In this document: one piece after another, positions 1 to 64,000 of the stretch
Numbering within the stretch: position 1 is the stretch's first letter
How the letters are laid out: each line of letters starts with the position of its first letter
NCBI RefSeq assembly: GCF_002554795.1
Contig: NZ_PDEQ01000005.1
Location: 310,001 to 374,000, forward strand
Reading direction: 5' to 3'
Source of the DNA: Longibacter salinarum
GTDB taxonomy: Bacteria > Bacteroidota > Rhodothermia > Rhodothermales > Salinibacteraceae
Length of the DNA: 64,000 nt
Translations under genes and position numbers: made by a program
Notes under the pieces: model-generated
Seen by the model: the letters and a program-made list of their open reading frames with translations, nothing else
Told to the model about the DNA's origin: nothing
Database searches by the model: none

Positions 1-103
1 AATGACAGTTCGCTCCAAGGGTATCGCTCCCACGCGTCGTTGTCAACCCGTAGCATGCCCACAACGCCTCTGACTCCGTCTTTTCCCGTATCCGAACCTG
101 CCG

Positions 104-349
104 ATGGAAATCTACTGTCCCAAATGCGAATGGGAGCCGCCGGCGTCGGCACGCTGGTCGTGCTCATGCGGCCATTCGTGGAACACATTCGACACGCAGG
201 GCCAGTGCCCCGAGTGCGGCAAAGTGTGGCGTGAGACGCAGTGCCTTCAGTGCAAGAAATGGTCGCCGCACCACGACTGGTACCATGACTATCCGCCGAT
301 CGACCTGGAGGAGATCACGGAAGAGACAGCCGTCGAAGAAGGCGCATAA
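104..349 (+). CDS. Small zinc-ribbon protein, function unknown
   Basis: Protein of 81 residues with four cysteine clusters: CPKC near residue 5, CSC near 20, CPEC near 35 and CLQC near 48. The paired CxxC motifs suggest one or two zinc ribbons. The C-terminal third is acidic (DLEEITEETAVEEGA) and unlikely to be folded. The ATG at 104 gives the complete set of Cys motifs; a second overlapping frame from 40 has no recognisable features. Such ribbons occur in many small bacterial proteins, so no role is assigned. It stands alone, with lipB convergent downstream. Confidence 0.6.
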   Translation: MEIYCPKCEWEPPASARWSCSCGHSWNTFDTQGQCPECGKVWRETQCLQCKKWSPHHDWYHDYPPIDLEEITEETAVEEGA

Positions 350-447
350 AACCACACACGAGCCCCTGCCGCAACAATTGACTGTAGCAGGTGCTTTGCG
401 GCCGATGGGAAGCGCTGGTAGCGTGCGCGGCCACCTGGACAGCAAAT

Positions 448-1236
448 CTAGGCTGCGACGTGCGGGATGTCTGCGCTCGACCCCAGCACGTCATCAAGCG
501 CACGGCGAGCGTCGTCGCCGTGAAGCAACTCGACCGTCGCGTCAAAGATGGTGGAGAAGTGGCCGACCACCTGCTTCAATACCTCACCGTCCGAAACCGA
601 TCGGTTCAGCTCGTGAGCCAGAGAGGTGACGCCTCGATCCCGAATACCGCACGGCACGATGTGGCCGAAGTAGTCAAGATCCACGTTGACGTTGAACGCA
701 AAGCCGTGCATCGTCACCCAGCGGCTGCAATGTACGCCCATCGCGCAGATCTTTCGCTCGGGGCCGTGCTCGTCTGGGCCAATCCACGTACCCGTGCGCC
801 CCTCCACGCGGCCGCCGTCGATGCCGTGATCCGCGCACGTTTGGATGATGACCTCCTCAAGTGAACGGAGATAGCGACCCAGATCGGTAAAGAAACGGTC
901 GAGGTCGAGAATCGGATAGCCAACCAGCTGTCCCGGCCCGTGGTAGGTGACGTCGCCACCCCGCTCAATCTCGTGGAACGTCGCGCCGATCTCGTCGAGG
1001 CGCTCGTCGCTCAGCAGCATGTTCGCTGCGTCCCCGCTTTTCCCCAGCGTATAGACATGCGGGTGTTCGACCAGTAACCAGACGTGGGGCACGGTCTCCG
1101 GCGGGTCTGATCGCTTTGCCTCTACGAGACGCGTCTGCAGCGCTTTTTGTAGCGCGCGGGTCTCAGGATAGTCAACCCGCCCTAGATGACATGCCAGCAC
1201 GTGCTGGCGCTCAGACGAGTCAGTCGAAGACAGCAT
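448..1236 (-). CDS. lipB: Octanoyl-[ACP]:protein N-octanoyltransferase LipB
   Basis: Transfers the octanoyl group from octanoyl-ACP to the lipoyl domains of 2-oxoacid dehydrogenases and GcvH, the first step of endogenous lipoate synthesis in the cytoplasm. The 262-residue protein shows the LipB signature [20 protein letters not shown] (from residue 93), the RKICAMGV segment with catalytic Lys162, and [13 protein letters not shown] with catalytic Cys196. Length is slightly above the usual 210-240 because of a C-terminal extension. ATG start at 1236. It lies 116 bp downstream of sprA on the same strand; lipA is not in the window. Confidence 0.93.
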
Positions 1237-1352
1237 GTCGATGGTCGAACAATCGGTACACGGGTGGATCGCAACGTATTTCCCGGACGCGACTTTGTTC
1301 TTGCGATTCGAAACGAGGCTGTATGCATCCGGACGGTATCACACCAAATCCG

Positions 1353-4300
1353 CTAATTCTCCGAGATGTTAATCCGGACGTTGAAGCTGCCGGCGATGTT
1401 GGTGTACGACGGGCGCCGGCTGTCACCATCGAGGCGTTCATACGTGAGCTGAAACTGTCCGTTGACGCGTTGGCTGAATTGATATTGCAGCTGGGGCTCG
1501 ATCGTGAGCAGCGTAGTCTGTTCAGAAATCGATACGTTGTCCCCGGTGCGGGCATCGGCCGAGCCGTACGCGAATCCCTGTGCCGCCGCCTCCGACAGCG
1601 CGCGACGGAGCGAGAAGGTGCGCTGATCCGTAACGGCACGCTTGACGGTCAGACTAAACGTGATCTGGTTGTTCAACCGCCCAACCGGAAGCAACGGAAG
1701 TTTGAGCCCTCGCTTCCGCCACGTGGCCGTTAGCGACAGCTCACTGGCGGCGCTCTCTTCAACCGACAGGTTGGTCGTACTCAGCGACACACGATTCTGG
1801 CGATTCCAGTCGATCGTCGTCTGGAAGCCACCAAGCCACGTCACGTCGACGCCGAGTAGCGGTCGGTACGTTTCTTCGATTTCCACACGCGACGACTCGA
1901 AGTCCGGCTGCTGGAACGACAGCGTAGACCCCGCAATCCCAAAGTTGGTGGTGTCGCCGGCGGTCGATAACGCATTGTACGCCGTCGTGTACGTCCCGGA
2001 GTAGCCGTGGCGCAGCGTGGCACTCTGTGTAATGCTGCGGAGCAACGGCCAGTCAGCGATGCCCGTGTAGCGGACATTCCAGCCGGGAAGCGGGAATGGC
2101 ACGAACCCGTTGCCTGCAGCTGTGCCGCCACCGACGAGGTACGCGTCACGGAAGCTGTTGGTCGCACTCGTGTTCGTGAGCGCCACGCCAGACGGATCCG
2201 CTCCACTGGTCGGGTTCGACACGTTCGCTTCCAGCAGCTCTTTCTGCGAGTCGAAGAAGCTATCGTAAGAGCCAAACGTCCAGACCGACGCGCTCCCACT
2301 CCCCGATTCGTTCCGGAAGAAGGTGTAGGAAACGCCGTCCTCCCGGGTCCGGAAGTTTTCCGGGCGTTGTGTACCCGGCACCGAGTCGGGATCGAATCGC
2401 GTGTAGGTCGTCTTCGGCGAGTTGCTCCACTTCAGCGACCAGTCGAGATCGACCTGCAGGGCCTGGCTGGGCGAAAGCGTTGTCGAGGCGCCCACATCGT
2501 TCTGGTTCGTCAGAGCGTCCACGACCTGCCGATCCGTACCGAGGACTCGCTGGCTGATACCAATGTCCCGACTGAAGCCAAACCGGTAGCCGAACGACGG
2601 TCCACGGCCCAGGAAGGCATCGTACAGGCTGTAATCGACCTGCGGAAGGGCTGGCTCGCGCGGAGAACCCGGTGGGAGGATTTCCTGCTCGTTCCCCACG
2701 CCCGTGGTCTGAACGGAGCGGGTATTCTGGTACGTAAACCGAACGTCGCGAATGTCCATGAACGTCAGCGCAACCCGGCGCAGCACACCGACAGGATCCG
2801 GCAGCGGGAGATCGCTCCACGACCGTTGCTCTGGCCTGTCCTCGCCGGAGTCCTCGCCGCTTTCATCGCCGCCTTCATCACCCTGCGGCTCCTGGCTTTC
2901 CTCACGCGCCTCCTCTTCCGGCGTCTCCTGAGCATCGGGCGCTGTCTCGGCCGTATCCTCCGCTCCGTCGTCGGTTTCTCCCTCACGACGCTCTTCCTTC
3001 TCGCGCTCGCGCTCTCGGCGCTCCGCTTCTTTCTCGCGTCGGGCTTTCTCCTGCGCCTCTTTCATCGACCGGAAGAACCCGAACCGCTCCCAGACTCGAT
3101 TCGGCTGGAGGCTAATCCCGGTATTGAGGGTCGCGCTGTTGGAGGCCGTGGCACCGACCGGACTTCCCTCCGGCGCATTGCGCCAGTTGAACGTCGAGCT
3201 GTAAGTGATGTCGCGAAGGTCGATCCAGTTGAACGTCTCGCCTTCGAGAAGGCTCGGCCGCAGCGTCGCCGTAAAGTTCTGCGCGTACTGACCGGTGCGT
3301 CCACTCGACCGGCCCGACAGCAGGTCCGAAAGAATATCGCCCTCGGACTTCATGTCGAGTCGGTTTTCCACGAAGACGGAATCGCCAATGCTTCCCTGGT
3401 CGTACTGTGGGGATTCGGCAAGAAAGCGATCCAGATCATCGGTGGTTGCGATAAGCCGGCCATCCCGGTCATACAGGTTGATGCGCTCGGTGGCGCCGGC
3501 GCGGTTCAGCGTCTCCCGCGTATTCGTTCCAAACGTCAGGTTGAGGAACTGGAAGGGATTGTACTGCAGGTTGAACGTCCGCGAGTGATTGAACGTCTGG
3601 GTATCGCGGAAAGGATTCTGCGCTCGGCCCTTGACCGCGTCGTCGGGAATGTTCGTCCGCTGGTCGCGATTGCGGATCGATTGAAAGGTACGGCTCGCGC
3701 TGGCGGAGAATCGCGTGGACTGCGGAACGTAGTTGAACTGCAGATCGCCGAGCCGTCCCAGAACCGGTACGTCGTCGAGGAACCAGAAAGGCGATACCGT
3801 TCGGGGCTGCCCGAAGGTCAACTGGTACGTCGCATCGCTATTCCACGACCACTGATCGTTGACAAGCTGCTCAGGCGAGCGCGCCGTCTGCGTGCTGTAC
3901 GAACCACTGAGGCTCAGCGCATCCATCGTGTTGCGCAGAAGCCACGACTCCGATCCCTGCTTCTGAACACTCGCCGTCATGGATCGGTCCTTCCGAAGCG
4001 TCTCCGCTCGATTTCGAACCTCTTCGATCTGTCGTTCTCGTTCATCAGCCGAAAGCGACGGATCGGACTCGATCTGGTCCACGATTTCCTCTACCCTCAC
4101 ATCATTCCGGATGGGGTCGAATCGCGGCGTCTGGCGTTCCTCTCCCGCCTCGACGGTCACCGGAATCTGCCAGCCCTGCCGCTCGGGCAGCAGCTTGTCG
4201 ACGTTGAAGCTCGACCGAACATTCCAGATCTGCCGGTCGGACTGCTGCCGTTCGTTGAGCGTGCTCGACAGGCTGCCGAACCCATCGGTCCGGTTCTCAA

Positions 4301-7300
4301 AGCTACCGCTAACCTCCGCGACATCGGCGAGCTGCACCGTCGCATTTGACGTCACCGCCCAACCGGGTCGTTCGTCGTATCCCGTCACGCGAAGCTCGTT
4401 TGTCCAGAGCTCCACATTTTCGATCTCGTCGGTCGTGTTGCCCATGTGCCGAACGCCAATCACGATCGTCGTGATGCCGGACAGGGCGGGCGTGCCCCGA
4501 ATCTTGAGTGTCGGAATCAGGTTCTCCGGACGGTCTCCGTATTCGTCGGACAGAGCGTCGGCACGGCGGGAAAAGACCTCCGTCGGGGGCGTAGCCGCCT
4601 GGTCCCGTGCCACCTTGAGCCGGTTCAGTGCGCTCAGCACCAGGTTGACGGAGTTCTCCTCGCGCCAGAGTTGCTGCGCTGACGTCTCCGGCCCCGGAAT
4701 GTCGTCGGCGATGAGTTCCTGTTCGTACTCGTAATAGCTGTCGGACTGGTTTGTCCCGAAGCGCACGAACAGGCGAAGGTTTTCGTCGAGCACGTCATTG
4801 TCCGGCCCGTCCTCTGACTGCAGCGCCGGCGCCATGCTTGAGATCGTGCCGTGCAGGTGCGTGTACATCCGCACGCGCCGGTATTTCAGCAGGTTGAGTG
4901 CCTGCACCGACTTCACGACACCGCGTTGCTCCTGCTTGCCGAGCGTCTGCCCTCCCAGGTCGTCGACACTGAGCACCAGCGCCTGCTCCCGGCTTCGAGC
5001 CTGCGTTCCGCGTGCGGAGCGCGTCCGGCTAAGAATGGCGCCCAGCGGACTCTCGTAATTCGCATCCTCCTCGTCATTTACACTGGCCACGCGAACCTCC
5101 GCATTCCCCTCTTCTACCACCGGCGAGCCGTCATCCGGATCGGTCTGATCCTCGGTCGGGATCTCTTCGGCTTCCCGCCACTGGCTCCCGACCAGCTCGA
5201 GCGTGGCAAAGCGAATCGTGATCGGCTGCGAGTGGCCGCTCGTCCACATCCGGATCGACTCGATCAAGTTGAAGCCGTCGATGTCCCCCACCTCGCGAAC
5301 GTCGTTCCGGTCAGCGGGTGGATCGTCGGCAAGGCGCACGGGGATGCGAACCTTGTACCAGCCCGTCCCCTGACCGGTCTCGTCATCCCGAATCTCACTC
5401 ACGACAAAGTCGTTCGTCGCCGTTTCGTCGGCCTGCTGGTCCAGCACCTGTTCGGACAGCGGAATCTCGTACTCGTAGTACTCATTGACGACATCGATCG
5501 TCTGGTTAAAGTTCAGATCCTCATCCTCGGGCGTCTGCGACACACCACGGCGTACGGAGACGTTGCGTGCGAGTCGGTTCTGTGCTTCGAAGCCGTTGAG
5601 CTCCCCATTCGAGAAGTAGCGACTGAACCGCTGCTGCACGGTCGCCCCTTCGGGATAAAGAGAACGTGGATAGAGCTCTGGATCCTGGAAGAAAACATCG
5701 TTCTCGAAGTACTGGTAGTCGTCGCCCGACGGGTCAAGGCGCGCGCGGGCAATTTCTGCGTCAAGGTACGACTGCTGCTCGCTGGTCAGCCCCGTCCGGT
5801 CGACGTTATCTAAGGACTGATAGAAGTCGCTGAATTGATTCCGCTCGAGCAGCTCGTCGGCATACGCTGATTCGTCATACGAGGCCAGCCCATCGAGGCC
5901 AAGGTCTTCCGTTCGGTTGCCAGAGATGTCAATGGCTTCGTTCGTCTGCCCACTCGGCGTTCGCCCCCAATCATCCAGGTCTTCCTCATTGAAGGAGCTG
6001 GAGAGACCATCCTCACTGTTGAGGCGGTCATTCGGTATGACATCCTCCGATATGTTGCCGAGGTTCAGGTACAGCTTCGCGTTGGCGCCCGCATCACCGC
6101 CCTCCGGATAGGGCTTGAAAATGAACTCGATGAACTCGACGTTCTGCAAGCTGAAGTCGTTGTACCCCTCCGGCAGTCGTTGCGTGAAGCCCCCCCAGTT
6201 CTCCTCCGGCGTACCGACAAAACTGCCGAGTTCCGTCGTGTAGTTATACGGTCCACGCTCGAACGGATTAAAGTAGAGGTCGAGCGTCCGGAGCGTCGGA
6301 TCGACATCGTTCGTCAGGTCGCGGTTGGGGAAGACATTCCGAACATCTACGAGACGGAATGCCGACTCTTCGCCGCGGACCGACGACTTGCCCGCCACAT
6401 CCTCCAGGGTATTCTGATTCAGCTGGTACCAACCAAAGAGCGCGCGGCGGTTGGTAACGAGCGAATCTGTCTTCGACCCGGTGGCCGTGCCGAGCGGCGT
6501 CACCCCTTCCGCCGGCGGCGCACTCAGCGACCAGCCCTGTGGGTTCTGGGCGAGAGAAAAGGTGTTCTCGAATCCCTCAAAATCGTCGATGTACGAAATA
6601 CCGTCCTGCTCATCCGGGCGAAAGCCGAGCCCGGCGCCCGACAGCCGGTCCTGTGTACGTCGATAAGCTTCCGTTTCGGTGTGACCCGGCCGCAACTGCG
6701 CGAACTCACCCGAAAGCTGGATGGAGCTTTCGCCCCGCGTCTGGATCAACGGCATCGCGTCCACGGCGCGCGTCAACCAGCCCGGCTCAAGATCGAGCGA
6801 TCCATCCACGCCCCAGATCGTGTTCTGGATGGGCTCCTCGCCGATGCGGTACTTGTCTACGGGCGACTTCTCACTCAGGCGCATTAGCGTCGCTCCGATA
6901 GCGACCTGGTCCCGCAGTGCATAGTCGGCGCGCGCGCCTAACAGGGTCTTCTGCTGCAGGTTCGTAAAGGAGTTTTTCTCATACGAAATCTCGATGTCGC
7001 GTCCCTCCGCGAGATAACTCTGGTCGGTGATCGTCACCGTACCTCCCTGATAATCCACCACGTAGTCGACACCCTCCTGCAACTTCGTGCCGCCGGACGT
7101 CACCTCGACGGAGCCCTCAACGATGCCGGTGAACGCCTGCAAATCGAAGAATTCCTGAGACGACCCACGATATTCTCCCTCGATCGCGTAGGCATCCTTG
7201 TCGCTATTATTTCGCGCTGCGTTCTCCCGCTTGTTGTCGTACAGTTCGCTAAAGATAAACGGCTCTGCTTCACTCAACGAACCGTTTTCCTGCGCTACCT

Positions 7301-9464
7301 CCTCCAGGCGAGTACCAAAGGGTTCGATGTACGGGAAAAACAGGAGTCCTTCGCCCGGGTCGATCGTGATGCCCGGGATGAAGTCGAACTGGTTGTCGGG
7401 CGTCGATGCACCGTCCACGTTGATGCGGTCGAGTCCGAGAACCCGAAGCAGTGGAGAGTTGTCGATCTCTCGAAGCGTTGGCGTGCCGCTCTGTCCCGGC
7501 GGGCTGTAGGTGATGTCCAGATTGAAGTTGTCGGGCGTGAAACCGCGACCGCCGAGACGGTAAACGTTCCGCATCTGCAGATACCATGCGGGCACAAGCG
7601 CGGACGCCGTTGGCGCGGGCATGCTGGACGGGCGGAGCAGCTTAAGGACGAGCTGCCGATCGTTCTGACCACCCGCGGCGCCACCACCGTCAGAGGAAAA
7701 GTCTCCTACCTGTTGGACCTGCCCGTTCGACGCACGATACTTGAAGGCAATGGCCAGTGCTTCCTGCTCCTGAAGCCGCTGGTTGAGCGAGAGATAACCG
7801 AGGTTTGGATCGAACGTGTAGTCCCGGTTCTCCTCCAGTCGCACGAACGTACCCGTCTGAAAATCCTCATCGTTCAGAGGTTGCGACACCTGCGTTTTGA
7901 GGTAGTCGCTCACGGATGTCCCCGGTTCGTTGGCGCGGAGAATGTCCAATTCACTCTGCGGATACTGATCAACCGCACCGGAGGGAAGCACGAGGTCGTT
8001 GTAATCGTCGGTCTCCGTGATCAACCGCGGGCTTTCGCCCAGGTCGACGACGGCCACAGCTTTGCGCGTATCCGGCTCGTCGGTGCTAGGGTCGATATCG
8101 AGCCGCCAGACTTCGATTTCGGTAATCTCCTGAAAGCCATTCAACAACTGGATGTTGTTGGGACTGCTGAGCACCTCGTTCCAGCTGTTGCGGAAGAAGT
8201 AGCTGAGAAAGAAGTGGGTGTTGTCGTCGTACTCGGTGGGGCGAATAGCAAATTCGCTGGTCTCCGACCCGCCGGAAATCGTTTCTCGGCTGGACTGGCC
8301 TTCCTGCTGACTGGCAATTGTGGTGAGGCTGAAGTTACCGAGTTGGAAGCGGCTCTTGATCCCAAACTGGCTCGTTCCCCCTCGAATCAGGTTCGAAGGC
8401 GTTTCCAGAAATACGTTTCCGGCCTCTATGCTCTGGACGATCTCATCCTCGTAGCCGGTATATTTCAGCTTGACCTGGTTCTGGTAATCGAACTGGTTGT
8501 TCGTGTCCCAATCGATGTCGATCTGCATCTTGTCGCCGATCGTGCCCGTCACACCCAGACGCAGGTCCTGCTTGAAGCTGGGGTCGATCTGGCTGGCGTC
8601 GCCGGTGATCGAGACCTGGCGATCGCTCTTCCGGTAGTCGAAGCCGGCGTTGATGTCCGCCTGACCGTTCACGCGGAGGTCGACCTGCGGCTTGCCGAAG
8701 ATGGTCGAAAATGGACTCTCACGCCCACCCGGCACGACGATGTTTACGCCCAACCCGCCGCGCTGCCGGCGCTGTCCCTGGCGCTGCTTCGCGATCTGAC
8801 GCCACGATTCCGTCGCGTTACTGGCGAACCGTTGCTGCCGGTACGTCTCCGAGTCCACCCGCAATATAGCGGACGTGTCCGTTGTGGGGCGAACGATGTA
8901 TTCGTTGCGCATCGAGTCAAGCTCGGTTTCCCCCGCACGGTACGTCTTGGGTCCCAGCAGCGGGCTCGACTCACCGAATCGGATGCCGCGGCGATCGCGA
9001 CGCGGGCGGAGGTACTTGTCGACGAGCCCCGTGTCCGCATGGGCGACGGTGGCAGAGTCAAGCGTTCGAGCCGTATCGGCCAGCTCCACGGATAGATCCT
9101 GCACCGATTGATCGGGCGTCAACAGGTCCGGGCGCCGCGTGGTGCGTGTGCGTGCTGTGTCTGGCCTCTGTGGTGGAACGGCCGTCGTGTCGATGTCGAC
9201 GGTGTCCGCCGGGACGGCGACGCTATCCGTGTCGGACACGGCCGGCCGGATGTACGGCGCCGGACGGGACGTTAGCGCCTCGCTGATCCCGCCGAACCAT
9301 GCAGGGGCGGGCGATCCTTCGGCCTCCGGGGCCTCCGGCCACAACATTGACGCCAGCGTAAAGAGAACGGCAACCGTGATCCACCCGGATATGCGCCACG
9401 ACGGAAACGACCCGGCGGAGGTGGAAGCGACAGATGAAAAGTGGGGGGAAGAAAACAACGACAC
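1353..9464 (-). CDS. sprA: SprA, giant outer-membrane translocon of the type IX secretion system
   Basis: 2703 residues, in the range of SprA/Sov proteins, the very large beta-barrel through which type IX secretion substrates cross the outer membrane; in gliding Bacteroidota it is also needed for motility. The N-terminus (GTG start) has a hydrophobic segment around residues 28-43, consistent with a signal sequence. The body is a long run of alternating amphipathic beta-strands with characteristic passages such as LRLGVTGTIGDKMQIDIDWD and IEAGNVFLETPSNLI, and it ends with a barrel-like strand (FNVRINISEN). Unusual is a highly charged Glu/Arg/Asp-rich low-complexity stretch at about residues 2133-2215 (see findings). 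No other type IX genes are nearby. No promoter was recognised. Confidence 0.92.
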   Translation of the reverse strand: MSLFSSPHFSSVASTSAGSFPSWRISGWITVAVLFTLASMLWPEAPEAEGSPAPAWFGGISEALTSRPAPYIRPAVSDTDSVAVPADTVDIDTTAVPPQRPDTARTRTTRRPDLLTPDQSVQDLSVELADTARTLDSATVAHADTGLVDKYLRPRRDRRGIRFGESSPLLGPKTYRAGETELDSMRNEYIVRPTTDTSAILRVDSETYRQQRFASNATESWRQIAKQRQGQRRQRGGLGVNIVVPGGRESPFSTIFGKPQVDLRVNGQADINAGFDYRKSDRQVSITGDASQIDPSFKQDLRLGVTGTIGDKMQIDIDWDTNNQFDYQNQVKLKYTGYEDEIVQSIEAGNVFLETPSNLIRGGTSQFGIKSRFQLGNFSLTTIASQQEGQSSRETISGGSETSEFAIRPTEYDDNTHFFLSYFFRNSWNEVLSSPNNIQLLNGFQEITEIEVWRLDIDPSTDEPDTRKAVAVVDLGESPRLITETDDYNDLVLPSGAVDQYPQSELDILRANEPGTSVSDYLKTQVSQPLNDEDFQTGTFVRLEENRDYTFDPNLGYLSLNQRLQEQEALAIAFKYRASNGQVQQVGDFSSDGGGAAGGQNDRQLVLKLLRPSSMPAPTASALVPAWYLQMRNVYRLGGRGFTPDNFNLDITYSPPGQSGTPTLREIDNSPLLRVLGLDRINVDGASTPDNQFDFIPGITIDPGEGLLFFPYIEPFGTRLEEVAQENGSLSEAEPFIFSELYDNKRENAARNNSDKDAYAIEGEYRGSSQEFFDLQAFTGIVEGSVEVTSGGTKLQEGVDYVVDYQGGTVTITDQSYLAEGRDIEISYEKNSFTNLQQKTLLGARADYALRDQVAIGATLMRLSEKSPVDKYRIGEEPIQNTIWGVDGSLDLEPGWLTRAVDAMPLIQTRGESSIQLSGEFAQLRPGHTETEAYRRTQDRLSGAGLGFRPDEQDGISYIDDFEGFENTFSLAQNPQGWSLSAPPAEGVTPLGTATGSKTDSLVTNRRALFGWYQLNQNTLEDVAGKSSVRGEESAFRLVDVRNVFPNRDLTNDVDPTLRTLDLYFNPFERGPYNYTTELGSFVGTPEENWGGFTQRLPEGYNDFSLQNVEFIEFIFKPYPEGGDAGANAKLYLNLGNISEDVIPNDRLNSEDGLSSSFNEEDLDDWGRTPSGQTNEAIDISGNRTEDLGLDGLASYDESAYADELLERNQFSDFYQSLDNVDRTGLTSEQQSYLDAEIARARLDPSGDDYQYFENDVFFQDPELYPRSLYPEGATVQQRFSRYFSNGELNGFEAQNRLARNVSVRRGVSQTPEDEDLNFNQTIDVVNEYYEYEIPLSEQVLDQQADETATNDFVVSEIRDDETGQGTGWYKVRIPVRLADDPPADRNDVREVGDIDGFNLIESIRMWTSGHSQPITIRFATLELVGSQWREAEEIPTEDQTDPDDGSPVVEEGNAEVRVASVNDEEDANYESPLGAILSRTRSARGTQARSREQALVLSVDDLGGQTLGKQEQRGVVKSVQALNLLKYRRVRMYTHLHGTISSMAPALQSEDGPDNDVLDENLRLFVRFGTNQSDSYYEYEQELIADDIPGPETSAQQLWREENSVNLVLSALNRLKVARDQAATPPTEVFSRRADALSDEYGDRPENLIPTLKIRGTPALSGITTIVIGVRHMGNTTDEIENVELWTNELRVTGYDERPGWAVTSNATVQLADVAEVSGSFENRTDGFGSLSSTLNERQQSDRQIWNVRSSFNVDKLLPERQGWQIPVTVEAGEERQTPRFDPIRNDVRVEEIVDQIESDPSLSADERERQIEEVRNRAETLRKDRSMTASVQKQGSESWLLRNTMDALSLSGSYSTQTARSPEQLVNDQWSWNSDATYQLTFGQPRTVSPFWFLDDVPVLGRLGDLQFNYVPQSTRFSASASRTFQSIRNRDQRTNIPDDAVKGRAQNPFRDTQTFNHSRTFNLQYNPFQFLNLTFGTNTRETLNRAGATERINLYDRDGRLIATTDDLDRFLAESPQYDQGSIGDSVFVENRLDMKSEGDILSDLLSGRSSGRTGQYAQNFTATLRPSLLEGETFNWIDLRDITYSSTFNWRNAPEGSPVGATASNSATLNTGISLQPNRVWERFGFFRSMKEAQEKARREKEAERREREREKEERREGETDDGAEDTAETAPDAQETPEEEAREESQEPQGDEGGDESGEDSGEDRPEQRSWSDLPLPDPVGVLRRVALTFMDIRDVRFTYQNTRSVQTTGVGNEQEILPPGSPREPALPQVDYSLYDAFLGRGPSFGYRFGFSRDIGISQRVLGTDRQVVDALTNQNDVGASTTLSPSQALQVDLDWSLKWSNSPKTTYTRFDPDSVPGTQRPENFRTREDGVSYTFFRNESGSGSASVWTFGSYDSFFDSQKELLEANVSNPTSGADPSGVALTNTSATNSFRDAYLVGGGTAAGNGFVPFPLPGWNVRYTGIADWPLLRSITQSATLRHGYSGTYTTAYNALSTAGDTTNFGIAGSTLSFQQPDFESSRVEIEETYRPLLGVDVTWLGGFQTTIDWNRQNRVSLSTTNLSVEESAASELSLTATWRKRGLKLPLLPVGRLNNQITFSLTVKRAVTDQRTFSLRRALSEAAAQGFAYGSADARTGDNVSISEQTTLLTIEPQLQYQFSQRVNGQFQLTYERLDGDSRRPSYTNIAGSFNVRINISEN

Positions 9465-9868
9465 GTAGTGTGCTACCTCTTAGAGATGACGCCCAAATCA
9501 CCGGTGGAAACCGGTCGAAGCGTGATCCGCGGATGGAAAAGTGTAAAACTTAAAAGCGGTAGCAACTTCGCCGATACGCTGAGGGAGATAAGCTAGAGAC
9601 AGTGGGAAATGCAACGAGACGGGGCCTGGCTCCGCCTTGCAATACGATGGAAAGGTAATGCGCAATAGGTACGGCTTCAAGCAACATGCCGAACCCGTAC
9701 CGCCGTGGATCCAACTTCGCCGTAAGTTCGATCTAAGGTGCGACAATGCCCCAAGGTGGCGATATCGCGATTGCTTCAAGAGGAGTTGCTCCTGAGAGGC
9801 GTTCCCGATAGGTTACATCTATGGACGCTCGCTTGTGAACGACTCTCCTCCATCGATTATTGCCTAGA
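9465..9868. other. Intergenic region, no gene recognised
   Basis: About 400 bp between the divergent sprA and the lipoprotein gene. I looked for tRNA, tmRNA, RNase P and SRP RNA signatures and saw none. Short ORFs here lack recognisable domains. It presumably holds the promoters for both genes, but no confident -35/-10 pair could be picked. Confidence 0.5.
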
Positions 9869-10378
9869 ATGAAACGCACCTTTTCGCTACCTCGGCTCCC
9901 GCACCGCCGTTCCCGAGGCGTACCGATCCTTCTTCTGCTGCTGTCGGTCGTGGTGCTGGCCGGGTGTTCGTCACCGTCGGGCGATACCGTCGACACCGAT
10001 GCCGAAGTCGACGCGCTCCGCTCGATTCTCAAAGAGCAACAGGCCGCATGGAATCGCGGCGACCTGGAGTCATTCATGCAGGGGTACGCACAGACCGACA
10101 CGCTGCGGTTCGCCTCCGGCGGCTCCGTACGAAACGGCTGGCAAACGACGCTGGAGAATTACCAGCAGGGCTATCCGGATCGAGCGGCAATGGGAAAGCT
10201 TACGTTTTCGGATCTGGACGTTGACGTCATGAGTCCGACGTGGGCGATGATATTTGGGCGCTGGGAACTGGAGCGTGAGCAGGACATGCCGGGCGGTCTC
10301 TTTACGCTCATCTTCCACCGCACGGATCCGTCCGGTCCCTGGCGGATCGTCCACGACCACACGTCGTCGGGGTCGTAA
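9869..10378 (+). CDS. NTF2-like (SnoaL/DUF4440-type) lipoprotein
   Basis: About 169 residues from the ATG at 9869; an upstream in-frame TTG at 9860 would add three residues. An Arg-rich start, a hydrophobic segment (PILLLLLSVVVLAGCSS) and a lipobox ending at Cys indicate a lipoprotein. The mature part, beginning with EVDALRSILKEQQAAWNRGDLESFMQGYAQTD, has the typical start of the NTF2-like fold (DUF4440/SnoaL) used by small ketosteroid-isomerase-like and stress proteins. The domain continues to FTLIFHRTDPSGPWRIVHDHTS, its usual last strand. Specific substrate unknown. It ends 15 bp from the convergent dehydrogenase gene. Confidence 0.75.
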   Translation: MKRTFSLPRLPHRRSRGVPILLLLLSVVVLAGCSSPSGDTVDTDAEVDALRSILKEQQAAWNRGDLESFMQGYAQTDTLRFASGGSVRNGWQTTLENYQQGYPDRAAMGKLTFSDLDVDVMSPTWAMIFGRWELEREQDMPGGLFTLIFHRTDPSGPWRIVHDHTSSGS

Positions 10379-10393
10379 ATCCAGCGGTTTCGT

Positions 10394-11590
10394 CTATGCT
10401 TTCTGAAGCGATGGCTGTCCCGCGACATCGACATGACCCTCATGCCACTCCTCTCGAATATCGAGGCCACGCTCGGACACTTTCTCCATATACACGTCGT
10501 GAGGGACAACATTTTCGGGGACATCGGCTCCGCCACCGGAAACATACCCACGTTCAGAAACAAGGCGTGCGACGACCACCGTCGGAATAGCGGTCGCGCG
10601 CATCATCGCTGTCTGACTCGTCTCCTCGTCGTATCGCTCAATCATTTCATACACCAGAGACTGTTCGCGCCCGTCTTTCATCCCGTGAATGACGACGCGC
10701 ATGAGCACGGCGTCCGCGTAATCCCCTCCGAGCCGATCTCGCATCCGGCGGACGAGGACATCCCGGTAGGTTAGGTGCGTCCGGACCCCGATCTTTCTAT
10801 CTTCGCCGAGCCCGAGTCCGATCACGAAGCGCATTTGGTGCGCATGACCAGGCCAGCGAATCGTCTTGTGATCAAGCGTTTCGACTTTCCCTTCCAGCGA
10901 CTCCGTAAGCGTCGACAGGCCTCCCTGCGTGCAGAACGCTTCCATGTCTCGGAACGGCTCTTCGCCGAACCCAATGGTCTCTGTCCCGGTCAGGGCGTCG
11001 ACCTTCACCACGCGTCCGTCTCGGATGTGCTGGGCGGGATTGGTGTAATCATCGAGGATGCGCTCCGCCGACCAGGAGATACGGAAGTTGAACGGTTCCT
11101 GCGGCTCAAGGGGTACGTCGCCGACGCGCAGGTACGCTGCCTTGGGCTTGTCGAACTGCTCGATGCCATGCATACAGAGGACGTTGAGAAGACCAGGGGC
11201 CAGACCGCAATTCGGCACGATCCAGACCGACTTTTCGCGGGCCTCATCACTGAGTGCCAGTTCCTTCTGCACGATGGAGTCATTACCACCGAGATCACAA
11301 AAATTCACGCCGGCATTCAGGCATAGGCGGGCGAGGCCCGGGTTTAATTCCGGCGGGACACAGCTGATCACGCAGTCGCTACCCCGCAGGATCTGCGAGA
11401 GCACGTTGGTATCGCGGGCATCCACCTGAAATGACCGGAGGGTCCGACTGCTTACGGTGTCATGGAGAGCCTGCAGTGCACGCGAGCGCGTGTCGCATAC
11501 CTGCACCTGGTCGACCTCGTCGGCGCGGGCGCACAGTTCGCGGGCAATCGCTGCCCCAATCGTACCTGCGCCGATGACGGAAATTTTCAT
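10394..11590 (-). CDS. Saccharopine dehydrogenase-family oxidoreductase
   Basis: 398 residues. The N-terminus MKISVIGAGTIGAAIARELC is a Rossmann NAD(P)-binding motif (GxGxxG), followed by DCVISCVPPELNPGLARLCLNAGVNFCDLGG, typical of the saccharopine dehydrogenase NAD-binding domain, and GLAPGLLNVLCMHGIEQ, typical of the join to the C-terminal domain. The family includes lysine-pathway saccharopine reductases and carboxynorspermidine dehydrogenases; this sequence alone does not tell which. ATG at 10590-equivalent positions inside are not needed since the Rossmann strand starts at residue 1. It is followed on the same strand by nothing and preceded by recR in the opposite direction of coordinates, 139 bp away. 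Confidence 0.85.
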   Translation of the reverse strand: MKISVIGAGTIGAAIARELCARADEVDQVQVCDTRSRALQALHDTVSSRTLRSFQVDARDTNVLSQILRGSDCVISCVPPELNPGLARLCLNAGVNFCDLGGNDSIVQKELALSDEAREKSVWIVPNCGLAPGLLNVLCMHGIEQFDKPKAAYLRVGDVPLEPQEPFNFRISWSAERILDDYTNPAQHIRDGRVVKVDALTGTETIGFGEEPFRDMEAFCTQGGLSTLTESLEGKVETLDHKTIRWPGHAHQMRFVIGLGLGEDRKIGVRTHLTYRDVLVRRMRDRLGGDYADAVLMRVVIHGMKDGREQSLVYEMIERYDEETSQTAMMRATAIPTVVVARLVSERGYVSGGGADVPENVVPHDVYMEKVSERGLDIREEWHEGHVDVAGQPSLQKA

Positions 11591-11729
11591 AGGTGTATGC
11601 GACTTGGAATCATTCGTCGATCAACAAATTGCGCGGGCGATCCGCCGCCCGGCTGTGGGTGATGCCGTGCCAACGACATGCCGCGTTTCAGAGCTGGACA
11701 TTATCTCTGTGTGTCGGCGGCCCGTGACA

Positions 11730-12482
11730 TCAGACGGATCCACGCCCTTCGAGAGCACGTGAGAGCGTTGCCTCGTCAGCATATTCGAGGTCGCCTCCAA
11801 TGGGAAGGCCCCGGGCAATCCGCGTCACCGGAACGCCCATCGGCTCGAGAAGCTGCGAGATGTAGTAGGCCGTCGTGTCGCCCTCCACATTCGGATTCAC
11901 GGCGAGAATCACCTCGCGCACCTCTTCGTCGTCCTCGTCCGTCGTGTCGGAGGCGCCATTCGTGGACGGCTCGTCCGAAGCTCCGGCGGGGGCTCCATCT
12001 CCAGCGTGCTCCTCGCCGGTCGGGGCCGAGGCGCCCGATTCGTCGGTGGATGCGTTCGCTGCTTCCGTGCTGGCGAAACTCGGGTCGACGCGCCGGGCCA
12101 GCTCGCGGATGCGAAGATCGTCCGGGCCGACTCCGTCGAGCGGAGAAATGACACCGCCGAGCACGTGGTACAGCCCGCGGTACTCGCCCGTTCGTTCGAT
12201 AGCAAGCAGATCGCTGGACTCCTCGACCACACAGATCGTCGATCGGTCGCGCTTCTCAGACGCACAGATCGGGCACGGGTCCCGATCCGCGACGACGTAG
12301 CAGATGGAGCAGCGCTGCACCTGATCCTTGACGGCGATCAGCGCGCTGGCAATCTCCTCGACCTCCTCCCGTGGCATCTTGAGGACGAAGTTAACCAACC
12401 GCTGGGCCGTTTTTCGGCCAATCGTCGGTAGCTTGGTGAACTGCTCCACCAGCGCCTCGACCGACTCTGAGGTAAACTGCAT
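11730..12482 (-). CDS. recR: Recombination mediator RecR with an inserted acidic linker
   Basis: Works with RecO/RecF to load RecA at gaps. The 250-residue protein has the helix-hairpin-helix region ([17 protein letters not shown]), a four-Cys zinc finger ([16 protein letters not shown], residues 58-73), and the Toprim domain ([14 protein letters not shown] at 83) ending in [17 protein letters not shown]. RecR is normally about 200 residues; the excess is a Ser/Thr/Ala/Glu/Asp-rich segment at about residues 133-187 between two Toprim secondary structure elements. ATG at 12482. Follows ybaB by 89 bp, in the conserved dnaX-ybaB-recR order. Confidence 0.93.
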
Positions 12483-12571
12483 ATTCGCAGTGCGTAGTTT
12501 GAGATTCGATATGCGAAAGGCCGCGTAGCTATGCTATTTTCGCACGTGCCACTACGCATTCCGCGAGGAAT

Positions 12572-12913
12572 TTAGAGTCCGAGCTGGCTCAGATCCATAC
12601 CCGGCGGAAGCATGCCACCCATCGACTTCTGCATTTCCTTCTGCTTCATCTCGTCCGCTTCGTCTAGCGCCTTGTTCACGCCCGCGATCACGAGGTCTTC
12701 GAGCAGCTCGATGTCGTCCGGATCGACAGCTTCCGGATCAATCTCGATCGCCGTAATTTTCTGCGCGCCGTTGGCGGTCACCTTCACCATTCCACCGCCC
12801 GCTTCGGCCGTCACTTCCTTGCCGGCAAGCTCTTCCTGAGCAGCGTTCATCTTCTGCTGCATCTCCATGATCTTGCCCATCATGTTCTGCATGTTCATGC
12901 CTCCGTTAGCCAT
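12572..12913 (-). CDS. ybaB: YbaB/EbfC family nucleoid-associated protein
   Basis: 113 residues, the normal family length. Pattern MMGKIMEMQQKMNAAQEELAGKEVTAEAGGGMVKVTANG followed by ITAIEIDPEAVDPDDIELLEDLVIAGVNKALDEA is the complete YbaB fold, a dimeric DNA-binding protein commonly encoded between dnaX and recR. A Met/Asn-rich start and a GGMLPPGMDLSQLGL tail are also usual. ATG at 12913. Confidence 0.93.
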   Translation of the reverse strand: MANGGMNMQNMMGKIMEMQQKMNAAQEELAGKEVTAEAGGGMVKVTANGAQKITAIEIDPEAVDPDDIELLEDLVIAGVNKALDEADEMKQKEMQKSMGGMLPPGMDLSQLGL

Positions 12914-13197
12914 ATCTAAAGCACTGTCTTCGTGAAAAAGCGTGGCGCGTGCGGACCGGACAGCCGCCCGGATGCGCGCGCCGATTTAATTCAGTGAGAT
13001 TGGTAAAGCACCCATACAACGAACCAGTCTCGCGACCGATCCGTCATCTTCGGGAGAATGCTGTGTTTAGAGACGGGTCAGAGAAGCCGATTGACCGTCG
13101 TCTCGATCCGTCCAGAACGGCCAGAGCCAACGGCGTTCAAAAACGCTCCATTCGCTCAGACATACGGCACGGACGTGGCATTCTGGGGCGAAACGGT
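12914..13197. other. Gap inside the dnaX-ybaB-recR group
   Basis: 284 bp between dnaX and ybaB. No SRP RNA (a frequent dnaX neighbour), tRNA or terminator was recognised. The spacing is larger than expected for this gene trio and could hold an internal promoter for ybaB-recR. Confidence 0.4.
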
Positions 13198-15354
13198 CTA
13201 GTACGCCGGCTCGGCACCGAACTCGTTAACCAACGTGTCGACGCTCGGATACCGCTCGCGAAGCTGCGTCAGCATCTCGTGTGGATCGAGCGGCATACTT
13301 TTGTCGGCCGTATCGGTCGTCTCGTCGCCTTCTTCCGGCTCCTGCACGACAAATCGAAGGGACTCGATGTCCACGTCCCACGACTCCAGCAGCGTATCGA
13401 GAAGGTAGCGGTGCTTATCTCGCAGCCGTTCGCGGGTCAGGTTGTCGGGGACGCCAATCTCTGCCACGCCGTTGTCGAACCCGACCGGTTGCGTGGGGCC
13501 GAGCTGCGTGCCGACACCGATGCGGTCCGCTTTCACCTTTTTGATAAAGGCGGGCCAGAGGTCACTCAATTCTTCCGTAACGCCGACTTCTTCAGCCGTC
13601 GGTTCGCTCGGACGCGCCTCGGGAAGCGTTGTATCATCGGTCGGAGCTGCGTCGCCGGACGTCGCCTGGGCCCGATTCTCTGATTCGCCCGAGGCGTCCC
13701 CGGACGACTGTTTCTTCTTCAGTGCAGGCGTACCGAAGAGATCCTGCGGATGAATTCCCGCCCCCCCGTCGCCATCGCTGGACCCGTCGCCCGAGTCTCC
13801 CGACGAAGGCATCCCGCCCGTCTGATCATCTTGATCGCTGTCGTCTTCCGTGCCGGACTCGTCGCTCTCGTCCTCGACCGGTGACGCGGCGGTCGCTTCG
13901 TCCGACTCCGTCTCGGCTTCCTCCTCCACTTCCGTCTCGGCCTCCGTGACGGGTGCGGCGACGGTCTGTGTTGCAGCGTCGTTTGAGGTCGAGGCTCCGG
14001 ATGCGGGCGATTTTGTCGCGGATGTATCCGTCGGCGACGCCTCATCTTCAGCCTGCACAGGGTCCGCCTCCTCGTCGGCAGTTGACTCCGAGGCATCGGG
14101 CTCTGAGCCGTCGGAATCGGAACGGGACGCCGCCGACGCGGGACTCCCATTTCCGAGAGGCAAGTCATCCGGAATCTCACCTTCGTCCACCATGCGCTCC
14201 AGGCGGTCGATCTTGTTGAGCACCGCGTGTAGGTCGGTTGAGCGCGTGATCGACGCCATTTTGAGCAGCGCCATCTCCAGCCTCAGCCGCGGCTGCGACG
14301 TGTTCTTGACGTCCTCCTCGGCTTCGCCCGTGATCATGAGCAACCGAAGAAGATCGGACTCGGCAAACGCGTTGCTGTCTTTGACGTAGCGGCTTCGCGT
14401 CGACTCGGCGACGTCCTCCAGCGCATCGGCGCCCAGCGAATGAGCGACGAGCAGGTTGCGGACGTGCTCGGCGACCCCCGACAGAAATTCGTTCAGGTCG
14501 TAGCCGTTGCGCACCACGTGGTGCACGAGCTTTAGCACGCCGGCGGTCGACCGATCGGCAACATGGTCGGTAAGCTGGAAGAAGAGGTCCTGGTCGACGA
14601 CGCCGAGAGCCTGCGTGAGCTCGCCGTACTCGATCGTCGTACCGCACAGTGAAATCGCCTGGTCGAAGGCCGACAGTGCGTCGCGAAGGGCTCCGTCTCC
14701 CTTTCGAGCCAGAAGCATCAGCGACTCCTCGTCTGCCTGGATGTCCTCCTCCTCGCAGATCGTTCGTAGGTGCTCCACCATGTTCGGCACCGGGATCCGG
14801 CGAAAGTCGAACCGCTGGCAGCGCGAGAGAATAGTCGGAAGAACCTTGTGAGGCTCCGTCGTCGCGAAAATGAACAGCGCGTGCGGCGGGGGCTCCTCGA
14901 GCGTCTTCAGCAGCGCGTTAAACGCCGCCGTCGAGAGCATGTGGACCTCGTCGAGGATGTAAACCTTCTTCGTCGAACCCTGCGGGGGAATCCGGACCGT
15001 CTCCCGGAGTTCACGGATGTCATCGACCTTGTTGTTGGAGGCCGCATCCATCTCAAAGACGTTCATGCTGCGCCCGTCCTCGAAGGACAGGCACGAATCG
15101 CATTCGCAGCACGGCTCCGAACCGTCCTCCCGCTCCTCCCGCGGCGTTTCGCAATTGATGGCCTTCGCTAGAATACGAGCCGACGTCGTCTTTCCCACAC
15201 CCCGCGGCCCACTGAAAAGATAGGCGTGCGCCAGACGATCAAGGCGGAGCGCGTTCTTGAGAGTGTCGGTCACGTGTTCCTGCGCAACGACCTCCTTGAA
15301 CAGCTTGGGTCGGTACTTACGGGCAGTGACGAGGTATCGCTGCGAGTCGGCCAT
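13198..15354 (-). CDS. dnaX: DNA polymerase III subunit gamma/tau
   Basis: 718 residues. AAA+ clamp-loader ATPase: Walker A GPRGVGKTTSARILAKAINC near residue 50, zinc-binding cysteines (CETP...CCECDSC), Walker B region VYILDEVHMLSTAAFNALLKTLEEPP and sensor/arginine-finger part LSRCQRFDFRRI. The C-terminal tau-like part is separated by an extended acidic Ser/Asp/Glu-rich linker of roughly residues 400-590. ATG at 15354. I saw no A-rich slippery heptamer with a stem that would suggest a programmed frameshift to a short gamma form. Confidence 0.95.
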   Translation of the reverse strand: MADSQRYLVTARKYRPKLFKEVVAQEHVTDTLKNALRLDRLAHAYLFSGPRGVGKTTSARILAKAINCETPREEREDGSEPCCECDSCLSFEDGRSMNVFEMDAASNNKVDDIRELRETVRIPPQGSTKKVYILDEVHMLSTAAFNALLKTLEEPPPHALFIFATTEPHKVLPTILSRCQRFDFRRIPVPNMVEHLRTICEEEDIQADEESLMLLARKGDGALRDALSAFDQAISLCGTTIEYGELTQALGVVDQDLFFQLTDHVADRSTAGVLKLVHHVVRNGYDLNEFLSGVAEHVRNLLVAHSLGADALEDVAESTRSRYVKDSNAFAESDLLRLLMITGEAEEDVKNTSQPRLRLEMALLKMASITRSTDLHAVLNKIDRLERMVDEGEIPDDLPLGNGSPASAASRSDSDGSEPDASESTADEEADPVQAEDEASPTDTSATKSPASGASTSNDAATQTVAAPVTEAETEVEEEAETESDEATAASPVEDESDESGTEDDSDQDDQTGGMPSSGDSGDGSSDGDGGAGIHPQDLFGTPALKKKQSSGDASGESENRAQATSGDAAPTDDTTLPEARPSEPTAEEVGVTEELSDLWPAFIKKVKADRIGVGTQLGPTQPVGFDNGVAEIGVPDNLTRERLRDKHRYLLDTLLESWDVDIESLRFVVQEPEEGDETTDTADKSMPLDPHEMLTQLRERYPSVDTLVNEFGAEPAY

Positions 15355-15448
15355 GAACGACGGGGCTGCCGGATGAAGAACGGAACGTCGGCGGATACGA
15401 AACGCCGCCGACGAGGGGCGACGCTAAAGGGCATGTACAATCATATAT

Positions 15449-15478
15449 AATATACCGGATGCCCCCTCGGGGATTCAA
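15449..15478 (-). promoter_or_regulatory. Candidate promoter of dnaX
   Basis: On the minus strand TTGAAT (15478-15473) and TATATT (15454-15449) are separated by 18 bp, about 95 bp upstream of the dnaX start. The surrounding AT-rich block (TATATTATATAT) stands out against the GC-rich background. Match to a sigma-70-type promoter is an inference. Confidence 0.4.
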
Positions 15479-15529
15479 CAGAAAAGCGTCTTCGCGTCTA
15501 GAAATTCGATGGATCCTGCGTCCCGCTAG

Positions 15530-15835
15530 CTACGCGCCACCGTCCTTCGGCTTTTCGGGCGATCGCTCCGGGTTGGGTGTCGGATTCGGCGTGGCCGGCT
15601 CTCTCCGCTTCGGATCGGGCGTTGCGGGTTCACGCCGCTTCGGACCCGGCGTGGACGGTTCACGGCTCGGCTCCGTGTTGGGTTCGCGGCTCGGATTCGG
15701 TACTTTCGGGGGCTGCTTCGGGCGCGTGGGCTCGCGTTTCGGCTTGCGCTTGGGCTTACGACGGCGCCCGGGACCAGGCGTTCGCTTCGGCCCCGGTGTG
15801 CGCGTTGGGGCCGGATTCTTCGGCAGATTTGTCAT
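15530..15835 (-). CDS. Proline- and lysine/arginine-rich small protein, unknown
   Basis: 101 residues, almost only Pro, Lys, Arg, Thr, Glu and Gly, with internal repeats (PKRREPATP twice; KPKRKPKREPTRPK). Predicted disordered and strongly basic in the first half, more mixed in the second. Basic Pro-rich tails of this sort occur in histone H1-like or nucleoid proteins, but nothing here defines a function. It is co-directional with dnaX and thymidine kinase. The other strand also has an open frame (Gly-rich), so coding direction is not certain. Confidence 0.45.
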   Translation of the reverse strand: MTNLPKNPAPTRTPGPKRTPGPGRRRKPKRKPKREPTRPKQPPKVPNPSREPNTEPSREPSTPGPKRREPATPDPKRREPATPNPTPNPERSPEKPKDGGA

Positions 15836-15879
15836 ATCGATGCATTCCTTCTCCCGAGTCAGAGAATAGTGGACTCACC

Positions 15880-15908
15880 CGTACCGCCTCAATCGGTACG
15901 TGTTGAGG
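15880..15908. other. Overlapping inverted repeats, possible alternative RNA hairpins
   Basis: CGTACCG (15880-15886) pairs with CGGTACG (15894-15900); the loop CCTCAA (15887-15892) is complementary to TTGAGG (15903-15908). The two helices interlock. It lies between thymidine kinase and the Pro-rich gene. May be an attenuator-like switch or chance. Confidence 0.3.
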
Positions 15909-15995
15909 GTGGATTACATCTCCATCACATTTATTGCGACCCGATGGGTGACTCGCCCTCCTCCCAGATCGGAATGTCCACGGCGCCTCCCGACG

Positions 15996-16721
15996 CTACT
16001 CGTTCGAGGGCGATGAAGCGGGTTCTTCCATCGTTTCCTTCGCTTGGTTCGGATCGTCAGATGACGATGCAGCGGTCGAATCCCTCTTCACCACGTCCAG
16101 TGCATCGAGATTGAGCGCCTCGAGATGATCGCGATCAACCTCGACCGGATGAGGCTTGAAGCAGTTGCGACAGCGCGGCTCATAGGCGTCGGTCGCTCCG
16201 AGCAACACGCGGTCATCCCCGGCCACGATCCGCTGCGAATGGTTTGCCGGTCCGCCACACACGACGCAGATCGCGTGCAACTTGGTCACGTGCTCCGCTA
16301 CGGCCATGAGCTGCGGGATCGGCTCAAAGGGTTGGCCCTTGTAATCCTGATCGAGGCCCGTCACGATTACGCGCCGTCCATCGGCCGCCAGCTGCTGGCA
16401 GACCTCGACCAGTTCTGGATCGAAAAACTGCGCCTCATCGATCCCGACGACGTCGACATCCTCGGCCAGCAGCAGGATCTGGGACGCAGTGTGCACGGGC
16501 GTCGTTGAGATGGCCGTTGCGTCGTGAGAAACGACCTCGTCCTCGGCGTAGCGGTTGTCGATGGCGGGCTTGAACGCCTCGGTGCTCTGCCGAGCGATGC
16601 GAGCGCGACGGAGCCGACGAATTAGCTCCTCGGTTTTTCCACTGAACATGGACCCGCAGATGACTTCGATCCAACCGGCGGCACGCGCGCGATCGACAAT
16701 ATGAGGCTCCGTGACGGACAT
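15996..16721 (-). CDS. tdk: Thymidine kinase (type II)
   Basis: 241 residues from the ATG at 16721, chosen because the preceding 27 codons upstream look like untranslated leader. Phosphorylates thymidine to dTMP in the salvage pathway. P-loop [18 protein letters not shown], Walker B DEAQFFD, lasso region and a four-Cys zinc site (CVVC and CRNC) are all present. A C-terminal tail rich in Ser, Asp and Glu extends beyond the usual end (about 190-200 residues). Confidence 0.94.
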
Positions 16722-16831
16722 AGGGGACGGCAGGGGGGAAGGCGGTACGACAAACTGGATTGGTAATCTAACGGTCACCCCGGGCAGTGTCGAGGCACCC
16801 ACAGGAATTTTGCGTGCGGGAGACGACCAAA

Positions 16832-16899
16832 GGTTCAGGGTTCAGAGTTCAGGGTTCAGGGTTCAGAGTTCAGGGTTCAGAGTGCAAGGTTCAGGGTTT
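16832..16899 (+). repeat. Heptamer minisatellite (GTTCAGG/GTTCAGA type)
   Basis: About nine tandem degenerate copies of a 7-bp unit read as GGTTCAG or AGTTCAG. The same unit recurs inverted at 17208-17237 and in direct orientation at 22444-22534. Not a CRISPR: units abut without spacers. Confidence 0.9.
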
Positions 16900-17117
16900 G
16901 GAAGGTGGTGCTGAAATGTATGGATGAGTGATGAGTCCGCCACGTTGGCTCGCAATCGCGGTGTTGCACGGAGGAGAGCTGCCGTGACCGACATTACCCG
17001 TATTCGGCCACCGGGAATGCTGACGAATCGACGAGCTAAAAAGCCTTCCGTCTCCTGGAGCCGTTATCAACTTGCACGACGTCGCTGCACTCGGCCCGCA
17101 TTTTTGATTCTCGTAAC

Positions 17118-17145
17118 ACACCGTCGCACGGCCGTGCGACGGTGT
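17118..17145. repeat. Perfect 28-bp palindrome
   Basis: ACACCGTCGCACG (17118-17130), GC, then CGTGCGACGGTGT (17133-17145): every base pairs. It lies 100 bp beyond the batE stop codon. Without a U-tract it is not a standard terminator; it could be a cruciform, a regulator site or the stem of a transcription end. Confidence 0.85.
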
Positions 17146-17207
17146 TCGACGATTCTCCCGTCCTATTTCGCAGATCCGTGATCCTGAGGCACACCGGAAG
17201 GATTCTA

Positions 17208-17237
17208 CTCTGAACCCTGAACGTTGAACCCTGAACT
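17208..17237 (-). repeat. Inverted heptamer array next to batE stop
   Basis: On the minus strand four copies of the GTTCAGG-like unit. Together with the array at 16832 it forms arms around the palindrome-containing region. Confidence 0.85.
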
Positions 17238-17245
17238 TTTCCGCT

Positions 17246-18061
17246 TCATATTTCCCCCAGAGCGGGCGACGGGATCCACCCGGTGCGACCGGTCGGATCC
17301 TCGACGCGGGTCCATCCTTCGCGCTCGGATCGGAGGAGCACGACCGTGCCTTCCACCAGAACCGTGTCCGGCTCCACTCCTTCAGCGACGGCGGTGCTGT
17401 CGGACTTCGCTCCTTTCGCCTCGGCGGCCGTCGGTGTGGCATGCATCGGCACCCGGTCCACCAGAACGACCGCCCGCTGGTCGAGCGACTGCAGATAGTC
17501 GGCACCGATGGCAAGACCTGCGGTCACGAGGCCGATCCCGGCGACGGCCGCAGCGCTTCGACGGTACCAGCGCCTCTGCAGTACGTCGTCTGTCTCCTCC
17601 TTTCGCCACAGCCATGCCACGGCGACCAACCCAAGCGCCCATAGTGCGAGACCGATCACCAGCATCAGCGGCGCCGGCCACCCGCGGACGACGCGCGAGA
17701 TACCGCCACGGGCAATGTCCTGAGCCGATGCCTCCGACCGACTCCGTGCCATGTCCAGGTTGTGCGCGATCCGCGAATCCGCCGGACGCAGGCGACGCGC
17801 TTTTTCGTAGAATCGAATGGCTTTGCCGACGTCGCCGAGTCGAAAGTAGGCGTTGCCGAGGTTGTAAAAGAGGGACGCGCTCTCGTACCCAGCATTTGCG
17901 ATCGTCTCATAGGACGATGCAGCCTGCGCATATCGCCCCTGTCGATACGCTTCCGTACCGTCGTGCCAGATCTCGTGGAGCGAATCCGGTACGGACACGG
18001 CATGCGCTCCCATCGGGAACGCTGTGAGCGCAGCAAGAAGCAGGAGAAGCAGACGAGCCAT
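17246..18061 (-). CDS. batE: BatE-like TPR and SH3 protein
   Basis: 271 residues from the ATG at 18061, which gives a clean signal peptide (MARLLLLLLAALTAFPMGAHA); an upstream GTG at 18094 overlaps the batD stop by one base and could also be used. After the signal come TPR repeats (AYRQGRYAQAASSYETI; SLFYNLGNAYFRLGDVGKAIRFYEKARRL), two membrane segments around residues 125-180 and a C-terminal SH3-like domain ending in GWTRVEDPTGRTGWIPSPAL. This is the BatE architecture. Bat proteins are linked to oxidative stress tolerance in Bacteroides and Leptospira, mechanism unsettled. Last gene of the bat operon. Confidence 0.85.
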   Translation of the reverse strand: MARLLLLLLAALTAFPMGAHAVSVPDSLHEIWHDGTEAYRQGRYAQAASSYETIANAGYESASLFYNLGNAYFRLGDVGKAIRFYEKARRLRPADSRIAHNLDMARSRSEASAQDIARGGISRVVRGWPAPLMLVIGLALWALGLVAVAWLWRKEETDDVLQRRWYRRSAAAVAGIGLVTAGLAIGADYLQSLDQRAVVLVDRVPMHATPTAAEAKGAKSDSTAVAEGVEPDTVLVEGTVVLLRSEREGWTRVEDPTGRTGWIPSPALGEI

Positions 18062-18093
18062 AAAAAGAGGGCAAGGGCCGAAGCAACCGATCA

Positions 18094-19971
18094 CTACGGC
18101 GTTGTATCAGAAAGTCGTTCGTCGAAATGTCGAATGAGCGTGCGTGCCCGTCGGTGGGCGATCTGCATCGCATCGTGCTGCGGTCCCGATGGCGCGAAAC
18201 GAGCCTGGTCGCATGCGTCAAGCAGCTCACGCAGCCCGTTGCGATGCTCCCGATCGGCTCCCGCGCGTTCGAGAAATCGGTCGAGCCGATCGCGCGAAAA
18301 ACCCGCAACCGATACTCCGGTGCGATCACTGACGAAACCGAGGACGGCGCGCTCCAGAAGAGCATAAATATCGGCATCCTCGTCCTGGCGCATCCGTTTC
18401 CTGGCTTCTTCGAGCCGGGCATTGGCGGTCTCCAGAGCCGGTGGTGCGGATGGCGCCGTGGGACGTCGCACGACGATCAGGCCGGCTGCGATGAGCAGTG
18501 GAATCACGATTGCGGCATATGGCCACGCCCGTCGATGTAACGGCAGAGGGGCTTTTTCCTCAAGTTTGGGCGATGCCATCAGGCCTGCAATATCGCCGAC
18601 GGGAAGACCAGCTCCGGTCGTGCCGAGTGCCGCAGGCGCAGCATCTCCGGTGACATCAAGGCGAATCGGATCCGTCTTCAGCACCTCGAATTGCTCCGCC
18701 TCCGGGTCGAAGTACGCAAACGACACCGGCGGCAGCGTGTAGCGTCCGTTTTCGCCCGGCACGAGAATGTACGTGAAGGTCTTTTTGCCGCGAATGCGCG
18801 TGCCGCCACGGTCTAGCCGAGTGTTGACCTTGGGGTCGTACATCTCGAACGCGGCCGGCACCTCCACCTCAGGCGGCTGGAGCGTTGCGATATTTCCACT
18901 CCCACGCACGGTCACATCAAGCCGGACGGATCCCCCGACGTGGGCCGAGTCCGAACGCACGTTTGCATCGAGGGAAAACTGTCCGACCGCTCCACTGAAA
19001 GCGGGCGGCGCTCCTGCCGGCAACGCGTTTACGTTCAACGAAATGGATGACGACGAGAGCTTGATCGGCTCGTACTGGCTTTGCGACCGGAACCGCGTTC
19101 GCGCATTCACGCGGTCGGCGGAGTATGCTTCCGTTTCGATCTGCAGGGGATCCACCTGAAGGGTGCCCGTTCGCGTGGGGAAGACCGCCACGCGTTTCAG
19201 CATGATCGTGCGATAGGTTTCGCCATTCACACGGTCGTTGTTCGGAATCGGGCGCGATGCCACGTCGAGCTCCTCGCGCCAGAAGCCGTTTGCGTCCCAC
19301 GCGCTGGCCAGCCGGCTGTGCCGCAGCTGGACTCCCGGACGAAAGAAGAGGCGATATTCGACCGTGGCTTGCTCGTTCTGGTACACGCGGTCGGTGCTCG
19401 ATGTCACGCGAATAAAAAGGTCATCCGGCTTCAGGGACGAAATCGCTGAGGGATCCACACTCGGGTCGGATCGTGAGGGGCGCTGGGCCCCCATCGAGGC
19501 GGCAGGAGCCTGGCTCTGGGGTACGATGCGGACGCGAATCTCACTCGTGGTGAATGCCTCCCCGTTGATCACGACATCGGTTTCTCGAAGCCGCGCAATC
19601 CCAACACGCATGGGCTGGTATCGCCACTCGAAGCTAATCGACCGCCCCATTTTGCCGCTCTTGAACGACAAATCTCGCGTCGCGACGGGCGTGGGATCTT
19701 TGAGCACCAGGTTCGTCGTCGGGGGCGGCTCCGGCGTCTCAACGGCCGAGGGAGAGACCCCACTCACCGTAATTTTGTAGGTGATGACGTCCTCAGCGCC
19801 GACCTCCGTTCGATCCGTGGATGCCTGGACTTGCACGTCGGACTGCGCCGTCGCGGTGCCGATCGAAGCCACGGCAAACACCATGACCCACACCAACGCC
19901 ACCGCGTGCCCGGAGACGACGGGACGGCGGCGGTGCGTCTGGTTACGTGCGTTGACAATCGGTGCGACCAT
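18094..19971 (-). CDS. batD: BatD family protein
   Basis: 625 residues. Signal sequence (LVWVMVFAVASIGTATAQ), then repeated beta-sandwich domains of the BatD/oxygen-tolerance family (VQASTDRTEVGAEDVITYKITVSG; FEWRYQPMRVGIARL; VRGSGNIATLQPPEVEVPAAFEMYDP; FTYILVPGENGRYTLPPVSFAYFDPE), a membrane helix near residue 490 (YAAIVIPLLIAAGLIVVRR) and a helical C-terminal cytosolic part with LLERAVLGFVSDRTGVSVAGFSRDRLDRFLERAG. Full length for the family. 36 bp upstream is the preceding batC-like gene. Confidence 0.9.
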   Translation of the reverse strand: MVAPIVNARNQTHRRRPVVSGHAVALVWVMVFAVASIGTATAQSDVQVQASTDRTEVGAEDVITYKITVSGVSPSAVETPEPPPTTNLVLKDPTPVATRDLSFKSGKMGRSISFEWRYQPMRVGIARLRETDVVINGEAFTTSEIRVRIVPQSQAPAASMGAQRPSRSDPSVDPSAISSLKPDDLFIRVTSSTDRVYQNEQATVEYRLFFRPGVQLRHSRLASAWDANGFWREELDVASRPIPNNDRVNGETYRTIMLKRVAVFPTRTGTLQVDPLQIETEAYSADRVNARTRFRSQSQYEPIKLSSSSISLNVNALPAGAPPAFSGAVGQFSLDANVRSDSAHVGGSVRLDVTVRGSGNIATLQPPEVEVPAAFEMYDPKVNTRLDRGGTRIRGKKTFTYILVPGENGRYTLPPVSFAYFDPEAEQFEVLKTDPIRLDVTGDAAPAALGTTGAGLPVGDIAGLMASPKLEEKAPLPLHRRAWPYAAIVIPLLIAAGLIVVRRPTAPSAPPALETANARLEEARKRMRQDEDADIYALLERAVLGFVSDRTGVSVAGFSRDRLDRFLERAGADREHRNGLRELLDACDQARFAPSGPQHDAMQIAHRRARTLIRHFDERLSDTTP

Positions 19972-20007
19972 GCTATGTGGTGCTTCGCGATACGGTTATT
20001 CTGGAGG

Positions 20008-20721
20008 CTACCAATCCTTTTCTACCCGACGAGGGCGCGCCTCCCGTTTCTGGACTTCGCGTAGAAGCTGTTTCTCCTGTCCTTCCAACGCCTGCAAGAT
20101 ACGCTCCGCCTGCGCGCGGCTCAAGCGACCAGCCTGATCACCGTCGACATCTCCCCCGTTACCATCGCGGTTAGCCGCTGCGTCCTGATTCTCCGATCCG
20201 CCTTCACCTCGCTGGCGGGCCTGCTCGTTCTCCGAGGACGATTCACCCTCCGACTCGTTTTGTCCCTGAGGCCCATTCTGACCGTCGGGCGGAGCTCCAG
20301 AACGATCGCCAGACGATTCGGACGGAGCGTCGGATCTCCCACCCTCCGACTGCCCCTGGCTGGACCCCTCCTGCTCGTTCTCGCCCGATTGCGACGATTC
20401 TTCGTCCTTTGGGCCCTTGTTGTTCGGCCGGGGTTGCGCACCCATTTGCTCCCGAATTTTGTTGCGGAGAGCACGAAGCTTGGGGTGATTCGGCGCCACG
20501 CTCAATCCCTCCTCGATCGCCTGCAGGGCCGGTTGCTTCTGCTCCGCTACGTAGTACTGCGCCGCCTCATGAAAATATGGGTCCCCCGCCCTGCGTTCGG
20601 CCTCGGTCTGCGCACCGACACGTTGTGCATCCGCCGAACTTACGACAAGCATCGCGCTCATGACCAGCAGGACAGCGATCGCGACGAAACAGTATCCCAA
20701 TGTGTGAGAGAAACGGATCAT
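20008..20721 (-). CDS. batC: BatC-like TPR protein with acidic linker
   Basis: About 237 residues from the ATG at 20721. Signal sequence (CFVAIAVLLVMSAMLVVSSADA), one TPR-like pair (YFHEAAQYYVAEQKQPALQ), a 90-residue Ser/Gly/Glu/Gln-rich disordered region, and the conserved BatC C-terminus SRAQAERILQALEGQEKQLL ending in VEKDW. It starts 7 bp after the stop of the upstream TPR gene, so translational coupling is likely. Confidence 0.8.
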   Translation of the reverse strand: MIRFSHTLGYCFVAIAVLLVMSAMLVVSSADAQRVGAQTEAERRAGDPYFHEAAQYYVAEQKQPALQAIEEGLSVAPNHPKLRALRNKIREQMGAQPRPNNKGPKDEESSQSGENEQEGSSQGQSEGGRSDAPSESSGDRSGAPPDGQNGPQGQNESEGESSSENEQARQRGEGGSENQDAAANRDGNGGDVDGDQAGRLSRAQAERILQALEGQEKQLLREVQKREARPRRVEKDW

Positions 20722-20728
20722 CAATCAG

Positions 20729-21370
20729 CTAGGGCATCTCGTCAATGGTTGACACGTCGCGGAGGCGCTGAATGAAGTCTCTATAAGCGCGGACGGTCGA
20801 GTCACGCTGCAAGCCGTTCTCCATCACCATAATCGCTCGCTGGTACTTCTGCTCGGCCACCAGTGCTTCGGCCTGTCGCTTGATACGCTGGGCGAATGAC
20901 GACGGGTCAACGTCCGGCGGCGGTGCCCCTCCCTGCGGACGGCGCTCCTGAAGTCTGCGTTGAATGATCTCGTAGTTGTGCCGAGCCTCTTCAAAGGACG
21001 GATCGACAAGAAGCGTCCGGCGGAAAAAGTCCATCGCCGTTTCCAGTGAACCGTTCCGTGCTGCGGCGTTCCCGGCATTGTACAGCGACCGTGCCCGTTC
21101 CGCGTCCGTTTCCGCTGCCTCGTACGATCGCGTAAAGGCGGTCTGTGCATCGGCAAACTCCTTCTGCTGGTACAGCGTCGCGCCCAGATTGTGCTGCAGG
21201 GCCGCGTATACTGCACCGCTCGAGTCGGCAAGCGATGTTAGCGCCGACCGATACGCCGATTCTGCGGCCTCGTAGTTTCCCTGTTCATACAGGAGATTCC
21301 CACGTCGGCCGTCCTCCTCCGCATCCGCGCCGAGGACGCCAATCAGCAAAATGATCCAGAGAGCGCGCAT
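20729..21370 (-). CDS. TPR protein of the bat operon
   Basis: 213 residues with a short signal-like start (MRALWIILLIGVLGADA) and about four TPRs (GNLLYEQGNYEAAESAYRSAL; LGATLYQQKEFADAQTAFTRSY; NAGNAAARNGSLETAMDFFRRTL; QRAIMVMENGLQRDS). It resembles the N-terminal TPR part of BatC, whose C-terminal signature is in the next gene, so BatC appears duplicated or split in two. Its ATG is 49 bp from batB. Confidence 0.8.
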   Translation of the reverse strand: MRALWIILLIGVLGADAEEDGRRGNLLYEQGNYEAAESAYRSALTSLADSSGAVYAALQHNLGATLYQQKEFADAQTAFTRSYEAAETDAERARSLYNAGNAAARNGSLETAMDFFRRTLLVDPSFEEARHNYEIIQRRLQERRPQGGAPPPDVDPSSFAQRIKRQAEALVAEQKYQRAIMVMENGLQRDSTVRAYRDFIQRLRDVSTIDEMP

Positions 21371-21419
21371 GATGGAGAGGCTCCGTGCTCGAGACGGATG
21401 CTATGGTCGAAAATGTGGT

Positions 21420-22439
21420 TTACGTCACCGTGCGGCGACGTTCCACCACGGCGAGCTCGGCGATCAAAAGAATCAACGCCAGCCCGAGAGGCCATTGAAA
21501 GTACTCTTCGTGCTCCTCAAACTGCTCGACACCGAACGAGGACTTTTCCAAACGATTAAGAGCGCTCGTCAGATCCGCCAATGCACTCGATGTTCGAGCG
21601 ATACGAAAATACGCTCCAGTTTCCGCAAGGGCCGTCAGTGCCGACTCGTCGAGGCGCGACCGCACGATCTCGCCATCGGGTCCGCGCTTGACACCCATCC
21701 GCTGGCCGTTCTGTATCTCGGGCACCGGCGCACCGTCACGTTCTCCGACGCCGGCCGTGAAGACCGTCCACCCGTTGTCCTCGGCCATCGCTTGTAGATC
21801 GTCCACGTCGCCCTCATGGTTCTCCCCGTCCGACACGACGAGAAGAGCCCGGGAGCGCGGCGCCTGCCCCGTCGTATCGGTTCGTGTACGAGCGAACGCC
21901 TGCTGAGCGGAATAGAAGGCAGCCCGGAAGTTGGTACCGGGCGTCGGGATCAGCGGCGGCTCCGCGACGTCAAGAAATAGGCGAACGGCGTCGTAGTCGG
22001 TCGTCAATGGGCACTGCACGAAGCCGTCTCCGGCGAAGAGAACGAGCCCGACGCGGTCGCCGCTCAGTTCGTCAACGAGCGACTTGATTTCGTTCTTCGC
22101 CCGCTCCAACCGATTCGGAGCCACGTCCTCTGCCAGCATCGACTGTGACACGTCGAGCGCCACGACGAGATCGACGCCTTTCCGCTCGACCTCCTGTACA
22201 CGCGTCCCCATCCTCGGCCCGGCCAGCGAAAATCCGAGAAGCGTCACGACCACAACCAGGAGGACCGCACGCACGAACCGACGGCCGGACATTACGGATT
22301 CTGCGAGTCGCTGCACCATGGCGATCGACCCGAACCGCTTTGCCGTCTTCTGACGACGCCACGCAGCCCACCCGATCAGAGCCGCCACGACGAGGCCACC
22401 CGTCAGGAACCACAAATATGTCGGATGAAGCCAGAGCAT
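21420..22439 (-). CDS. batB: BatB, membrane-anchored von Willebrand A protein
   Basis: 339 residues. N-terminal membrane helices (TYLWFLTGGLVVAALIGWAAW and FVRAVLLVVVVTLLGFSLAG), then a VWA domain with an intact MIDAS (DVSQS near residue 93; T/D residues in PLTTDYDAVRLFLD and VVSDGENHEGD), and a C-terminal helix (WPLGLALILLIAELAVV). Typical BatB. It is separated from batA by 340 bp of repeats, unlike the tight spacing of the other genes. Confidence 0.92.
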   Translation of the reverse strand: MLWLHPTYLWFLTGGLVVAALIGWAAWRRQKTAKRFGSIAMVQRLAESVMSGRRFVRAVLLVVVVTLLGFSLAGPRMGTRVQEVERKGVDLVVALDVSQSMLAEDVAPNRLERAKNEIKSLVDELSGDRVGLVLFAGDGFVQCPLTTDYDAVRLFLDVAEPPLIPTPGTNFRAAFYSAQQAFARTRTDTTGQAPRSRALLVVSDGENHEGDVDDLQAMAEDNGWTVFTAGVGERDGAPVPEIQNGQRMGVKRGPDGEIVRSRLDESALTALAETGAYFRIARTSSALADLTSALNRLEKSSFGVEQFEEHEEYFQWPLGLALILLIAELAVVERRRTVT

Positions 22440-22443
22440 CGGC

Positions 22444-22534
22444 GTTCAGGGTTCAGAGTTCAGGGTTCAGAGTTCAGGGTTCAGAGTTCAGAGTTCAAGG
22501 TTCAGAGTTCAGGGTTCAGAGTTCAGGGTTCAGG
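22444..22534 (+). repeat. Heptamer minisatellite in the batA-batB gap
   Basis: About 13 tandem copies of a 7-bp unit (GTTCAGG/GTTCAGA) starting 5 bp from the batB start codon and running into the left end of the repeat element at 22534. Same unit as at 16832. Confidence 0.92.
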
Positions 22535-22774
22535 GCTGGCTACCGGACCGTTTGATGTCGATACGGAATGTCTCTGTGCAACATCGATAAACGACCTCAT
22601 CGGTCTCATGCGTCTCAACAATGAGGCATTATCGTCGAAAAAATGACGGACTCTTATACTCTCATACTCCCATACCCACACACTCTCATACCCACACACT
22701 CCCACGCATTTTGGAGTAGCCGCGCCGGGGAATGCTGAAACGACACACGCTCTAATGAACGTGTCTGGGAGGTA
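22534..22774 (+). repeat. MITE-like intergenic element, copy A
   Basis: About 240 bp. Left end GGCTGGCTACCGGAC; right end, read in reverse, TACCTCCCAGACAC. The middle shares long stretches with the reverse complement of 51251-51480, for example TGCGTCTC, TTATCGTCGA and GCGCCGGGGAATG in the same order and spacing. An octamer minisatellite (22651-22704) is embedded. No ORF. It ends 5 bp from the batA stop codon. Confidence 0.75.
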
Positions 22775-22778
22775 AGGT

Positions 22779-23762
22779 TCAGGGGAAGCGGCGGAGGGCG
22801 GTGGACTGGAGGAGCGTGCCAAGGAGAAGTAGACCGAATGCAGGAATCAGGAACGTTGGATATCGCTCCTCGACGTCGGTGTAGATGCGTTCGTCGATCT
22901 CGCTTTTCTCCAGCTCGCCAATCTCGTCGTAAATATCGCGAAGCGCTCGCTTGCTCGTGGCCCGGAAGTAGCGTCCACCGGTATTCTGCGCGACAGTGCG
23001 TAGCATGTCTTCGTCGATCTCCACGGGCAGCATCTGACGTTGCTGTCCCACAAACGGCTGGTCGATGATGAAGGGCGCCGTTCCCTTCGACCCCACTCCA
23101 ATCGCATAGACACGTACGTCCATCGCCTGCGCAACTTCAGACGCCGTAATCGGGTCGATTTCGCCGCGATTGTTCTGTCCGTCGGTCAGGAGGATGACGA
23201 CCTTGCTCTCCGCCTCCGTCCTTTTCAGTCGATTAACGGCCATCGCGAGGGCGGTACCGATCGCCGTACCATCCTGAATCACCCCGACGCGCACCTCGTC
23301 CAGCATTTCCTGCAGAAAATCGTAATCGAGTGTCAGGGGCGCCTGCGTGTACGCTTTAGCAGCGAACACGACCAGACCGACACGATCCGAAACGCGGCCG
23401 TCGATGAACTCGCTGGCGACGTCACGGGCCGCTTCGAAGCGGTTCGGGCGAAAGTCCTCCGCTCGCATTGACGTCGAGGTGTCCAGCACGAGCATGATGT
23501 CGATGCCCTCAGCGTTGCGCGTGCGAACGACGTCCCGCTCTTGTGGCCGGGCCAGCGCCACAATCCCGATGGCCAGCGCCGCCAGCTTGAGAAGATCGGG
23601 CACTACACGCAACCGAACCCGCCAGGACGGCGAAGCCGTGCGGGCCGGACCGACGTCACTAAACCGGAGGCCCGCCTCGTTCCGCGACCGCCACCACCGC
23701 CACGCGCCAAGGAGCGGCACGAGCAGAAGAAACCACAATATGTCGGGATGCGCGAAGATCAT
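22779..23762 (-). CDS. batA: BatA, membrane-anchored von Willebrand A protein
   Basis: 327 residues with the family start MIFAHPDILWFLLLVPLLGAW, a second helix (LLKLAALAIGIVALARP), a VWA domain with MIDAS DTSTS near residue 94 and LLTDGQNNRGE near 180, and a C-terminal helix (FLIPAFGLLLLGTLLQ). BatA and BatB are thought to form a periplasm- or membrane-facing complex. First Bat gene after the sirtuin. Confidence 0.92.
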   Translation of the reverse strand: MIFAHPDILWFLLLVPLLGAWRWWRSRNEAGLRFSDVGPARTASPSWRVRLRVVPDLLKLAALAIGIVALARPQERDVVRTRNAEGIDIMLVLDTSTSMRAEDFRPNRFEAARDVASEFIDGRVSDRVGLVVFAAKAYTQAPLTLDYDFLQEMLDEVRVGVIQDGTAIGTALAMAVNRLKRTEAESKVVILLTDGQNNRGEIDPITASEVAQAMDVRVYAIGVGSKGTAPFIIDQPFVGQQRQMLPVEIDEDMLRTVAQNTGGRYFRATSKRALRDIYDEIGELEKSEIDERIYTDVEERYPTFLIPAFGLLLLGTLLQSTALRRFP

Positions 23763-23887
23763 CGATTGCGACGGTCAGTCACTCGAAACGTCTGTTTTTC
23801 ATTTCTAAGATACAACGGCGATCTCCGATCTATTCGTCTTCAGCAAATCATCCGCCTCAAACTGGGTGCACGAAAACGGCAAGATTC

Positions 23888-24631
23888 TCAGCCTTCTGCA
23901 AGAGCTGAAAGAAGGGCCGGTAGCACCTCCCCGGCCGGCCCCGCGAGATACTCATCCACGTCACCGGAAATCGGCGTCCGATCCGGATTGACTTCCACAA
24001 CGTACGCGCCGGACTCCTTCGCGAGCATCGGTAGCCGTGCGGCGGGATACACAACGGTGCTCGTACCCACACTCAGAAAGACATCGCAGTCTGTCGTCGC
24101 CTGACTGGCCCGGTCCATCGCGTCGGGCGGCAGCATTTCGCCAAACCAGACCACATCCGGGCGAACGAGCCCACCGCACTCAGGGCACGTAGCTGGTTCT
24201 CCCTGTTCGATCGCCTCATCCACACGCTCAGGCGCAACGTCGGTCTCGCAGTCCATGCAATAGTTGTGTGTGATGTTACCGTGGAGCTCGATCACATCGG
24301 CGCTTCCTGCCCGGTTGTGCAGATCATCCACGTTTTGCGTGATCGTGGTCACGGTGGCGACGTGCTGCTCCAGATCGACCAGCGCCCGGTGGCCGGCGTT
24401 CGGCTCCGCTCCTTCCACAATCTGACGACGGTGCCGATACCATCCCTGGACGAGTTCGGGGTTATCGAGAAAGGCATCGACATTCGCGAGCTCCTGAGGT
24501 TCAAACTTTTCCCAGATGCCGCCGGGATCACGGAACGTGGGAATGCCGCTCTCCGCCGAAATGCCTGCCCCCGTGAGAACGGCAACATGGGCAGCATTCC
24601 GAAGACGCTTGATCAGCGTATCACTGTGCAT
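23888..24631 (-). CDS. cobB: NAD-dependent protein deacylase (sirtuin, CobB type)
   Basis: 247 residues from the ATG at 24631; the open frame extends 75 codons further upstream but those overlap the previous gene and show no homology. All sirtuin motifs are present: GAGISAESGIPTFRD, TQNVDDLHNRAGS, the catalytic His in ELHGNI, a zinc site of four Cys (CMDC, CPEC) and GTSTVVYPAARLP. Removes acyl groups from lysines using NAD. It sits inside the bat operon, between the BatD-like membrane gene and batA, an unusual place. Confidence 0.93.
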   Translation of the reverse strand: MHSDTLIKRLRNAAHVAVLTGAGISAESGIPTFRDPGGIWEKFEPQELANVDAFLDNPELVQGWYRHRRQIVEGAEPNAGHRALVDLEQHVATVTTITQNVDDLHNRAGSADVIELHGNITHNYCMDCETDVAPERVDEAIEQGEPATCPECGGLVRPDVVWFGEMLPPDAMDRASQATTDCDVFLSVGTSTVVYPAARLPMLAKESGAYVVEVNPDRTPISGDVDEYLAGPAGEVLPALLSALAEG

Positions 24632-24680
24632 AGACGAATGTACGGTTCGGTAGAAAAAGACGGTCCTGCATGTCTGCTGC

Positions 24681-25691
24681 TTACCCCGCGTTAACGGAAC
24701 GCCCTGCCGGTGGAGGGGATGCGGATGCCTTCTCAACGTGGTGCGACTCGACGATATCGACGACGTTGTGCGCTTCCTGTAGCGCGGTCTCGCTGTCGTC
24801 GACCGAGGCGCGCGCATTGGAGAACTTGACCAGGTCAGCAAGCTCCAGAACCGCACGTACGCGGCTCGTCACCACCGGAGGCACGTCCGTGCGCTGCTCC
24901 AGGATTTCTACCACCTCTCGCGTGGTTCGCTCCATCGTTTGCATTCCAAGTCGCGCAGCCAGATAGCGCCGGAGACTTTCGGACAGGCGAACGTAGAACC
25001 GTTTCGCGTTGCCGGGCTCCGTCACGTCGAGCCTGTCGAGTTCCCGCAGATCCTCCGTGATCCGCTCGTACGGAGACGTTTCTGGCTCAACCTCTTCCAC
25101 CACCGGCTCTTCCTCCGTGTCGTCATTTCGCGACCACCAGAGATACGCCAGCACACCGACCAGGCTTATCACAGCGACCGCGAGCAGCACCCAGGGCCAC
25201 CGCGGTTCGGGAAAACTCGCAAGGGGCGTCAGCCCGCGAAGCTGGTTTTCATCGGACGGGACCGTCGCGTACACGGGAATCGACACGGGCGGCGTCGCCC
25301 CCACGAGGGTATCGCCACCAGACGTGATGACGCGAACGGGCAACGTCGGCACGCGCGCGGAGTCGAGAGCGAAGGTTGTGACGGTGTAGCGTGCGCTGTC
25401 GACGCGCTGGCCCGGCGCATCCGCACCCAGGTATCGTTCCCCCGTTTGTCGCGGCTCCACCACCTGCACGTCGCCAAAGATCAGCGGCCCGGCATCCTGC
25501 TCGGGAAATTGCACGTCGACCGCGAACCCGTGCTCAGCCATGACGACGAGCGTGAAGCGCTGCCCGACAGCGACACTGTCGGCCGTCACGTACGCGTCGA
25601 GGCGAGCCGGGATCTGCTGTGCTTGCGCATCGACCCCGACGGTCAATGAAAACAACAGAAGCACTAAAAAAAGGCGCACGGAGGAAAACAC
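24681..25691 (-). CDS. BatD/DUF4381-like membrane protein of the bat operon
   Basis: 336 residues, GTG start giving a signal peptide (LFLVLLLFSLTVGVDAQAQ). A periplasmic beta domain (ARLDAYVTADSVAVGQRFTL; FGDVQVVEPRQTGERYLG), a membrane helix around residue 175 (WPWVLLAVAVISLVGVLAYLWW), an acidic spacer and a cytosolic helical domain with FYVRLSESLRRYLAARLGMQTMERTTREVVEIL. The C-terminal part matches the helical tail region seen in DUF4381/BatD proteins that sit between the DUF58 gene and batA. Biochemical role unknown. Confidence 0.75.
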   Translation of the reverse strand: MFSSVRLFLVLLLFSLTVGVDAQAQQIPARLDAYVTADSVAVGQRFTLVVMAEHGFAVDVQFPEQDAGPLIFGDVQVVEPRQTGERYLGADAPGQRVDSARYTVTTFALDSARVPTLPVRVITSGGDTLVGATPPVSIPVYATVPSDENQLRGLTPLASFPEPRWPWVLLAVAVISLVGVLAYLWWSRNDDTEEEPVVEEVEPETSPYERITEDLRELDRLDVTEPGNAKRFYVRLSESLRRYLAARLGMQTMERTTREVVEILEQRTDVPPVVTSRVRAVLELADLVKFSNARASVDDSETALQEAHNVVDIVESHHVEKASASPPPAGRSVNAG

Positions 25692-25738
25692 AGAGGGTGG
25701 GGGGAGACAGAAAACGGGCGGACGTCCACGTTAGACCA

Positions 25739-26614
25739 CTACGCACGCTGATTTCGGCGACGGAAAAACTCTACCAGCGGTTCAACGAAGTCTGGACCGG
25801 TGCCAATGCGAACATGGCCAACACCGGCGCGGCGAAACAGAGAAGCGGTGCGCTCGCGATGATCGTCTGCTGCGGCCTTGAACGCATGGCGCGCCCTTTC
25901 GCTGCTCGCATCCACGGTCACCGTCTCCCCCGTCTCAGCGTCCGTCAGATCAACCAGACCTACATCCGGCAGTTCCGTTTCTCTTGGATCGACGAGTTCG
26001 ACAGCCACCGTGTCGTGGCGCCGTGCGACGGGCTGCAGCCGGGAGTCGTACCCGGTGTCGAGGAAGTCGCTGATTACAATGAGAATCGACCGGCGTCGAA
26101 CGACGTGCGTCACGTAGCGCAGGGCCTCCCCGACGTCGGTATCTCGCGAATCCGGTTCGGCGGTGTACAGGTCGCGGATCAGGCGGAGCACGTGGCGACG
26201 CCCCTTTTTCGGGGGAATAAACCGCTCGACCTTATCGGTGAAAAGAAGAAGCCCCACTTTGTCATTGTTCTGAACCGCGCTGAATGCCATCACCGCGCAG
26301 ACCTCCGCCGCAACGTCACGCTTAAGTTTACCCTGCGAGCCGAAATCGCCCGACCCGGAAATGTCCACCATCAGCATGACGGTTTGCTCCCGCTCCTCCT
26401 CATAGACCTTCACGTAGGCGTCGTCCATACGGGCCGACACGTTCCAGTCAATGTTGCGGATGTCATCGCCTACCTGGTAGGGGCGCACTTCCGCAAACTC
26501 AATCCCGCGTCCCTTAAAGGCAGAGTGGTACTCGCCGCCGAAGACGTTATTCACCACTCCTTTCGTCCGGATTTCCAACCGGCGAATTTTTTTAAATAGC
26601 TCTTGGGGTATCAC
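25739..26614 (-). CDS. DUF58 domain protein
   Basis: 291 residues, GTG start. FGGEYHSAFKGRGIEFAEVRPYQVGDDIRNIDWNVSARMDDAYVKVYEEERE is the diagnostic DUF58 block; MLMVDISGSGDF gives a VWA-like MIDAS (DISGS). DUF58 proteins are normally encoded just after a MoxR-type AAA+ ATPase and before batA. Here it is the first gene of the operon and no ATPase is found in the 540 bp upstream. Confidence 0.92.
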   Translation of the reverse strand: MIPQELFKKIRRLEIRTKGVVNNVFGGEYHSAFKGRGIEFAEVRPYQVGDDIRNIDWNVSARMDDAYVKVYEEEREQTVMLMVDISGSGDFGSQGKLKRDVAAEVCAVMAFSAVQNNDKVGLLLFTDKVERFIPPKKGRRHVLRLIRDLYTAEPDSRDTDVGEALRYVTHVVRRRSILIVISDFLDTGYDSRLQPVARRHDTVAVELVDPRETELPDVGLVDLTDAETGETVTVDASSERARHAFKAAADDHRERTASLFRRAGVGHVRIGTGPDFVEPLVEFFRRRNQRA

Positions 26615-27152
26615 GTCTCGGAGCGGATCTATGGATTCGAAAGGTTACGCGACGGCATGATCAGGCTGGGTCGCTTCGAACGCTGACACTGATGGTGGCG
26701 TCGTGCACGTCGAATCGTCCTGCGCCAACGCTCGCCGTTATGTCACGAGATGCGAAAGCGGAATGGTCCGGGCGCGACGAGGTACAACGGAATGGAGACG
26801 CGTGCGAACGTCATGGTCCGTCGCGATCCAGCGCATAAATACGTGAACGTACCCGTCCGTCACGCCATGGATGACGCCAGCCGTCCCGCAGTATACAGAG
26901 ACTAGTGCACACCGTACGCCTCGACAGGATAGAACGTACAGATTTTGCGGACTCATTCGCCTTCACAAACACAGGGCCATCATCCAGCCCGTTGTGCGAC
27001 GTGCTCCACCGGCGTACGCACGCACACGGCCCGCGGTGACGATCGCTTCGTCTTGTTACCTCGCTACTGACAACCGGCGGGGAGTATGCGAATCGTTCGA
27101 GCGCGCGGTGTATTTATTGCCCCTGGGTCTTCTCTCTCTCCACCCTAGTTGC
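26615..27152. other. Intergenic region upstream of the bat operon, no gene recognised
   Basis: 538 bp between divergent genes. A 72-residue minus-strand ORF (26738-26956) has no recognisable features. No moxR fragment could be seen. The region likely carries promoters in both directions but I cannot place them. Confidence 0.5.
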
Positions 27153-27908
27153 ATGACCGATCGGCTCTCATTCTCACCCCTCCGACTTTTCGCTCTTGCA
27201 GATTCCGAATCGGTCGCCCATGCGTTCGCGGATGCCGGTGTGGACGCCGTGATCAGACGTCGTCCTCGCATGCGTGACGGCGCAGAGGGGGCACCCCTTT
27301 CCGAATGGGCTGCGCAGTTGGATGTCCCTCTCTTCATTCAGATCCACCGGTTTCATGCCGGGACCGGACTGGAAGTGGAACGCGCAATCGAGATTGGCGC
27401 CTCCGGCATTGCCCTTCCCGGCGCCTATTCGGCGGGTGAAGTCGAGACGCTGATCCGGCTCGTTCGCAACCGAGCGAAGACACTCATCCATGTTGATCTG
27501 CCGCGCCTGCTCGAAGAAGCGGAGGCGCTCCGACGCCTCGACTGGGACCATCTGCACATCGGGCTCCACCGTTCGGTCCGTACGATGGTCGGAGGCCTGC
27601 ACGAAAACGCACGGAAGAACAGCCTCATCGCCGACGTTGTCGCATCGATGGGGGAGCGGAGCGTGAGTTCTTCTGTGCTCTCGTTTCGACCAGACGGCAC
27701 CATCGCACGGGTAGACCTACATCCGCTGCGGGAGGTGTCTCGAACAAGGAGCCCTTTCCTGATCGTTGACGCTCCGCACACTCTGCCGCGCGAGGTCGTT
27801 AGCACCTGGATTCGCTCCATCCGACGCGCCTGGAGCGACGCGAAGCGCCCCTCTCCTCTTCCGTCTCCCGCTGAATGGGATCGTTCGTGGGCTTCGCCTC
27901 CACGATGA
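27153..27908 (+). CDS. HpcH/HpaI aldolase/citrate lyase-like TIM-barrel protein, paralogue 1
   Basis: 251 residues from the ATG at 27153. Segments VERAIEIGASGIALPGAYSA, GEVETLIRLVRNRAKTLIHVD and LDWDHLHIGLHRSVRTMVGG follow the barrel strands of the HpcH/HpaI and CitE family (GADGIMLPKVESAEEV, then the IE(T/S) strand, then the IGPNDLS strand). The residues that normally bind the divalent metal, Glu in the IE strand and Asp in GPNDL, appear as Val/Asp and His. Catalysis of the usual kind is therefore doubtful. Related to the next gene. Confidence 0.5.
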   Translation: MTDRLSFSPLRLFALADSESVAHAFADAGVDAVIRRRPRMRDGAEGAPLSEWAAQLDVPLFIQIHRFHAGTGLEVERAIEIGASGIALPGAYSAGEVETLIRLVRNRAKTLIHVDLPRLLEEAEALRRLDWDHLHIGLHRSVRTMVGGLHENARKNSLIADVVASMGERSVSSSVLSFRPDGTIARVDLHPLREVSRTRSPFLIVDAPHTLPREVVSTWIRSIRRAWSDAKRPSPLPSPAEWDRSWASPPR

Positions 27909-28059
27909 CATCGTCCGGGATAGACGGCACGAAATCATCCATTTCTCCTATGCGCAGTAGCGGCACAGGCGCGCCGTTCTTTGGTGCCTGACGCATGCGA
28001 TCGGCAGGATGAATCGCGATCTTGAAGTCCGTCCCCGATTCATTCGCCCGCCCCCTGTT

Positions 28060-28872
28060 ATGTTTTACCCAAACCCTGACCGGCCGCTTCAGCTTTTTGC
28101 TCCCGTCCATTCCGCAGAGGTCGCTCTTCAAGTAGAAGCCGCCGGGGCTCAAGCGGTCATAGCATGTCCCGGCGCTGCGACCGAAGCAATCGTCGATGCC
28201 ATCGAGATTCCGGTCATAGCGTGTCTCGCTCCGATTCACTCGCATTCTGTCACTGAAATCGAGCGAGCTCTGGCTACAGGTGCACGGATGCTGCTTCTAT
28301 CCGGCAACCGATCGGCACTCGACGTCAGGTTGCTGCTAGACCTCATTCGAGGCCGGGCAAAGACATTTCTATGGATCGACCAGCCGGCTTTACTCACCGA
28401 ATTGAACGCCCTCTGCGAATTACGATGGACCGTCGCCCACGTCGACCTTCGCGCTCTCACACCAGATGGCTCGGCATCCGCGTTCGTTGATGGGTCGGCT
28501 TCATCGGTCTGCGCTCAACTCCGACCCCGCCCGTTCGGGATTGGATGTGCGTCGCCGGTTGGCGAATCCTCCTCCGGAACGATCCGCCTGTCCCGTACCG
28601 ACCGGATTCGCATCGCCGCCCAGATGGGAGCATCCGTGCATGTTACCTCCCGTCGCGACTTGGCGGATGAGAGAGCCGTCCAGGCAAACATTCAGGCCGC
28701 CCTTGCCGCCTGGACCGCCGCCCGATACCGCTCAATGGCAACCGTCGCGCGAGATTTCGCCGTCTTGGCTCGACGTATCGGTGTAAACGACCCCGACGCT
28801 GCCGGAAGACGTTCGCGACGGACGGACGCGATCTCGACACGCGAAACGTCGTTCGGCAAGAGCCCTGCCTGA
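28060..28872 (+). CDS. HpcH/HpaI aldolase/citrate lyase-like TIM-barrel protein, paralogue 2
   Basis: 270 residues from the ATG at 28060; an upstream ATG at 28009 would add 17 residues of low complexity. It shares the plan of the preceding gene: PLQLFAPVHSAEVALQVEAAG versus PLRLFALADSESVAHAFADAG, ERALATGARMLLLSGNRSAL, and LIRGRAKTFLWIDQPALLTEL. The metal-site residues of the family are again not seen. Codirectional with paralogue 1, 151 bp apart; convergent with ftsZ. Function unknown. Confidence 0.5.
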   Translation: MFYPNPDRPLQLFAPVHSAEVALQVEAAGAQAVIACPGAATEAIVDAIEIPVIACLAPIHSHSVTEIERALATGARMLLLSGNRSALDVRLLLDLIRGRAKTFLWIDQPALLTELNALCELRWTVAHVDLRALTPDGSASAFVDGSASSVCAQLRPRPFGIGCASPVGESSSGTIRLSRTDRIRIAAQMGASVHVTSRRDLADERAVQANIQAALAAWTAARYRSMATVARDFAVLARRIGVNDPDAAGRRSRRTDAISTRETSFGKSPA

Positions 28873-29307
28873 CAACATCTGCCCCCCTCCTTGGGCCCGC
28901 GCGGTCGACACGTGGACGCACAAAAAGCCACGCCCCTCTCAGCCATATGGCGAAGAAGGACGTGGCTTCGTGTTTGGGCCCACGCCCACCCGTTTCCGGG
29001 AGAACGGGGCCTCGCAGAACCACAGGCACAGCGGTGCTCAAGCGCTGCGCGGAGGTCGACCGGAACTCATACTGCCGAGAATCGGCCGCCCGTGGTGGGG
29101 CTGGAGGGCCCTCTTATCTGTGCAAATGGGAATGCGATGGTGCATGCGGATCCACATCATGGTACGCACGCTCGCACTCTTTTTCCATAATACGCACATG
29201 GGGTGACAACCCTATGTCATTCGGCGATCTCGATGAGCCTCCGGCCGCCGGACAGTTCGGTCGACGGCCTTCAGGCTCACGTGATCAGGGGAACGACAGC
29301 AACAGGG
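28873..29307. other. Intergenic region between convergent genes
   Basis: 435 bp, no credible gene. It holds a terminator-like hairpin at 28921-28968; the rest shows nothing recognisable. Confidence 0.5.
28921..28968 (-). terminator. Hairpin with T-run, probable end of the ftsZ transcript
   Basis: On the minus strand AAGCCACG (28968-28961) pairs with CGTGGCTT (28932-28925), followed directly by TTT G. A GCCATATGGC palindrome lies in the loop. It sits about 340 bp past ftsZ. Confidence 0.6.
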
Positions 29308-30678
29308 TTAGTCCATCATTTTACGCAGGAATGCAGGCGTATCATCATCCGAAGAGCGGGACCGATGCTGATCCCGGTTCGGACGATCCTGGTTCAGGTC
29401 GTCTGCACGGAGGCGCTTGATGTTCGACTGAGACGGACCGTTGTTGCTGGCCTGAGCCTGTCCTGACTCATCGGAACGCGCGTTTCTTGCCGCACCATCG
29501 GATGACGTCTCGTCTTCGTCACCTGCGTCCTGATCTTGCTTTTGCTTTCGGCCCCGAAGGGGTGTACTGCGCCGCTCGTAGGCTGGTGTGTCGAGGTGGC
29601 GAAGGTTGTCCTCGCCCTTGTAGCGGTAATTCGGGCCGTTGCCGTCGAGTGGAACGGTCCGGCGCATGCCCGGCTCTTCGCCGTCTGTCTCTTCGTCCGC
29701 CTTGTCGAAGCCGGTCGCGATCACAGTGACACGAAGCAGATCGTCCATGTCATCGTCGATGACCGTACCGAAGATCACTTCGACGTTTTCTCCGGCCTCA
29801 CGCTGGATGACGCTGGTGGCCGTCGTGGCCTCGCGAATACCGAGCGACGATCCACTCGTGATGTTAACGAGCACGTTGCGCGCTCCGGCAATCGACAGGC
29901 CGTCGAGGAGCGGGCTCGAGATCGCCTGAATCGCGGCTTTTTCTGCGCGGTTATCGCCTTTGGCCTCGGCCGAGCCCATGAGCGCTTCGCCGCCGTTCTT
30001 CATGGTCGTCTTCACGTCGGCGAAGTCAAGGTTGATCAGGCCGTGCACGGTAATCAGGTCACTGATGCCGCGGGTCGCGTTGTAAAGGACCTCGTCGGCT
30101 TTTTCGAACGCCTCGATGAGGCTTGTATTTTCGTCGGCGATATCGAGCAGCCGCTCGTTTGGAATGACGATCAGCGTATCGACATTCTTGCGAAGCAGTT
30201 CAATTCCTTCTTCAGCCGTCTTCTGGCGACGTGCGCCCTCACAGTCGAAGGGACGCGTGACAATCGCGACGGTCAGAATGCCCATCTTGCGGGCAATCGA
30301 CGCGACGACCGGCGCACCGCCCGTTCCCGTCCCTCCACCCATTCCGGCGGTGATAAAGACCATGTCGTAGCCGTCGAGAGCCTGCTCCAGTTCGTTGGAG
30401 TTCTCCTCAATGGCTTCGGCACCGACGCTCGGGCGAGCGCCCGCGCCGAGTCCTTTCGTGAGCGTCCGTCCGGCCTGGATCTTCTGCGGAGCTTGGTTCT
30501 CCGCAAGGGCTTGCGCGTCGGTATTGATGGCAACGAACTCTACGCTACCGTGAATACCCTGATCAACCATGTTGTTGATCGCATTGCCTCCCCCTCCGCC
30601 AACGCCGACGACGCAGATTTTGGCTTCCTCATTGGCGGCATCGTCAAACGAAAACCGCGAGCTAAATTCGTTTTCCAT
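29308..30678 (-). CDS. ftsZ: Cell division protein FtsZ
   Basis: 456 residues from the ATG at 30678 (the frame is open for 56 more codons upstream without homology). Tubulin-like GTPase forming the division ring: VGVGGGGGNAINNM, the signature GGGTGTGGAP, the T7-type loop NLDFADVKT, and a long acidic, Gln/Asn/Asp-rich C-terminal linker (about residues 340-440) ending in the conserved tail DDTPAFLRKMMD that binds FtsA. Last gene of the dcw cluster. 298 bp separate it from ftsA. Confidence 0.97.
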   Translation of the reverse strand: MENEFSSRFSFDDAANEEAKICVVGVGGGGGNAINNMVDQGIHGSVEFVAINTDAQALAENQAPQKIQAGRTLTKGLGAGARPSVGAEAIEENSNELEQALDGYDMVFITAGMGGGTGTGGAPVVASIARKMGILTVAIVTRPFDCEGARRQKTAEEGIELLRKNVDTLIVIPNERLLDIADENTSLIEAFEKADEVLYNATRGISDLITVHGLINLDFADVKTTMKNGGEALMGSAEAKGDNRAEKAAIQAISSPLLDGLSIAGARNVLVNITSGSSLGIREATTATSVIQREAGENVEVIFGTVIDDDMDDLLRVTVIATGFDKADEETDGEEPGMRRTVPLDGNGPNYRYKGEDNLRHLDTPAYERRSTPLRGRKQKQDQDAGDEDETSSDGAARNARSDESGQAQASNNGPSQSNIKRLRADDLNQDRPNRDQHRSRSSDDDTPAFLRKMMD

Positions 30679-30976
30679 AGGTTCCCTCCAGTCTGTGTGG
30701 TTCGAAAGTCTGAGCGACCCGATCTCCACCCGAGGTGAGCAGCCCCGAAGCAATGCTGGATCGGATCGACGGGTTGTCGTGGGGTTCGTGAGGTAGTGTG
30801 CGAGGAAACGGCCGATGCCGGTCGCGAGGCGACCCTGCTGCATCATCTGCCGAGTCGGCCGGGCCGACGCCGCTGAGCACGCGGTGACGGGGTCCAGACC
30901 TCTAAAAGGTTATGAGGCAAAGAGTTACCTTGCAAAGAAACAGGATAGTTTGACGAATCGCAACGTACCATTAAAC

Positions 30977-32239
30977 TTACAGCTCGTCAAACCACGACTT
31001 CATTCGTGTGGCTATACGATTGACCAGCGTCTCACCCGACACGCGTTCGCCGTTTCGGTGCTGGTCGATGTCTTCGCTGAGCGTGGATCCGCCGATAACT
31101 TCCGGTCGCATGCCATAAAGCACAAGCCCCACGCCGGTGGAATATTTCGGATCGGAAACTTCCTCGACGAGTCCCCCGGAAAGTCCCATCGGGCGGCCGA
31201 TACGGGCTTCCATCCCCAGCACTTCGGCGGCGAGGTCGGCTGTACCCGGAATCAGAGCGCCGCCGCCGGTGAGCACACACCCAACTCCGAGATGGCGCGC
31301 GTACCCGGACCGCTTGATCTCGATCGCGGCGATCTCCAGAATCTCTTCGAGCCGGGGCTGAATCACCTGGGCCAATGTATCTCGCCCGATCGTCTTCTCG
31401 GGGCGACCGCCGATGCCAGGAATCTCGATCTGCTCCGTCTCGTCCGCAAAGTCGACGAGCGCGGTGCCAAACTGCCGCTTGAGCTGCTCGGCCTGGTCGC
31501 GCATCACACCAAGACCCTTGCGGATGTCGTCGGTGACCTTGTTGCCAGCCACCGCGATGACAGCCGTGTGGCGGATGGTGTTGTCCTCAAACACGGCGAT
31601 GTCTGTCGTTCCACCGCCGATATCGATGAGCGCCACGCCGACTTCTTTCTCGTCGTCATGCAGGCACGAAAAGGATGAGGCGAGCGGCTCCAGCACGATG
31701 TCGGCGACTTCGAAACCCGACTTCTCAATGCAGCGATAGATATTTTTCGCCGCGGACACAAGGCCCGTGATAATGTGGACGTTCGCTTCGAGCCGGACGC
31801 CGCTCATTCCCACCGGATCGGCCACGCCGTCCTGCCCATCCACGATGAACTCCTGCGGGATCACGTGCAAGATCTCACGGTCGGCGGGCATGGCCACGTG
31901 CATCGTATCCTCGAGCAGCCGCTGCACATCGTTCTGCGTGATCTCCCCCGACCGGATCGTGACGACGCCCCGGCTCTGAAAGCTCTGCACGTGATCGCCG
32001 GCGATGCCGACAATGACGCTTCGCACTTCCACACCCGCTGCACGCTCCGCTTCTTCGATGGCGGAACGGACAGCATTGACCGTGCGGTCGATGTTGACGA
32101 CCACACCGCGGTTGAGCCCATCGGACGGAGCCACGCCGACGCCCAGGATGTTCACGCGGTCGAGTTCGTCCTCGGCAGCGACCACAGCACAGACTTTGGT
32201 CGTGCCGATATCGACTCCTACGACAATGTTTTCGTTCAT
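30977..32239 (-). CDS. ftsA: Cell division protein FtsA
   Basis: 420 residues from ATG 32239. Actin-like ATPase that ties FtsZ to the membrane: VVGVDIGTTKVCAVVA (phosphate 1), the 1C-domain region (RSVIVGIAGDHVQSFQSRG), ALIDIGGGTTDIAVFE (phosphate 2), and GCVLTGGGALIPG. It ends in an amphipathic helix (LVNRIATRMKSWFDEL), the membrane-targeting sequence. 178 bp from ftsQ. Confidence 0.96.
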   Translation of the reverse strand: MNENIVVGVDIGTTKVCAVVAAEDELDRVNILGVGVAPSDGLNRGVVVNIDRTVNAVRSAIEEAERAAGVEVRSVIVGIAGDHVQSFQSRGVVTIRSGEITQNDVQRLLEDTMHVAMPADREILHVIPQEFIVDGQDGVADPVGMSGVRLEANVHIITGLVSAAKNIYRCIEKSGFEVADIVLEPLASSFSCLHDDEKEVGVALIDIGGGTTDIAVFEDNTIRHTAVIAVAGNKVTDDIRKGLGVMRDQAEQLKRQFGTALVDFADETEQIEIPGIGGRPEKTIGRDTLAQVIQPRLEEILEIAAIEIKRSGYARHLGVGCVLTGGGALIPGTADLAAEVLGMEARIGRPMGLSGGLVEEVSDPKYSTGVGLVLYGMRPEVIGGSTLSEDIDQHRNGERVSGETLVNRIATRMKSWFDEL

Positions 32240-32417
32240 GGCGGTTGCTATTCTCGATTCGGGGTACTGCGCGCACGCGGCGCCGCTGCGAGGTTCACAG
32301 CCAGTAGAGACGCGAGCGTCGGTCAGCGATGCCTCACCGTCCGGCAAAACCGGGGGTACGGCGTGATCGGTATGTTCTGGGAATGTGGACGTCCATCGCA
32401 GGGCCGATGTCGAAACA

Positions 32418-33200
32418 TCAGCTTGCAACGGAGCGGCGGTCGGCAGTGGCTTCTCGAGTTACAATCTGGTTGTCGTAACGAAGATCGACGTATCCGACGG
32501 GCGGATCTGGGCCCGCCTGCAGCACCTGGGCATGGAACGCTACGAGCCGCTTAAGCCGGACACCGAACTGCTCGCGACCGAGATCAGCGACAACAGATGG
32601 ATGATTCTCCGTGGGTCGAGTATACACACGAATTCGATCGTTCGCGAATACGTCGATCTCGGTGATGATTGAGGCTGCTGCGTGCCCATCGAGCGTCTGC
32701 AGAAAATTGGCCAACCCATCACCGGCAACACTATTCAATGGATGGTAGTCCGCCGCCATTCCGCGAACGAGCGGAACGTCGAACGACGTGCTATCGACCA
32801 GCGGCATCGCATATCCCGCGGGGTCGAGGTAAAAGGCAGGGCGGTTGTCCTGAATGACGAGCGCTGCAGGCGTTCGCTCGGTCACGCCGAGCACCAGCGT
32901 ACGAGCGGATCGGCGCTGCCGCACGTCAACATGCTGCACCCATGGGTGGCGCTGCACGCGATCGGCGATGAGGCCGATGTCGAGGTCATCCATCACGATG
33001 CCGGTATCAACTCGCGCCAGCATACGCAGCGTGTCCGGGTGCACATGGCGCGCTCCTTTCACCTGGACCACCGACACCGGCACATTCGCCTGCCATTGCC
33101 AGCCGATCAGGCCGAGCACAAACACACCGCCTCCAACCAGCACGATGGTGCCGAGGCGGAGCGCCAGTTTGGCAATTTTGCGAGCGGTATCGAGGTCCAT
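32418..33200 (-). CDS. ftsQ: Cell division protein FtsQ/DivIB
   Basis: 260 residues: a single membrane helix (LGTIVLVGGGVFVLGLIGWQW, residues 16-36), a POTRA domain (VSVVQVKGARHVHPDTLRMLARVDTG) and the beta domain (RSARTLVLGVTERTPAALV...YLDPAGYAMPL). Part of the FtsQLB complex. 37 bp from murC. Confidence 0.93.
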   Translation of the reverse strand: MDLDTARKIAKLALRLGTIVLVGGGVFVLGLIGWQWQANVPVSVVQVKGARHVHPDTLRMLARVDTGIVMDDLDIGLIADRVQRHPWVQHVDVRQRRSARTLVLGVTERTPAALVIQDNRPAFYLDPAGYAMPLVDSTSFDVPLVRGMAADYHPLNSVAGDGLANFLQTLDGHAAASIITEIDVFANDRIRVYTRPTENHPSVVADLGREQFGVRLKRLVAFHAQVLQAGPDPPVGYVDLRYDNQIVTREATADRRSVAS

Positions 33201-33237
33201 AGAAGGGCGTCAGCAACCGGTATCGTACCGGTAAAGG

Positions 33238-34677
33238 TTACGCAGGTTGATCTGTATTCGAAAGCGTGAGTTCGTGTTCAGCAAGTTGATCTGCAAAGTC
33301 GCGGCTGTAGCGCCAGATGTCGCCGGCCCCCATCATGAGCACGACGTCGCCATCGGCAGTAATTTCAGTGAGTCGGTCCGGCAGGTTATCCTTGTCCGAC
33401 ACGTAGTGCACGCTGCGATGGCCGTACTCGCGGGCGCGGTCGGCGATCTGCTTTCCGCTCACTCCGTCGATTGGCGCTTCGCGGGCCTTGTACACGTCGG
33501 TCACCACAAGCACATCCGCGTTAAAGAACGACCGGGCGAAGCCCTCCTGAAAGTCGCGTGTCCGGCTGTACAGGTGCGGCTGAAAGACGGCCACGATCCG
33601 GCGATCGGGAAATCCCTGGCTCGCGGCGTCGAGGGTGGCCTCAATCTCAGTAGGGTGGTGCGCGTAGTCGTCGAGCACGATCCGACCGGCGGCCTCGCCG
33701 ATCTTCTGAAAGCGTCGGCGGACGCCGTCGTACGCGGCAAGTCCATCCCGTATGTGGTCAAACGGTACATCAAGCTCCACCCCGACAGCCACGGCCGCGA
33801 GGGCGTTCTGCACGTTGTGCATGCCGGGAACGTTCAGGGTAATTTCTCCCATCCGCTCACCCCGAACCTCAACCTGGAAGTGCGTCTGCAGCTCTTCCCG
33901 GCGGATATCGACAGCACGAACCTCGGCCTGCCGAGTCGTGCCGTATGTCAGCACTCGACGTTCGATTCGGCCGACGATGGCCTGTACGTTGGGGTCGTCA
34001 AGACAAAGGATAGCGGCGCCAAAGAACGGAACGCTGTTCGCGTACTGGGTGAAGGCGTTCTGAATGTCCTCCAGCCCGTCGTAGATATCGAGATGATCCT
34101 CCTCGATGTTCGTGATGACAGCGAGGGATGGCGTAAGCCTTAGGAACGTCCGATCATACTCGTCGGCTTCTATCACGATGATGTCTCCCTCACCCGTCAC
34201 GGCGTTCGAGCCAAAGGCCGTCACCTTCCCGCCGACAATAACGGTCGGATCGAATCCGCCGTCCTTCGTGACGAGGCCGATCATGGAGGTCGTGGTCGTC
34301 TTCCCATGCGTTCCCGCGACGCCCACGCCGAACTTCATCCGCATCAACTCACCGAGCATCTCGGCGCGCGGAATGAGCGAGATCCGGCGACTCTCGGCCT
34401 CCAGCGTCTCGGGATTATCCGATGGATCGATGGCAGAGGAATACACGACGACGTCGGCGTCCCCCACCTGCTCGGCGGCGTGGCCCTTGTACACTTCGGC
34501 CCCAAGCTCTTCGAGGTGCTTCGTCACCTCACTCGTCGCCAGATCCGAACCGGACACGCGGTAGCCACGATTCAGCAGCACCTCGGCAATCGAGCTCATG
34601 CCGATGCCACCGATGCCCACCATGTGGACACGGCGGATGCGGCCGAGTGCCGGTTGTCGTCTGCGTTCGGTTTCCAT
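33238..34677 (-). CDS. murC: UDP-N-acetylmuramate--L-alanine ligase
   Basis: 479 residues from the ATG at 34677; a TTG five codons upstream is also possible. Adds L-Ala to UDP-MurNAc. N-terminal VHMVGIGGIGMSSIAEVLL, ATP-loop GTHGKTTTTSMIG, central IEADEYDRTFLRL and VLDDYAHHPTEI. Full length. Confidence 0.96.
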   Translation of the reverse strand: METERRRQPALGRIRRVHMVGIGGIGMSSIAEVLLNRGYRVSGSDLATSEVTKHLEELGAEVYKGHAAEQVGDADVVVYSSAIDPSDNPETLEAESRRISLIPRAEMLGELMRMKFGVGVAGTHGKTTTTSMIGLVTKDGGFDPTVIVGGKVTAFGSNAVTGEGDIIVIEADEYDRTFLRLTPSLAVITNIEEDHLDIYDGLEDIQNAFTQYANSVPFFGAAILCLDDPNVQAIVGRIERRVLTYGTTRQAEVRAVDIRREELQTHFQVEVRGERMGEITLNVPGMHNVQNALAAVAVGVELDVPFDHIRDGLAAYDGVRRRFQKIGEAAGRIVLDDYAHHPTEIEATLDAASQGFPDRRIVAVFQPHLYSRTRDFQEGFARSFFNADVLVVTDVYKAREAPIDGVSGKQIADRAREYGHRSVHYVSDKDNLPDRLTEITADGDVVLMMGAGDIWRYSRDFADQLAEHELTLSNTDQPA

Positions 34678-34740
34678 CTTCGGATCAAGCAACTGTCGTT
34701 AGAGAGTACTTCCTGTTATATGACGTCCTGCTGTGTGACT

Positions 34741-34768
34741 GTATGGGCGCATCGCAATGCGCCCATAC
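34741..34768. repeat. REP-like hairpin between murG and murC
   Basis: Perfect inverted repeat: GTATGGGCGCAT (34741-34752), CGCA, ATGCGCCCATAC (34757-34768). The core 18-mer GGCGCATTGCGATGCGCC on the minus strand is identical to the plus-strand hairpin at 58434-58451. It could also form a terminator-like stem inside the dcw operon. Confidence 0.8.
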
Positions 34769-34787
34769 GGCAGGGGGGGTCGTGTCG

Positions 34788-35897
34788 CTACCGGTGGCGG
34801 TGGGTGTCGGCGAGGGCGAGAACGTCGTCGGCAATTCGGTCGGCGGCCTCGGGGCGCGCCTCGTGACGGGCGGCCTCGGCCATGCTGCAGCGGGCCTCCG
34901 GGTCATCCAGCAGCTCGCGCACTGTATCGATCAGCCGGTCGGTCAAGTTCGGTTCAGGCAGGACCCGCGCGGCCCCCACCCGTTCCATGGCGCGTGCATT
35001 CTTCGTCTGGTGATCTGCGACCACGTTCGGTGAGGGGACGAGGATCGACGGTGTGCCGGTCACCATCAGTTCGCTGCACGTGATCGCCCCGGCGCGGCAC
35101 AGCACAAGGTCTGCGGCCGCGTACGCAACCTCCATCCGGTCGATGTACTTCATCAGGTGAAGGCGCGGATGCTCTGCCACGCGGTCGCTCAGTGCGTCAT
35201 AATACTGCGATCCGGTCTGCCACAGCACGTGGACGGCGGGATCATCAAGCAGGGCATCGATGTGCTGCTCCATTGCCGAGTTCAACGCTTCGCTCCCCAG
35301 CGATCCGCCGAAAGCAAGAAGCACGTGTGCATCGTCTGGGATGTCCAGAACGTCACGCGCCTTCGCCAGGTCCGTATTCACGAGCTGTGCCCGTGTGGGA
35401 TTCCCGCTGACCACGGCGCGATCGGCGGGTACCCAGTCGCGCGCCTCATCAAACGCCAGGTGGATCCGCGAGGCCAGCATCGACAAGAGACGATTCGTGA
35501 CCCCCGCGTAGGCATTCTGCTCCTGGATCACGATCGGTCGCCGTCGAAGCCACGCGGCCAGCAGCACGGGACCGGAGACGTACCCACCGGTGCCAACCGC
35601 CACGTCGGGCTCGATGGCCCCTACCAGCCGCCAGCTCTGGATCAGCCCTTTCGCCAATTCGATCGGGAAGCGGAGATTCCGAACAGAAAGATCCCGCTGA
35701 AAGCCGCTGACCGTGATGTGGTGGAGCGCATACCCCGCCTGTGGCACCGCCGTGGCCTCGAGGCGGTCCTTCGTTCCCGCAAACACGACACGTGCCTCCG
35801 GCCGCCGGGCCTTGATAGCATCGGCAATAGCAATGGCCGGGTATACGTGTCCTCCGGTACCGCCACCGGCGATCAGTATGTGAGGAGGGCGAGGCAT
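34788..35897 (-). CDS. murG: Undecaprenyldiphospho-muramoylpentapeptide beta-N-acetylglucosaminyltransferase
   Basis: 369 residues. GT28 glycosyltransferase converting lipid I to lipid II at the inner membrane face. ILIAGGGTGGHVYPAIAIADAI (G-loop 1), VGTGGYVSGPVL (G-loop 2), LLAFGGSLGSEALN (G-loop 3) and the UDP-GlcNAc site region CRAGAITCSELMVTGTPSILVPSPN with VVADHQTKNA are present. Confidence 0.96.
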   Translation of the reverse strand: MPRPPHILIAGGGTGGHVYPAIAIADAIKARRPEARVVFAGTKDRLEATAVPQAGYALHHITVSGFQRDLSVRNLRFPIELAKGLIQSWRLVGAIEPDVAVGTGGYVSGPVLLAAWLRRRPIVIQEQNAYAGVTNRLLSMLASRIHLAFDEARDWVPADRAVVSGNPTRAQLVNTDLAKARDVLDIPDDAHVLLAFGGSLGSEALNSAMEQHIDALLDDPAVHVLWQTGSQYYDALSDRVAEHPRLHLMKYIDRMEVAYAAADLVLCRAGAITCSELMVTGTPSILVPSPNVVADHQTKNARAMERVGAARVLPEPNLTDRLIDTVRELLDDPEARCSMAEAARHEARPEAADRIADDVLALADTHRHR

Positions 35898-35966
35898 TCA
35901 GTATAAGAAACGGGTCGAGGTCGAATGAGGATGGAGCAGGGATTCCGGTCACCGGAGGGCGCCCGG

Positions 35967-37160
35967 TCAGACAAAGGACTGGGTTTTTCGGCGCTCCGTC
36001 GCGGGCGTCCGTTCCTTCACCTGGCGAGATACGTTCAAGATGACACCAACCATGATGCCGTTTGCAATCATTGAGGTTCCTCCGTACGACACGAACGGCA
36101 TCGGAAGACCCGTCACGGGCAGCAGACCGCAGGCGACCCCCGCATGCACGAAGCCGTACATGACGAGGAGCGTCGTAAATCCGACGGTGAGGAAAAGCCC
36201 GAGCGGGTCCGGGGCGTCGCGAGCGATTCGCAGGTAGCCGCGGATGAGCAGAATGCAGAATCCGATCAGCAGTCCAATGGCGCCGAGAAGACCGTATTCC
36301 TCCGCGATAATAGCGAAGATAAAGTCGTTGTATGGCGCCGGCAGAAAGTCGCGCTGGATGCTTTTGCCCGGCCCCACGCCCGTCAGTCCGCCCATGGCGA
36401 AGGCGATCCTAGCCTGTTGCGACTGGTAACCCTCACCCTGCGGGTTCAGCACGTGCTCGGCATCGGTCGACGAGAAAATGTTCACGCCGAGATAGCTCTC
36501 CACGCGGGCGGCACGGCTGGGTGAGTTCATGATCATCCCGACGGCGAGCAGTGCTCCCATCATGCCGAGTCCGGCGATCTGGTAGGTGCTCACCCGTGCG
36601 ACGAAGCCCATCAGCATGATCGCCGCGAGGAGGACGGCCGAGGTCGAGAGGTCGTCCAGACCGATGAGCAGGACCGTGCCGAACGCCCAGATCAGAATTG
36701 GCAAAAACGCGCGGCCGAAGCTCTTGACGTAGTCCTGCTTCTGCGCGAGAAGGACCGCGATGTAGAACACGAGCGCCACACGCGCTAGATCTGACGGCTG
36801 GAACCCGAATCCTGCGACGCGAAGCCAACGATCCGGACCTTCAGTAAAGAAGCCGACGACCTTGACCACAAGAAGAAGGCCGAGCGCGAAGATGAGCGCG
36901 ATTTTACTGTACCGTGCCAGCGTTCGGTAGTCGATCAGACTGACGATACCCATCACACCCAGCGCCAGCACGACACGGATCACGTGCCGAACAAGGAACT
37001 GCTCCGTGTCTCCACCCGCCTTCGTTTCCGCAAGGAACGTGATCGCGCTATACACAGCCACCACACCTACGGCTGACAGGGCCAAAACGACCCAGATGAC
37101 GTACTTGTCCGCGGGGGAGCGATCGGAGACGCGGTCCTTAAGTGTTTGGAGTGCGTTCAT
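35967..37160 (-). CDS. ftsW: FtsW, lipid II polymerase (SEDS family)
   Basis: 397 residues with about ten membrane helices. SEDS features: [28 protein letters not shown], the [40 protein letters not shown] loop, and [20 protein letters not shown]. Works with FtsI in septal peptidoglycan synthesis. Position between murD and murG is the normal dcw place, so FtsW rather than RodA. Confidence 0.95.
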   Translation of the reverse strand: [397 protein letters not shown]

Positions 37161-37224
37161 GCTTCAAAAAAGGCCAACCTACGCCAGAAGGGCAGTTTAA
37201 AATATACTTCAGGATGAATCCAGT

Positions 37225-38607
37225 TTACAAATTCCTCACAAGACGACGGAAGGTGTCGCCACGCTCTTCATAATTTTCGTACATATCAAAAGATGAACAT
37301 GCGGGACTCAAAAGGACGACATCGCCGGGCTGAGCCATGCTTCGCGCTTTCTGAAGTGCGTCCTCCATGGTCGAGGCACGAGACGCACATCCGGCCGCCG
37401 AGCCGAGCTCTTCCATTACTTTCGAAGCACTTTCTCCCAGGGCCACGACACCGCGCACCCGCTCCCTGATCAACGGCTTCAACGCCTCGTAGTCGTTGCC
37501 CTTGTCGCGCCCTCCGGCAATCAAAACAATCGGCTGATCGAAGCTCTCGAGTGCATACCAGACGGCGTTGACATTTGTCGCTTTTGAGTCGTTGACGTAG
37601 AGCACATCGTCTACGGTGGCGACATTTTCGAGCCGGTGCGGCACGCCTTCGAAGGTCGACAGCCCCTCGCGGATCTGCGCGTCGCCAGCCCCCATGATGT
37701 GGGCGGACATCGCGGCGGCCAGCGAGTTGTACAGGTTGTGCGGCCCGCGAAGCGCGAGGTCCGAAGCCGGCATCAGCGTCTCTTCGTCGTTGTCCGAGCG
37801 AATCACGATCGTGCCGTCGGACACAAATGCTCCGCGCTCAACTGGGCCGTCGATGCTGATCCCGTACGCCGTGAACGCGCCGGGCTCCGCCGCACGGCTT
37901 CGAACGTAATCGCACACCAGCTCATCGTCGGCATTGTAAACCACGGCATCTCCCGCCTCCTGTCGCCCGAAGATCCGGAATTTGCTCTGGGCATACGCAT
38001 TGAAATCGTCGTCGTAGCGGTCGAGGTGATCCGGCGTGATGTTCAGAAGGACGCTCACGCGCGGTCGAAAGGCGTCGACATGGTCGAGCTGGAAGCTGGA
38101 CACCTCAAGCACGACAACGTCCTGCTCTCGCGCATCGCGAACGTAGTCGGAGAACGGGTAACCGATGTTGCCGGCAACAATCGTATTTCTATCGTCCGAC
38201 TCATCGAGTGCGCAGCGGATGACGTGGCCGGTGAGGCTCGTCGTAGTCGTCTTCCCGTTCGTGCCCGTAATCGCTATGATCGGCGCCCGGCAGAACCAGG
38301 ACGCGACCTCGATTTCGGAGTAGATGGGCAGCCCTGCGCGTCGGCACTGGCGCAGAATGTTGGCTTCCGTGGGCACGCCCGGGCTCACGACAACAAAGTC
38401 TGCGTCAATCGCCCGCGAGGTGTGGCCGCCGAACTCGTACGCCACCCCCAGCCCATCGAGCGTCTCCTCGATGCCCTTGCGCGGCGGCCCGTGCTCCGTT
38501 ACGAACACCGACGCTCCCGCCTGTGCCAGCAGACGCGCCACGGCTCGGCCGCTGCGCGCACCGCCAACGACGGTCACGGATCGGTCAGAAAGGGAGTCGG
38601 GAGTCAT
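37225..38607 (-). CDS. murD: UDP-N-acetylmuramoylalanine--D-glutamate ligase
   Basis: 460 residues from the ATG at 38607; an upstream frame extension of 49 codons is Ser/Pro-rich and not expected. VTVVGGARSGRAVARLL, ATP-loop GTNGKTTTTSLTGHV, LEVSSFQLDHVDAFRP, VLLNITPDHLDRYD and VNDSKATNVNAVWYALESF are the MurD motifs. Confidence 0.95.
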   Translation of the reverse strand: MTPDSLSDRSVTVVGGARSGRAVARLLAQAGASVFVTEHGPPRKGIEETLDGLGVAYEFGGHTSRAIDADFVVVSPGVPTEANILRQCRRAGLPIYSEIEVASWFCRAPIIAITGTNGKTTTTSLTGHVIRCALDESDDRNTIVAGNIGYPFSDYVRDAREQDVVVLEVSSFQLDHVDAFRPRVSVLLNITPDHLDRYDDDFNAYAQSKFRIFGRQEAGDAVVYNADDELVCDYVRSRAAEPGAFTAYGISIDGPVERGAFVSDGTIVIRSDNDEETLMPASDLALRGPHNLYNSLAAAMSAHIMGAGDAQIREGLSTFEGVPHRLENVATVDDVLYVNDSKATNVNAVWYALESFDQPIVLIAGGRDKGNDYEALKPLIRERVRGVVALGESASKVMEELGSAAGCASRASTMEDALQKARSMAQPGDVVLLSPACSSFDMYENYEERGDTFRRLVRNL

Positions 38608-38653
38608 CACGGGAGCGGACGGAGACGAAGGCGTTGGAGGAACGGGAATCGGT

Positions 38654-39811
38654 TTATCGGATGCGCAGGGTGAGGAGAGCAGCGATGACGGTAAGGGCAG
38701 TGACAATCCAGAATCGGGTGACGATCTTCGCCTCGTGGGTGCCTCGCGCCTCAAAATGGTGGTGCAGCGGAGCCATCCGGAAGATGCGTTTGCCAGTGCC
38801 GGTGCGATGCCGTGTGTATTTGAAGTAGCTCGTCTGCAGAATGACGGAGAGCGCTTCGGCGAAATACACGATGCCGAGCAGCGGCAGCAGCAGTTCTTTT
38901 CGCACCATGAGCGTCACCGCGCCCACGGCCGCGCCGAGCGCCAGCGCTCCGGTATCGCCCATGAAGACCGTCGCCGGGTAGCCGTTGTACCAAAGAAACC
39001 CGAAGCAGGCCGCCACCATCGCCGCGCCGAAAACCGTGAGTTCGCCGATGCCCGGCAGGTACATTACGTCGAGAAACGTCGCCAGGTTGACGTTTCCGGA
39101 AATGTAGACCAGCGCGACGAGCCCGAGCGAGACGAAGGCCGTGACGCCGGTCGTCAGCCCGTCTAGCCCGTCCGTCAGGTTGACCGCGTTGGATACGGCG
39201 GTCATGATGAAGACAACGACCGGGAGGTACACCATCCAGCCGAGGTCGATTCCATTCGCCCATGCCTCGAAAAAGTAGTAGTCGACCACGCGGTCCTTCA
39301 GAAAAGGGACGTACGTGAGCGTGTTGAACTCGGAAAATGACGGGTGAAAGTAGAGGACGCTTCCGACAACCAGTCCAATGCCGACCTGTCCCGCGACCTT
39401 GTATCGCGGCTGCAGTCCGTCCTTCTGTTTCTTTACCGTCTTGATGTAGTCGTCTGCGAAGCCGACCAACCCCATCCAGGCCGTCGCGAGCATCGCCAGC
39501 CAGACGTAGGTCTCGCCGATGTCGCCCCATAGCAGCGTGGCGCCGAGAATCGATAGCAGGATGATGATCCCACCCATCGTCGGCGTCCCCGCCTTGTGCG
39601 CGTGACTCACCACGCCGGCATCGTCCCCTTTGCGAATCTGCTCACCGAGCTGTTGTCTCGACAACCACCCGATGATGCTGCGCCCCGCAAAGAGCGCAAT
39701 CACGAGAGCTGTCATAGCGGCCAGCGCAGAACGAACCGTGATAAACTGAATCACCTGGAAGCCGGGCGGCTGGTAGACCTGCTCCAGGTAACTGATGAGG
39801 TAGTAGAGCAT
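38654..39811 (-). CDS. mraY: Phospho-N-acetylmuramoyl-pentapeptide-transferase
   Basis: 385 residues, polytopic. Makes lipid I. Motifs: PTMGGIIILLS, ADDYIKTVKKQKDGL, NLTDGLDGLTTG, FMGDTGALALGAAVG, and the RMAPLHHHFEARG loop. No murF between murE and mraY, as in Bacteroidota. Confidence 0.96.
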   Translation of the reverse strand: MLYYLISYLEQVYQPPGFQVIQFITVRSALAAMTALVIALFAGRSIIGWLSRQQLGEQIRKGDDAGVVSHAHKAGTPTMGGIIILLSILGATLLWGDIGETYVWLAMLATAWMGLVGFADDYIKTVKKQKDGLQPRYKVAGQVGIGLVVGSVLYFHPSFSEFNTLTYVPFLKDRVVDYYFFEAWANGIDLGWMVYLPVVVFIMTAVSNAVNLTDGLDGLTTGVTAFVSLGLVALVYISGNVNLATFLDVMYLPGIGELTVFGAAMVAACFGFLWYNGYPATVFMGDTGALALGAAVGAVTLMVRKELLLPLLGIVYFAEALSVILQTSYFKYTRHRTGTGKRIFRMAPLHHHFEARGTHEAKIVTRFWIVTALTVIAALLTLRIR

Positions 39812-39901
39812 GTAGGGGCGAAGAGGTCGCGGCGGTGCCGCTCCCTCGGGACTCGGGTAAGAATTCGGGCGAAGGGGCGTGGGGAGCGCCAGTGACGCTG
39901 A

Positions 39902-41500
39902 CTACTCGTCGGTTGAAGAGCGTTTCTGGAAATAGGATCGGGCTTTTTCTCGGTCGTCGAACGCACGACGGCTCGTGCCGATGACCTGGTAGGTCTCATG
40001 ACCTTTGCCGGCAATCAGGACGACGTCACCGGGAGCCGCGTTTTCCGCGGCAAACTGGATTGCTTCGTCGCGGTCCACGATCCACTCCGCCTCGGCGGGG
40101 CGACTCATTCCGCGGCGAATGTCGTTGAGGATCGCCTCGGGCTCTTCCGTGCGAGGATTGTCGCTCGTCACGATCACGCGGTCGGCCAGCGTCTCGGCCA
40201 GGCTTCCCATGACACGCCGTTTGGACGCGTCACGGTCTCCACCGCAGCCAAAAATGCACCACAGATCGGCGTTTGGGTCCGTCGTTTCACGAACCGCCGT
40301 CAAAATATTCTCGAGCGCGTCCGGTGTGTGGGCGTAATCGACGACGACGGTCGTGCCATCATCGAACGTGAGCTGGTCGAAGCGACCCGGCACCGGCGGC
40401 GCCTCCCGCAGCACGCGCAGGATGTCGTCGGCATCGTAGCCGAGCGCCCGTACGGCCGCGAACGCAGCGGCGATATTGTAGGCGTTGAAGCGACCCGCGA
40501 GACGAAAATCGTGCACCTGATCCGGGTCGAGTGTCTCATTTGTGACAGAAAAGCGCAGGCGGAGACCGCTCGTCCGACTGTCGACCACCTGGAAACGAAC
40601 GTCCGCGTCGGCATGCGTCCCGTACGTGTGGATCTCGGCCTGCGTTGATGCCCCGACGGCGGGGGCAGCATCATCGTCGGCGTTGAGGATCGCAGTCGCG
40701 TCCGGCGCAAGGCTGTCGAATAGCTTTTTCTTCGCCGCCCGATAGTTCGAGAGTGTGCCGTGGTAGTCGAGGTGCTCGCTCGTCAGATTGGTGAAAATGG
40801 CGATGTCGTAGTCGATCGCGTGGACGCGCTGTTGATCTAGCGCATGGGACGATACCTCCATCGCGCAGGCCGAGCAGCCGTCGTCCACCATGCGGCGGAG
40901 GGTGCGCTGAAGCTCAAGTGCGCCGGGCGTCGTGAGTGCCGCGTTCGTTGCCACGGTCCCCGTGCGCACCTCGATGGTGGAGATGAGCCCCGTCGTCACG
41001 TCGAGGGCGTCGATAGCGTGGTGCACGAGGTAGGACACAGTCGTCTTACCATTTGTCCCCGTCACGCCAACCATCTTCAAGTCACGCGATGGGTAACCGT
41101 AAAAGGCAGCGCCAAGCTCCGCCAGCGCCGTCCGGCCGTCGTTCACTTTCGCAAAGACGACCTCCGGATGACGCTCTAATGCAGCCTCGGGCACAGTTTC
41201 ACAGACGACGATACTCGCCCCATTCTCGATGGCCGCCTCGATGAACTGGTGGCCGTCCACTGATACGCCTTTGACAGCGATGAAGCATGCAACCGCGCCC
41301 TCTTCTACGTCCGCTCCTCGAATCATCCGGCTGTCATCGGAGAGTTGCCCGACGAGCATGCCGGACACGTCACGACCGGCGGCGTGTACGGCCTGAAGCA
41401 GACTCGCCCGGTCGAGCGCGTCCTGAAGGACGGGCCACGCCACCGGTGCAGCACCGGAGCGGGAGCTTTCGATCGTGGAAGACGACGATTGAGGAGTCAT
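39902..41500 (-). CDS. murE: UDP-MurNAc-tripeptide synthetase MurE, meso-diaminopimelate type
   Basis: 532 residues. ATP-loop GVTGTNGKTTVSYLVHH, MEVSSHALDQQRV, and VVVDYAHTPDALENIL. The DNPRTEEP motif near residue 446 is the specificity motif of enzymes adding meso-diaminopimelate rather than lysine. 27 bp from ftsI. Confidence 0.96.
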   Translation of the reverse strand: MTPQSSSSTIESSRSGAAPVAWPVLQDALDRASLLQAVHAAGRDVSGMLVGQLSDDSRMIRGADVEEGAVACFIAVKGVSVDGHQFIEAAIENGASIVVCETVPEAALERHPEVVFAKVNDGRTALAELGAAFYGYPSRDLKMVGVTGTNGKTTVSYLVHHAIDALDVTTGLISTIEVRTGTVATNAALTTPGALELQRTLRRMVDDGCSACAMEVSSHALDQQRVHAIDYDIAIFTNLTSEHLDYHGTLSNYRAAKKKLFDSLAPDATAILNADDDAAPAVGASTQAEIHTYGTHADADVRFQVVDSRTSGLRLRFSVTNETLDPDQVHDFRLAGRFNAYNIAAAFAAVRALGYDADDILRVLREAPPVPGRFDQLTFDDGTTVVVDYAHTPDALENILTAVRETTDPNADLWCIFGCGGDRDASKRRVMGSLAETLADRVIVTSDNPRTEEPEAILNDIRRGMSRPAEAEWIVDRDEAIQFAAENAAPGDVVLIAGKGHETYQVIGTSRRAFDDREKARSYFQKRSSTDE

Positions 41501-41527
41501 AGAGCCAGTAGAGGCCGGAAAAAGTCG

Positions 41528-43489
41528 TTATTCACCCGTTACCATCGCGGTGGACGGTAGCGGCTCCCCGGGTTGCGGCGACTGCTTCTGCACAAGCCCC
41601 TGGCCGAAGAGCCGGACGTCGACGCCATGCTTCTGCAGCCAGTGCACCGCGTCGCGTGTGGTCAGCCCCCTCAGGTCGGGCATGGTGTCGCCACTCGCGT
41701 CGGCAAGACGAGCCTGCACGGTCGGCGGGGAGGTTTGTGAGGGAGCCGTCATGCGCTCAACATCTGCCGAGGCTGTGTCCGACTCTGCGACGATGTGGTC
41801 AACCACCTCGGGGAAGGTGCCCACCCAGCGGCGCGCAATGTTCTGGAAAATGGGGGCGGCGACAGCGCCGCCGTACATGCTGGTCTCCGGCTCGCCCACG
41901 ATGACGAGAAGAGCGATTTTCGGATCATCAGCCGGGAAGAACCCGACGAAGGACGCACGCGCCTGATCGCCAGAATATTTTCCGCCGCTCACCTTAAGCG
42001 CGGTGCCAGTCTTGCCTGCAATCTCAAGCCCACTCACCTGCGCAGCGGTCGCCGTCCCGGTCTCAACGGTCTTCTCGAAAGCGGGTCGCAACGCGTCGGT
42101 TGTCGATGGCTTCAGTGCGCGCCGAATGGAGTCCGGGCGCTGCGTCCAGAGTCGTTCGCCTGTGACGCTCCGCCGCTCCTTAACGACGTGCGGCTGCACG
42201 AGAAGTCCACCGTTCGCGAGAGCCGAGTAGGCGGCCAGAAGCTGGATCGGCGTCACTGACACCTCGTAGCCAATGCTCATAGATGTCAGCGACGTGCGGC
42301 TCCAATTCGCCGGCTTCTTCAGCGTCCCACCGACCTCGCCGGGCAGGTCGATCCAGGTCGGCTGACCGAACCCCAGGTTGCGCGCGTACTGGTAGAAAAT
42401 GCCTTCGTCAATTCGCGTAGCCGTTTTCGCCATGCCGACGTTACTCGACTTCGACAGCACCTCCGCGAAAGAGATCGTGCCGTAGGCCTTCACATCTTTC
42501 ATCGTGTACCCGTGGAAGACGGCCCACCCTTCGCCGGTCTCGACTGAGTCCTCGAGCGAGACGATGTCTTGCTCAACCGCCGCAGCGGCTCCCACAAGCT
42601 TGAACGTCGATCCAGGCTCGAACTGATCGGTAATGGACCGGTTGCGGCGGCGGGCGGATGTTGCGCGACCCGGATGGTTGGGGTCGTAGGTCGGCACGTT
42701 GGCCATAGCTAAAATCGCGCCTGTGTTCGGGTCCATCGCGATGGCCGTTCCCCACTTCGCCCCGCTCTCCTTCACGCCCCTCGCGAGTTCATCCTCGAGT
42801 GCAGCCTGCCGGACGAGGTCGATCGTCAGCACCACGTTCTGTCCGTGTTTCGGCTTGACGACGGTACCGCCCACGAACGCCTTGATGCGCCCGCGCCGAT
42901 CACGCTTTACGGCGTGCCAGCCCGGTTCGCCCGTGAGGAAGTCATCGTACTGAAGCTCGACGCCCGAGCGTCCCGTGCCGTCGGTGTCGATATGCCCGAG
43001 CACGTGCGCCGCCGTTGTTCCGTAGTTGTAGCGGCGGGCGAAGCGTGGCGACAGGATCAGGCCCGGGACGTCCCATTCCTCAACGGTTTCGCGCTGCATC
43101 TCGTCGAGCCCGCGGTACAGCATCACATACTGTGGGCTGTAGCGTTCGGCCACCGTTGTCCGCAGCCGGCTCTCAGACATACCCGTGAGGTCGGCGAACT
43201 TGCGGTAGAACATCGCGCTTTTCTGCTCGAACCCGTCGATCGTGGGATCGAGCGCGACATCATACCGAGCGGTGTTGATAGCGAGGGCGCGCCCGGAGCG
43301 ATCGAGAATCGAGCCGCGCATGGCCGGAATTTCGACCGTCGACCGTGCCTGGTTCTGGCCGCGAGCCTTCAGCTCGGAGCCCTCCGTCAGGACGATCCAG
43401 CCCATCTGTGCCAGGACGAACAGGGGCACGACGCTCAGGAGCGTCAGCACCATGTACATCCGGGTCAGAATTTGATTTTTCGGCTTCAC
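41528..43489 (-). CDS. ftsI: Septal penicillin-binding protein FtsI with a PASTA domain
   Basis: 653 residues, GTG start. One N-terminal membrane helix (MVLTLLSVVPLFVLAQMGWIV), a PBP dimerisation domain (RGSILDRSGRALAINTARYDVALDP), and a transpeptidase domain with SxxK (GSTFKLVGAA, near residue 295), SxN (LSKSSNVGMAK) and KTGTA near residue 492. A C-terminal PASTA domain (MPDLRGLTTRDAVHWLQKHG) follows a Ser/Thr-rich spacer. Class B enzyme. Confidence 0.95.
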   Translation of the reverse strand: MKPKNQILTRMYMVLTLLSVVPLFVLAQMGWIVLTEGSELKARGQNQARSTVEIPAMRGSILDRSGRALAINTARYDVALDPTIDGFEQKSAMFYRKFADLTGMSESRLRTTVAERYSPQYVMLYRGLDEMQRETVEEWDVPGLILSPRFARRYNYGTTAAHVLGHIDTDGTGRSGVELQYDDFLTGEPGWHAVKRDRRGRIKAFVGGTVVKPKHGQNVVLTIDLVRQAALEDELARGVKESGAKWGTAIAMDPNTGAILAMANVPTYDPNHPGRATSARRRNRSITDQFEPGSTFKLVGAAAAVEQDIVSLEDSVETGEGWAVFHGYTMKDVKAYGTISFAEVLSKSSNVGMAKTATRIDEGIFYQYARNLGFGQPTWIDLPGEVGGTLKKPANWSRTSLTSMSIGYEVSVTPIQLLAAYSALANGGLLVQPHVVKERRSVTGERLWTQRPDSIRRALKPSTTDALRPAFEKTVETGTATAAQVSGLEIAGKTGTALKVSGGKYSGDQARASFVGFFPADDPKIALLVIVGEPETSMYGGAVAAPIFQNIARRWVGTFPEVVDHIVAESDTASADVERMTAPSQTSPPTVQARLADASGDTMPDLRGLTTRDAVHWLQKHGVDVRLFGQGLVQKQSPQPGEPLPSTAMVTGE

Positions 43490-43527
43490 GGGACGTGAGA
43501 GACAGAGTTACTAAAAAGGGGGCAGTG

Positions 43528-43977
43528 TTAGTCGGGGACGACGACCGTCCGACCCGTCGGCACGGACTCCCGGAGACCGAGCTCGCGAGCCCGATCGTAG
43601 ATGACGGATGGTCCCGTCGCGTGATCGAACTCGCCCTTCAATCGGTTATGCTTCAGGTGCAGCTTGTGGTTGACTCGCCGCGCCTCCTGCACGTCCATCA
43701 GCAGCTGCTGGGTCGCATGCACGTGGCCGACATATAGCGTAAACAGCGCCGCGACCACGAGCAGAAGTAGCCCAAACTTGACTGTCGAGACGTTCTCCAG
43801 AAAGGAGCCCTCATCTTGCGGCTCGTCCCGACGCCGGTTGGTCTTCGGCTCCAGGTCCGACCACGATGGCAATGCCGTGCCGTGACGCTGATACTGGCTC
43901 GGGCCGGAGCCTTTGCCTCGATCGCGGTTGGGCGACGCGTTGCTGGAAGGACGATTATTGCTGATGATGCGGTTCAT
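43528..43977 (-). CDS. ftsL: Cell division protein FtsL
   Basis: 149 residues from ATG 43977. A hydrophilic Asn/Arg/Ser-rich cytosolic part of about 65 residues, one membrane helix (VKFGLLLLVVAALFTLYVGHVHA) and a coiled-coil with RVNHKLHLKHNRLKGEFDHATGPSVIYDRARELGLRESVP, the FtsL pattern (leucine-zipper-like helix then GLR.. end). Bacteroidota often have this long N-terminal tail. Confidence 0.85.
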   Translation of the reverse strand: MNRIISNNRPSSNASPNRDRGKGSGPSQYQRHGTALPSWSDLEPKTNRRRDEPQDEGSFLENVSTVKFGLLLLVVAALFTLYVGHVHATQQLLMDVQEARRVNHKLHLKHNRLKGEFDHATGPSVIYDRARELGLRESVPTGRTVVVPD

Positions 43978-44048
43978 GGGAAAAGGAGGGGTTGGTCCTC
44001 CGATCGGCGGTCGTACGGGTACGGCGGCGCACGTCGCGCGCCGATAAA

Positions 44049-44528
44049 TCACGAGGCTCGTGGTACTCGCGGGGCGTTGCCCGGCCAGGCTTCAGCGGAG
44101 CGTTTTGAAAACAGTCGGGTGAGACGAGCGCGCACCTCCTCCGGCCGCAGCGGTTTCGCTACGAAGCCGTCGAAGCCGGCCCGTTCGGTTCGCTCCCGGT
44201 CGCCCGGCAGCGAGTGGTTCGTGATGGCGAGCATCGGTATCTGACGGTACGCGGCCCGAAAGCGGAGGCGCTTCAACACCGTCATGCCGGTAGCGTCTGG
44301 CAGGGAGAGGCTGATGAGCACCGCGTCGTAGGCCGTCTCCGTGGCCATGCGCACCGCATCCTCGGCGGTTCCGGCAACGTCCACATCTCCATCGTGCCGC
44401 AGCGCGTACTGCACTTGCAGGCGGGCCTCCGGATCGGGATCTACCACGAGAGTGACCGGCTGATCACCGGGGGCCGATTGTCGGGCGGTGCGCACGTGGC
44501 GCCAGAGGATGTCGGGGGCGTCCGTCAT
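44049..44528 (-). CDS. Receiver-domain protein lacking the phospho-acceptor Asp, within the dcw cluster
   Basis: 159 residues forming a single CheY-like fold: VTLVVDPDPEARLQVQYAL, AEDAVRMATETAYDAVLISLSLPDATGMTVLKRLR, PMLAITNHSLPGDRERTERAGFDGFVAKPLRPEEVRARL. The conserved Lys125 (AKP) and Thr103 are present, but the phosphorylated Asp (four residues before the LPD proline) is Ser73, and one of the acidic pair is replaced (VDPD instead of VDDD). No output domain. It lies between rsmH (56 bp) and ftsL (71 bp), where no receiver is normally found. Confidence 0.9.
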   Translation of the reverse strand: MTDAPDILWRHVRTARQSAPGDQPVTLVVDPDPEARLQVQYALRHDGDVDVAGTAEDAVRMATETAYDAVLISLSLPDATGMTVLKRLRFRAAYRQIPMLAITNHSLPGDRERTERAGFDGFVAKPLRPEEVRARLTRLFSKRSAEAWPGNAPRVPRAS

Positions 44529-44584
44529 GAGGGAGTCGCGTACAAGGGGTAAGGGTCTCAGTCAGCAGGTTGGGGAACGCGCGA

Positions 44585-45598
44585 TCACACCGACGGCACC
44601 GGCGTTCCGGCATCGTCCGCAGTTCGCTCCGCGATGCGGAGACGCGCGCTACGAGCACGAGGGTTGGACTGGACTTCTGCCTCGCCTGCCTCAATGGCCG
44701 AACGCGGAGATTCCTCGAACGGGGCGATCAGGGTGCCGTAGATGTCGCGAATGGGCTTCCCCTCGAAGTTGCCGTAGCGCAAAAACCGCTTCACGCGCCG
44801 GTCTTCGAGGCTGTGGTAGCTGATCACGGCGATGCGTCCGCCCTCGCGAATCACGTCGGCACTCTGCTCCAGCACATCCTCGAGCACGTCGAGCTCCGCG
44901 TTCACAGCAATCCGCAGGCCCTGAAAGACGCGAGCCAGGCTCTTTACCTCGTCGCGCTCCGGAACTGCCGAACGAACCGCATCGGCCAGGTCGTGCGTCG
45001 TCTCCAGCGGTCGTGCATCCACGATCGCCCGAGCGATCGGCCGGGATCGGCGCTCATCGCCGTAGTGGTAGATCACGTCAGCGATATCGCGCTGCGCCCA
45101 GTGGTTCACGATCTGATGCGCCGTGAGGCCGCCACGTGGATCCATCCGCATGTCGAGTGGGCCTTCGCGCTGGAAACTGAACCCGCGCTCGGGCACGTCG
45201 ATCTGGTGTGAGGACACGCCGAGATCCAGTAGGAGACCGTCGATCTCTTCGATTCCGATCTCTTCCAGAAGCGTCTGCAGCCGACCAAAATTTCCCTGCA
45301 CCGTGCGAAAACGCCCGGCCTCAATCTCATCTGCCAGGCGATCGCGCGCCGTCGCAAGGGCTTCGTCGTCCTGGTCGATCCCGATCACCACGCCCTCGGG
45401 CGCCAGAGCATCCAGGAGCGCCTCCGAGTGCCCGCCGCCGCCAAGCGTGGCGTCGACGTAGCAGCCGGAGGGATCCGTGATCAGGCGGTCGATCACCTCG
45501 TGTGAAAGAACAGGCGCGTGGTACTCCGTCGCGTATTTCAACGGGTCGGCGTCCGATTCAGAATCGGACGAGGGAGCGGGAGCATCGGAAGCAGTCAT
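44585..45598 (-). CDS. rsmH: 16S rRNA (cytosine(1402)-N4)-methyltransferase RsmH (MraW)
   Basis: 337 residues from ATG 45598. SAM-binding motif [55 protein letters not shown] and [16 protein letters not shown] are diagnostic. Second gene of the dcw cluster, 41 bp from mraZ. Confidence 0.96.
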
Positions 45599-45639
45599 CA
45601 GCAGGTACGTCGGGGGGCGAGGCGGCAAAACGGTATGGG

Positions 45640-46080
45640 TTACATTCCCATGACGCGCTCGGCCAGGGTTTCGTAATCGTCGGGCTGCTCGTTGAGATAG
45701 GCGTTGAAGCGGTCCGGGTCCCAGATTTCGACATGGTCGAACGCGCCAATGATGAGCGCCTTATCGTCGATAGCAGCATACTCGACGAGCGGCTTCGGAA
45801 TGCTGACCCGCCCCTGCCCATCCAGCGCGGCTTCATCCGCCCACATCATGATCGCGCGGACGAAGCCCCGGGCATCGGCGTTGAACATGTTCAGCCCGCC
45901 AATTTCATCCTCGATCTGCGTCCACTGATCCAGCGGATACAGGAAGATACATTCTTCGAACCCGCGCGTGATCGTGAAGGTGTTCTTCGCCTCCGGATTC
46001 AGCACGCTCCGCATCTTGGCCGGGATGGTGACCCGACCCTTGCTGTCAACGGAATATTCGGCCTGACCTTTAAAAACCAT
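45640..46080 (-). CDS. mraZ: Transcriptional regulator MraZ
   Basis: 146 residues, two SpoVT/AbrB-like (MraZ) repeats: [25 protein letters not shown] and [26 protein letters not shown]. MraZ represses its own dcw operon by binding tandem GTGG-like repeats, and such repeats lie upstream here. First gene of the cluster. Confidence 0.95.
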
Positions 46081-46202
46081 GGTTTCAGCCCCGAGTCGGG
46101 GTCGTCAGGCCGTCCGTCACCGCCGTTCGGCGAAGGGGCCCTCGGTGGACAACGTGAGCAACGGGCAAAAACTGGCGGGGTTAGGGAGCGAATGGGCACA
46201 TT

Positions 46203-46228
46203 CCCCACTTTTCCCCACGCGTGTCCAC
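46203..46228 (-). promoter_or_regulatory. MraZ operator: three direct repeats at 10-bp spacing
   Basis: On the minus strand GTGG(A), GTGGGG and GTGGGG start at 46228, 46218 and 46208, exactly 10 bp apart, about 130-150 bp upstream of mraZ. MraZ is known to bind several TGGG-type repeats with about one helical turn spacing. The repeats begin directly downstream of the candidate -10. Confidence 0.75.
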
Positions 46229-46256
46229 AAGGTACGGCATCAGGCTCCAATGTCAA
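46229..46256 (-). promoter_or_regulatory. Candidate dcw promoter
   Basis: TTGACA (46256-46251), a 16-bp gap, TACCTT (46234-46229), immediately before the MraZ repeats. The perfect -35 hexamer, the right strand and the overlap with the operator support it. Confidence 0.6.
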
Positions 46257-46356
46257 GGTATCACCCCCGTCTAGACTGATTATTTGAGCCAAAACCTCCA
46301 TGTCCAATCGATGTGCACATACTGTATTCATGGTAGCCCACCGTTCCCCGGCTCCA

Positions 46357-46407
46357 GTGGTGAAAATCTTTTCACCACGACAGGGACTTGAGTGAAAATG
46401 TTTTCAC
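46357..46407. promoter_or_regulatory. Tandem palindromes, probable operator
   Basis: Site 1: GTGGTGAAAA tc TTTTCACCAC (46357-46378), perfect 10-bp arms. Site 2: GTGAAAA tg TTTTCAC (46392-46407), perfect 7-bp arms. Centres are 32 bp apart, about three helical turns, so dimers would sit on one DNA face. It lies 280-330 bp upstream of mraZ and about 500 bp upstream of the LexA-like gene. Confidence 0.7.
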
Positions 46408-46910
46408 CATCATCTATCCTTGTTGGGCCTGAACGCACATATCAGCCGCTTTGGGCAGGCGCTATTCCCTGGGCTCTCATTGCGGGCCAAACGCTCTATT
46501 TACACCGGTTCGACGTTAAAATGTCGGTGTCTCCAACGGCTTCGATTCGCCGGACGCCCCCCTGCATAAAAACGATTGAACGTATTCCGTTGAGGAACTG
46601 TTTGGCGGATGGATCTCAAAAACGCAAGGTCGTTCCTGTCTAGTCGCAGGCCTGGCGGTGATCCGATGACACGTGTGCTATAGACACGGTGCGCGAAATG
46701 AACGAGTCGGGGGTGCGCAGGCGCCCCGAGGACCGACCGTCGGGTCGGGAGGTCCGCCCGTTTGGATGGCCGAAGGCTGTCCGCGAAATAGGTTCTGAAA
46801 CGTTTCTCTTGCCAACTCGGAGCCGCAGCGAGGACACGGGTTGGGCGATCCTGACGAGATCATTCGGAAAACGGATTATCCTTATTTAATCGAGTTTCAG
46901 CCCTCTATCG

Positions 46911-47198
46911 ATGAAAGACCGGCGCACGAAGCGCCAGAACGAGGCCTTCGAGTTCATCCAACGCTTCATGCGCAAGCAGAACATGCCGAGGACGCTCTCG
47001 GAGATCGGAGACGGCCTCGGCATCGCATCGACGAACGGCGTGTACAAGTTGCTGGAGGCGCTACGATCTAAGGGCTACATTGAGCGGGAGAAGCACACCG
47101 CGCGTGGACTCACGCTGATTGACGATGCTCCCGACCCGGTGATCGACGCGGGTAAAAATCCGCGGCTTCCCATTATTGACGAAGCGGAGAGTCACTGA
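46911..47198 (+). CDS. LexA-type winged-helix DNA-binding domain protein (N-terminal part)
   Basis: 95 residues. TKRQNEAFEFIQRFMRKQNM, PRTLSEIGDGLGIASTNGVY and KLLEALRSKGYIEREKHTAR match the LexA DNA-binding domain (three helices plus wing) over its length. The frame then stops at TGA (47196-47198). The next 350 bp, in the same frame, encode an S24-like domain (separate entry). As read, the product is a stand-alone DNA-binding domain without dimerisation domain. It is divergent from mraZ. Confidence 0.8.
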   Translation: MKDRRTKRQNEAFEFIQRFMRKQNMPRTLSEIGDGLGIASTNGVYKLLEALRSKGYIEREKHTARGLTLIDDAPDPVIDAGKNPRLPIIDEAESH

Positions 47199-47555
47199 CC
47201 GAAAGCGTTACGAAACCAACCGTCCGGTGTCCTTACGTTTGACCGTCGCCTGCTGGCATCTCACGCCCCAGCGGACTGTCTCCTCCTCCGTGTCGGCGAC
47301 GACGGCATGAATGGAGACGGCATTCGCAAAGGCGACCTGCTGATTGTCGCTGAGAGGCCAGTTGAGCGGATGGTGAACGGAGGTATCGCAGGCGTCGTCG
47401 TGCACAACCAGATCCTCGCCCGGCACTTCGAAATGGTCAACGACCGGGTTCATCTCCGCCCCGCCGGCCGGCACTACACCGAAGAGATGTTCTCCCCGCG
47501 CGACCCCGCCTGCAACGTCATCGGCCCCGTGCTGGCGCTCCTTCGCACGCTGTAA
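47199..47555 (+). pseudogene. LexA-like S24 (peptidase) domain, in frame after a stop, catalytic residues lost
   Basis: Reading on after the TGA gives TFDRRLLASHAPADCLLLRV, GDDGMNGDGIRKGDLLIVAE, then VVVHNQILARHFEMVNDRVHLRP and NVIGPVLALLRTL, the ordered strands of the LexA/UmuD domain. Where LexA has GDSM the sequence has DDGM (Ser replaced by Gly132) and where the catalytic Lys stands (TVKRL) it has LARHF (Arg171). Spacing of 39 residues is close to the 37 in E. coli LexA. No Ala-Gly cleavage site is visible in the linker. It could be translated by reinitiation at 47307, by readthrough, or not at all. Confidence 0.7.
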
Positions 47556-47572
47556 CTCATTCGTCCGCGGTT

Positions 47573-47595
47573 CGCCGGTCGCAGCGAGACCGGCG
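47573..47595. repeat. REP-like hairpin / bidirectional terminator
   Basis: CGCCGGTC (47573-47580), loop GCAGCGA, GACCGGCG (47588-47595), then CTACG. It sits between the convergent LexA-like gene and the lipoprotein gene. The CTACG tail recalls the hairpin at 58434. Confidence 0.6.
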
Positions 47596-47657
47596 CTACG
47601 CCATGATCGGCCGCGCCCATTCGGAATCAACCGTAGTGAGGCCCCCCATCCTTGGGA

Positions 47658-48563
47658 TCAACTTCCGCCTGCGGGAAAGATGCGCCGATTTTGGGATGTG
47701 GACTTGATTGACGAGATGGATTGAATCGGGTATCGTCGCGTGACTCCCTCTCGATCTTCCACGACGACGTCAAACCCGTCGACCGAGACGGAGGAACCCC
47801 GGACGGTCGGCGCGTCGTGGCGGTACACGATCACGCCACCGTCGGCCTCGACCCCGAAGCTCATCGAGGAGACCTCGGCGCCCGTGACGAGCTGAAGAGC
47901 CATCGACCGTGTGTATGCATTGATCTGGGCATGGGCGGTCGCGGTGTCGGAAAGATCTGTTGCCTGTAATCCCTGGGTTTGATTCCAGATGATCTCCGAG
48001 GTATTAGCATCGACCAGCGCCATGCTAGCGGTAAAGATGCGCGTCGGCCCCACCTTGAAAAGCCCGATAAACAGACCGGGGCCGGCCGCGCTGACGTCGA
48101 AGCCGACAGACGGAGAGAACGATACGCTGTCGAAGATCGACCGCTCCCAGCGCGCGGACTTCAGTAGCAGAAGATAGCGTGATCCCGTCGATTCCTGGAT
48201 AGCCTGGATCCGATCCTTGCGTAGCGGACGCGGCGCATCTTCTGCTGGAGCCGGCAGAAACAGGGAATCCATAGCCACTTGCGCCGTACTTGAACCGCCG
48301 CCGCGATACACACGAGCAGGCTGCCCAAGCGCATCCAGGTAGCGCATCGCTACCGACTCCAAAACGTCTTGATACTGCGTAACCCCGTCTTTCGCCTCTT
48401 CCGGAACGGGTGTTAGGACCGGGATGACCGTCCACGTTTTCCCGAGACTCGGTTTCACGTCGGTCCCCAGCTGCGGAGCGCTCGACGCACATGCGGACAG
48501 AACACTCACGCAGAGAACGACGCCAAGGACCCGGTACCGCAGAACACCTTCAAGAAAGGACAT
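47658..48563 (-). CDS. Lipoprotein of unknown function
   Basis: 301 residues. Lipobox VLSACASS near residue 25 after a hydrophobic segment. The middle (MRYLDALGQPARVYRGGGSS; TGSRYLLLLKSARWERS; RIFTASMALVDANTSEIIWNQTQGLQATDLSD) looks like the nucleotide-free Rossmann-like domain of periplasmic GNA1162/CsgG-type lipoproteins, in which ..V.A.T.EI.W.. is common, but this is only a resemblance. The C-terminus is beta-rich. Upstream of it, 102 bp away, is pyrG on the same strand. Confidence 0.7.
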   Translation of the reverse strand: MSFLEGVLRYRVLGVVLCVSVLSACASSAPQLGTDVKPSLGKTWTVIPVLTPVPEEAKDGVTQYQDVLESVAMRYLDALGQPARVYRGGGSSTAQVAMDSLFLPAPAEDAPRPLRKDRIQAIQESTGSRYLLLLKSARWERSIFDSVSFSPSVGFDVSAAGPGLFIGLFKVGPTRIFTASMALVDANTSEIIWNQTQGLQATDLSDTATAHAQINAYTRSMALQLVTGAEVSSMSFGVEADGGVIVYRHDAPTVRGSSVSVDGFDVVVEDREGVTRRYPIQSISSIKSTSQNRRIFPAGGS

Positions 48564-48665
48564 ATAACGAGAGACAGAAACGCAGGATGAACGACAGGCA
48601 AAAGACCCGCACGGTTCTACGCAATACCCAACTCACAATCCGTCACCCACAATCCGCAATCGGGT

Positions 48666-50390
48666 CTACATGTCCGCCGACGCCAGCGGGACCACTTTGC
48701 GCTCGGGCGGCTGCGGGGACTCGCGGAGGCCGCGCTCCTGAGCATACTCGGCGCACGCCTTCACGAACGAGCGGAAGAGCGGGTGTGGGTCGCCGACGGT
48801 CGTCTTGTACTCCGGATGGAACTGCACACCGAGGAACCAGCGCTTGTCCGGTAGCTCCATGATCTCCACGAGGTCGGCGTCGGGGTTGACGCCAGTAAAG
48901 CGCATGCCCTCTTCCATCAGCTTGTAGCGGAGGACGTTGTTGACCTCGTAGCGGTGGCGATGGCGCTCCTGGATAAGCTCTTCGCCGTAGACCTCGGCCG
49001 CCCGTGAGTCCGGTTTTAGCTTGCAGTCGTACTGGCCAAGGCGCATCGTGCCGCCTTTGTCGGAGATCTTCTTCTGCTCCGCCATCAGGCTGATGACCGG
49101 GTACTGCGTGTCCGGGTCGAACTCGGTGGAGTTGGCGTCCTCCCAGCCGCACACGTTGCGGGCAAACTCGATGATGCCGCACTGCAGTCCGAGGCAGATC
49201 CCGAAGAACGGGAGGTCGTTTTCCCGGGCGTAGCGGACGGCCTCCACCTTGCCCTCGATGCCACGGTCGCCGAAGCCGGGCGCAACCAGCACGCCGGCGA
49301 CGTCCCCGAGCTTCTCCTCCACGTTGTCGGCCGTCAGGTCGTCGGAGAGCACGTACCGGACCTCGACCTGCACCTCATCGGGCACGCCGGCCAGGATAAA
49401 GCTCTCGCTGATCGACTTGTACGCATCCTGGTGCTCGACGTATTTCCCGACCAGGGCGATGGGAATCGTCACCGTCGGGTTCTTTAGGCGCTTCAGGAAG
49501 TCGATCCACGCGTCCAGGTCGGGCGTGCTGTCGAAGCGCTCCTGCTCTGTCTCGGTAAACAGACGGTCGACCACGAGTTCGCCGATGCCTTCGTCCCGCA
49601 AAAGCAGCGGCACCTCGTAGATCGTCTCGGCGTCCAGCATCTGGATGACCGCCTCCTGGTCGACGTTGCAGAAGAGCGAGATCTTGCGGCGAATGTCGGC
49701 GTCGAGCGACCGCTCGGACCGGCAGATGATGGTGTCGGGCTGCAGGCCGTGAGCGAGCAGTTCCTTGACGGAGTGCTGCGTGGGCTTCGTTTTCAGCTCG
49801 CCGGCCGCGCGGAGATACGGCACCAGCGTGAGGTGCGAGGTCAGCGAGTTGCGTGGACCGAGCTCGTTGCGAAGCTGACGGATCGCCTCCAGATACGGCT
49901 GCGCCTCGATATCACCGACTGTTCCGCCGATCTCCGTGATGACGACGTCGTACTCGCCGGTTTCGCCGAGCTTCAGCATCCAGTGCTTGATCTCGTCGAT
50001 GATGTGCGGCACGACCTGCACGGTCTTGCCGAGGTAGGCGCCCTCCCGTTCCTTCGTGATCACCTCCAGATAGACCCGGCCGGTGGTGACGTTGTTGGCC
50101 TGGCTGGTCGATCGGCCGAGGAAGCGTTCGTAGTGGCCGAGATCGAGATCGGTCTCGGCGCCGTCGTTCGTGACGTACACCTCGCCGTGCTCGTAGGGAT
50201 TCATCGTCCCCGGATCGACGTTAATGTACGGGTCGAACTTTTGAATGGTGACGGTCAGGCCACGGGCCGCGAGAAGGCGGCCGAGCGACGCGCTGAAAAT
50301 GCCCTTGCCGAGCGACGATGTCACGCCGCCGGTGACGAAAATGTACTTGGTATGCACGGGAGTGCCCAGATTCTTGCCGAAGAGACGCAT
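48666..50390 (-). CDS. pyrG: CTP synthase
   Basis: 574 residues from ATG 50390. Amidoligase domain (KYIFVTGGVTSSLGKGIFSASLGRLL; KFDPYINVDPGTMNPYEHGEVYVTNDGAETDLDLGHYERF) and a class I glutamine amidotransferase domain (FFGICLGLQCGIIEFARNV with the nucleophile Cys; FHPEYKTT with the catalytic His). Makes CTP from UTP and glutamine. A C-terminal Glu/Pro-rich tail follows. Confidence 0.97.
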   Translation of the reverse strand: MRLFGKNLGTPVHTKYIFVTGGVTSSLGKGIFSASLGRLLAARGLTVTIQKFDPYINVDPGTMNPYEHGEVYVTNDGAETDLDLGHYERFLGRSTSQANNVTTGRVYLEVITKEREGAYLGKTVQVVPHIIDEIKHWMLKLGETGEYDVVITEIGGTVGDIEAQPYLEAIRQLRNELGPRNSLTSHLTLVPYLRAAGELKTKPTQHSVKELLAHGLQPDTIICRSERSLDADIRRKISLFCNVDQEAVIQMLDAETIYEVPLLLRDEGIGELVVDRLFTETEQERFDSTPDLDAWIDFLKRLKNPTVTIPIALVGKYVEHQDAYKSISESFILAGVPDEVQVEVRYVLSDDLTADNVEEKLGDVAGVLVAPGFGDRGIEGKVEAVRYARENDLPFFGICLGLQCGIIEFARNVCGWEDANSTEFDPDTQYPVISLMAEQKKISDKGGTMRLGQYDCKLKPDSRAAEVYGEELIQERHRHRYEVNNVLRYKLMEEGMRFTGVNPDADLVEIMELPDKRWFLGVQFHPEYKTTVGDPHPLFRSFVKACAEYAQERGLRESPQPPERKVVPLASADM

Positions 50391-50653
50391 GGGAAATCTG
50401 GAATACAAGGTAGCCCACGCGACGGGTACTTCTCAACGACAATTCGCCGGATCCAGCGAATTGTCGTGCAGCCCCTGCAGAATCGCGGTGAAGCAACCGT
50501 GGAGATCGCTAATGACGCGATTCGACCACGTTCAGTCTCCATCTCGACGACATGCGCAGCCGAAAACAGCCGGCCCCGGTCGGAGCGCGGCTGTTGCATC
50601 GCTGAGTTCTCGATATGCCACGAGCGCCCTGACGATCGTGGACCCTCTTCGAA

Positions 50654-51082
50654 TCACATCTCGCGGCTGCGGTAGTATTCGAGCATGTCCTTCGTTGTGA
50701 CGATGCCGACGACCGCCCCATCAGCGACGACGGGGAGACACGAGATCGAATGGTCGAGCAAGAGGCTTGCAGCGTCCTGGACGGTCATGTCCGGCGTCAC
50801 CTGGACCGGGTCGTCCCGCATCAGGTCACTGGCCTGCTTCGCCAGGGTGCGGACGTCGCGTGGGGTCTCACTTCGTGTGTCAAGAAACGGGCTGATCGTG
50901 CGCAGCACGTCGCGGTCGGAAATCACCCCGACCAGCTTTTCGTCCTCTACGACGAGCAGGTGATGGAAGCCCCGGTGGTGGAGCAGTTGACGAATTTCCA
51001 TGAGCGACGTGTCCGGGGCAACGCATTCCGGATCGCGGCTCATGATGTCAGCGATGGTCATGGCGGTCTTGGTTTGCGTCAT
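50654..51082 (-). CDS. CBS-domain pair protein
   Basis: 142 residues from ATG 51082 (the frame is open 70 codons further upstream over repeat-derived sequence). Two CBS motifs: MTIADIMSRDPECVAPDTSL...LVVEDEKLVGVISDRDVLRTI and ASDLMRDDPVQVTPDMTV...LPVVADGAVVGIVTTKDML. Such pairs bind adenine nucleotides as energy sensors. No fused effector. Confidence 0.9.
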   Translation of the reverse strand: MTQTKTAMTIADIMSRDPECVAPDTSLMEIRQLLHHRGFHHLLVVEDEKLVGVISDRDVLRTISPFLDTRSETPRDVRTLAKQASDLMRDDPVQVTPDMTVQDAASLLLDHSISCLPVVADGAVVGIVTTKDMLEYYRSREM

Positions 51083-51516
51083 GGCAACGACAATCTTGAT
51101 GAGTGCGAACCGGGTGGCGCAAGAAAGATCAATCATCAGAGACGACTTGTCTGAGCGCCCCCTCCCTACCCCGTTGTGGGGAAATCCCTTCTTTTGTGGA
51201 GGAAAGCGAGAAGATCCACCCGCCAGAGCCGCCAAACAAAATCCCCAACCCTGGCTACCGGACACTTTCACTGGTGCCTGCGTCACCTCCACATTCCCCG
51301 GCGCAGGTGTTCTTCGAATGTATGGGAGTATGAGAGTATGGGAGCATGGGCGTGTGAGAGTTCGTCATTTCTCGACGATAACGCCTCGGTTCCGAGACGC
51401 ACGAGACCCGGAGAGGTCCGTTTCTCAATGTCACCCGACGACGATTACGTATTGAAAGCAATACTGTCCGGTAGCTAGCCCGCAATCCTAAATCCTCAAT
51501 TCCCAATCCTAAATCC
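51083..51516. other. Intergenic region dominated by a repeat element
   Basis: About 430 bp between the CBS protein and the methyltransferase; it contains repeat element copy B and a degenerate heptamer array, and no gene. Confidence 0.7.
51251..51480 (-). repeat. MITE-like intergenic element, copy B
   Basis: 230 bp with inverted ends: CTGGCTACCGGACA on the left and, read in reverse from the right, GGCTAGCTACCGGACA; the core GCTACCGGACA is perfect on both sides. Interior is the reverse complement of copy A over most of its length and contains octamer repeats at 51321-51360. No ORF. Confidence 0.8.
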
Positions 51517-51525
51517 TCAATCCCC
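51483..51525 (-). repeat. Degenerate heptamer array overlapping a stop codon
   Basis: AATCCTA/AATCCTC units on the plus strand, about six copies. The stop codon of the methyltransferase gene (51517-51519) lies inside the array. Confidence 0.75.
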
Positions 51526-52347
51526 AGAACTCGCTTTTCGCGCGACGACGAGCACGCCGGTGCCGGTCTCATTGTCGTGCGCCACGTCCTTCGCGTTGAG
51601 AAAAAGGCCGATTGGAAGAGCCGCGAGGTAGTACAGTGGAAGCACGACGATGGACGCCCACGTGGTGCCGAGCATCTGCATCGGGCGTTTGATAAGCCAG
51701 CGCCATGCCGTGGATCCATACTCACCATACGTGTAGATGCTACGGACAGGCTCGAGGCCAGCATCCCTTAGTTTCCCTTCTAGATCCTCCATGTTGTAGC
51801 CATCACGTACGTGCTCGCCGATGAAGCTTTCATCCTCATCGCCCTGCACGTCGGATCCGCCCTGATCCGAGGGGGTGTTGATGATGACGTGCCCACCCGG
51901 ACGCAGCACCCGCTGAAAGTGCTCGAAGACGGTACGATCCTCGGCGATATGCTCCATCACATCGACCGACAGAATCAGGTCGAACGGACCCTCCGACTTC
52001 AGATCCGTGAGGTCGTCGATCGCCCACGTCACCTGGTCGGCCTGCGGCGTCTGGTCCACGAAGTGCTTCGCTCGATCGAGGTACTCTTGCTTCACGTCGA
52101 CGGCGCGGACGGTCGCCTCGGGGAAGTTTTTCGCGACGAAATACGCGTACTGGCCGAAGCCCGTCCCTGCATCCAGCACACGCACGCGCCGATCAGCAGG
52201 CTGCAGGCTCATGATGCGACGAATCTCCCGGCGCACGTACCAGGCGCGCAGAAAAAGGAGATTCAGAACACCGAAGAACAGCCGGTGCAGCAGTGGGTGT
52301 CGGCTGAAGAAGCGACCAAGGCGGTCTTTGATGGGGTCGTACTTCAT
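51517..52347 (-). CDS. Class I SAM-dependent methyltransferase
   Basis: 276 residues. Motif I VRVLDAGTGFGQYAYFVAKNF, acidic end of strand 2 VRAVDVKQEYLDRA, motif II region FDLILSVDVMEHIAEDRTVFEHF, and LRPGGHVIINTPSD. N-terminal and C-terminal hydrophobic helices (LLHRLFFGVLNLLFLRAW; TTWASIVVLPLYYLAALPIGLFL) suggest membrane association, so a lipid or quinone substrate is possible. Substrate not determined. Confidence 0.8.
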   Translation of the reverse strand: MKYDPIKDRLGRFFSRHPLLHRLFFGVLNLLFLRAWYVRREIRRIMSLQPADRRVRVLDAGTGFGQYAYFVAKNFPEATVRAVDVKQEYLDRAKHFVDQTPQADQVTWAIDDLTDLKSEGPFDLILSVDVMEHIAEDRTVFEHFQRVLRPGGHVIINTPSDQGGSDVQGDEDESFIGEHVRDGYNMEDLEGKLRDAGLEPVRSIYTYGEYGSTAWRWLIKRPMQMLGTTWASIVVLPLYYLAALPIGLFLNAKDVAHDNETGTGVLVVARKASSGD

Positions 52348-52491
52348 GCGGGGAACCGTGTAGCGAAGAGGTGACGGCGCGAGTGGGTGTGAACATAACG
52401 GATACGGAACGCTACAGACTGTATCCCGACGGCCCTCTCGGGGGTTCCTCTACACAAATTCACGTCTTCCCGTTTATCCGTCTCGAACGAC

Positions 52492-53028
52492 ATGACACAT
52501 CAGGTTGCAGGTCTTACGATCGAGCTCGTGCAGGGCGACATCACCAACCAGCCGGACATCGACGCGGTCGTTAACGCGGCGAATGCACAACTCCGTACGG
52601 GCGGGGGCGTGGCGGGTGCCATCCACCAGGCAGCCGGGCCGAGCCTCGCGGAGGAGACGCGACCCATGGCGCCCATCCAACCCGGCGAAGCCGTTATTAG
52701 CGGCGGGCACGACCTCCAAAACGATCACGTCATTCATGTGCTCGGCCCCGTGTACGGCCGGGACGAACCCTCCGGCAAACTGCTTCGCGCCGGATACGAC
52801 AACGCTATGAAGCTTGCCGAGGAGATCGGCCTCTCGTCCATCGCCTTCCCCGCCATTTCGACGGGTGCGTTCGGCTTTCCTCTCGAACCGGCCGCGCGGA
52901 TTGCCCTGCAGGCCGTGCTCGATCACGCACCCGAGCGGTCCTCCCTCTCCCTCGTTCGCTTCGTGCTCTTCGACGAAAACACCCTCAAGGTGCATCGCTC
53001 CGTACTTTCCGAGCTCATGGAATCATGA
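52492..53028 (+). CDS. Macrodomain protein, ADP-ribose binding/hydrolysing
   Basis: 178 residues, a single macrodomain: ELVQGDITNQPDIDAVVNAA, NAQLRTGGGVAGAIHQAAG (with the catalytic-type Asn and Gly-rich loop) and ISTGAFGFPLEPAARIAL. YmdB/MacroD-type enzymes remove ADP-ribose or deacetylate O-acetyl-ADP-ribose, the sirtuin product; the sirtuin is 28 kb away, so a link is speculation. Confidence 0.92.
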   Translation: MTHQVAGLTIELVQGDITNQPDIDAVVNAANAQLRTGGGVAGAIHQAAGPSLAEETRPMAPIQPGEAVISGGHDLQNDHVIHVLGPVYGRDEPSGKLLRAGYDNAMKLAEEIGLSSIAFPAISTGAFGFPLEPAARIALQAVLDHAPERSSLSLVRFVLFDENTLKVHRSVLSELMES

Positions 53029-53207
53029 GATCGCAGCGATGGACGGAAACCGACGGCGGAGATCCGCGCACCATAGGCGCCACCTTGTCTTGCCACAGTT
53101 CGCCGGAATCAGGGTTTTGCCGGAGGATTAACCGCACGGGCCGGAGGCATGATCGCACGTTTCGTATATAACAAACGGACTCTCTGCCCTCGCCAGCGTA
53201 CTCGGTC

Positions 53208-53972
53208 ATGCCCACTCGCCCCCTCTGGAACGAATCGTTTCCCGTTCGTGCGTACGACGTGACACCGCGCGGGACGGCCTCCGCCCTTGCACTGTGCGAC
53301 TTTCTACAGGAAGCGGCCGGCAATCACGCCGCCCACCTTGGCGTGTCGATGGAGGACCTACTCGCCGAGGACCGCGCCTGGGTGCTCGCCTTCCTGCGCC
53401 TGGATGTCGACCGCTACCCGGAGTGGCACGCGGATGTACACATCGAGACGTGGCCATCGGGGCTGGACGGGATCTACGCGACGCGCGAATTCGTCCTGTC
53501 CGACGCCACCGGTTCGTTCGCTCGCGCCACCAGTGCCTGGTTCGTGATCGATACCGAGCGTCGTCGCCCGCTCCGCCCACCGGCCATTCTCCAGGAGATT
53601 GAGACGCTGGACCGCCCTCCGGCTCTCGACGTCGACCGGTCGAAGTCTACCGCTCCATCCGGAACGCCGAGCCACGAACGCGACTTCCGGGTGCGGTACC
53701 ACGACCTCGACCTGAACCGCCATGTCAACAACGTGCGCTACGTCGAGTGGGCCGTAGAGACGTTGCCGGCGGAATGGCTGGATGAACACGACCTCACATC
53801 ACTCACGCTGGAATTCCGCGCAGAAACGACTGCCGCCGATCCAGTACGTGCGCAAGCCTTCACCACAGAGATGGCAGACGATGCTACATTCCGCCATCAC
53901 CTACAGCACCGCGAGACCGACCGCACACTCGCCCTCGCGACGACGGAATGGCACCCGGTCGATCCCGCGTAA
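53208..53972 (+). CDS. Acyl-ACP thioesterase
   Basis: 254 residues, a double hotdog: FPVRAYDVTPRGTASALALCDFLQEAAGNHAAHLGVSMEDL in the first half and RVRYHDLDLNRHVNNVRYVEWAVE, with the conserved DxNxHVNN motif (here DLNRHVNN) in the second. Hydrolyses acyl-ACP to free fatty acid. Upstream 53161-53175 contains the AT-rich TATATAAC, a possible -10. Confidence 0.88.
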   Translation: MPTRPLWNESFPVRAYDVTPRGTASALALCDFLQEAAGNHAAHLGVSMEDLLAEDRAWVLAFLRLDVDRYPEWHADVHIETWPSGLDGIYATREFVLSDATGSFARATSAWFVIDTERRRPLRPPAILQEIETLDRPPALDVDRSKSTAPSGTPSHERDFRVRYHDLDLNRHVNNVRYVEWAVETLPAEWLDEHDLTSLTLEFRAETTAADPVRAQAFTTEMADDATFRHHLQHRETDRTLALATTEWHPVDPA

Positions 53973-54185
53973 GGGACCAGCCGGCGACGACCCATACCGT
54001 ATGGGTAGGCAGAATCGACGGATACGTGAAGGAATATTGAAACCGATGAGTCCTTGCCCCATAAGAAGGAGGCAGGATGAAGTCAGGTCTGGTCCTCTGT
54101 CGTTGGCCTGTCCTCACGATCATGTCCGATCGGCGATTCCTGCAGCACCATTTGCTCCATTTCCCGGGCCGAATGCTCCTTCGCC

Positions 54186-56402
54186 ATGGCCTCTGCCTCT
54201 CCCGCGCGCCACGCCGGTCTCTGCTTCCTTCTCTTGACGGCCCTGCTGCTGACGAAAGAGTCAGCATGGGCACAGCAGTCACCAACGGCCTCTGCCGAGA
54301 TCCAGCTCGCTACTGCCGTTGATGCCATTTCTGAGGGCCGCTCGACGGAGGCTGTCCCCGTCCTTACGGACATTTTGAGCCGGGACCCAGCGTGCTGCAA
54401 CAACGAGCACGGGGCGGCGGCCTACTGGCTCGGCAAAGCACTGACCGAGCAAGGTCGCCACGAAAAAGCCCGTCAAGTCTGGCGGTCTGGGGTTGAAGCG
54501 ATGCATGCAGCGGATTGGCTCGACATCCGTCTTGCGGACGCATTTCTGTCATCGCTTACCCCCGCCCTCCTCCGTGCAGAGCGTCCACTGGCGCTAAAGA
54601 CGTATGAGTCGATCATCTACTCGGTGGACGACGCGGGTAGCGAAGGTGAGCGCGACATCTACCGACGGTATGCGGCGGAAATGGAGCCGCTGTTGTCAGA
54701 CGAAAGCCTGAATCAGCTCATCGAGCAACCGCGAGATGCATCGCCAGAGACATGGACCTTCGCCGATAGCGCCGGGGCATTTGCGCGAGCGTGGTGGAGC
54801 CGGCTCGATCCGATTCCGTCTACAGAGACGAACGAACGGATGGAAGAGCACGTGGCCCGCAGCATACATGCGCGTCAGGCGTACCGCTGCCCACACCGTG
54901 CAAGTGGTCTGGACGACCGCGGCATCACCTACATTCGGTTCGGCGAGCCACGTCGGACGAAGGTCATCGACTACGAGGACTCGGAGTTTCGTGAAGAGGT
55001 TTTCCGCTTCGGCGTCGCGGTTGCTCCTCGGGAATTCCCGGACAACGAGTTGTGGCGCTACGACTCACTTGCCGACGTGGGCTACTACATCTTTACGGAA
55101 AACAACCGGCAGTGCTACGAGAGCTCCGGCGCCTTAGACCTTCTGCCATCCCGACTCTACCAGAACCGGGGCCGAACGGATCGTGCGCAAAATATTTCGT
55201 ATTCGGCGCTCATGGCACTCCGGTACATCTTTTCAGAGCTCGCGCTCTTCCATCCTGACTTCTCTCCGGTGTACTCGGAAATCTCCCGGTACGCCACCTA
55301 TCAAGAGTCGCGCGCATCGGCCGCCGAGGTACGCGACAAGCTGTCGGCCGAGCAGGAAACGAATCAGAAGATTTACACGCAATCCGAGTCGGAAACAGTC
55401 GGGACGGGCTTAGGGCAAACACGAACGGTTTCGTCCTCCTCTAACTTCGGCATCGACTCGCCCGTCGGCTTCGTTCGGACGATGGCGACAACGATCCGAC
55501 AGCAGGACCATGCGACGCGCTATCAACGCTCGAAGGATATGCCGCGTCACGCAACGGATCTGCTCGCTGCATCGGCTGCATTACCTGTGTCCGTCCGCAC
55601 GCCACGCTTCCTCAACTCCGACGGTTCGACCCGAGTGGAAGTCTACTGGGGCGTCCAAACGAGTCACCTTCGCGGAGCTCAACCGGCCGTGCGGCCGTCC
55701 ATGCTTATGTTCAGCGCCGTGCAGTACGACGCAGAGCACGAATCTACCGACCGCGTCGACCGGCGCCACTTTGTGGACATTGAGTCTCTGAACGGAAATA
55801 CGATCTTTGCCTCGAGCCCGATTTCGTTCGACAGCCGCTCGTGGTTGGTTCACCTTGGCCTCGAGTGGTCTCAATTCGAGGTCCGCTCCACCACGTCCGG
55901 CTCGACCCGGCTCGGCAAGCGACTGCGCCAGACGACGATCCGAGCCGACTCCCTGCGCCCCATCCGCGCCACACCCGACCGCCTGGCGATGAGTGATCTT
56001 CGTGCCATGGTCTCGCCGTCGGGGACGCCGGCAGACGCGATCGCTTTTCCCTTCTCCACGATCGGGCCAGATACACCGCTCCTCCTGTACTTCGAACTCT
56101 ACCATCTCGCCTACGACGAGGACGACCAGACGCGCTACACCATCTCGTACGAGGTCGAGGCCGAAACGCAGGGCGGCTGGACACGGCTGTTCGGAGACGA
56201 CGTTCGGAAGACGAGTACAGAGGCGGAATACACGACATCGGCGCGCCGAACGGAGGAATACATCTACCTGGACCTCACGCAATTGAGGCAAGAGAAGAAT
56301 CAAGATGTACGGGTGACTGTCCGTGCCACCGACACCGTGACGGGCGTATCCGCGTCTCGCACCACGGAGTTCGAACTCGTCGGGAGCGATGCACTGAAGT
56401 GA
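54186..56402 (+). CDS. GWxTD-domain-like exported protein
   Basis: 738 residues. Signal sequence (LCFLLLTALLLTKESAWAQ), TPR-like helices (AAAYWLGKALTEQGRHEKARQVWRSGVEAM), then a GWxTD-type core: AFARAWWSRLDPIPSTETNERMEEHVARSIHARQAY, DDRGITYIRFGEPRRTKVID and NELWRYDSLADVGYYIF, and a beta-rich C-terminal half. The name-giving GWxTD motif itself is not obvious, so a divergent member. Found in Rhodothermota and related phyla; function unknown. Convergent with ggt over a strong terminator. Confidence 0.75.
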   Translation: MASASPARHAGLCFLLLTALLLTKESAWAQQSPTASAEIQLATAVDAISEGRSTEAVPVLTDILSRDPACCNNEHGAAAYWLGKALTEQGRHEKARQVWRSGVEAMHAADWLDIRLADAFLSSLTPALLRAERPLALKTYESIIYSVDDAGSEGERDIYRRYAAEMEPLLSDESLNQLIEQPRDASPETWTFADSAGAFARAWWSRLDPIPSTETNERMEEHVARSIHARQAYRCPHRASGLDDRGITYIRFGEPRRTKVIDYEDSEFREEVFRFGVAVAPREFPDNELWRYDSLADVGYYIFTENNRQCYESSGALDLLPSRLYQNRGRTDRAQNISYSALMALRYIFSELALFHPDFSPVYSEISRYATYQESRASAAEVRDKLSAEQETNQKIYTQSESETVGTGLGQTRTVSSSSNFGIDSPVGFVRTMATTIRQQDHATRYQRSKDMPRHATDLLAASAALPVSVRTPRFLNSDGSTRVEVYWGVQTSHLRGAQPAVRPSMLMFSAVQYDAEHESTDRVDRRHFVDIESLNGNTIFASSPISFDSRSWLVHLGLEWSQFEVRSTTSGSTRLGKRLRQTTIRADSLRPIRATPDRLAMSDLRAMVSPSGTPADAIAFPFSTIGPDTPLLLYFELYHLAYDEDDQTRYTISYEVEAETQGGWTRLFGDDVRKTSTEAEYTTSARRTEEYIYLDLTQLRQEKNQDVRVTVRATDTVTGVSASRTTEFELVGSDALK

Positions 56403-56431
56403 TCGGTTTCGTTCAACATCACCTTCAGACA

Positions 56432-56475
56432 AGAAATGGGCGGCGTCAGTATCATCCTGACAGCCGCCCATTTCT
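56432..56475. terminator. Bidirectional rho-independent terminator
   Basis: AGAAATGGGCGGC-GTCAG (56432-56449), loop TATCATC, CTGAC-A-GCCGCCCATTTCT (56457-56475). The stem of 18 bp, with one bulged A, is flanked by T-rich tracts on both strands. Between the convergent GWxTD and ggt genes. Confidence 0.85.
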
Positions 56476-56502
56476 CTACGATCCTGCATTCATCTGCGAG
56501 GG

Positions 56503-58293
<1,791 letters not shown>

Positions 58294-58433
58294 GATCTGC
58301 TGGGATCCGTGAGAGAGTCGGGCGCCTGCAAGATGCGCACAAGTGCTTAAATGATCATGTACCGGCGCCCGTTTGGACGGAGGAATTACGTTTGGGGGGA
58401 TGGAGTCTGCTCCCGACCGCCGTGGGGGGAATT

Positions 58434-58451
58434 GGCGCATTGCGATGCGCC
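58434..58451. repeat. REP-like hairpin
   Basis: GGCGCAT TGCG ATGCGCC followed by GCTACGGGGG. The 18-mer core recurs at 34745-34762 on the other strand, also followed by TACGG-type sequence. Confidence 0.75.
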
Positions 58452-58499
58452 GCTACGGGGGATGTGGTTTCCTACACCCTTGTCTGCAGGTTTATCACC

Positions 58500-58563
58500 T
58501 TCACACTTCCATACTTTCACACTTCCATACTTCCACACTTCCACACTTCCATACTTCCACACC
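58500..58563 (+). repeat. Octamer minisatellite flush with the arsM stop codon
   Basis: Eight tandem units alternating CACACTTC and CATACTTC (period 8). Related units occur inside repeat copies A (22651-22704) and B (51321-51360). Confidence 0.85.
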
Positions 58564-59361
58564 TCACCGCTGTCCCCGGACGGTGATGCTTTCGATGGCG
58601 CCGCCGTCGCGGAAGGTGGCGACCTCCTCCTTGGAAGCGCGTTTCAGCAAGGCTTCGTCGGGCACGTCAATCGTTTTGCGCCGCAGCACCTCGACATTCT
58701 CGAACCCGGCTTCTTCGAGTAGCTCCAGATAGTCGTCTTCCTCGATCGCACCGCCGACGCATCCGGCGTACATCTCTGCGGAGCGGCGGACCGCGTCGGG
58801 GAGCTGTCCTCGGACTACGATGTCGGAGACGCAGAAGTGTCCGCCGGGTGCAATCACGCGGTACATTTCTGCAAAGGCCGTCGGCTTATCGGGCACGAGG
58901 TTCAGGACGCAGTTGCTAATCACAACGTCGAACTGCTCGTCCTCAAGTGGCAGGTCTTCGATGTCGCCCTCAAAGAACTCTACGTTGTCGAACCCGAGGG
59001 ACGCGGCGTTGGCCCGCGCTTTCTTGATCATCTCGGGCGTCATATCCACGCCGACGACCCGGCCATCCGGTCCTGCAATGTGACGCGCCGTGAAGGCATC
59101 CAGGCCGGCGCCGGAGCCCAGATCGAGCACGGCGTCCCCCGGCTGGATGTTAGCAAGGTCCGTCGGCACGCCGCATCCGAGTTGCATGTCGGCCTCCGCC
59201 ACGTAGCCCTCGACATCGTCGTAGTCGTCGCCGATCATGGTGACTTCTAGCTCGTCATCGCCGGAACAGCAACAGGACGAACCGTCGCCTTGCTCCTTGC
59301 TGCGGGCGATGGCGGCGTACTTCTCGCGAACACTGGCTTTTACGTCGTCTGGGGTTGTCAT
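58564..59361 (-). CDS. arsM: Arsenite methyltransferase
   Basis: 265 residues. SAM motif AVLDLGSGAGLDAF and VVGVDMTPEMIKKARANA. Three As-binding Cys positions are present: LGCGVPT (about 60s), ISNCVLNLVPDK (about 150) and MYAGCVGGA (about 200), as well as an N-terminal CCC cluster. Methylates As(III). Second gene of an operon with arsC. Confidence 0.93.
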   Translation of the reverse strand: MTTPDDVKASVREKYAAIARSKEQGDGSSCCCSGDDELEVTMIGDDYDDVEGYVAEADMQLGCGVPTDLANIQPGDAVLDLGSGAGLDAFTARHIAGPDGRVVGVDMTPEMIKKARANAASLGFDNVEFFEGDIEDLPLEDEQFDVVISNCVLNLVPDKPTAFAEMYRVIAPGGHFCVSDIVVRGQLPDAVRRSAEMYAGCVGGAIEEDDYLELLEEAGFENVEVLRRKTIDVPDEALLKRASKEEVATFRDGGAIESITVRGQR

Positions 59362-59480
59362 GAGACTGCTGGTTCGTTGTGGATTGTGGGTTGTGGGTTG
59401 GATTTGGCCCGGACCAATCTGGGATTTTCGTAGATAGCGCCACCATGCACCGCTCGGTTAAATCAACGGCGCGCGATGAA

Positions 59481-59915
59481 CTAAGCATCCGGAGCTGATA
59501 CGAAGGTCTGATCGATCCAAGAGATCAGGTCGTCGCGGACGGAGCGGAAGGCGTTGAGGCGCTCTTCGTCGCTCCCGGTCGCGGCCGACGGATCGGGGAA
59601 ACTCTTGTGCATCACCTGCTCTGCGTGAACGACGGGGCACGTCTCTTTTGCGTGATCGCATACGGTGACGACGATATCCTTGTCGACGTCCACCAGGTCA
59701 TCCAGCGTCTTCGAGTGATGACCCGAAAGGTCGATACCGATCTCGTTCATGACGGCGATCGCGAACGGCCGGACGTGCGTGCGCTCCGTCCCGGCACTGT
59801 AGACGTCGTACCGGTCGCCGGCGACGTGACGCAAGTAGCCCTCCGCCATCTGCGAGCGGGCGGAGTTATGCGTGCAAACGAAGACGACCGAGCGGGAAGG
59901 TTCAGTGGATGACAT
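59481..59915 (-). CDS. arsC: Arsenate reductase, low-molecular-weight phosphatase type
   Basis: 144 residues. P-loop CTHNSARSQMAEGYLRHVAG (CX5R) with nucleophile Cys, and CDHAKETCP with the resolving pair typical of thioredoxin-coupled ArsC. Reduces arsenate to arsenite. Its upstream 112 bp carry the ArsR operator. Confidence 0.93.
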   Translation of the reverse strand: MSSTEPSRSVVFVCTHNSARSQMAEGYLRHVAGDRYDVYSAGTERTHVRPFAIAVMNEIGIDLSGHHSKTLDDLVDVDKDIVVTVCDHAKETCPVVHAEQVMHKSFPDPSAATGSDEERLNAFRSVRDDLISWIDQTFVSAPDA

Positions 59916-59963
59916 CGCAGTTCGTTGGGAGCGAAGAGGTTCGACGGCTGGCGAATCACAACG

Positions 59964-59987
59964 TATATCGAAAGTCTTCGATATACC
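59964..59987. promoter_or_regulatory. Probable ArsR operator
   Basis: GTATATCGAA (59964-59973), AGTC, TTCGATATAC (59978-59987): perfect 10-bp arms, 4-bp centre. Between arsR and arsC, upstream of arsC, the usual type of site for ArsR repressors. Confidence 0.8.
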
Positions 59988-60027
59988 CGATCAAACAAAA
60001 AAACGGAGCGGCTTTCCGATAGGTGTT

Positions 60028-60372
60028 CTACGCAGAAACAGCGTCACGCACGGTGGAAAAGCGATCCATGAGGTCAGACAGTCCGGTAAAAGCGTTGGGC
60101 ACCACACGGTGGTAGACAAACTGGCCGTCTCGGCGACTGCGGATCAGACCTGCATCGCGCAGCACTTTGAGGTGATGCGAGATCGTCGGCTGGCTGAGAT
60201 CGAAGTGCTCGGTGAACTCACAGACGCAAATTTCGCCGCCGCCGCTGTAAATCATCTCGACCATCCGTAGCCGCACTGGATTTGCGAGGGCCTTGAACCG
60301 GTCGACGGAGTGCTCAACATCCGCATCCCGCAGGCGATCATCCGAAACGTCTTCACTACTGCAACAGGTCAT
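60028..60372 (-). CDS. arsR: ArsR-family arsenical repressor
   Basis: 114 residues from ATG 60372. Winged helix: FKALANPVRLRMVEMIYSGGG, EICVCEFTEHFDLSQPTISH and HLKVLRDAGLIRSRRDG. The CVC pair just before the recognition helix is the As(III) site, and an extra CC lies at the N-terminus. ATG position gives the normal length. Confidence 0.93.
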   Translation of the reverse strand: MTCCSSEDVSDDRLRDADVEHSVDRFKALANPVRLRMVEMIYSGGGEICVCEFTEHFDLSQPTISHHLKVLRDAGLIRSRRDGQFVYHRVVPNAFTGLSDLMDRFSTVRDAVSA

Positions 60373-60411
60373 TCTCGATCGGCCAGAGGATTCGGTCGTG
60401 AGCGCTGTGAT

Positions 60412-60435
60412 GATATATTGACATCTTTCTATATG
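60412..60435. promoter_or_regulatory. Candidate second ArsR half-operator upstream of arsR
   Basis: ATATATTGACATCTTTCTATAT contains, on the minus strand, ATATAGAAAG, one mismatch from the half-site ATATCGAAAG of the arsC operator. Symmetry is weaker, so only a candidate for autoregulation. Confidence 0.4.
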
Positions 60436-60508
60436 GTTTCGCGATCTGCAGATCGCCCACAGAATTCGGGTCAAACGTCCCACCGCCTACACGCCCCAAC
60501 TCAGAAAG

Positions 60509-61078
60509 TCACTGCACCTCTGGAGCAAAGCTCTGAGCGAACGGGCGGTCGAGGTCCTCAAGCTGAATGCGAATGAAGCCGTGATCGGTCGCCGCGTGGC
60601 ACTGGTTGCAGGCATTCGACAGCGTCGTCAACTGTTCGCGCGCGCCGCTCCAGTCGCCCTCGTCGACGTAGGAATCCAGGGCTTCCACCTCCGGCACAAG
60701 AATTTCATTCGTCAGCTTGCCGACCTCGTAGCCCTCGTAGACCGGCGCCTCCATCTGAATCGTCTCGAGCGTCTCCTCCAGCTCGTGGAGGTAGAACTCG
60801 GACAGCTCACCGTTTTCCGCGTCCACAGCCAGAGCCGTCTTGTGCGTCCACCGCTGCACACGGCTCATATAGATGGCGAGCTCCGCCTCCTCTTCGCCGT
60901 GCTCTTCATCTTCTGCCGCCGCGTCGTGGCCGGTCTCTTCGTGCGCCTGTTGCGACTGCGCCGACGCCTCGCGCACGGTACCCGACTCGTCGGTGTCCGC
61001 TGAACAGGCCGGGAGCACGAGCATCCCGATCAAAGCAAGTATTATCAGATGACGTTCTGTAGAAAGGACGTGGTTCAC
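60509..61078 (-). CDS. Putative lipoprotein with one CxxCH haem-like motif
   Basis: About 189 residues from a GTG at 61078; the frame extends 27 codons upstream without support. Signal with lipobox (ILALIGMLVLPACS), an acidic His/Glu-rich region (HEETGHDAAAEDEEHGEEEAE), a helical domain (MSRVQRWTHKTALAVDAENGELSEFYLHELEETLETIQ) and CNQCHAATDHGFIRI near the end. The CNQCH motif is a covalent haem c-attachment pattern; one haem in a helical domain suggests a small c-type cytochrome. Product unknown, next to the ars cluster. Confidence 0.6.
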   Translation of the reverse strand: MNHVLSTERHLIILALIGMLVLPACSADTDESGTVREASAQSQQAHEETGHDAAAEDEEHGEEEAELAIYMSRVQRWTHKTALAVDAENGELSEFYLHELEETLETIQMEAPVYEGYEVGKLTNEILVPEVEALDSYVDEGDWSGAREQLTTLSNACNQCHAATDHGFIRIQLEDLDRPFAQSFAPEVQ

Positions 61079-61221
61079 GATCGGGCGGGCGATTACGATG
61101 AGATAAGTGTAGACATATTCTAAATAAGGACAACACGGAGGCGCGTCAAGTGCCTTCACGGGAAGAGTGAATTCCGTTTTCCTGGAGATCCGCCATCAAA
61201 AAAGCTTTGAGCGGCAGGATC

Positions 61222-61250
61222 TTGCAAGTGTCACTATCCTAATTTAGACT
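61222..61250 (+). promoter_or_regulatory. Candidate promoter of the TonB receptor
   Basis: TTGCAA (61222-61227), 17 bp, TAGACT (61245-61250), then AT-rich TATAGATAAACATAAAG; 44 bp before the start codon. An iron-regulator site could overlap but I cannot name one. Confidence 0.35.
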
Positions 61251-61293
61251 TGGTATAGATAAACATAAAGCCCTCAGCGAGAACCTCTGATTG

Positions 61294-63834
61294 ATGACTC
61301 TCCTCGACGATCCACCTGCGCGTTCGGCCTCCGAACGACAAGCACCCGCTTCGCGTCGCCCCTCGGCGCTACTGCAACGCGTGCATCAAGCTCTTCCCGT
61401 CCGCCTCTTCATCTGGCTCCTCCTGTGTTTATTGACCGTCCCCGCCGCCGCGCAGGAGACGGCGACCGGTCGGATTGTGGGAACCGTTGCTGAAGCCACC
61501 ACCGGCGAAACGGTCGAAGGCGCAAACGTCGGGCTTCGCGGCACAACCCTCGGCGCAGCCACCGGCGTCGACGGCACCTACGCGATTGAGGAGGTCCCGG
61601 CAGGCACGTACGTGATCCAGGCATCGTTCATCGGATATGAAACGGCGCAGCGCGAAGTTACCGTCGAAGAAGGCGAAACGACGACGGCCGACTTCCGCTT
61701 CACGCAGGACGACGTCGAATTGCAGGGCGTCGAGGTGATCGGACGACGCGCCCGCGGCTATGAGGCCGACTACAGCTTCGTGGCGACCAAGTCTGCGACC
61801 CCGCTCGAAAACGTGCCGCAGTCCATCTCAGTCATTACAAAAGAGGTCCTCGACGATCAGCAAGTCTACCGGCTCGATGAGGCGCTCCGAAATGTGAGCG
61901 GCGTCAACACGTTTTCCGGATACAACGATTACACCGCCCGCGGCTTCCGCACCTCCGGCGGCAGTTCCTCCGATGCCCGCCTTATCAACGGTCTGAAGGG
62001 CGGCTTCTCGTTTTGGACCAGCCCGATCCTGCCCCACATCGAGCGGGTGGAGATCATCAAAGGCCCTGCATCGGCCCTCTTCGCCAACACGAACCCGGGC
62101 GGCACGATCAACCTCGTGACGAAAAAGCCGCTTCGCACGTCCCGGCAGTCGCTCAACTTCACGCTCGGGAGCTACGACACCTACCGCTCCACGGCCGACT
62201 TCACCGGCCCGCTCAACGACGACGGCACGGTTCTCTACCGCCTCAACCTGGGCTACGAGAACGCAAAATCCTTCCGCACACTTCAGTTCAACGAGTCGTA
62301 CCTCATCGCGCCGTCGGTGTCGTTCATCCCGAACGAGCGAACGCGCGTGAACGTCGATCTCGTCTACTCGGATCTCGACTCCCGCCTCGACCGCGGCCAG
62401 CCGATCTTCGACCAGAGCGACGACCTGACGTCGACGCCTATCAGCTTTGCGCTGAGTCAGCCGGGCGACTACATGCACAACACGAACTTCCACGTCACGG
62501 CCTCGCTCAGCCACGAGTTCACGGACTGGCTTGAGCTCAACAGCTCGTACATGAAGTTCCGCTACGACCAGGACCTGGAGGAGCACCGCACCAGCAATGT
62601 TTTCCTCCCTAATGACCCGACCGTCCTCCAGCTCGCGTTCATTAAGCGGGACCAGGAACGCACGGTCGACAACGTGACGAACTACCTTACCGCCGAGTTT
62701 ACCACCGGTCCGGTGACCCACGAAGCACTGGGTGGTGTGGACTTCTTCCAGCAAGACGATAACCGAACGCAGTGGGGCGCACGCGGCGCCGATCAATTCA
62801 TTCTTGAGGACGGAACGCAGACGCCGGGTGGAAATGTCGGCAACTTCGACCTCGAAGATCCGGTCTACACGATCGAGGGCCGTAATTCGTCGACCTACGA
62901 AGCCAACTGGTTCTCGCAGGCCCGTACGTCCGACCCGATCCGCTCGCGCACCTATGGCGCCTACATCCAGGATCAGCTTTCCTACGGCCCCGTCCGCCTG
63001 CTGCTCTCGCTCCGCCACGAGTGGTACCGCGACATCCTCCCCGACGAGCAACTCGAGGGTCTGCGTGGCGCATTCCCCAACGTAGATAACACCGCGTCGC
63101 AGTCCACCTGGCTCCCGCGGATCGGTGGCGTCGTGGAAGTCACCGACGGCATCAACGTGTACGGCACCTACGCCGAGGGCTTCGAGCCGCAGACGGCCGA
63201 GTCGGTGCTGAACCCGCAGCTCGGCGGCCCCTTCGACCCGCAGCAGAGCAACGTCGTGGAAGGCGGCACGAAGGCGCGTCTGCTGAACGGCCGGCTGCTT
63301 GCCACCGCCGCAGTCTACCAGATCACCAAGCAAAACGTCCTGGTAAATGCCAATGACTCCGCCAATCCGCAGCGGCTGGAGCAGCGAGGCGAGGAGCGTG
63401 CCCGCGGCGTGGAACTCGAAGTCGCGGGCGAACCGGTGCCGGGACTCCGCCTGACCGCCAACTACGCCTACAACCGCGCCGAAATCACGGAGTCGGCCGA
63501 TCCGAGCGAAGTCGGCCGGATCAAAGAAAACGCCCCGGAGCACGCGGGCGGCTTCTGGGGCACCTACACGGTGCAGTCCGGCGCCCTGACCGGCCTCGGA
63601 TTCGGCGGCGGCATGCAATTCGTCACCGAGCGCAACACGTTCGAGGAGACACTGCAGCTGCCCGGCTATACCATCTGGGATGCAACGGTTTTCTACACCG
63701 TCAATAGCTTCAAAATCAAGGCGACCGTGAAGAACGCGACGGACGAGACGTACTGGACCGGCGGCTATAACTACGGCCGGATCTATCCAGGCGCCCCGCG
63801 GACCGCGCTCTTGAGCATCGGCTACACGTTCTAG
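61294..63834 (+). CDS. TonB-dependent siderophore receptor
   Basis: About 846 residues from ATG 61294 (a TTG lies one codon upstream). N-terminal signal region (LFIWLLLCLLTVPAAAQET), a carboxypeptidase-regulatory-like beta domain (TGRIVGTVAEATTGETVEGANVG...VIQASFIGYETAQREV), plug domain (TPLENVPQSISVITKEVLDD...GFRTSGGSSSDARLINGLKG), NPGGTINLVTKKPL, and a 22-strand barrel ending TALLSIGYTF, with aromatic terminal Phe. Takes up ferric siderophores. Followed by a PepSY protein. Confidence 0.92.
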   Translation: MTLLDDPPARSASERQAPASRRPSALLQRVHQALPVRLFIWLLLCLLTVPAAAQETATGRIVGTVAEATTGETVEGANVGLRGTTLGAATGVDGTYAIEEVPAGTYVIQASFIGYETAQREVTVEEGETTTADFRFTQDDVELQGVEVIGRRARGYEADYSFVATKSATPLENVPQSISVITKEVLDDQQVYRLDEALRNVSGVNTFSGYNDYTARGFRTSGGSSSDARLINGLKGGFSFWTSPILPHIERVEIIKGPASALFANTNPGGTINLVTKKPLRTSRQSLNFTLGSYDTYRSTADFTGPLNDDGTVLYRLNLGYENAKSFRTLQFNESYLIAPSVSFIPNERTRVNVDLVYSDLDSRLDRGQPIFDQSDDLTSTPISFALSQPGDYMHNTNFHVTASLSHEFTDWLELNSSYMKFRYDQDLEEHRTSNVFLPNDPTVLQLAFIKRDQERTVDNVTNYLTAEFTTGPVTHEALGGVDFFQQDDNRTQWGARGADQFILEDGTQTPGGNVGNFDLEDPVYTIEGRNSSTYEANWFSQARTSDPIRSRTYGAYIQDQLSYGPVRLLLSLRHEWYRDILPDEQLEGLRGAFPNVDNTASQSTWLPRIGGVVEVTDGINVYGTYAEGFEPQTAESVLNPQLGGPFDPQQSNVVEGGTKARLLNGRLLATAAVYQITKQNVLVNANDSANPQRLEQRGEERARGVELEVAGEPVPGLRLTANYAYNRAEITESADPSEVGRIKENAPEHAGGFWGTYTVQSGALTGLGFGGGMQFVTERNTFEETLQLPGYTIWDATVFYTVNSFKIKATVKNATDETYWTGGYNYGRIYPGAPRTALLSIGYTF

Positions 63835-63858
63835 CCATCGACTCATGCTCACGTTACG

Positions 63859-63890
63859 GAGGACGGCGCTGATGCGTCGTCCTCTTCTAA
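63859..63890 (+). terminator. Hairpin after the TonB receptor
   Basis: GAGGACG (63859-63865), loop, CGTCCTC (63878-63884), then TTCTAATTT. Lies 25 bp after the stop codon. Stem of 7 bp with a T-rich tail; partial termination is likely given the gene that follows. Confidence 0.5.
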
Positions 63891-63913
63891 TTTGCAGACG
63901 ACGATAGCCCCCC

Positions 63914-64000
63914 ATGTTTTCGAACTGGAGAAAAACGCTGTTTCGGCTTCACGGCTGGATCGGCATCAACCTCGGCCTACTGCTGTTTGTGATTTGCCTG
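63914..64000 (+). CDS. PepSY-associated membrane protein (5' part only)
   Basis: Starts ATG at 63914 and runs off the window (29 codons). MFSNWRKTLFRLHGWIGINL then a hydrophobic helix matches the first membrane segment of PepSY-domain proteins, in which the RK..R.LHxWxG pattern is characteristic. They commonly follow siderophore receptor genes and act in iron reduction or uptake. Confidence 0.7.
   Translation, partial: MFSNWRKTLFRLHGWIGINLGLLLFVICL

Follow-up and report, generated by a model that had tools for sequence, protein, structure and literature searches.

The LexA-like gene at positions 46911-47555 of the window, the 64,000-nucleotide stretch of Longibacter salinarum DNA analysed here, appears from its sequence to be a stop-interrupted copy of a conserved, non-cleavable LexA relative that would control the division and cell-wall (dcw) cluster and its own gene. 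We put the probability of this explanation, a dcw- and self-regulating family of LexA descent whose copy here is relaxed and disabled by a stop, at about 0.68.

Translation of the plus strand gives 95 residues, an in-frame TGA and then, without a change of frame, 118 residues up to a TAA. The gene has three parts:

46911-47195, plus strand: N-terminal part of the LexA-like regulator, a winged helix (residues 1-72) and linker, ending at the TGA (translation, Pfam).
47196-47198, plus strand: in-frame TGA, not present in any orthologue found (translation, orthologue comparison).
47199-47555, plus strand: S24-type C-terminal domain without the Ser/Lys dyad (GDDGM, Arg), in the same frame, to the TAA (translation, Pfam, alignment).

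Before the TGA, the frame matches Pfam LexA_DNA_bind (PF01726; E 2e-16, 59.8 bits against a cut-off of 23.7). Beyond it, the match is to Peptidase_S24 (PF00717; E 2e-9, 37.8 bits against 23.3). This bears out the order of winged helix, stop and S24 domain given in the original prediction. The LexA-like frame is not a product of chance, since stop-free orthologues found by searching this genome and its relatives match both halves (best 48-54% identity) and codon-position GC is coding-like on either side of the TGA. The N-terminal part is about 40-60% identical to orthologues, and its sole match among named genomes is a distant Armatimonadetes one. An Rfam search of the window gave no match. After the TGA, the same frame holds no start codon until the ATG at 47307, already within the S24 fold. 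The earlier suggestion that two subunits are made is not supported, for want of a usable restart.

The loss of the protease residues is a feature of the family. When the window protein is aligned to E. coli LexA, the nucleophile Ser119 is a glycine (Gly132, in GDDGM) and Lys156 is an arginine (Arg171). The Ala-Gly pair is absent at the cleavage place, both from the window protein and from the family. All three changes had been read correctly from the sequence alone. Gly and Arg replace the Ser-Lys dyad in the aligned orthologues too, and there is practically no variation in GDDGM or the Arg across the alignment. Because intact orthologues carry these residues, the changes are a family trait and not decay. 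The orthologues have no stop; they are neither all broken, as in a dying gene, nor of the GDSM and Lys type that would have marked an ordinary lexA. In a tree, the intact LexAs split from a Ser-less, mostly mraZ-linked group with support of 0.995. The window copy shares the DDGM motif and the Arg at the Lys place with this clade, and departs from its intact reading frame at the TGA. Three distant, mraZ-linked members of the order (L082, L083 and L084) read PDDSM, with Ser at the nucleophile place and Arg for Lys, possibly an intermediate or a reversion.

The gene is divergent from mraZ, as had been noted, and the neighbouring division genes are:

45640-46080, minus strand: mraZ, first gene of the dcw cluster and divergent neighbour (ORF list, locus comparison).
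41528-45628, minus strand: mraW, ftsL and ftsI, the downstream dcw genes and presumed indirect targets (ORF list, locus comparison).

The LexA-like gene and mraZ lie head to head in 39 of the 39 loci where both can be read on one contig, and the window copy has the same arrangement. mraW, ftsL and ftsI follow mraZ wherever longer stretches were read. A profile match to the LexA-like gene (E 1e-20 or better) was found in 52 of the 114 genomes of the order and in none of the 10 genomes of the order without an mraZ match, some of which absences may be assembly gaps. Six genomes of the same family (G003, G004, G010, G022, G024 and G026) have neither an mraZ match nor the LexA-like gene, which could reflect joint loss or, again, gaps. 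Outside the order, in the wider phylum, all seven mraZ-linked relatives lack Ser and Lys, and none of the 11 LexAs that carry both residues has mraZ next to it within the stretch fetched. Two further Ser-less relatives, L154 and L160, have no mraZ within the stretch fetched. One genome of the comparison has two LexA-like copies, G013:C7 and G013:C111; the latter (L100) is head to head with mraZ and has no match to the usual operator. On the other side of the regulator is a lipoprotein-like gene (47658-48563), which G001 and G006 have kept in the same place with about 30% identity.

The intergenic region shared by the two genes holds candidate operators. From mraZ outward, the aligned regions contain a MraZ-box-like repeat, a TTGACA-like element and two palindromes, GGTGAAAANNTTTTCACC. 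MraZ boxes have been described upstream of dcw clusters (PMC8475190). The window elements are:

46201-46218, minus strand: MraZ-box-like direct repeat, GTGGGGAAAAGTGGGGAA read toward mraZ (intergenic alignment).
46229-46306, minus strand: mraZ promoter region, with a conserved TTGACA-like element (46250-46255) and TACCTT (46229-46234), and a second sigma-70-like pair (46279-46306) (consensus match only).
46359-46376, no strand assigned: candidate operator 1, GGTGAAAATCTTTTCACC, 16 of 16 consensus positions (intergenic alignment, site scoring).
46391-46408, no strand assigned: candidate operator 2, AGTGAAAATGTTTTCACC, 15 of 16, 32 bp from operator 1 (intergenic alignment, site scoring).

With a site counted at 12/16 or better, GGTGAAAANNTTTTCACC is present in 33 of the 39 regions that have the gene, and 27 of the 39 have two sites. 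Among 19 regions without an intact gene, a single site at chance level occurs in one, and two sites in none. Fisher p for this co-occurrence is 5e-9 for at least one site and 1.5e-7 for two, the genomes being related and the trials not independent. The six genomes that have the gene without an operator match are mostly distant members. Spacing within pairs, of which the window has one, is mostly about 22, 32, 42 or 54 bp, close to whole helical turns. In scans of 24 whole genomes, strong paired sites were at the mraZ locus only, among the matches listed. Extra one-mismatch sites in this genome (G000), considered as a regulon beyond mraZ, all fall within coding genes and were dropped. Four of the seven mraZ-linked relatives outside the order have a different palindrome, TGAAC..GTTCA, which is also paired, 34 bp apart, and which resembles the Gram-positive LexA box. 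An altered but still doubled palindrome is the pattern that would be expected of a co-evolving regulator and operator.

From this co-occurrence we infer that the family protein binds the GGTGAAAANNTTTTCACC sites. Because operator 2 adjoins the place where the regulator's own promoter is expected, autorepression is likely. The candidate operators are some 50-100 bp further upstream than the mraZ promoter elements, so the effect on mraZ may have either sign. Family-wide loss of Ser and Lys, head-to-head linkage and the operator pair together lend good support to the original prediction that this LexA relative is non-cleavable and devoted to division or wall genes.

That the gene is instead an ordinary lexA running the SOS response is scarcely credible. 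The Pfam LexA domains do match, but the dyad and the cleavage site are missing across the family, and among the matches listed in the genome scans the operator pair is at mraZ only, with no operators at SOS genes. Moreover, the separate canonical lexA that the original prediction proposed to look for is present. This second LexA, on contig C10, has Ser, Lys and Ala-Gly and is likely the SOS repressor of this genome. The window protein also scores below the cut-off of the NCBIfam LexA equivalog TIGR00498 (89.5 bits against 110.95), which is a weak test because the second lexA falls short as well (101.6 bits).

The window copy differs from its relatives in several respects. The intergenic distance is 209-433 bp in the other loci and 830 bp here, because a repeat lies between the promoter and the start codon:

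46500-46878, no strand assigned: interspersed-repeat copy between the operators and the start codon (52 matches in the genome, best other copy 87%).

The repeat is about 380 bp long and occurs about 50 times in this genome, in full or in part; neither terminal inverted repeats nor target duplications are evident at the inserted copy. On a fixed tree built from MraZ, MraW, FtsI and FtsL, the terminal branch of the window protein is 2.8 times the reference (other tips, 0.3-1.6). It has changed at 12 of 62 near-invariant columns, where others have changed at 0-6 and the most distant row at 15. Acceleration is 1.7-fold in the winged helix and 2.9-fold in the C-terminal domain, a difference that leaves room for a lone DNA-binding domain.

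The nearest genome, that of a sister species (G001), preserves the order of mraZ (81%), lipoprotein gene and pyrG (95%), with neither the LexA-like gene nor the operators at the locus. In another family, a single-contig genome (G071, locus L067) holds a frameshifted wreck of the gene within the first 900 bp upstream of mraZ. The gene is intact in a genome of the same genus (G070), and the wreck is an independent decay. Loss of the regulator is thus a recurrent outcome.

The changes in the window copy also bear on the timing of the stop. About 110 excess replacements stand alongside one stop and no frameshift. A simple neutral simulation, with an assumed indel rate, found such an excess impossible without several stops and frameshifts. 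Therefore, the rapid change dates mostly from a time when the frame was still kept open, and the stop either arose late or is not real. The near-perfect operators and the coding-like composition past the TGA indicate that the regulator acted until recently or still does. The stop is then recent, an assembly error, or one that leaves a working DNA-binding domain.

As far as the sequences compared extend, the TGA is peculiar to this genome, with no stop in any orthologue found. Most likely this is a relaxed, recently disabled copy with a real, inactivating stop. After it we rank a sequencing or assembly error, then a domain acting alone and finally recoding. An error would mean a full-length, fast-evolving and working regulator, which we consider unlikely. 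The single stop with frame and codon bias intact afterwards would be explained, as would the near-perfect operators, and neutral decay long enough for the divergence would have given several stops and frameshifts. However, the assembly is of good quality (22 contigs, 99.76% complete), and the leader repeat, the accelerated branch and the loss in the sister species point to weakened selection. A little less probable again is that the 95-residue winged-helix fragment works alone, as a weaker, non-dimerising binder of four operator half-sites. Its winged helix is better kept than the rest, the recognition region STNGVYKLL is unchanged, the operators are kept and structures have been solved for the LexA DNA-binding domain in isolation (1lea/1leb). 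Yet the segment past the stop keeps a coding composition, which is unexpected if it has long been untranslated, and no truncated form occurs among the relatives.

Read-through or recoding of the TGA, which the open frame with intact S24 motifs past it might suggest, is very improbable. The position is variable in relatives and none has a stop there, and neighbouring genes end in TGA. Selenocysteine recoding was rejected, the genome having no tRNA-Sec above the family cut-off. From the earlier list of options for the TGA, decay is favoured, with a sequencing error and a lone DNA-binding domain as possible alternatives.

The family resembles known systems in part. Like the LexA of E. coli and B. 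subtilis (TIGR00498), its members join a winged helix to an S24 domain in that order and are associated with palindromic operators. Unlike them, they lack the Ser-Lys dyad and the Ala-Gly site, have a single predicted target locus, mraZ, and coexist with a dyad-bearing lexA. Synechocystis PCC 6803 LexA has likewise lost the nucleophilic Ser and the Ala-Gly site and is thought to have a non-SOS role (PMC3091678). There the Ser is Asp, whereas here Gly and Arg are found clade-wide, in a clade that is tied to the dcw cluster and coexists with a second, intact lexA. Non-canonical Bacteroidetes LexAs (PMC8565304) are S24 regulators of the same broad phylum that bind palindromes, as the window family is predicted to do, but their HTH is of phage type, their dyads are intact and they run SOS; neither mraZ nor Rhodothermus/Salinibacter relatives are mentioned in the text of that work. 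MraZ, and in E. coli PdhR (PMC3265435), regulate dcw at the mraZ promoter, where the LexA-like family would also act, but these proteins are unrelated to it. Literature naming LexA, mraZ and dcw, taken by title and abstract and with incomplete coverage, describes no such regulator. Ser-less LexA and S24 regulators in Bacteroidetes are known; what appears new is a LexA-derived, mraZ-linked regulator that is not an SOS LexA.

In the mechanism that we propose, LexA-derived, non-cleavable repressors would bind the two helically phased palindromes in the region shared with mraZ. This binding would control the dcw cluster and the regulator's own gene, while a lexA with an intact active site presumably handles SOS. 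In this genome the regulator would have slipped from strong selection, as the repeat in its leader and its unusually fast sequence change suggest, and the stop codon would remove the dimerisation domain. More tentatively, and with rather more doubt than belief, the family may be a non-SOS, single-locus dcw switch whose inactive protease pocket, where DDGM is almost invariant and the Arg invariant, now responds to a ligand or partner rather than to RecA. If so, expression of the division genes would answer to some signal sensed there.

Transcriptional control of dcw clusters is poorly understood beyond a few models. The family provides a clear example, open to testing, of a repressor of the SOS response that became devoted to division genes, with its self-cleavage lost, its operators narrowed to one locus and its gene kept with mraZ across much of the order and in families beyond. 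It also suggests that some database entries named lexA in these bacteria are unrelated to SOS. How such a regulator disappears, and its operators with it, would be seen in the window copy and in the G071 wreck.
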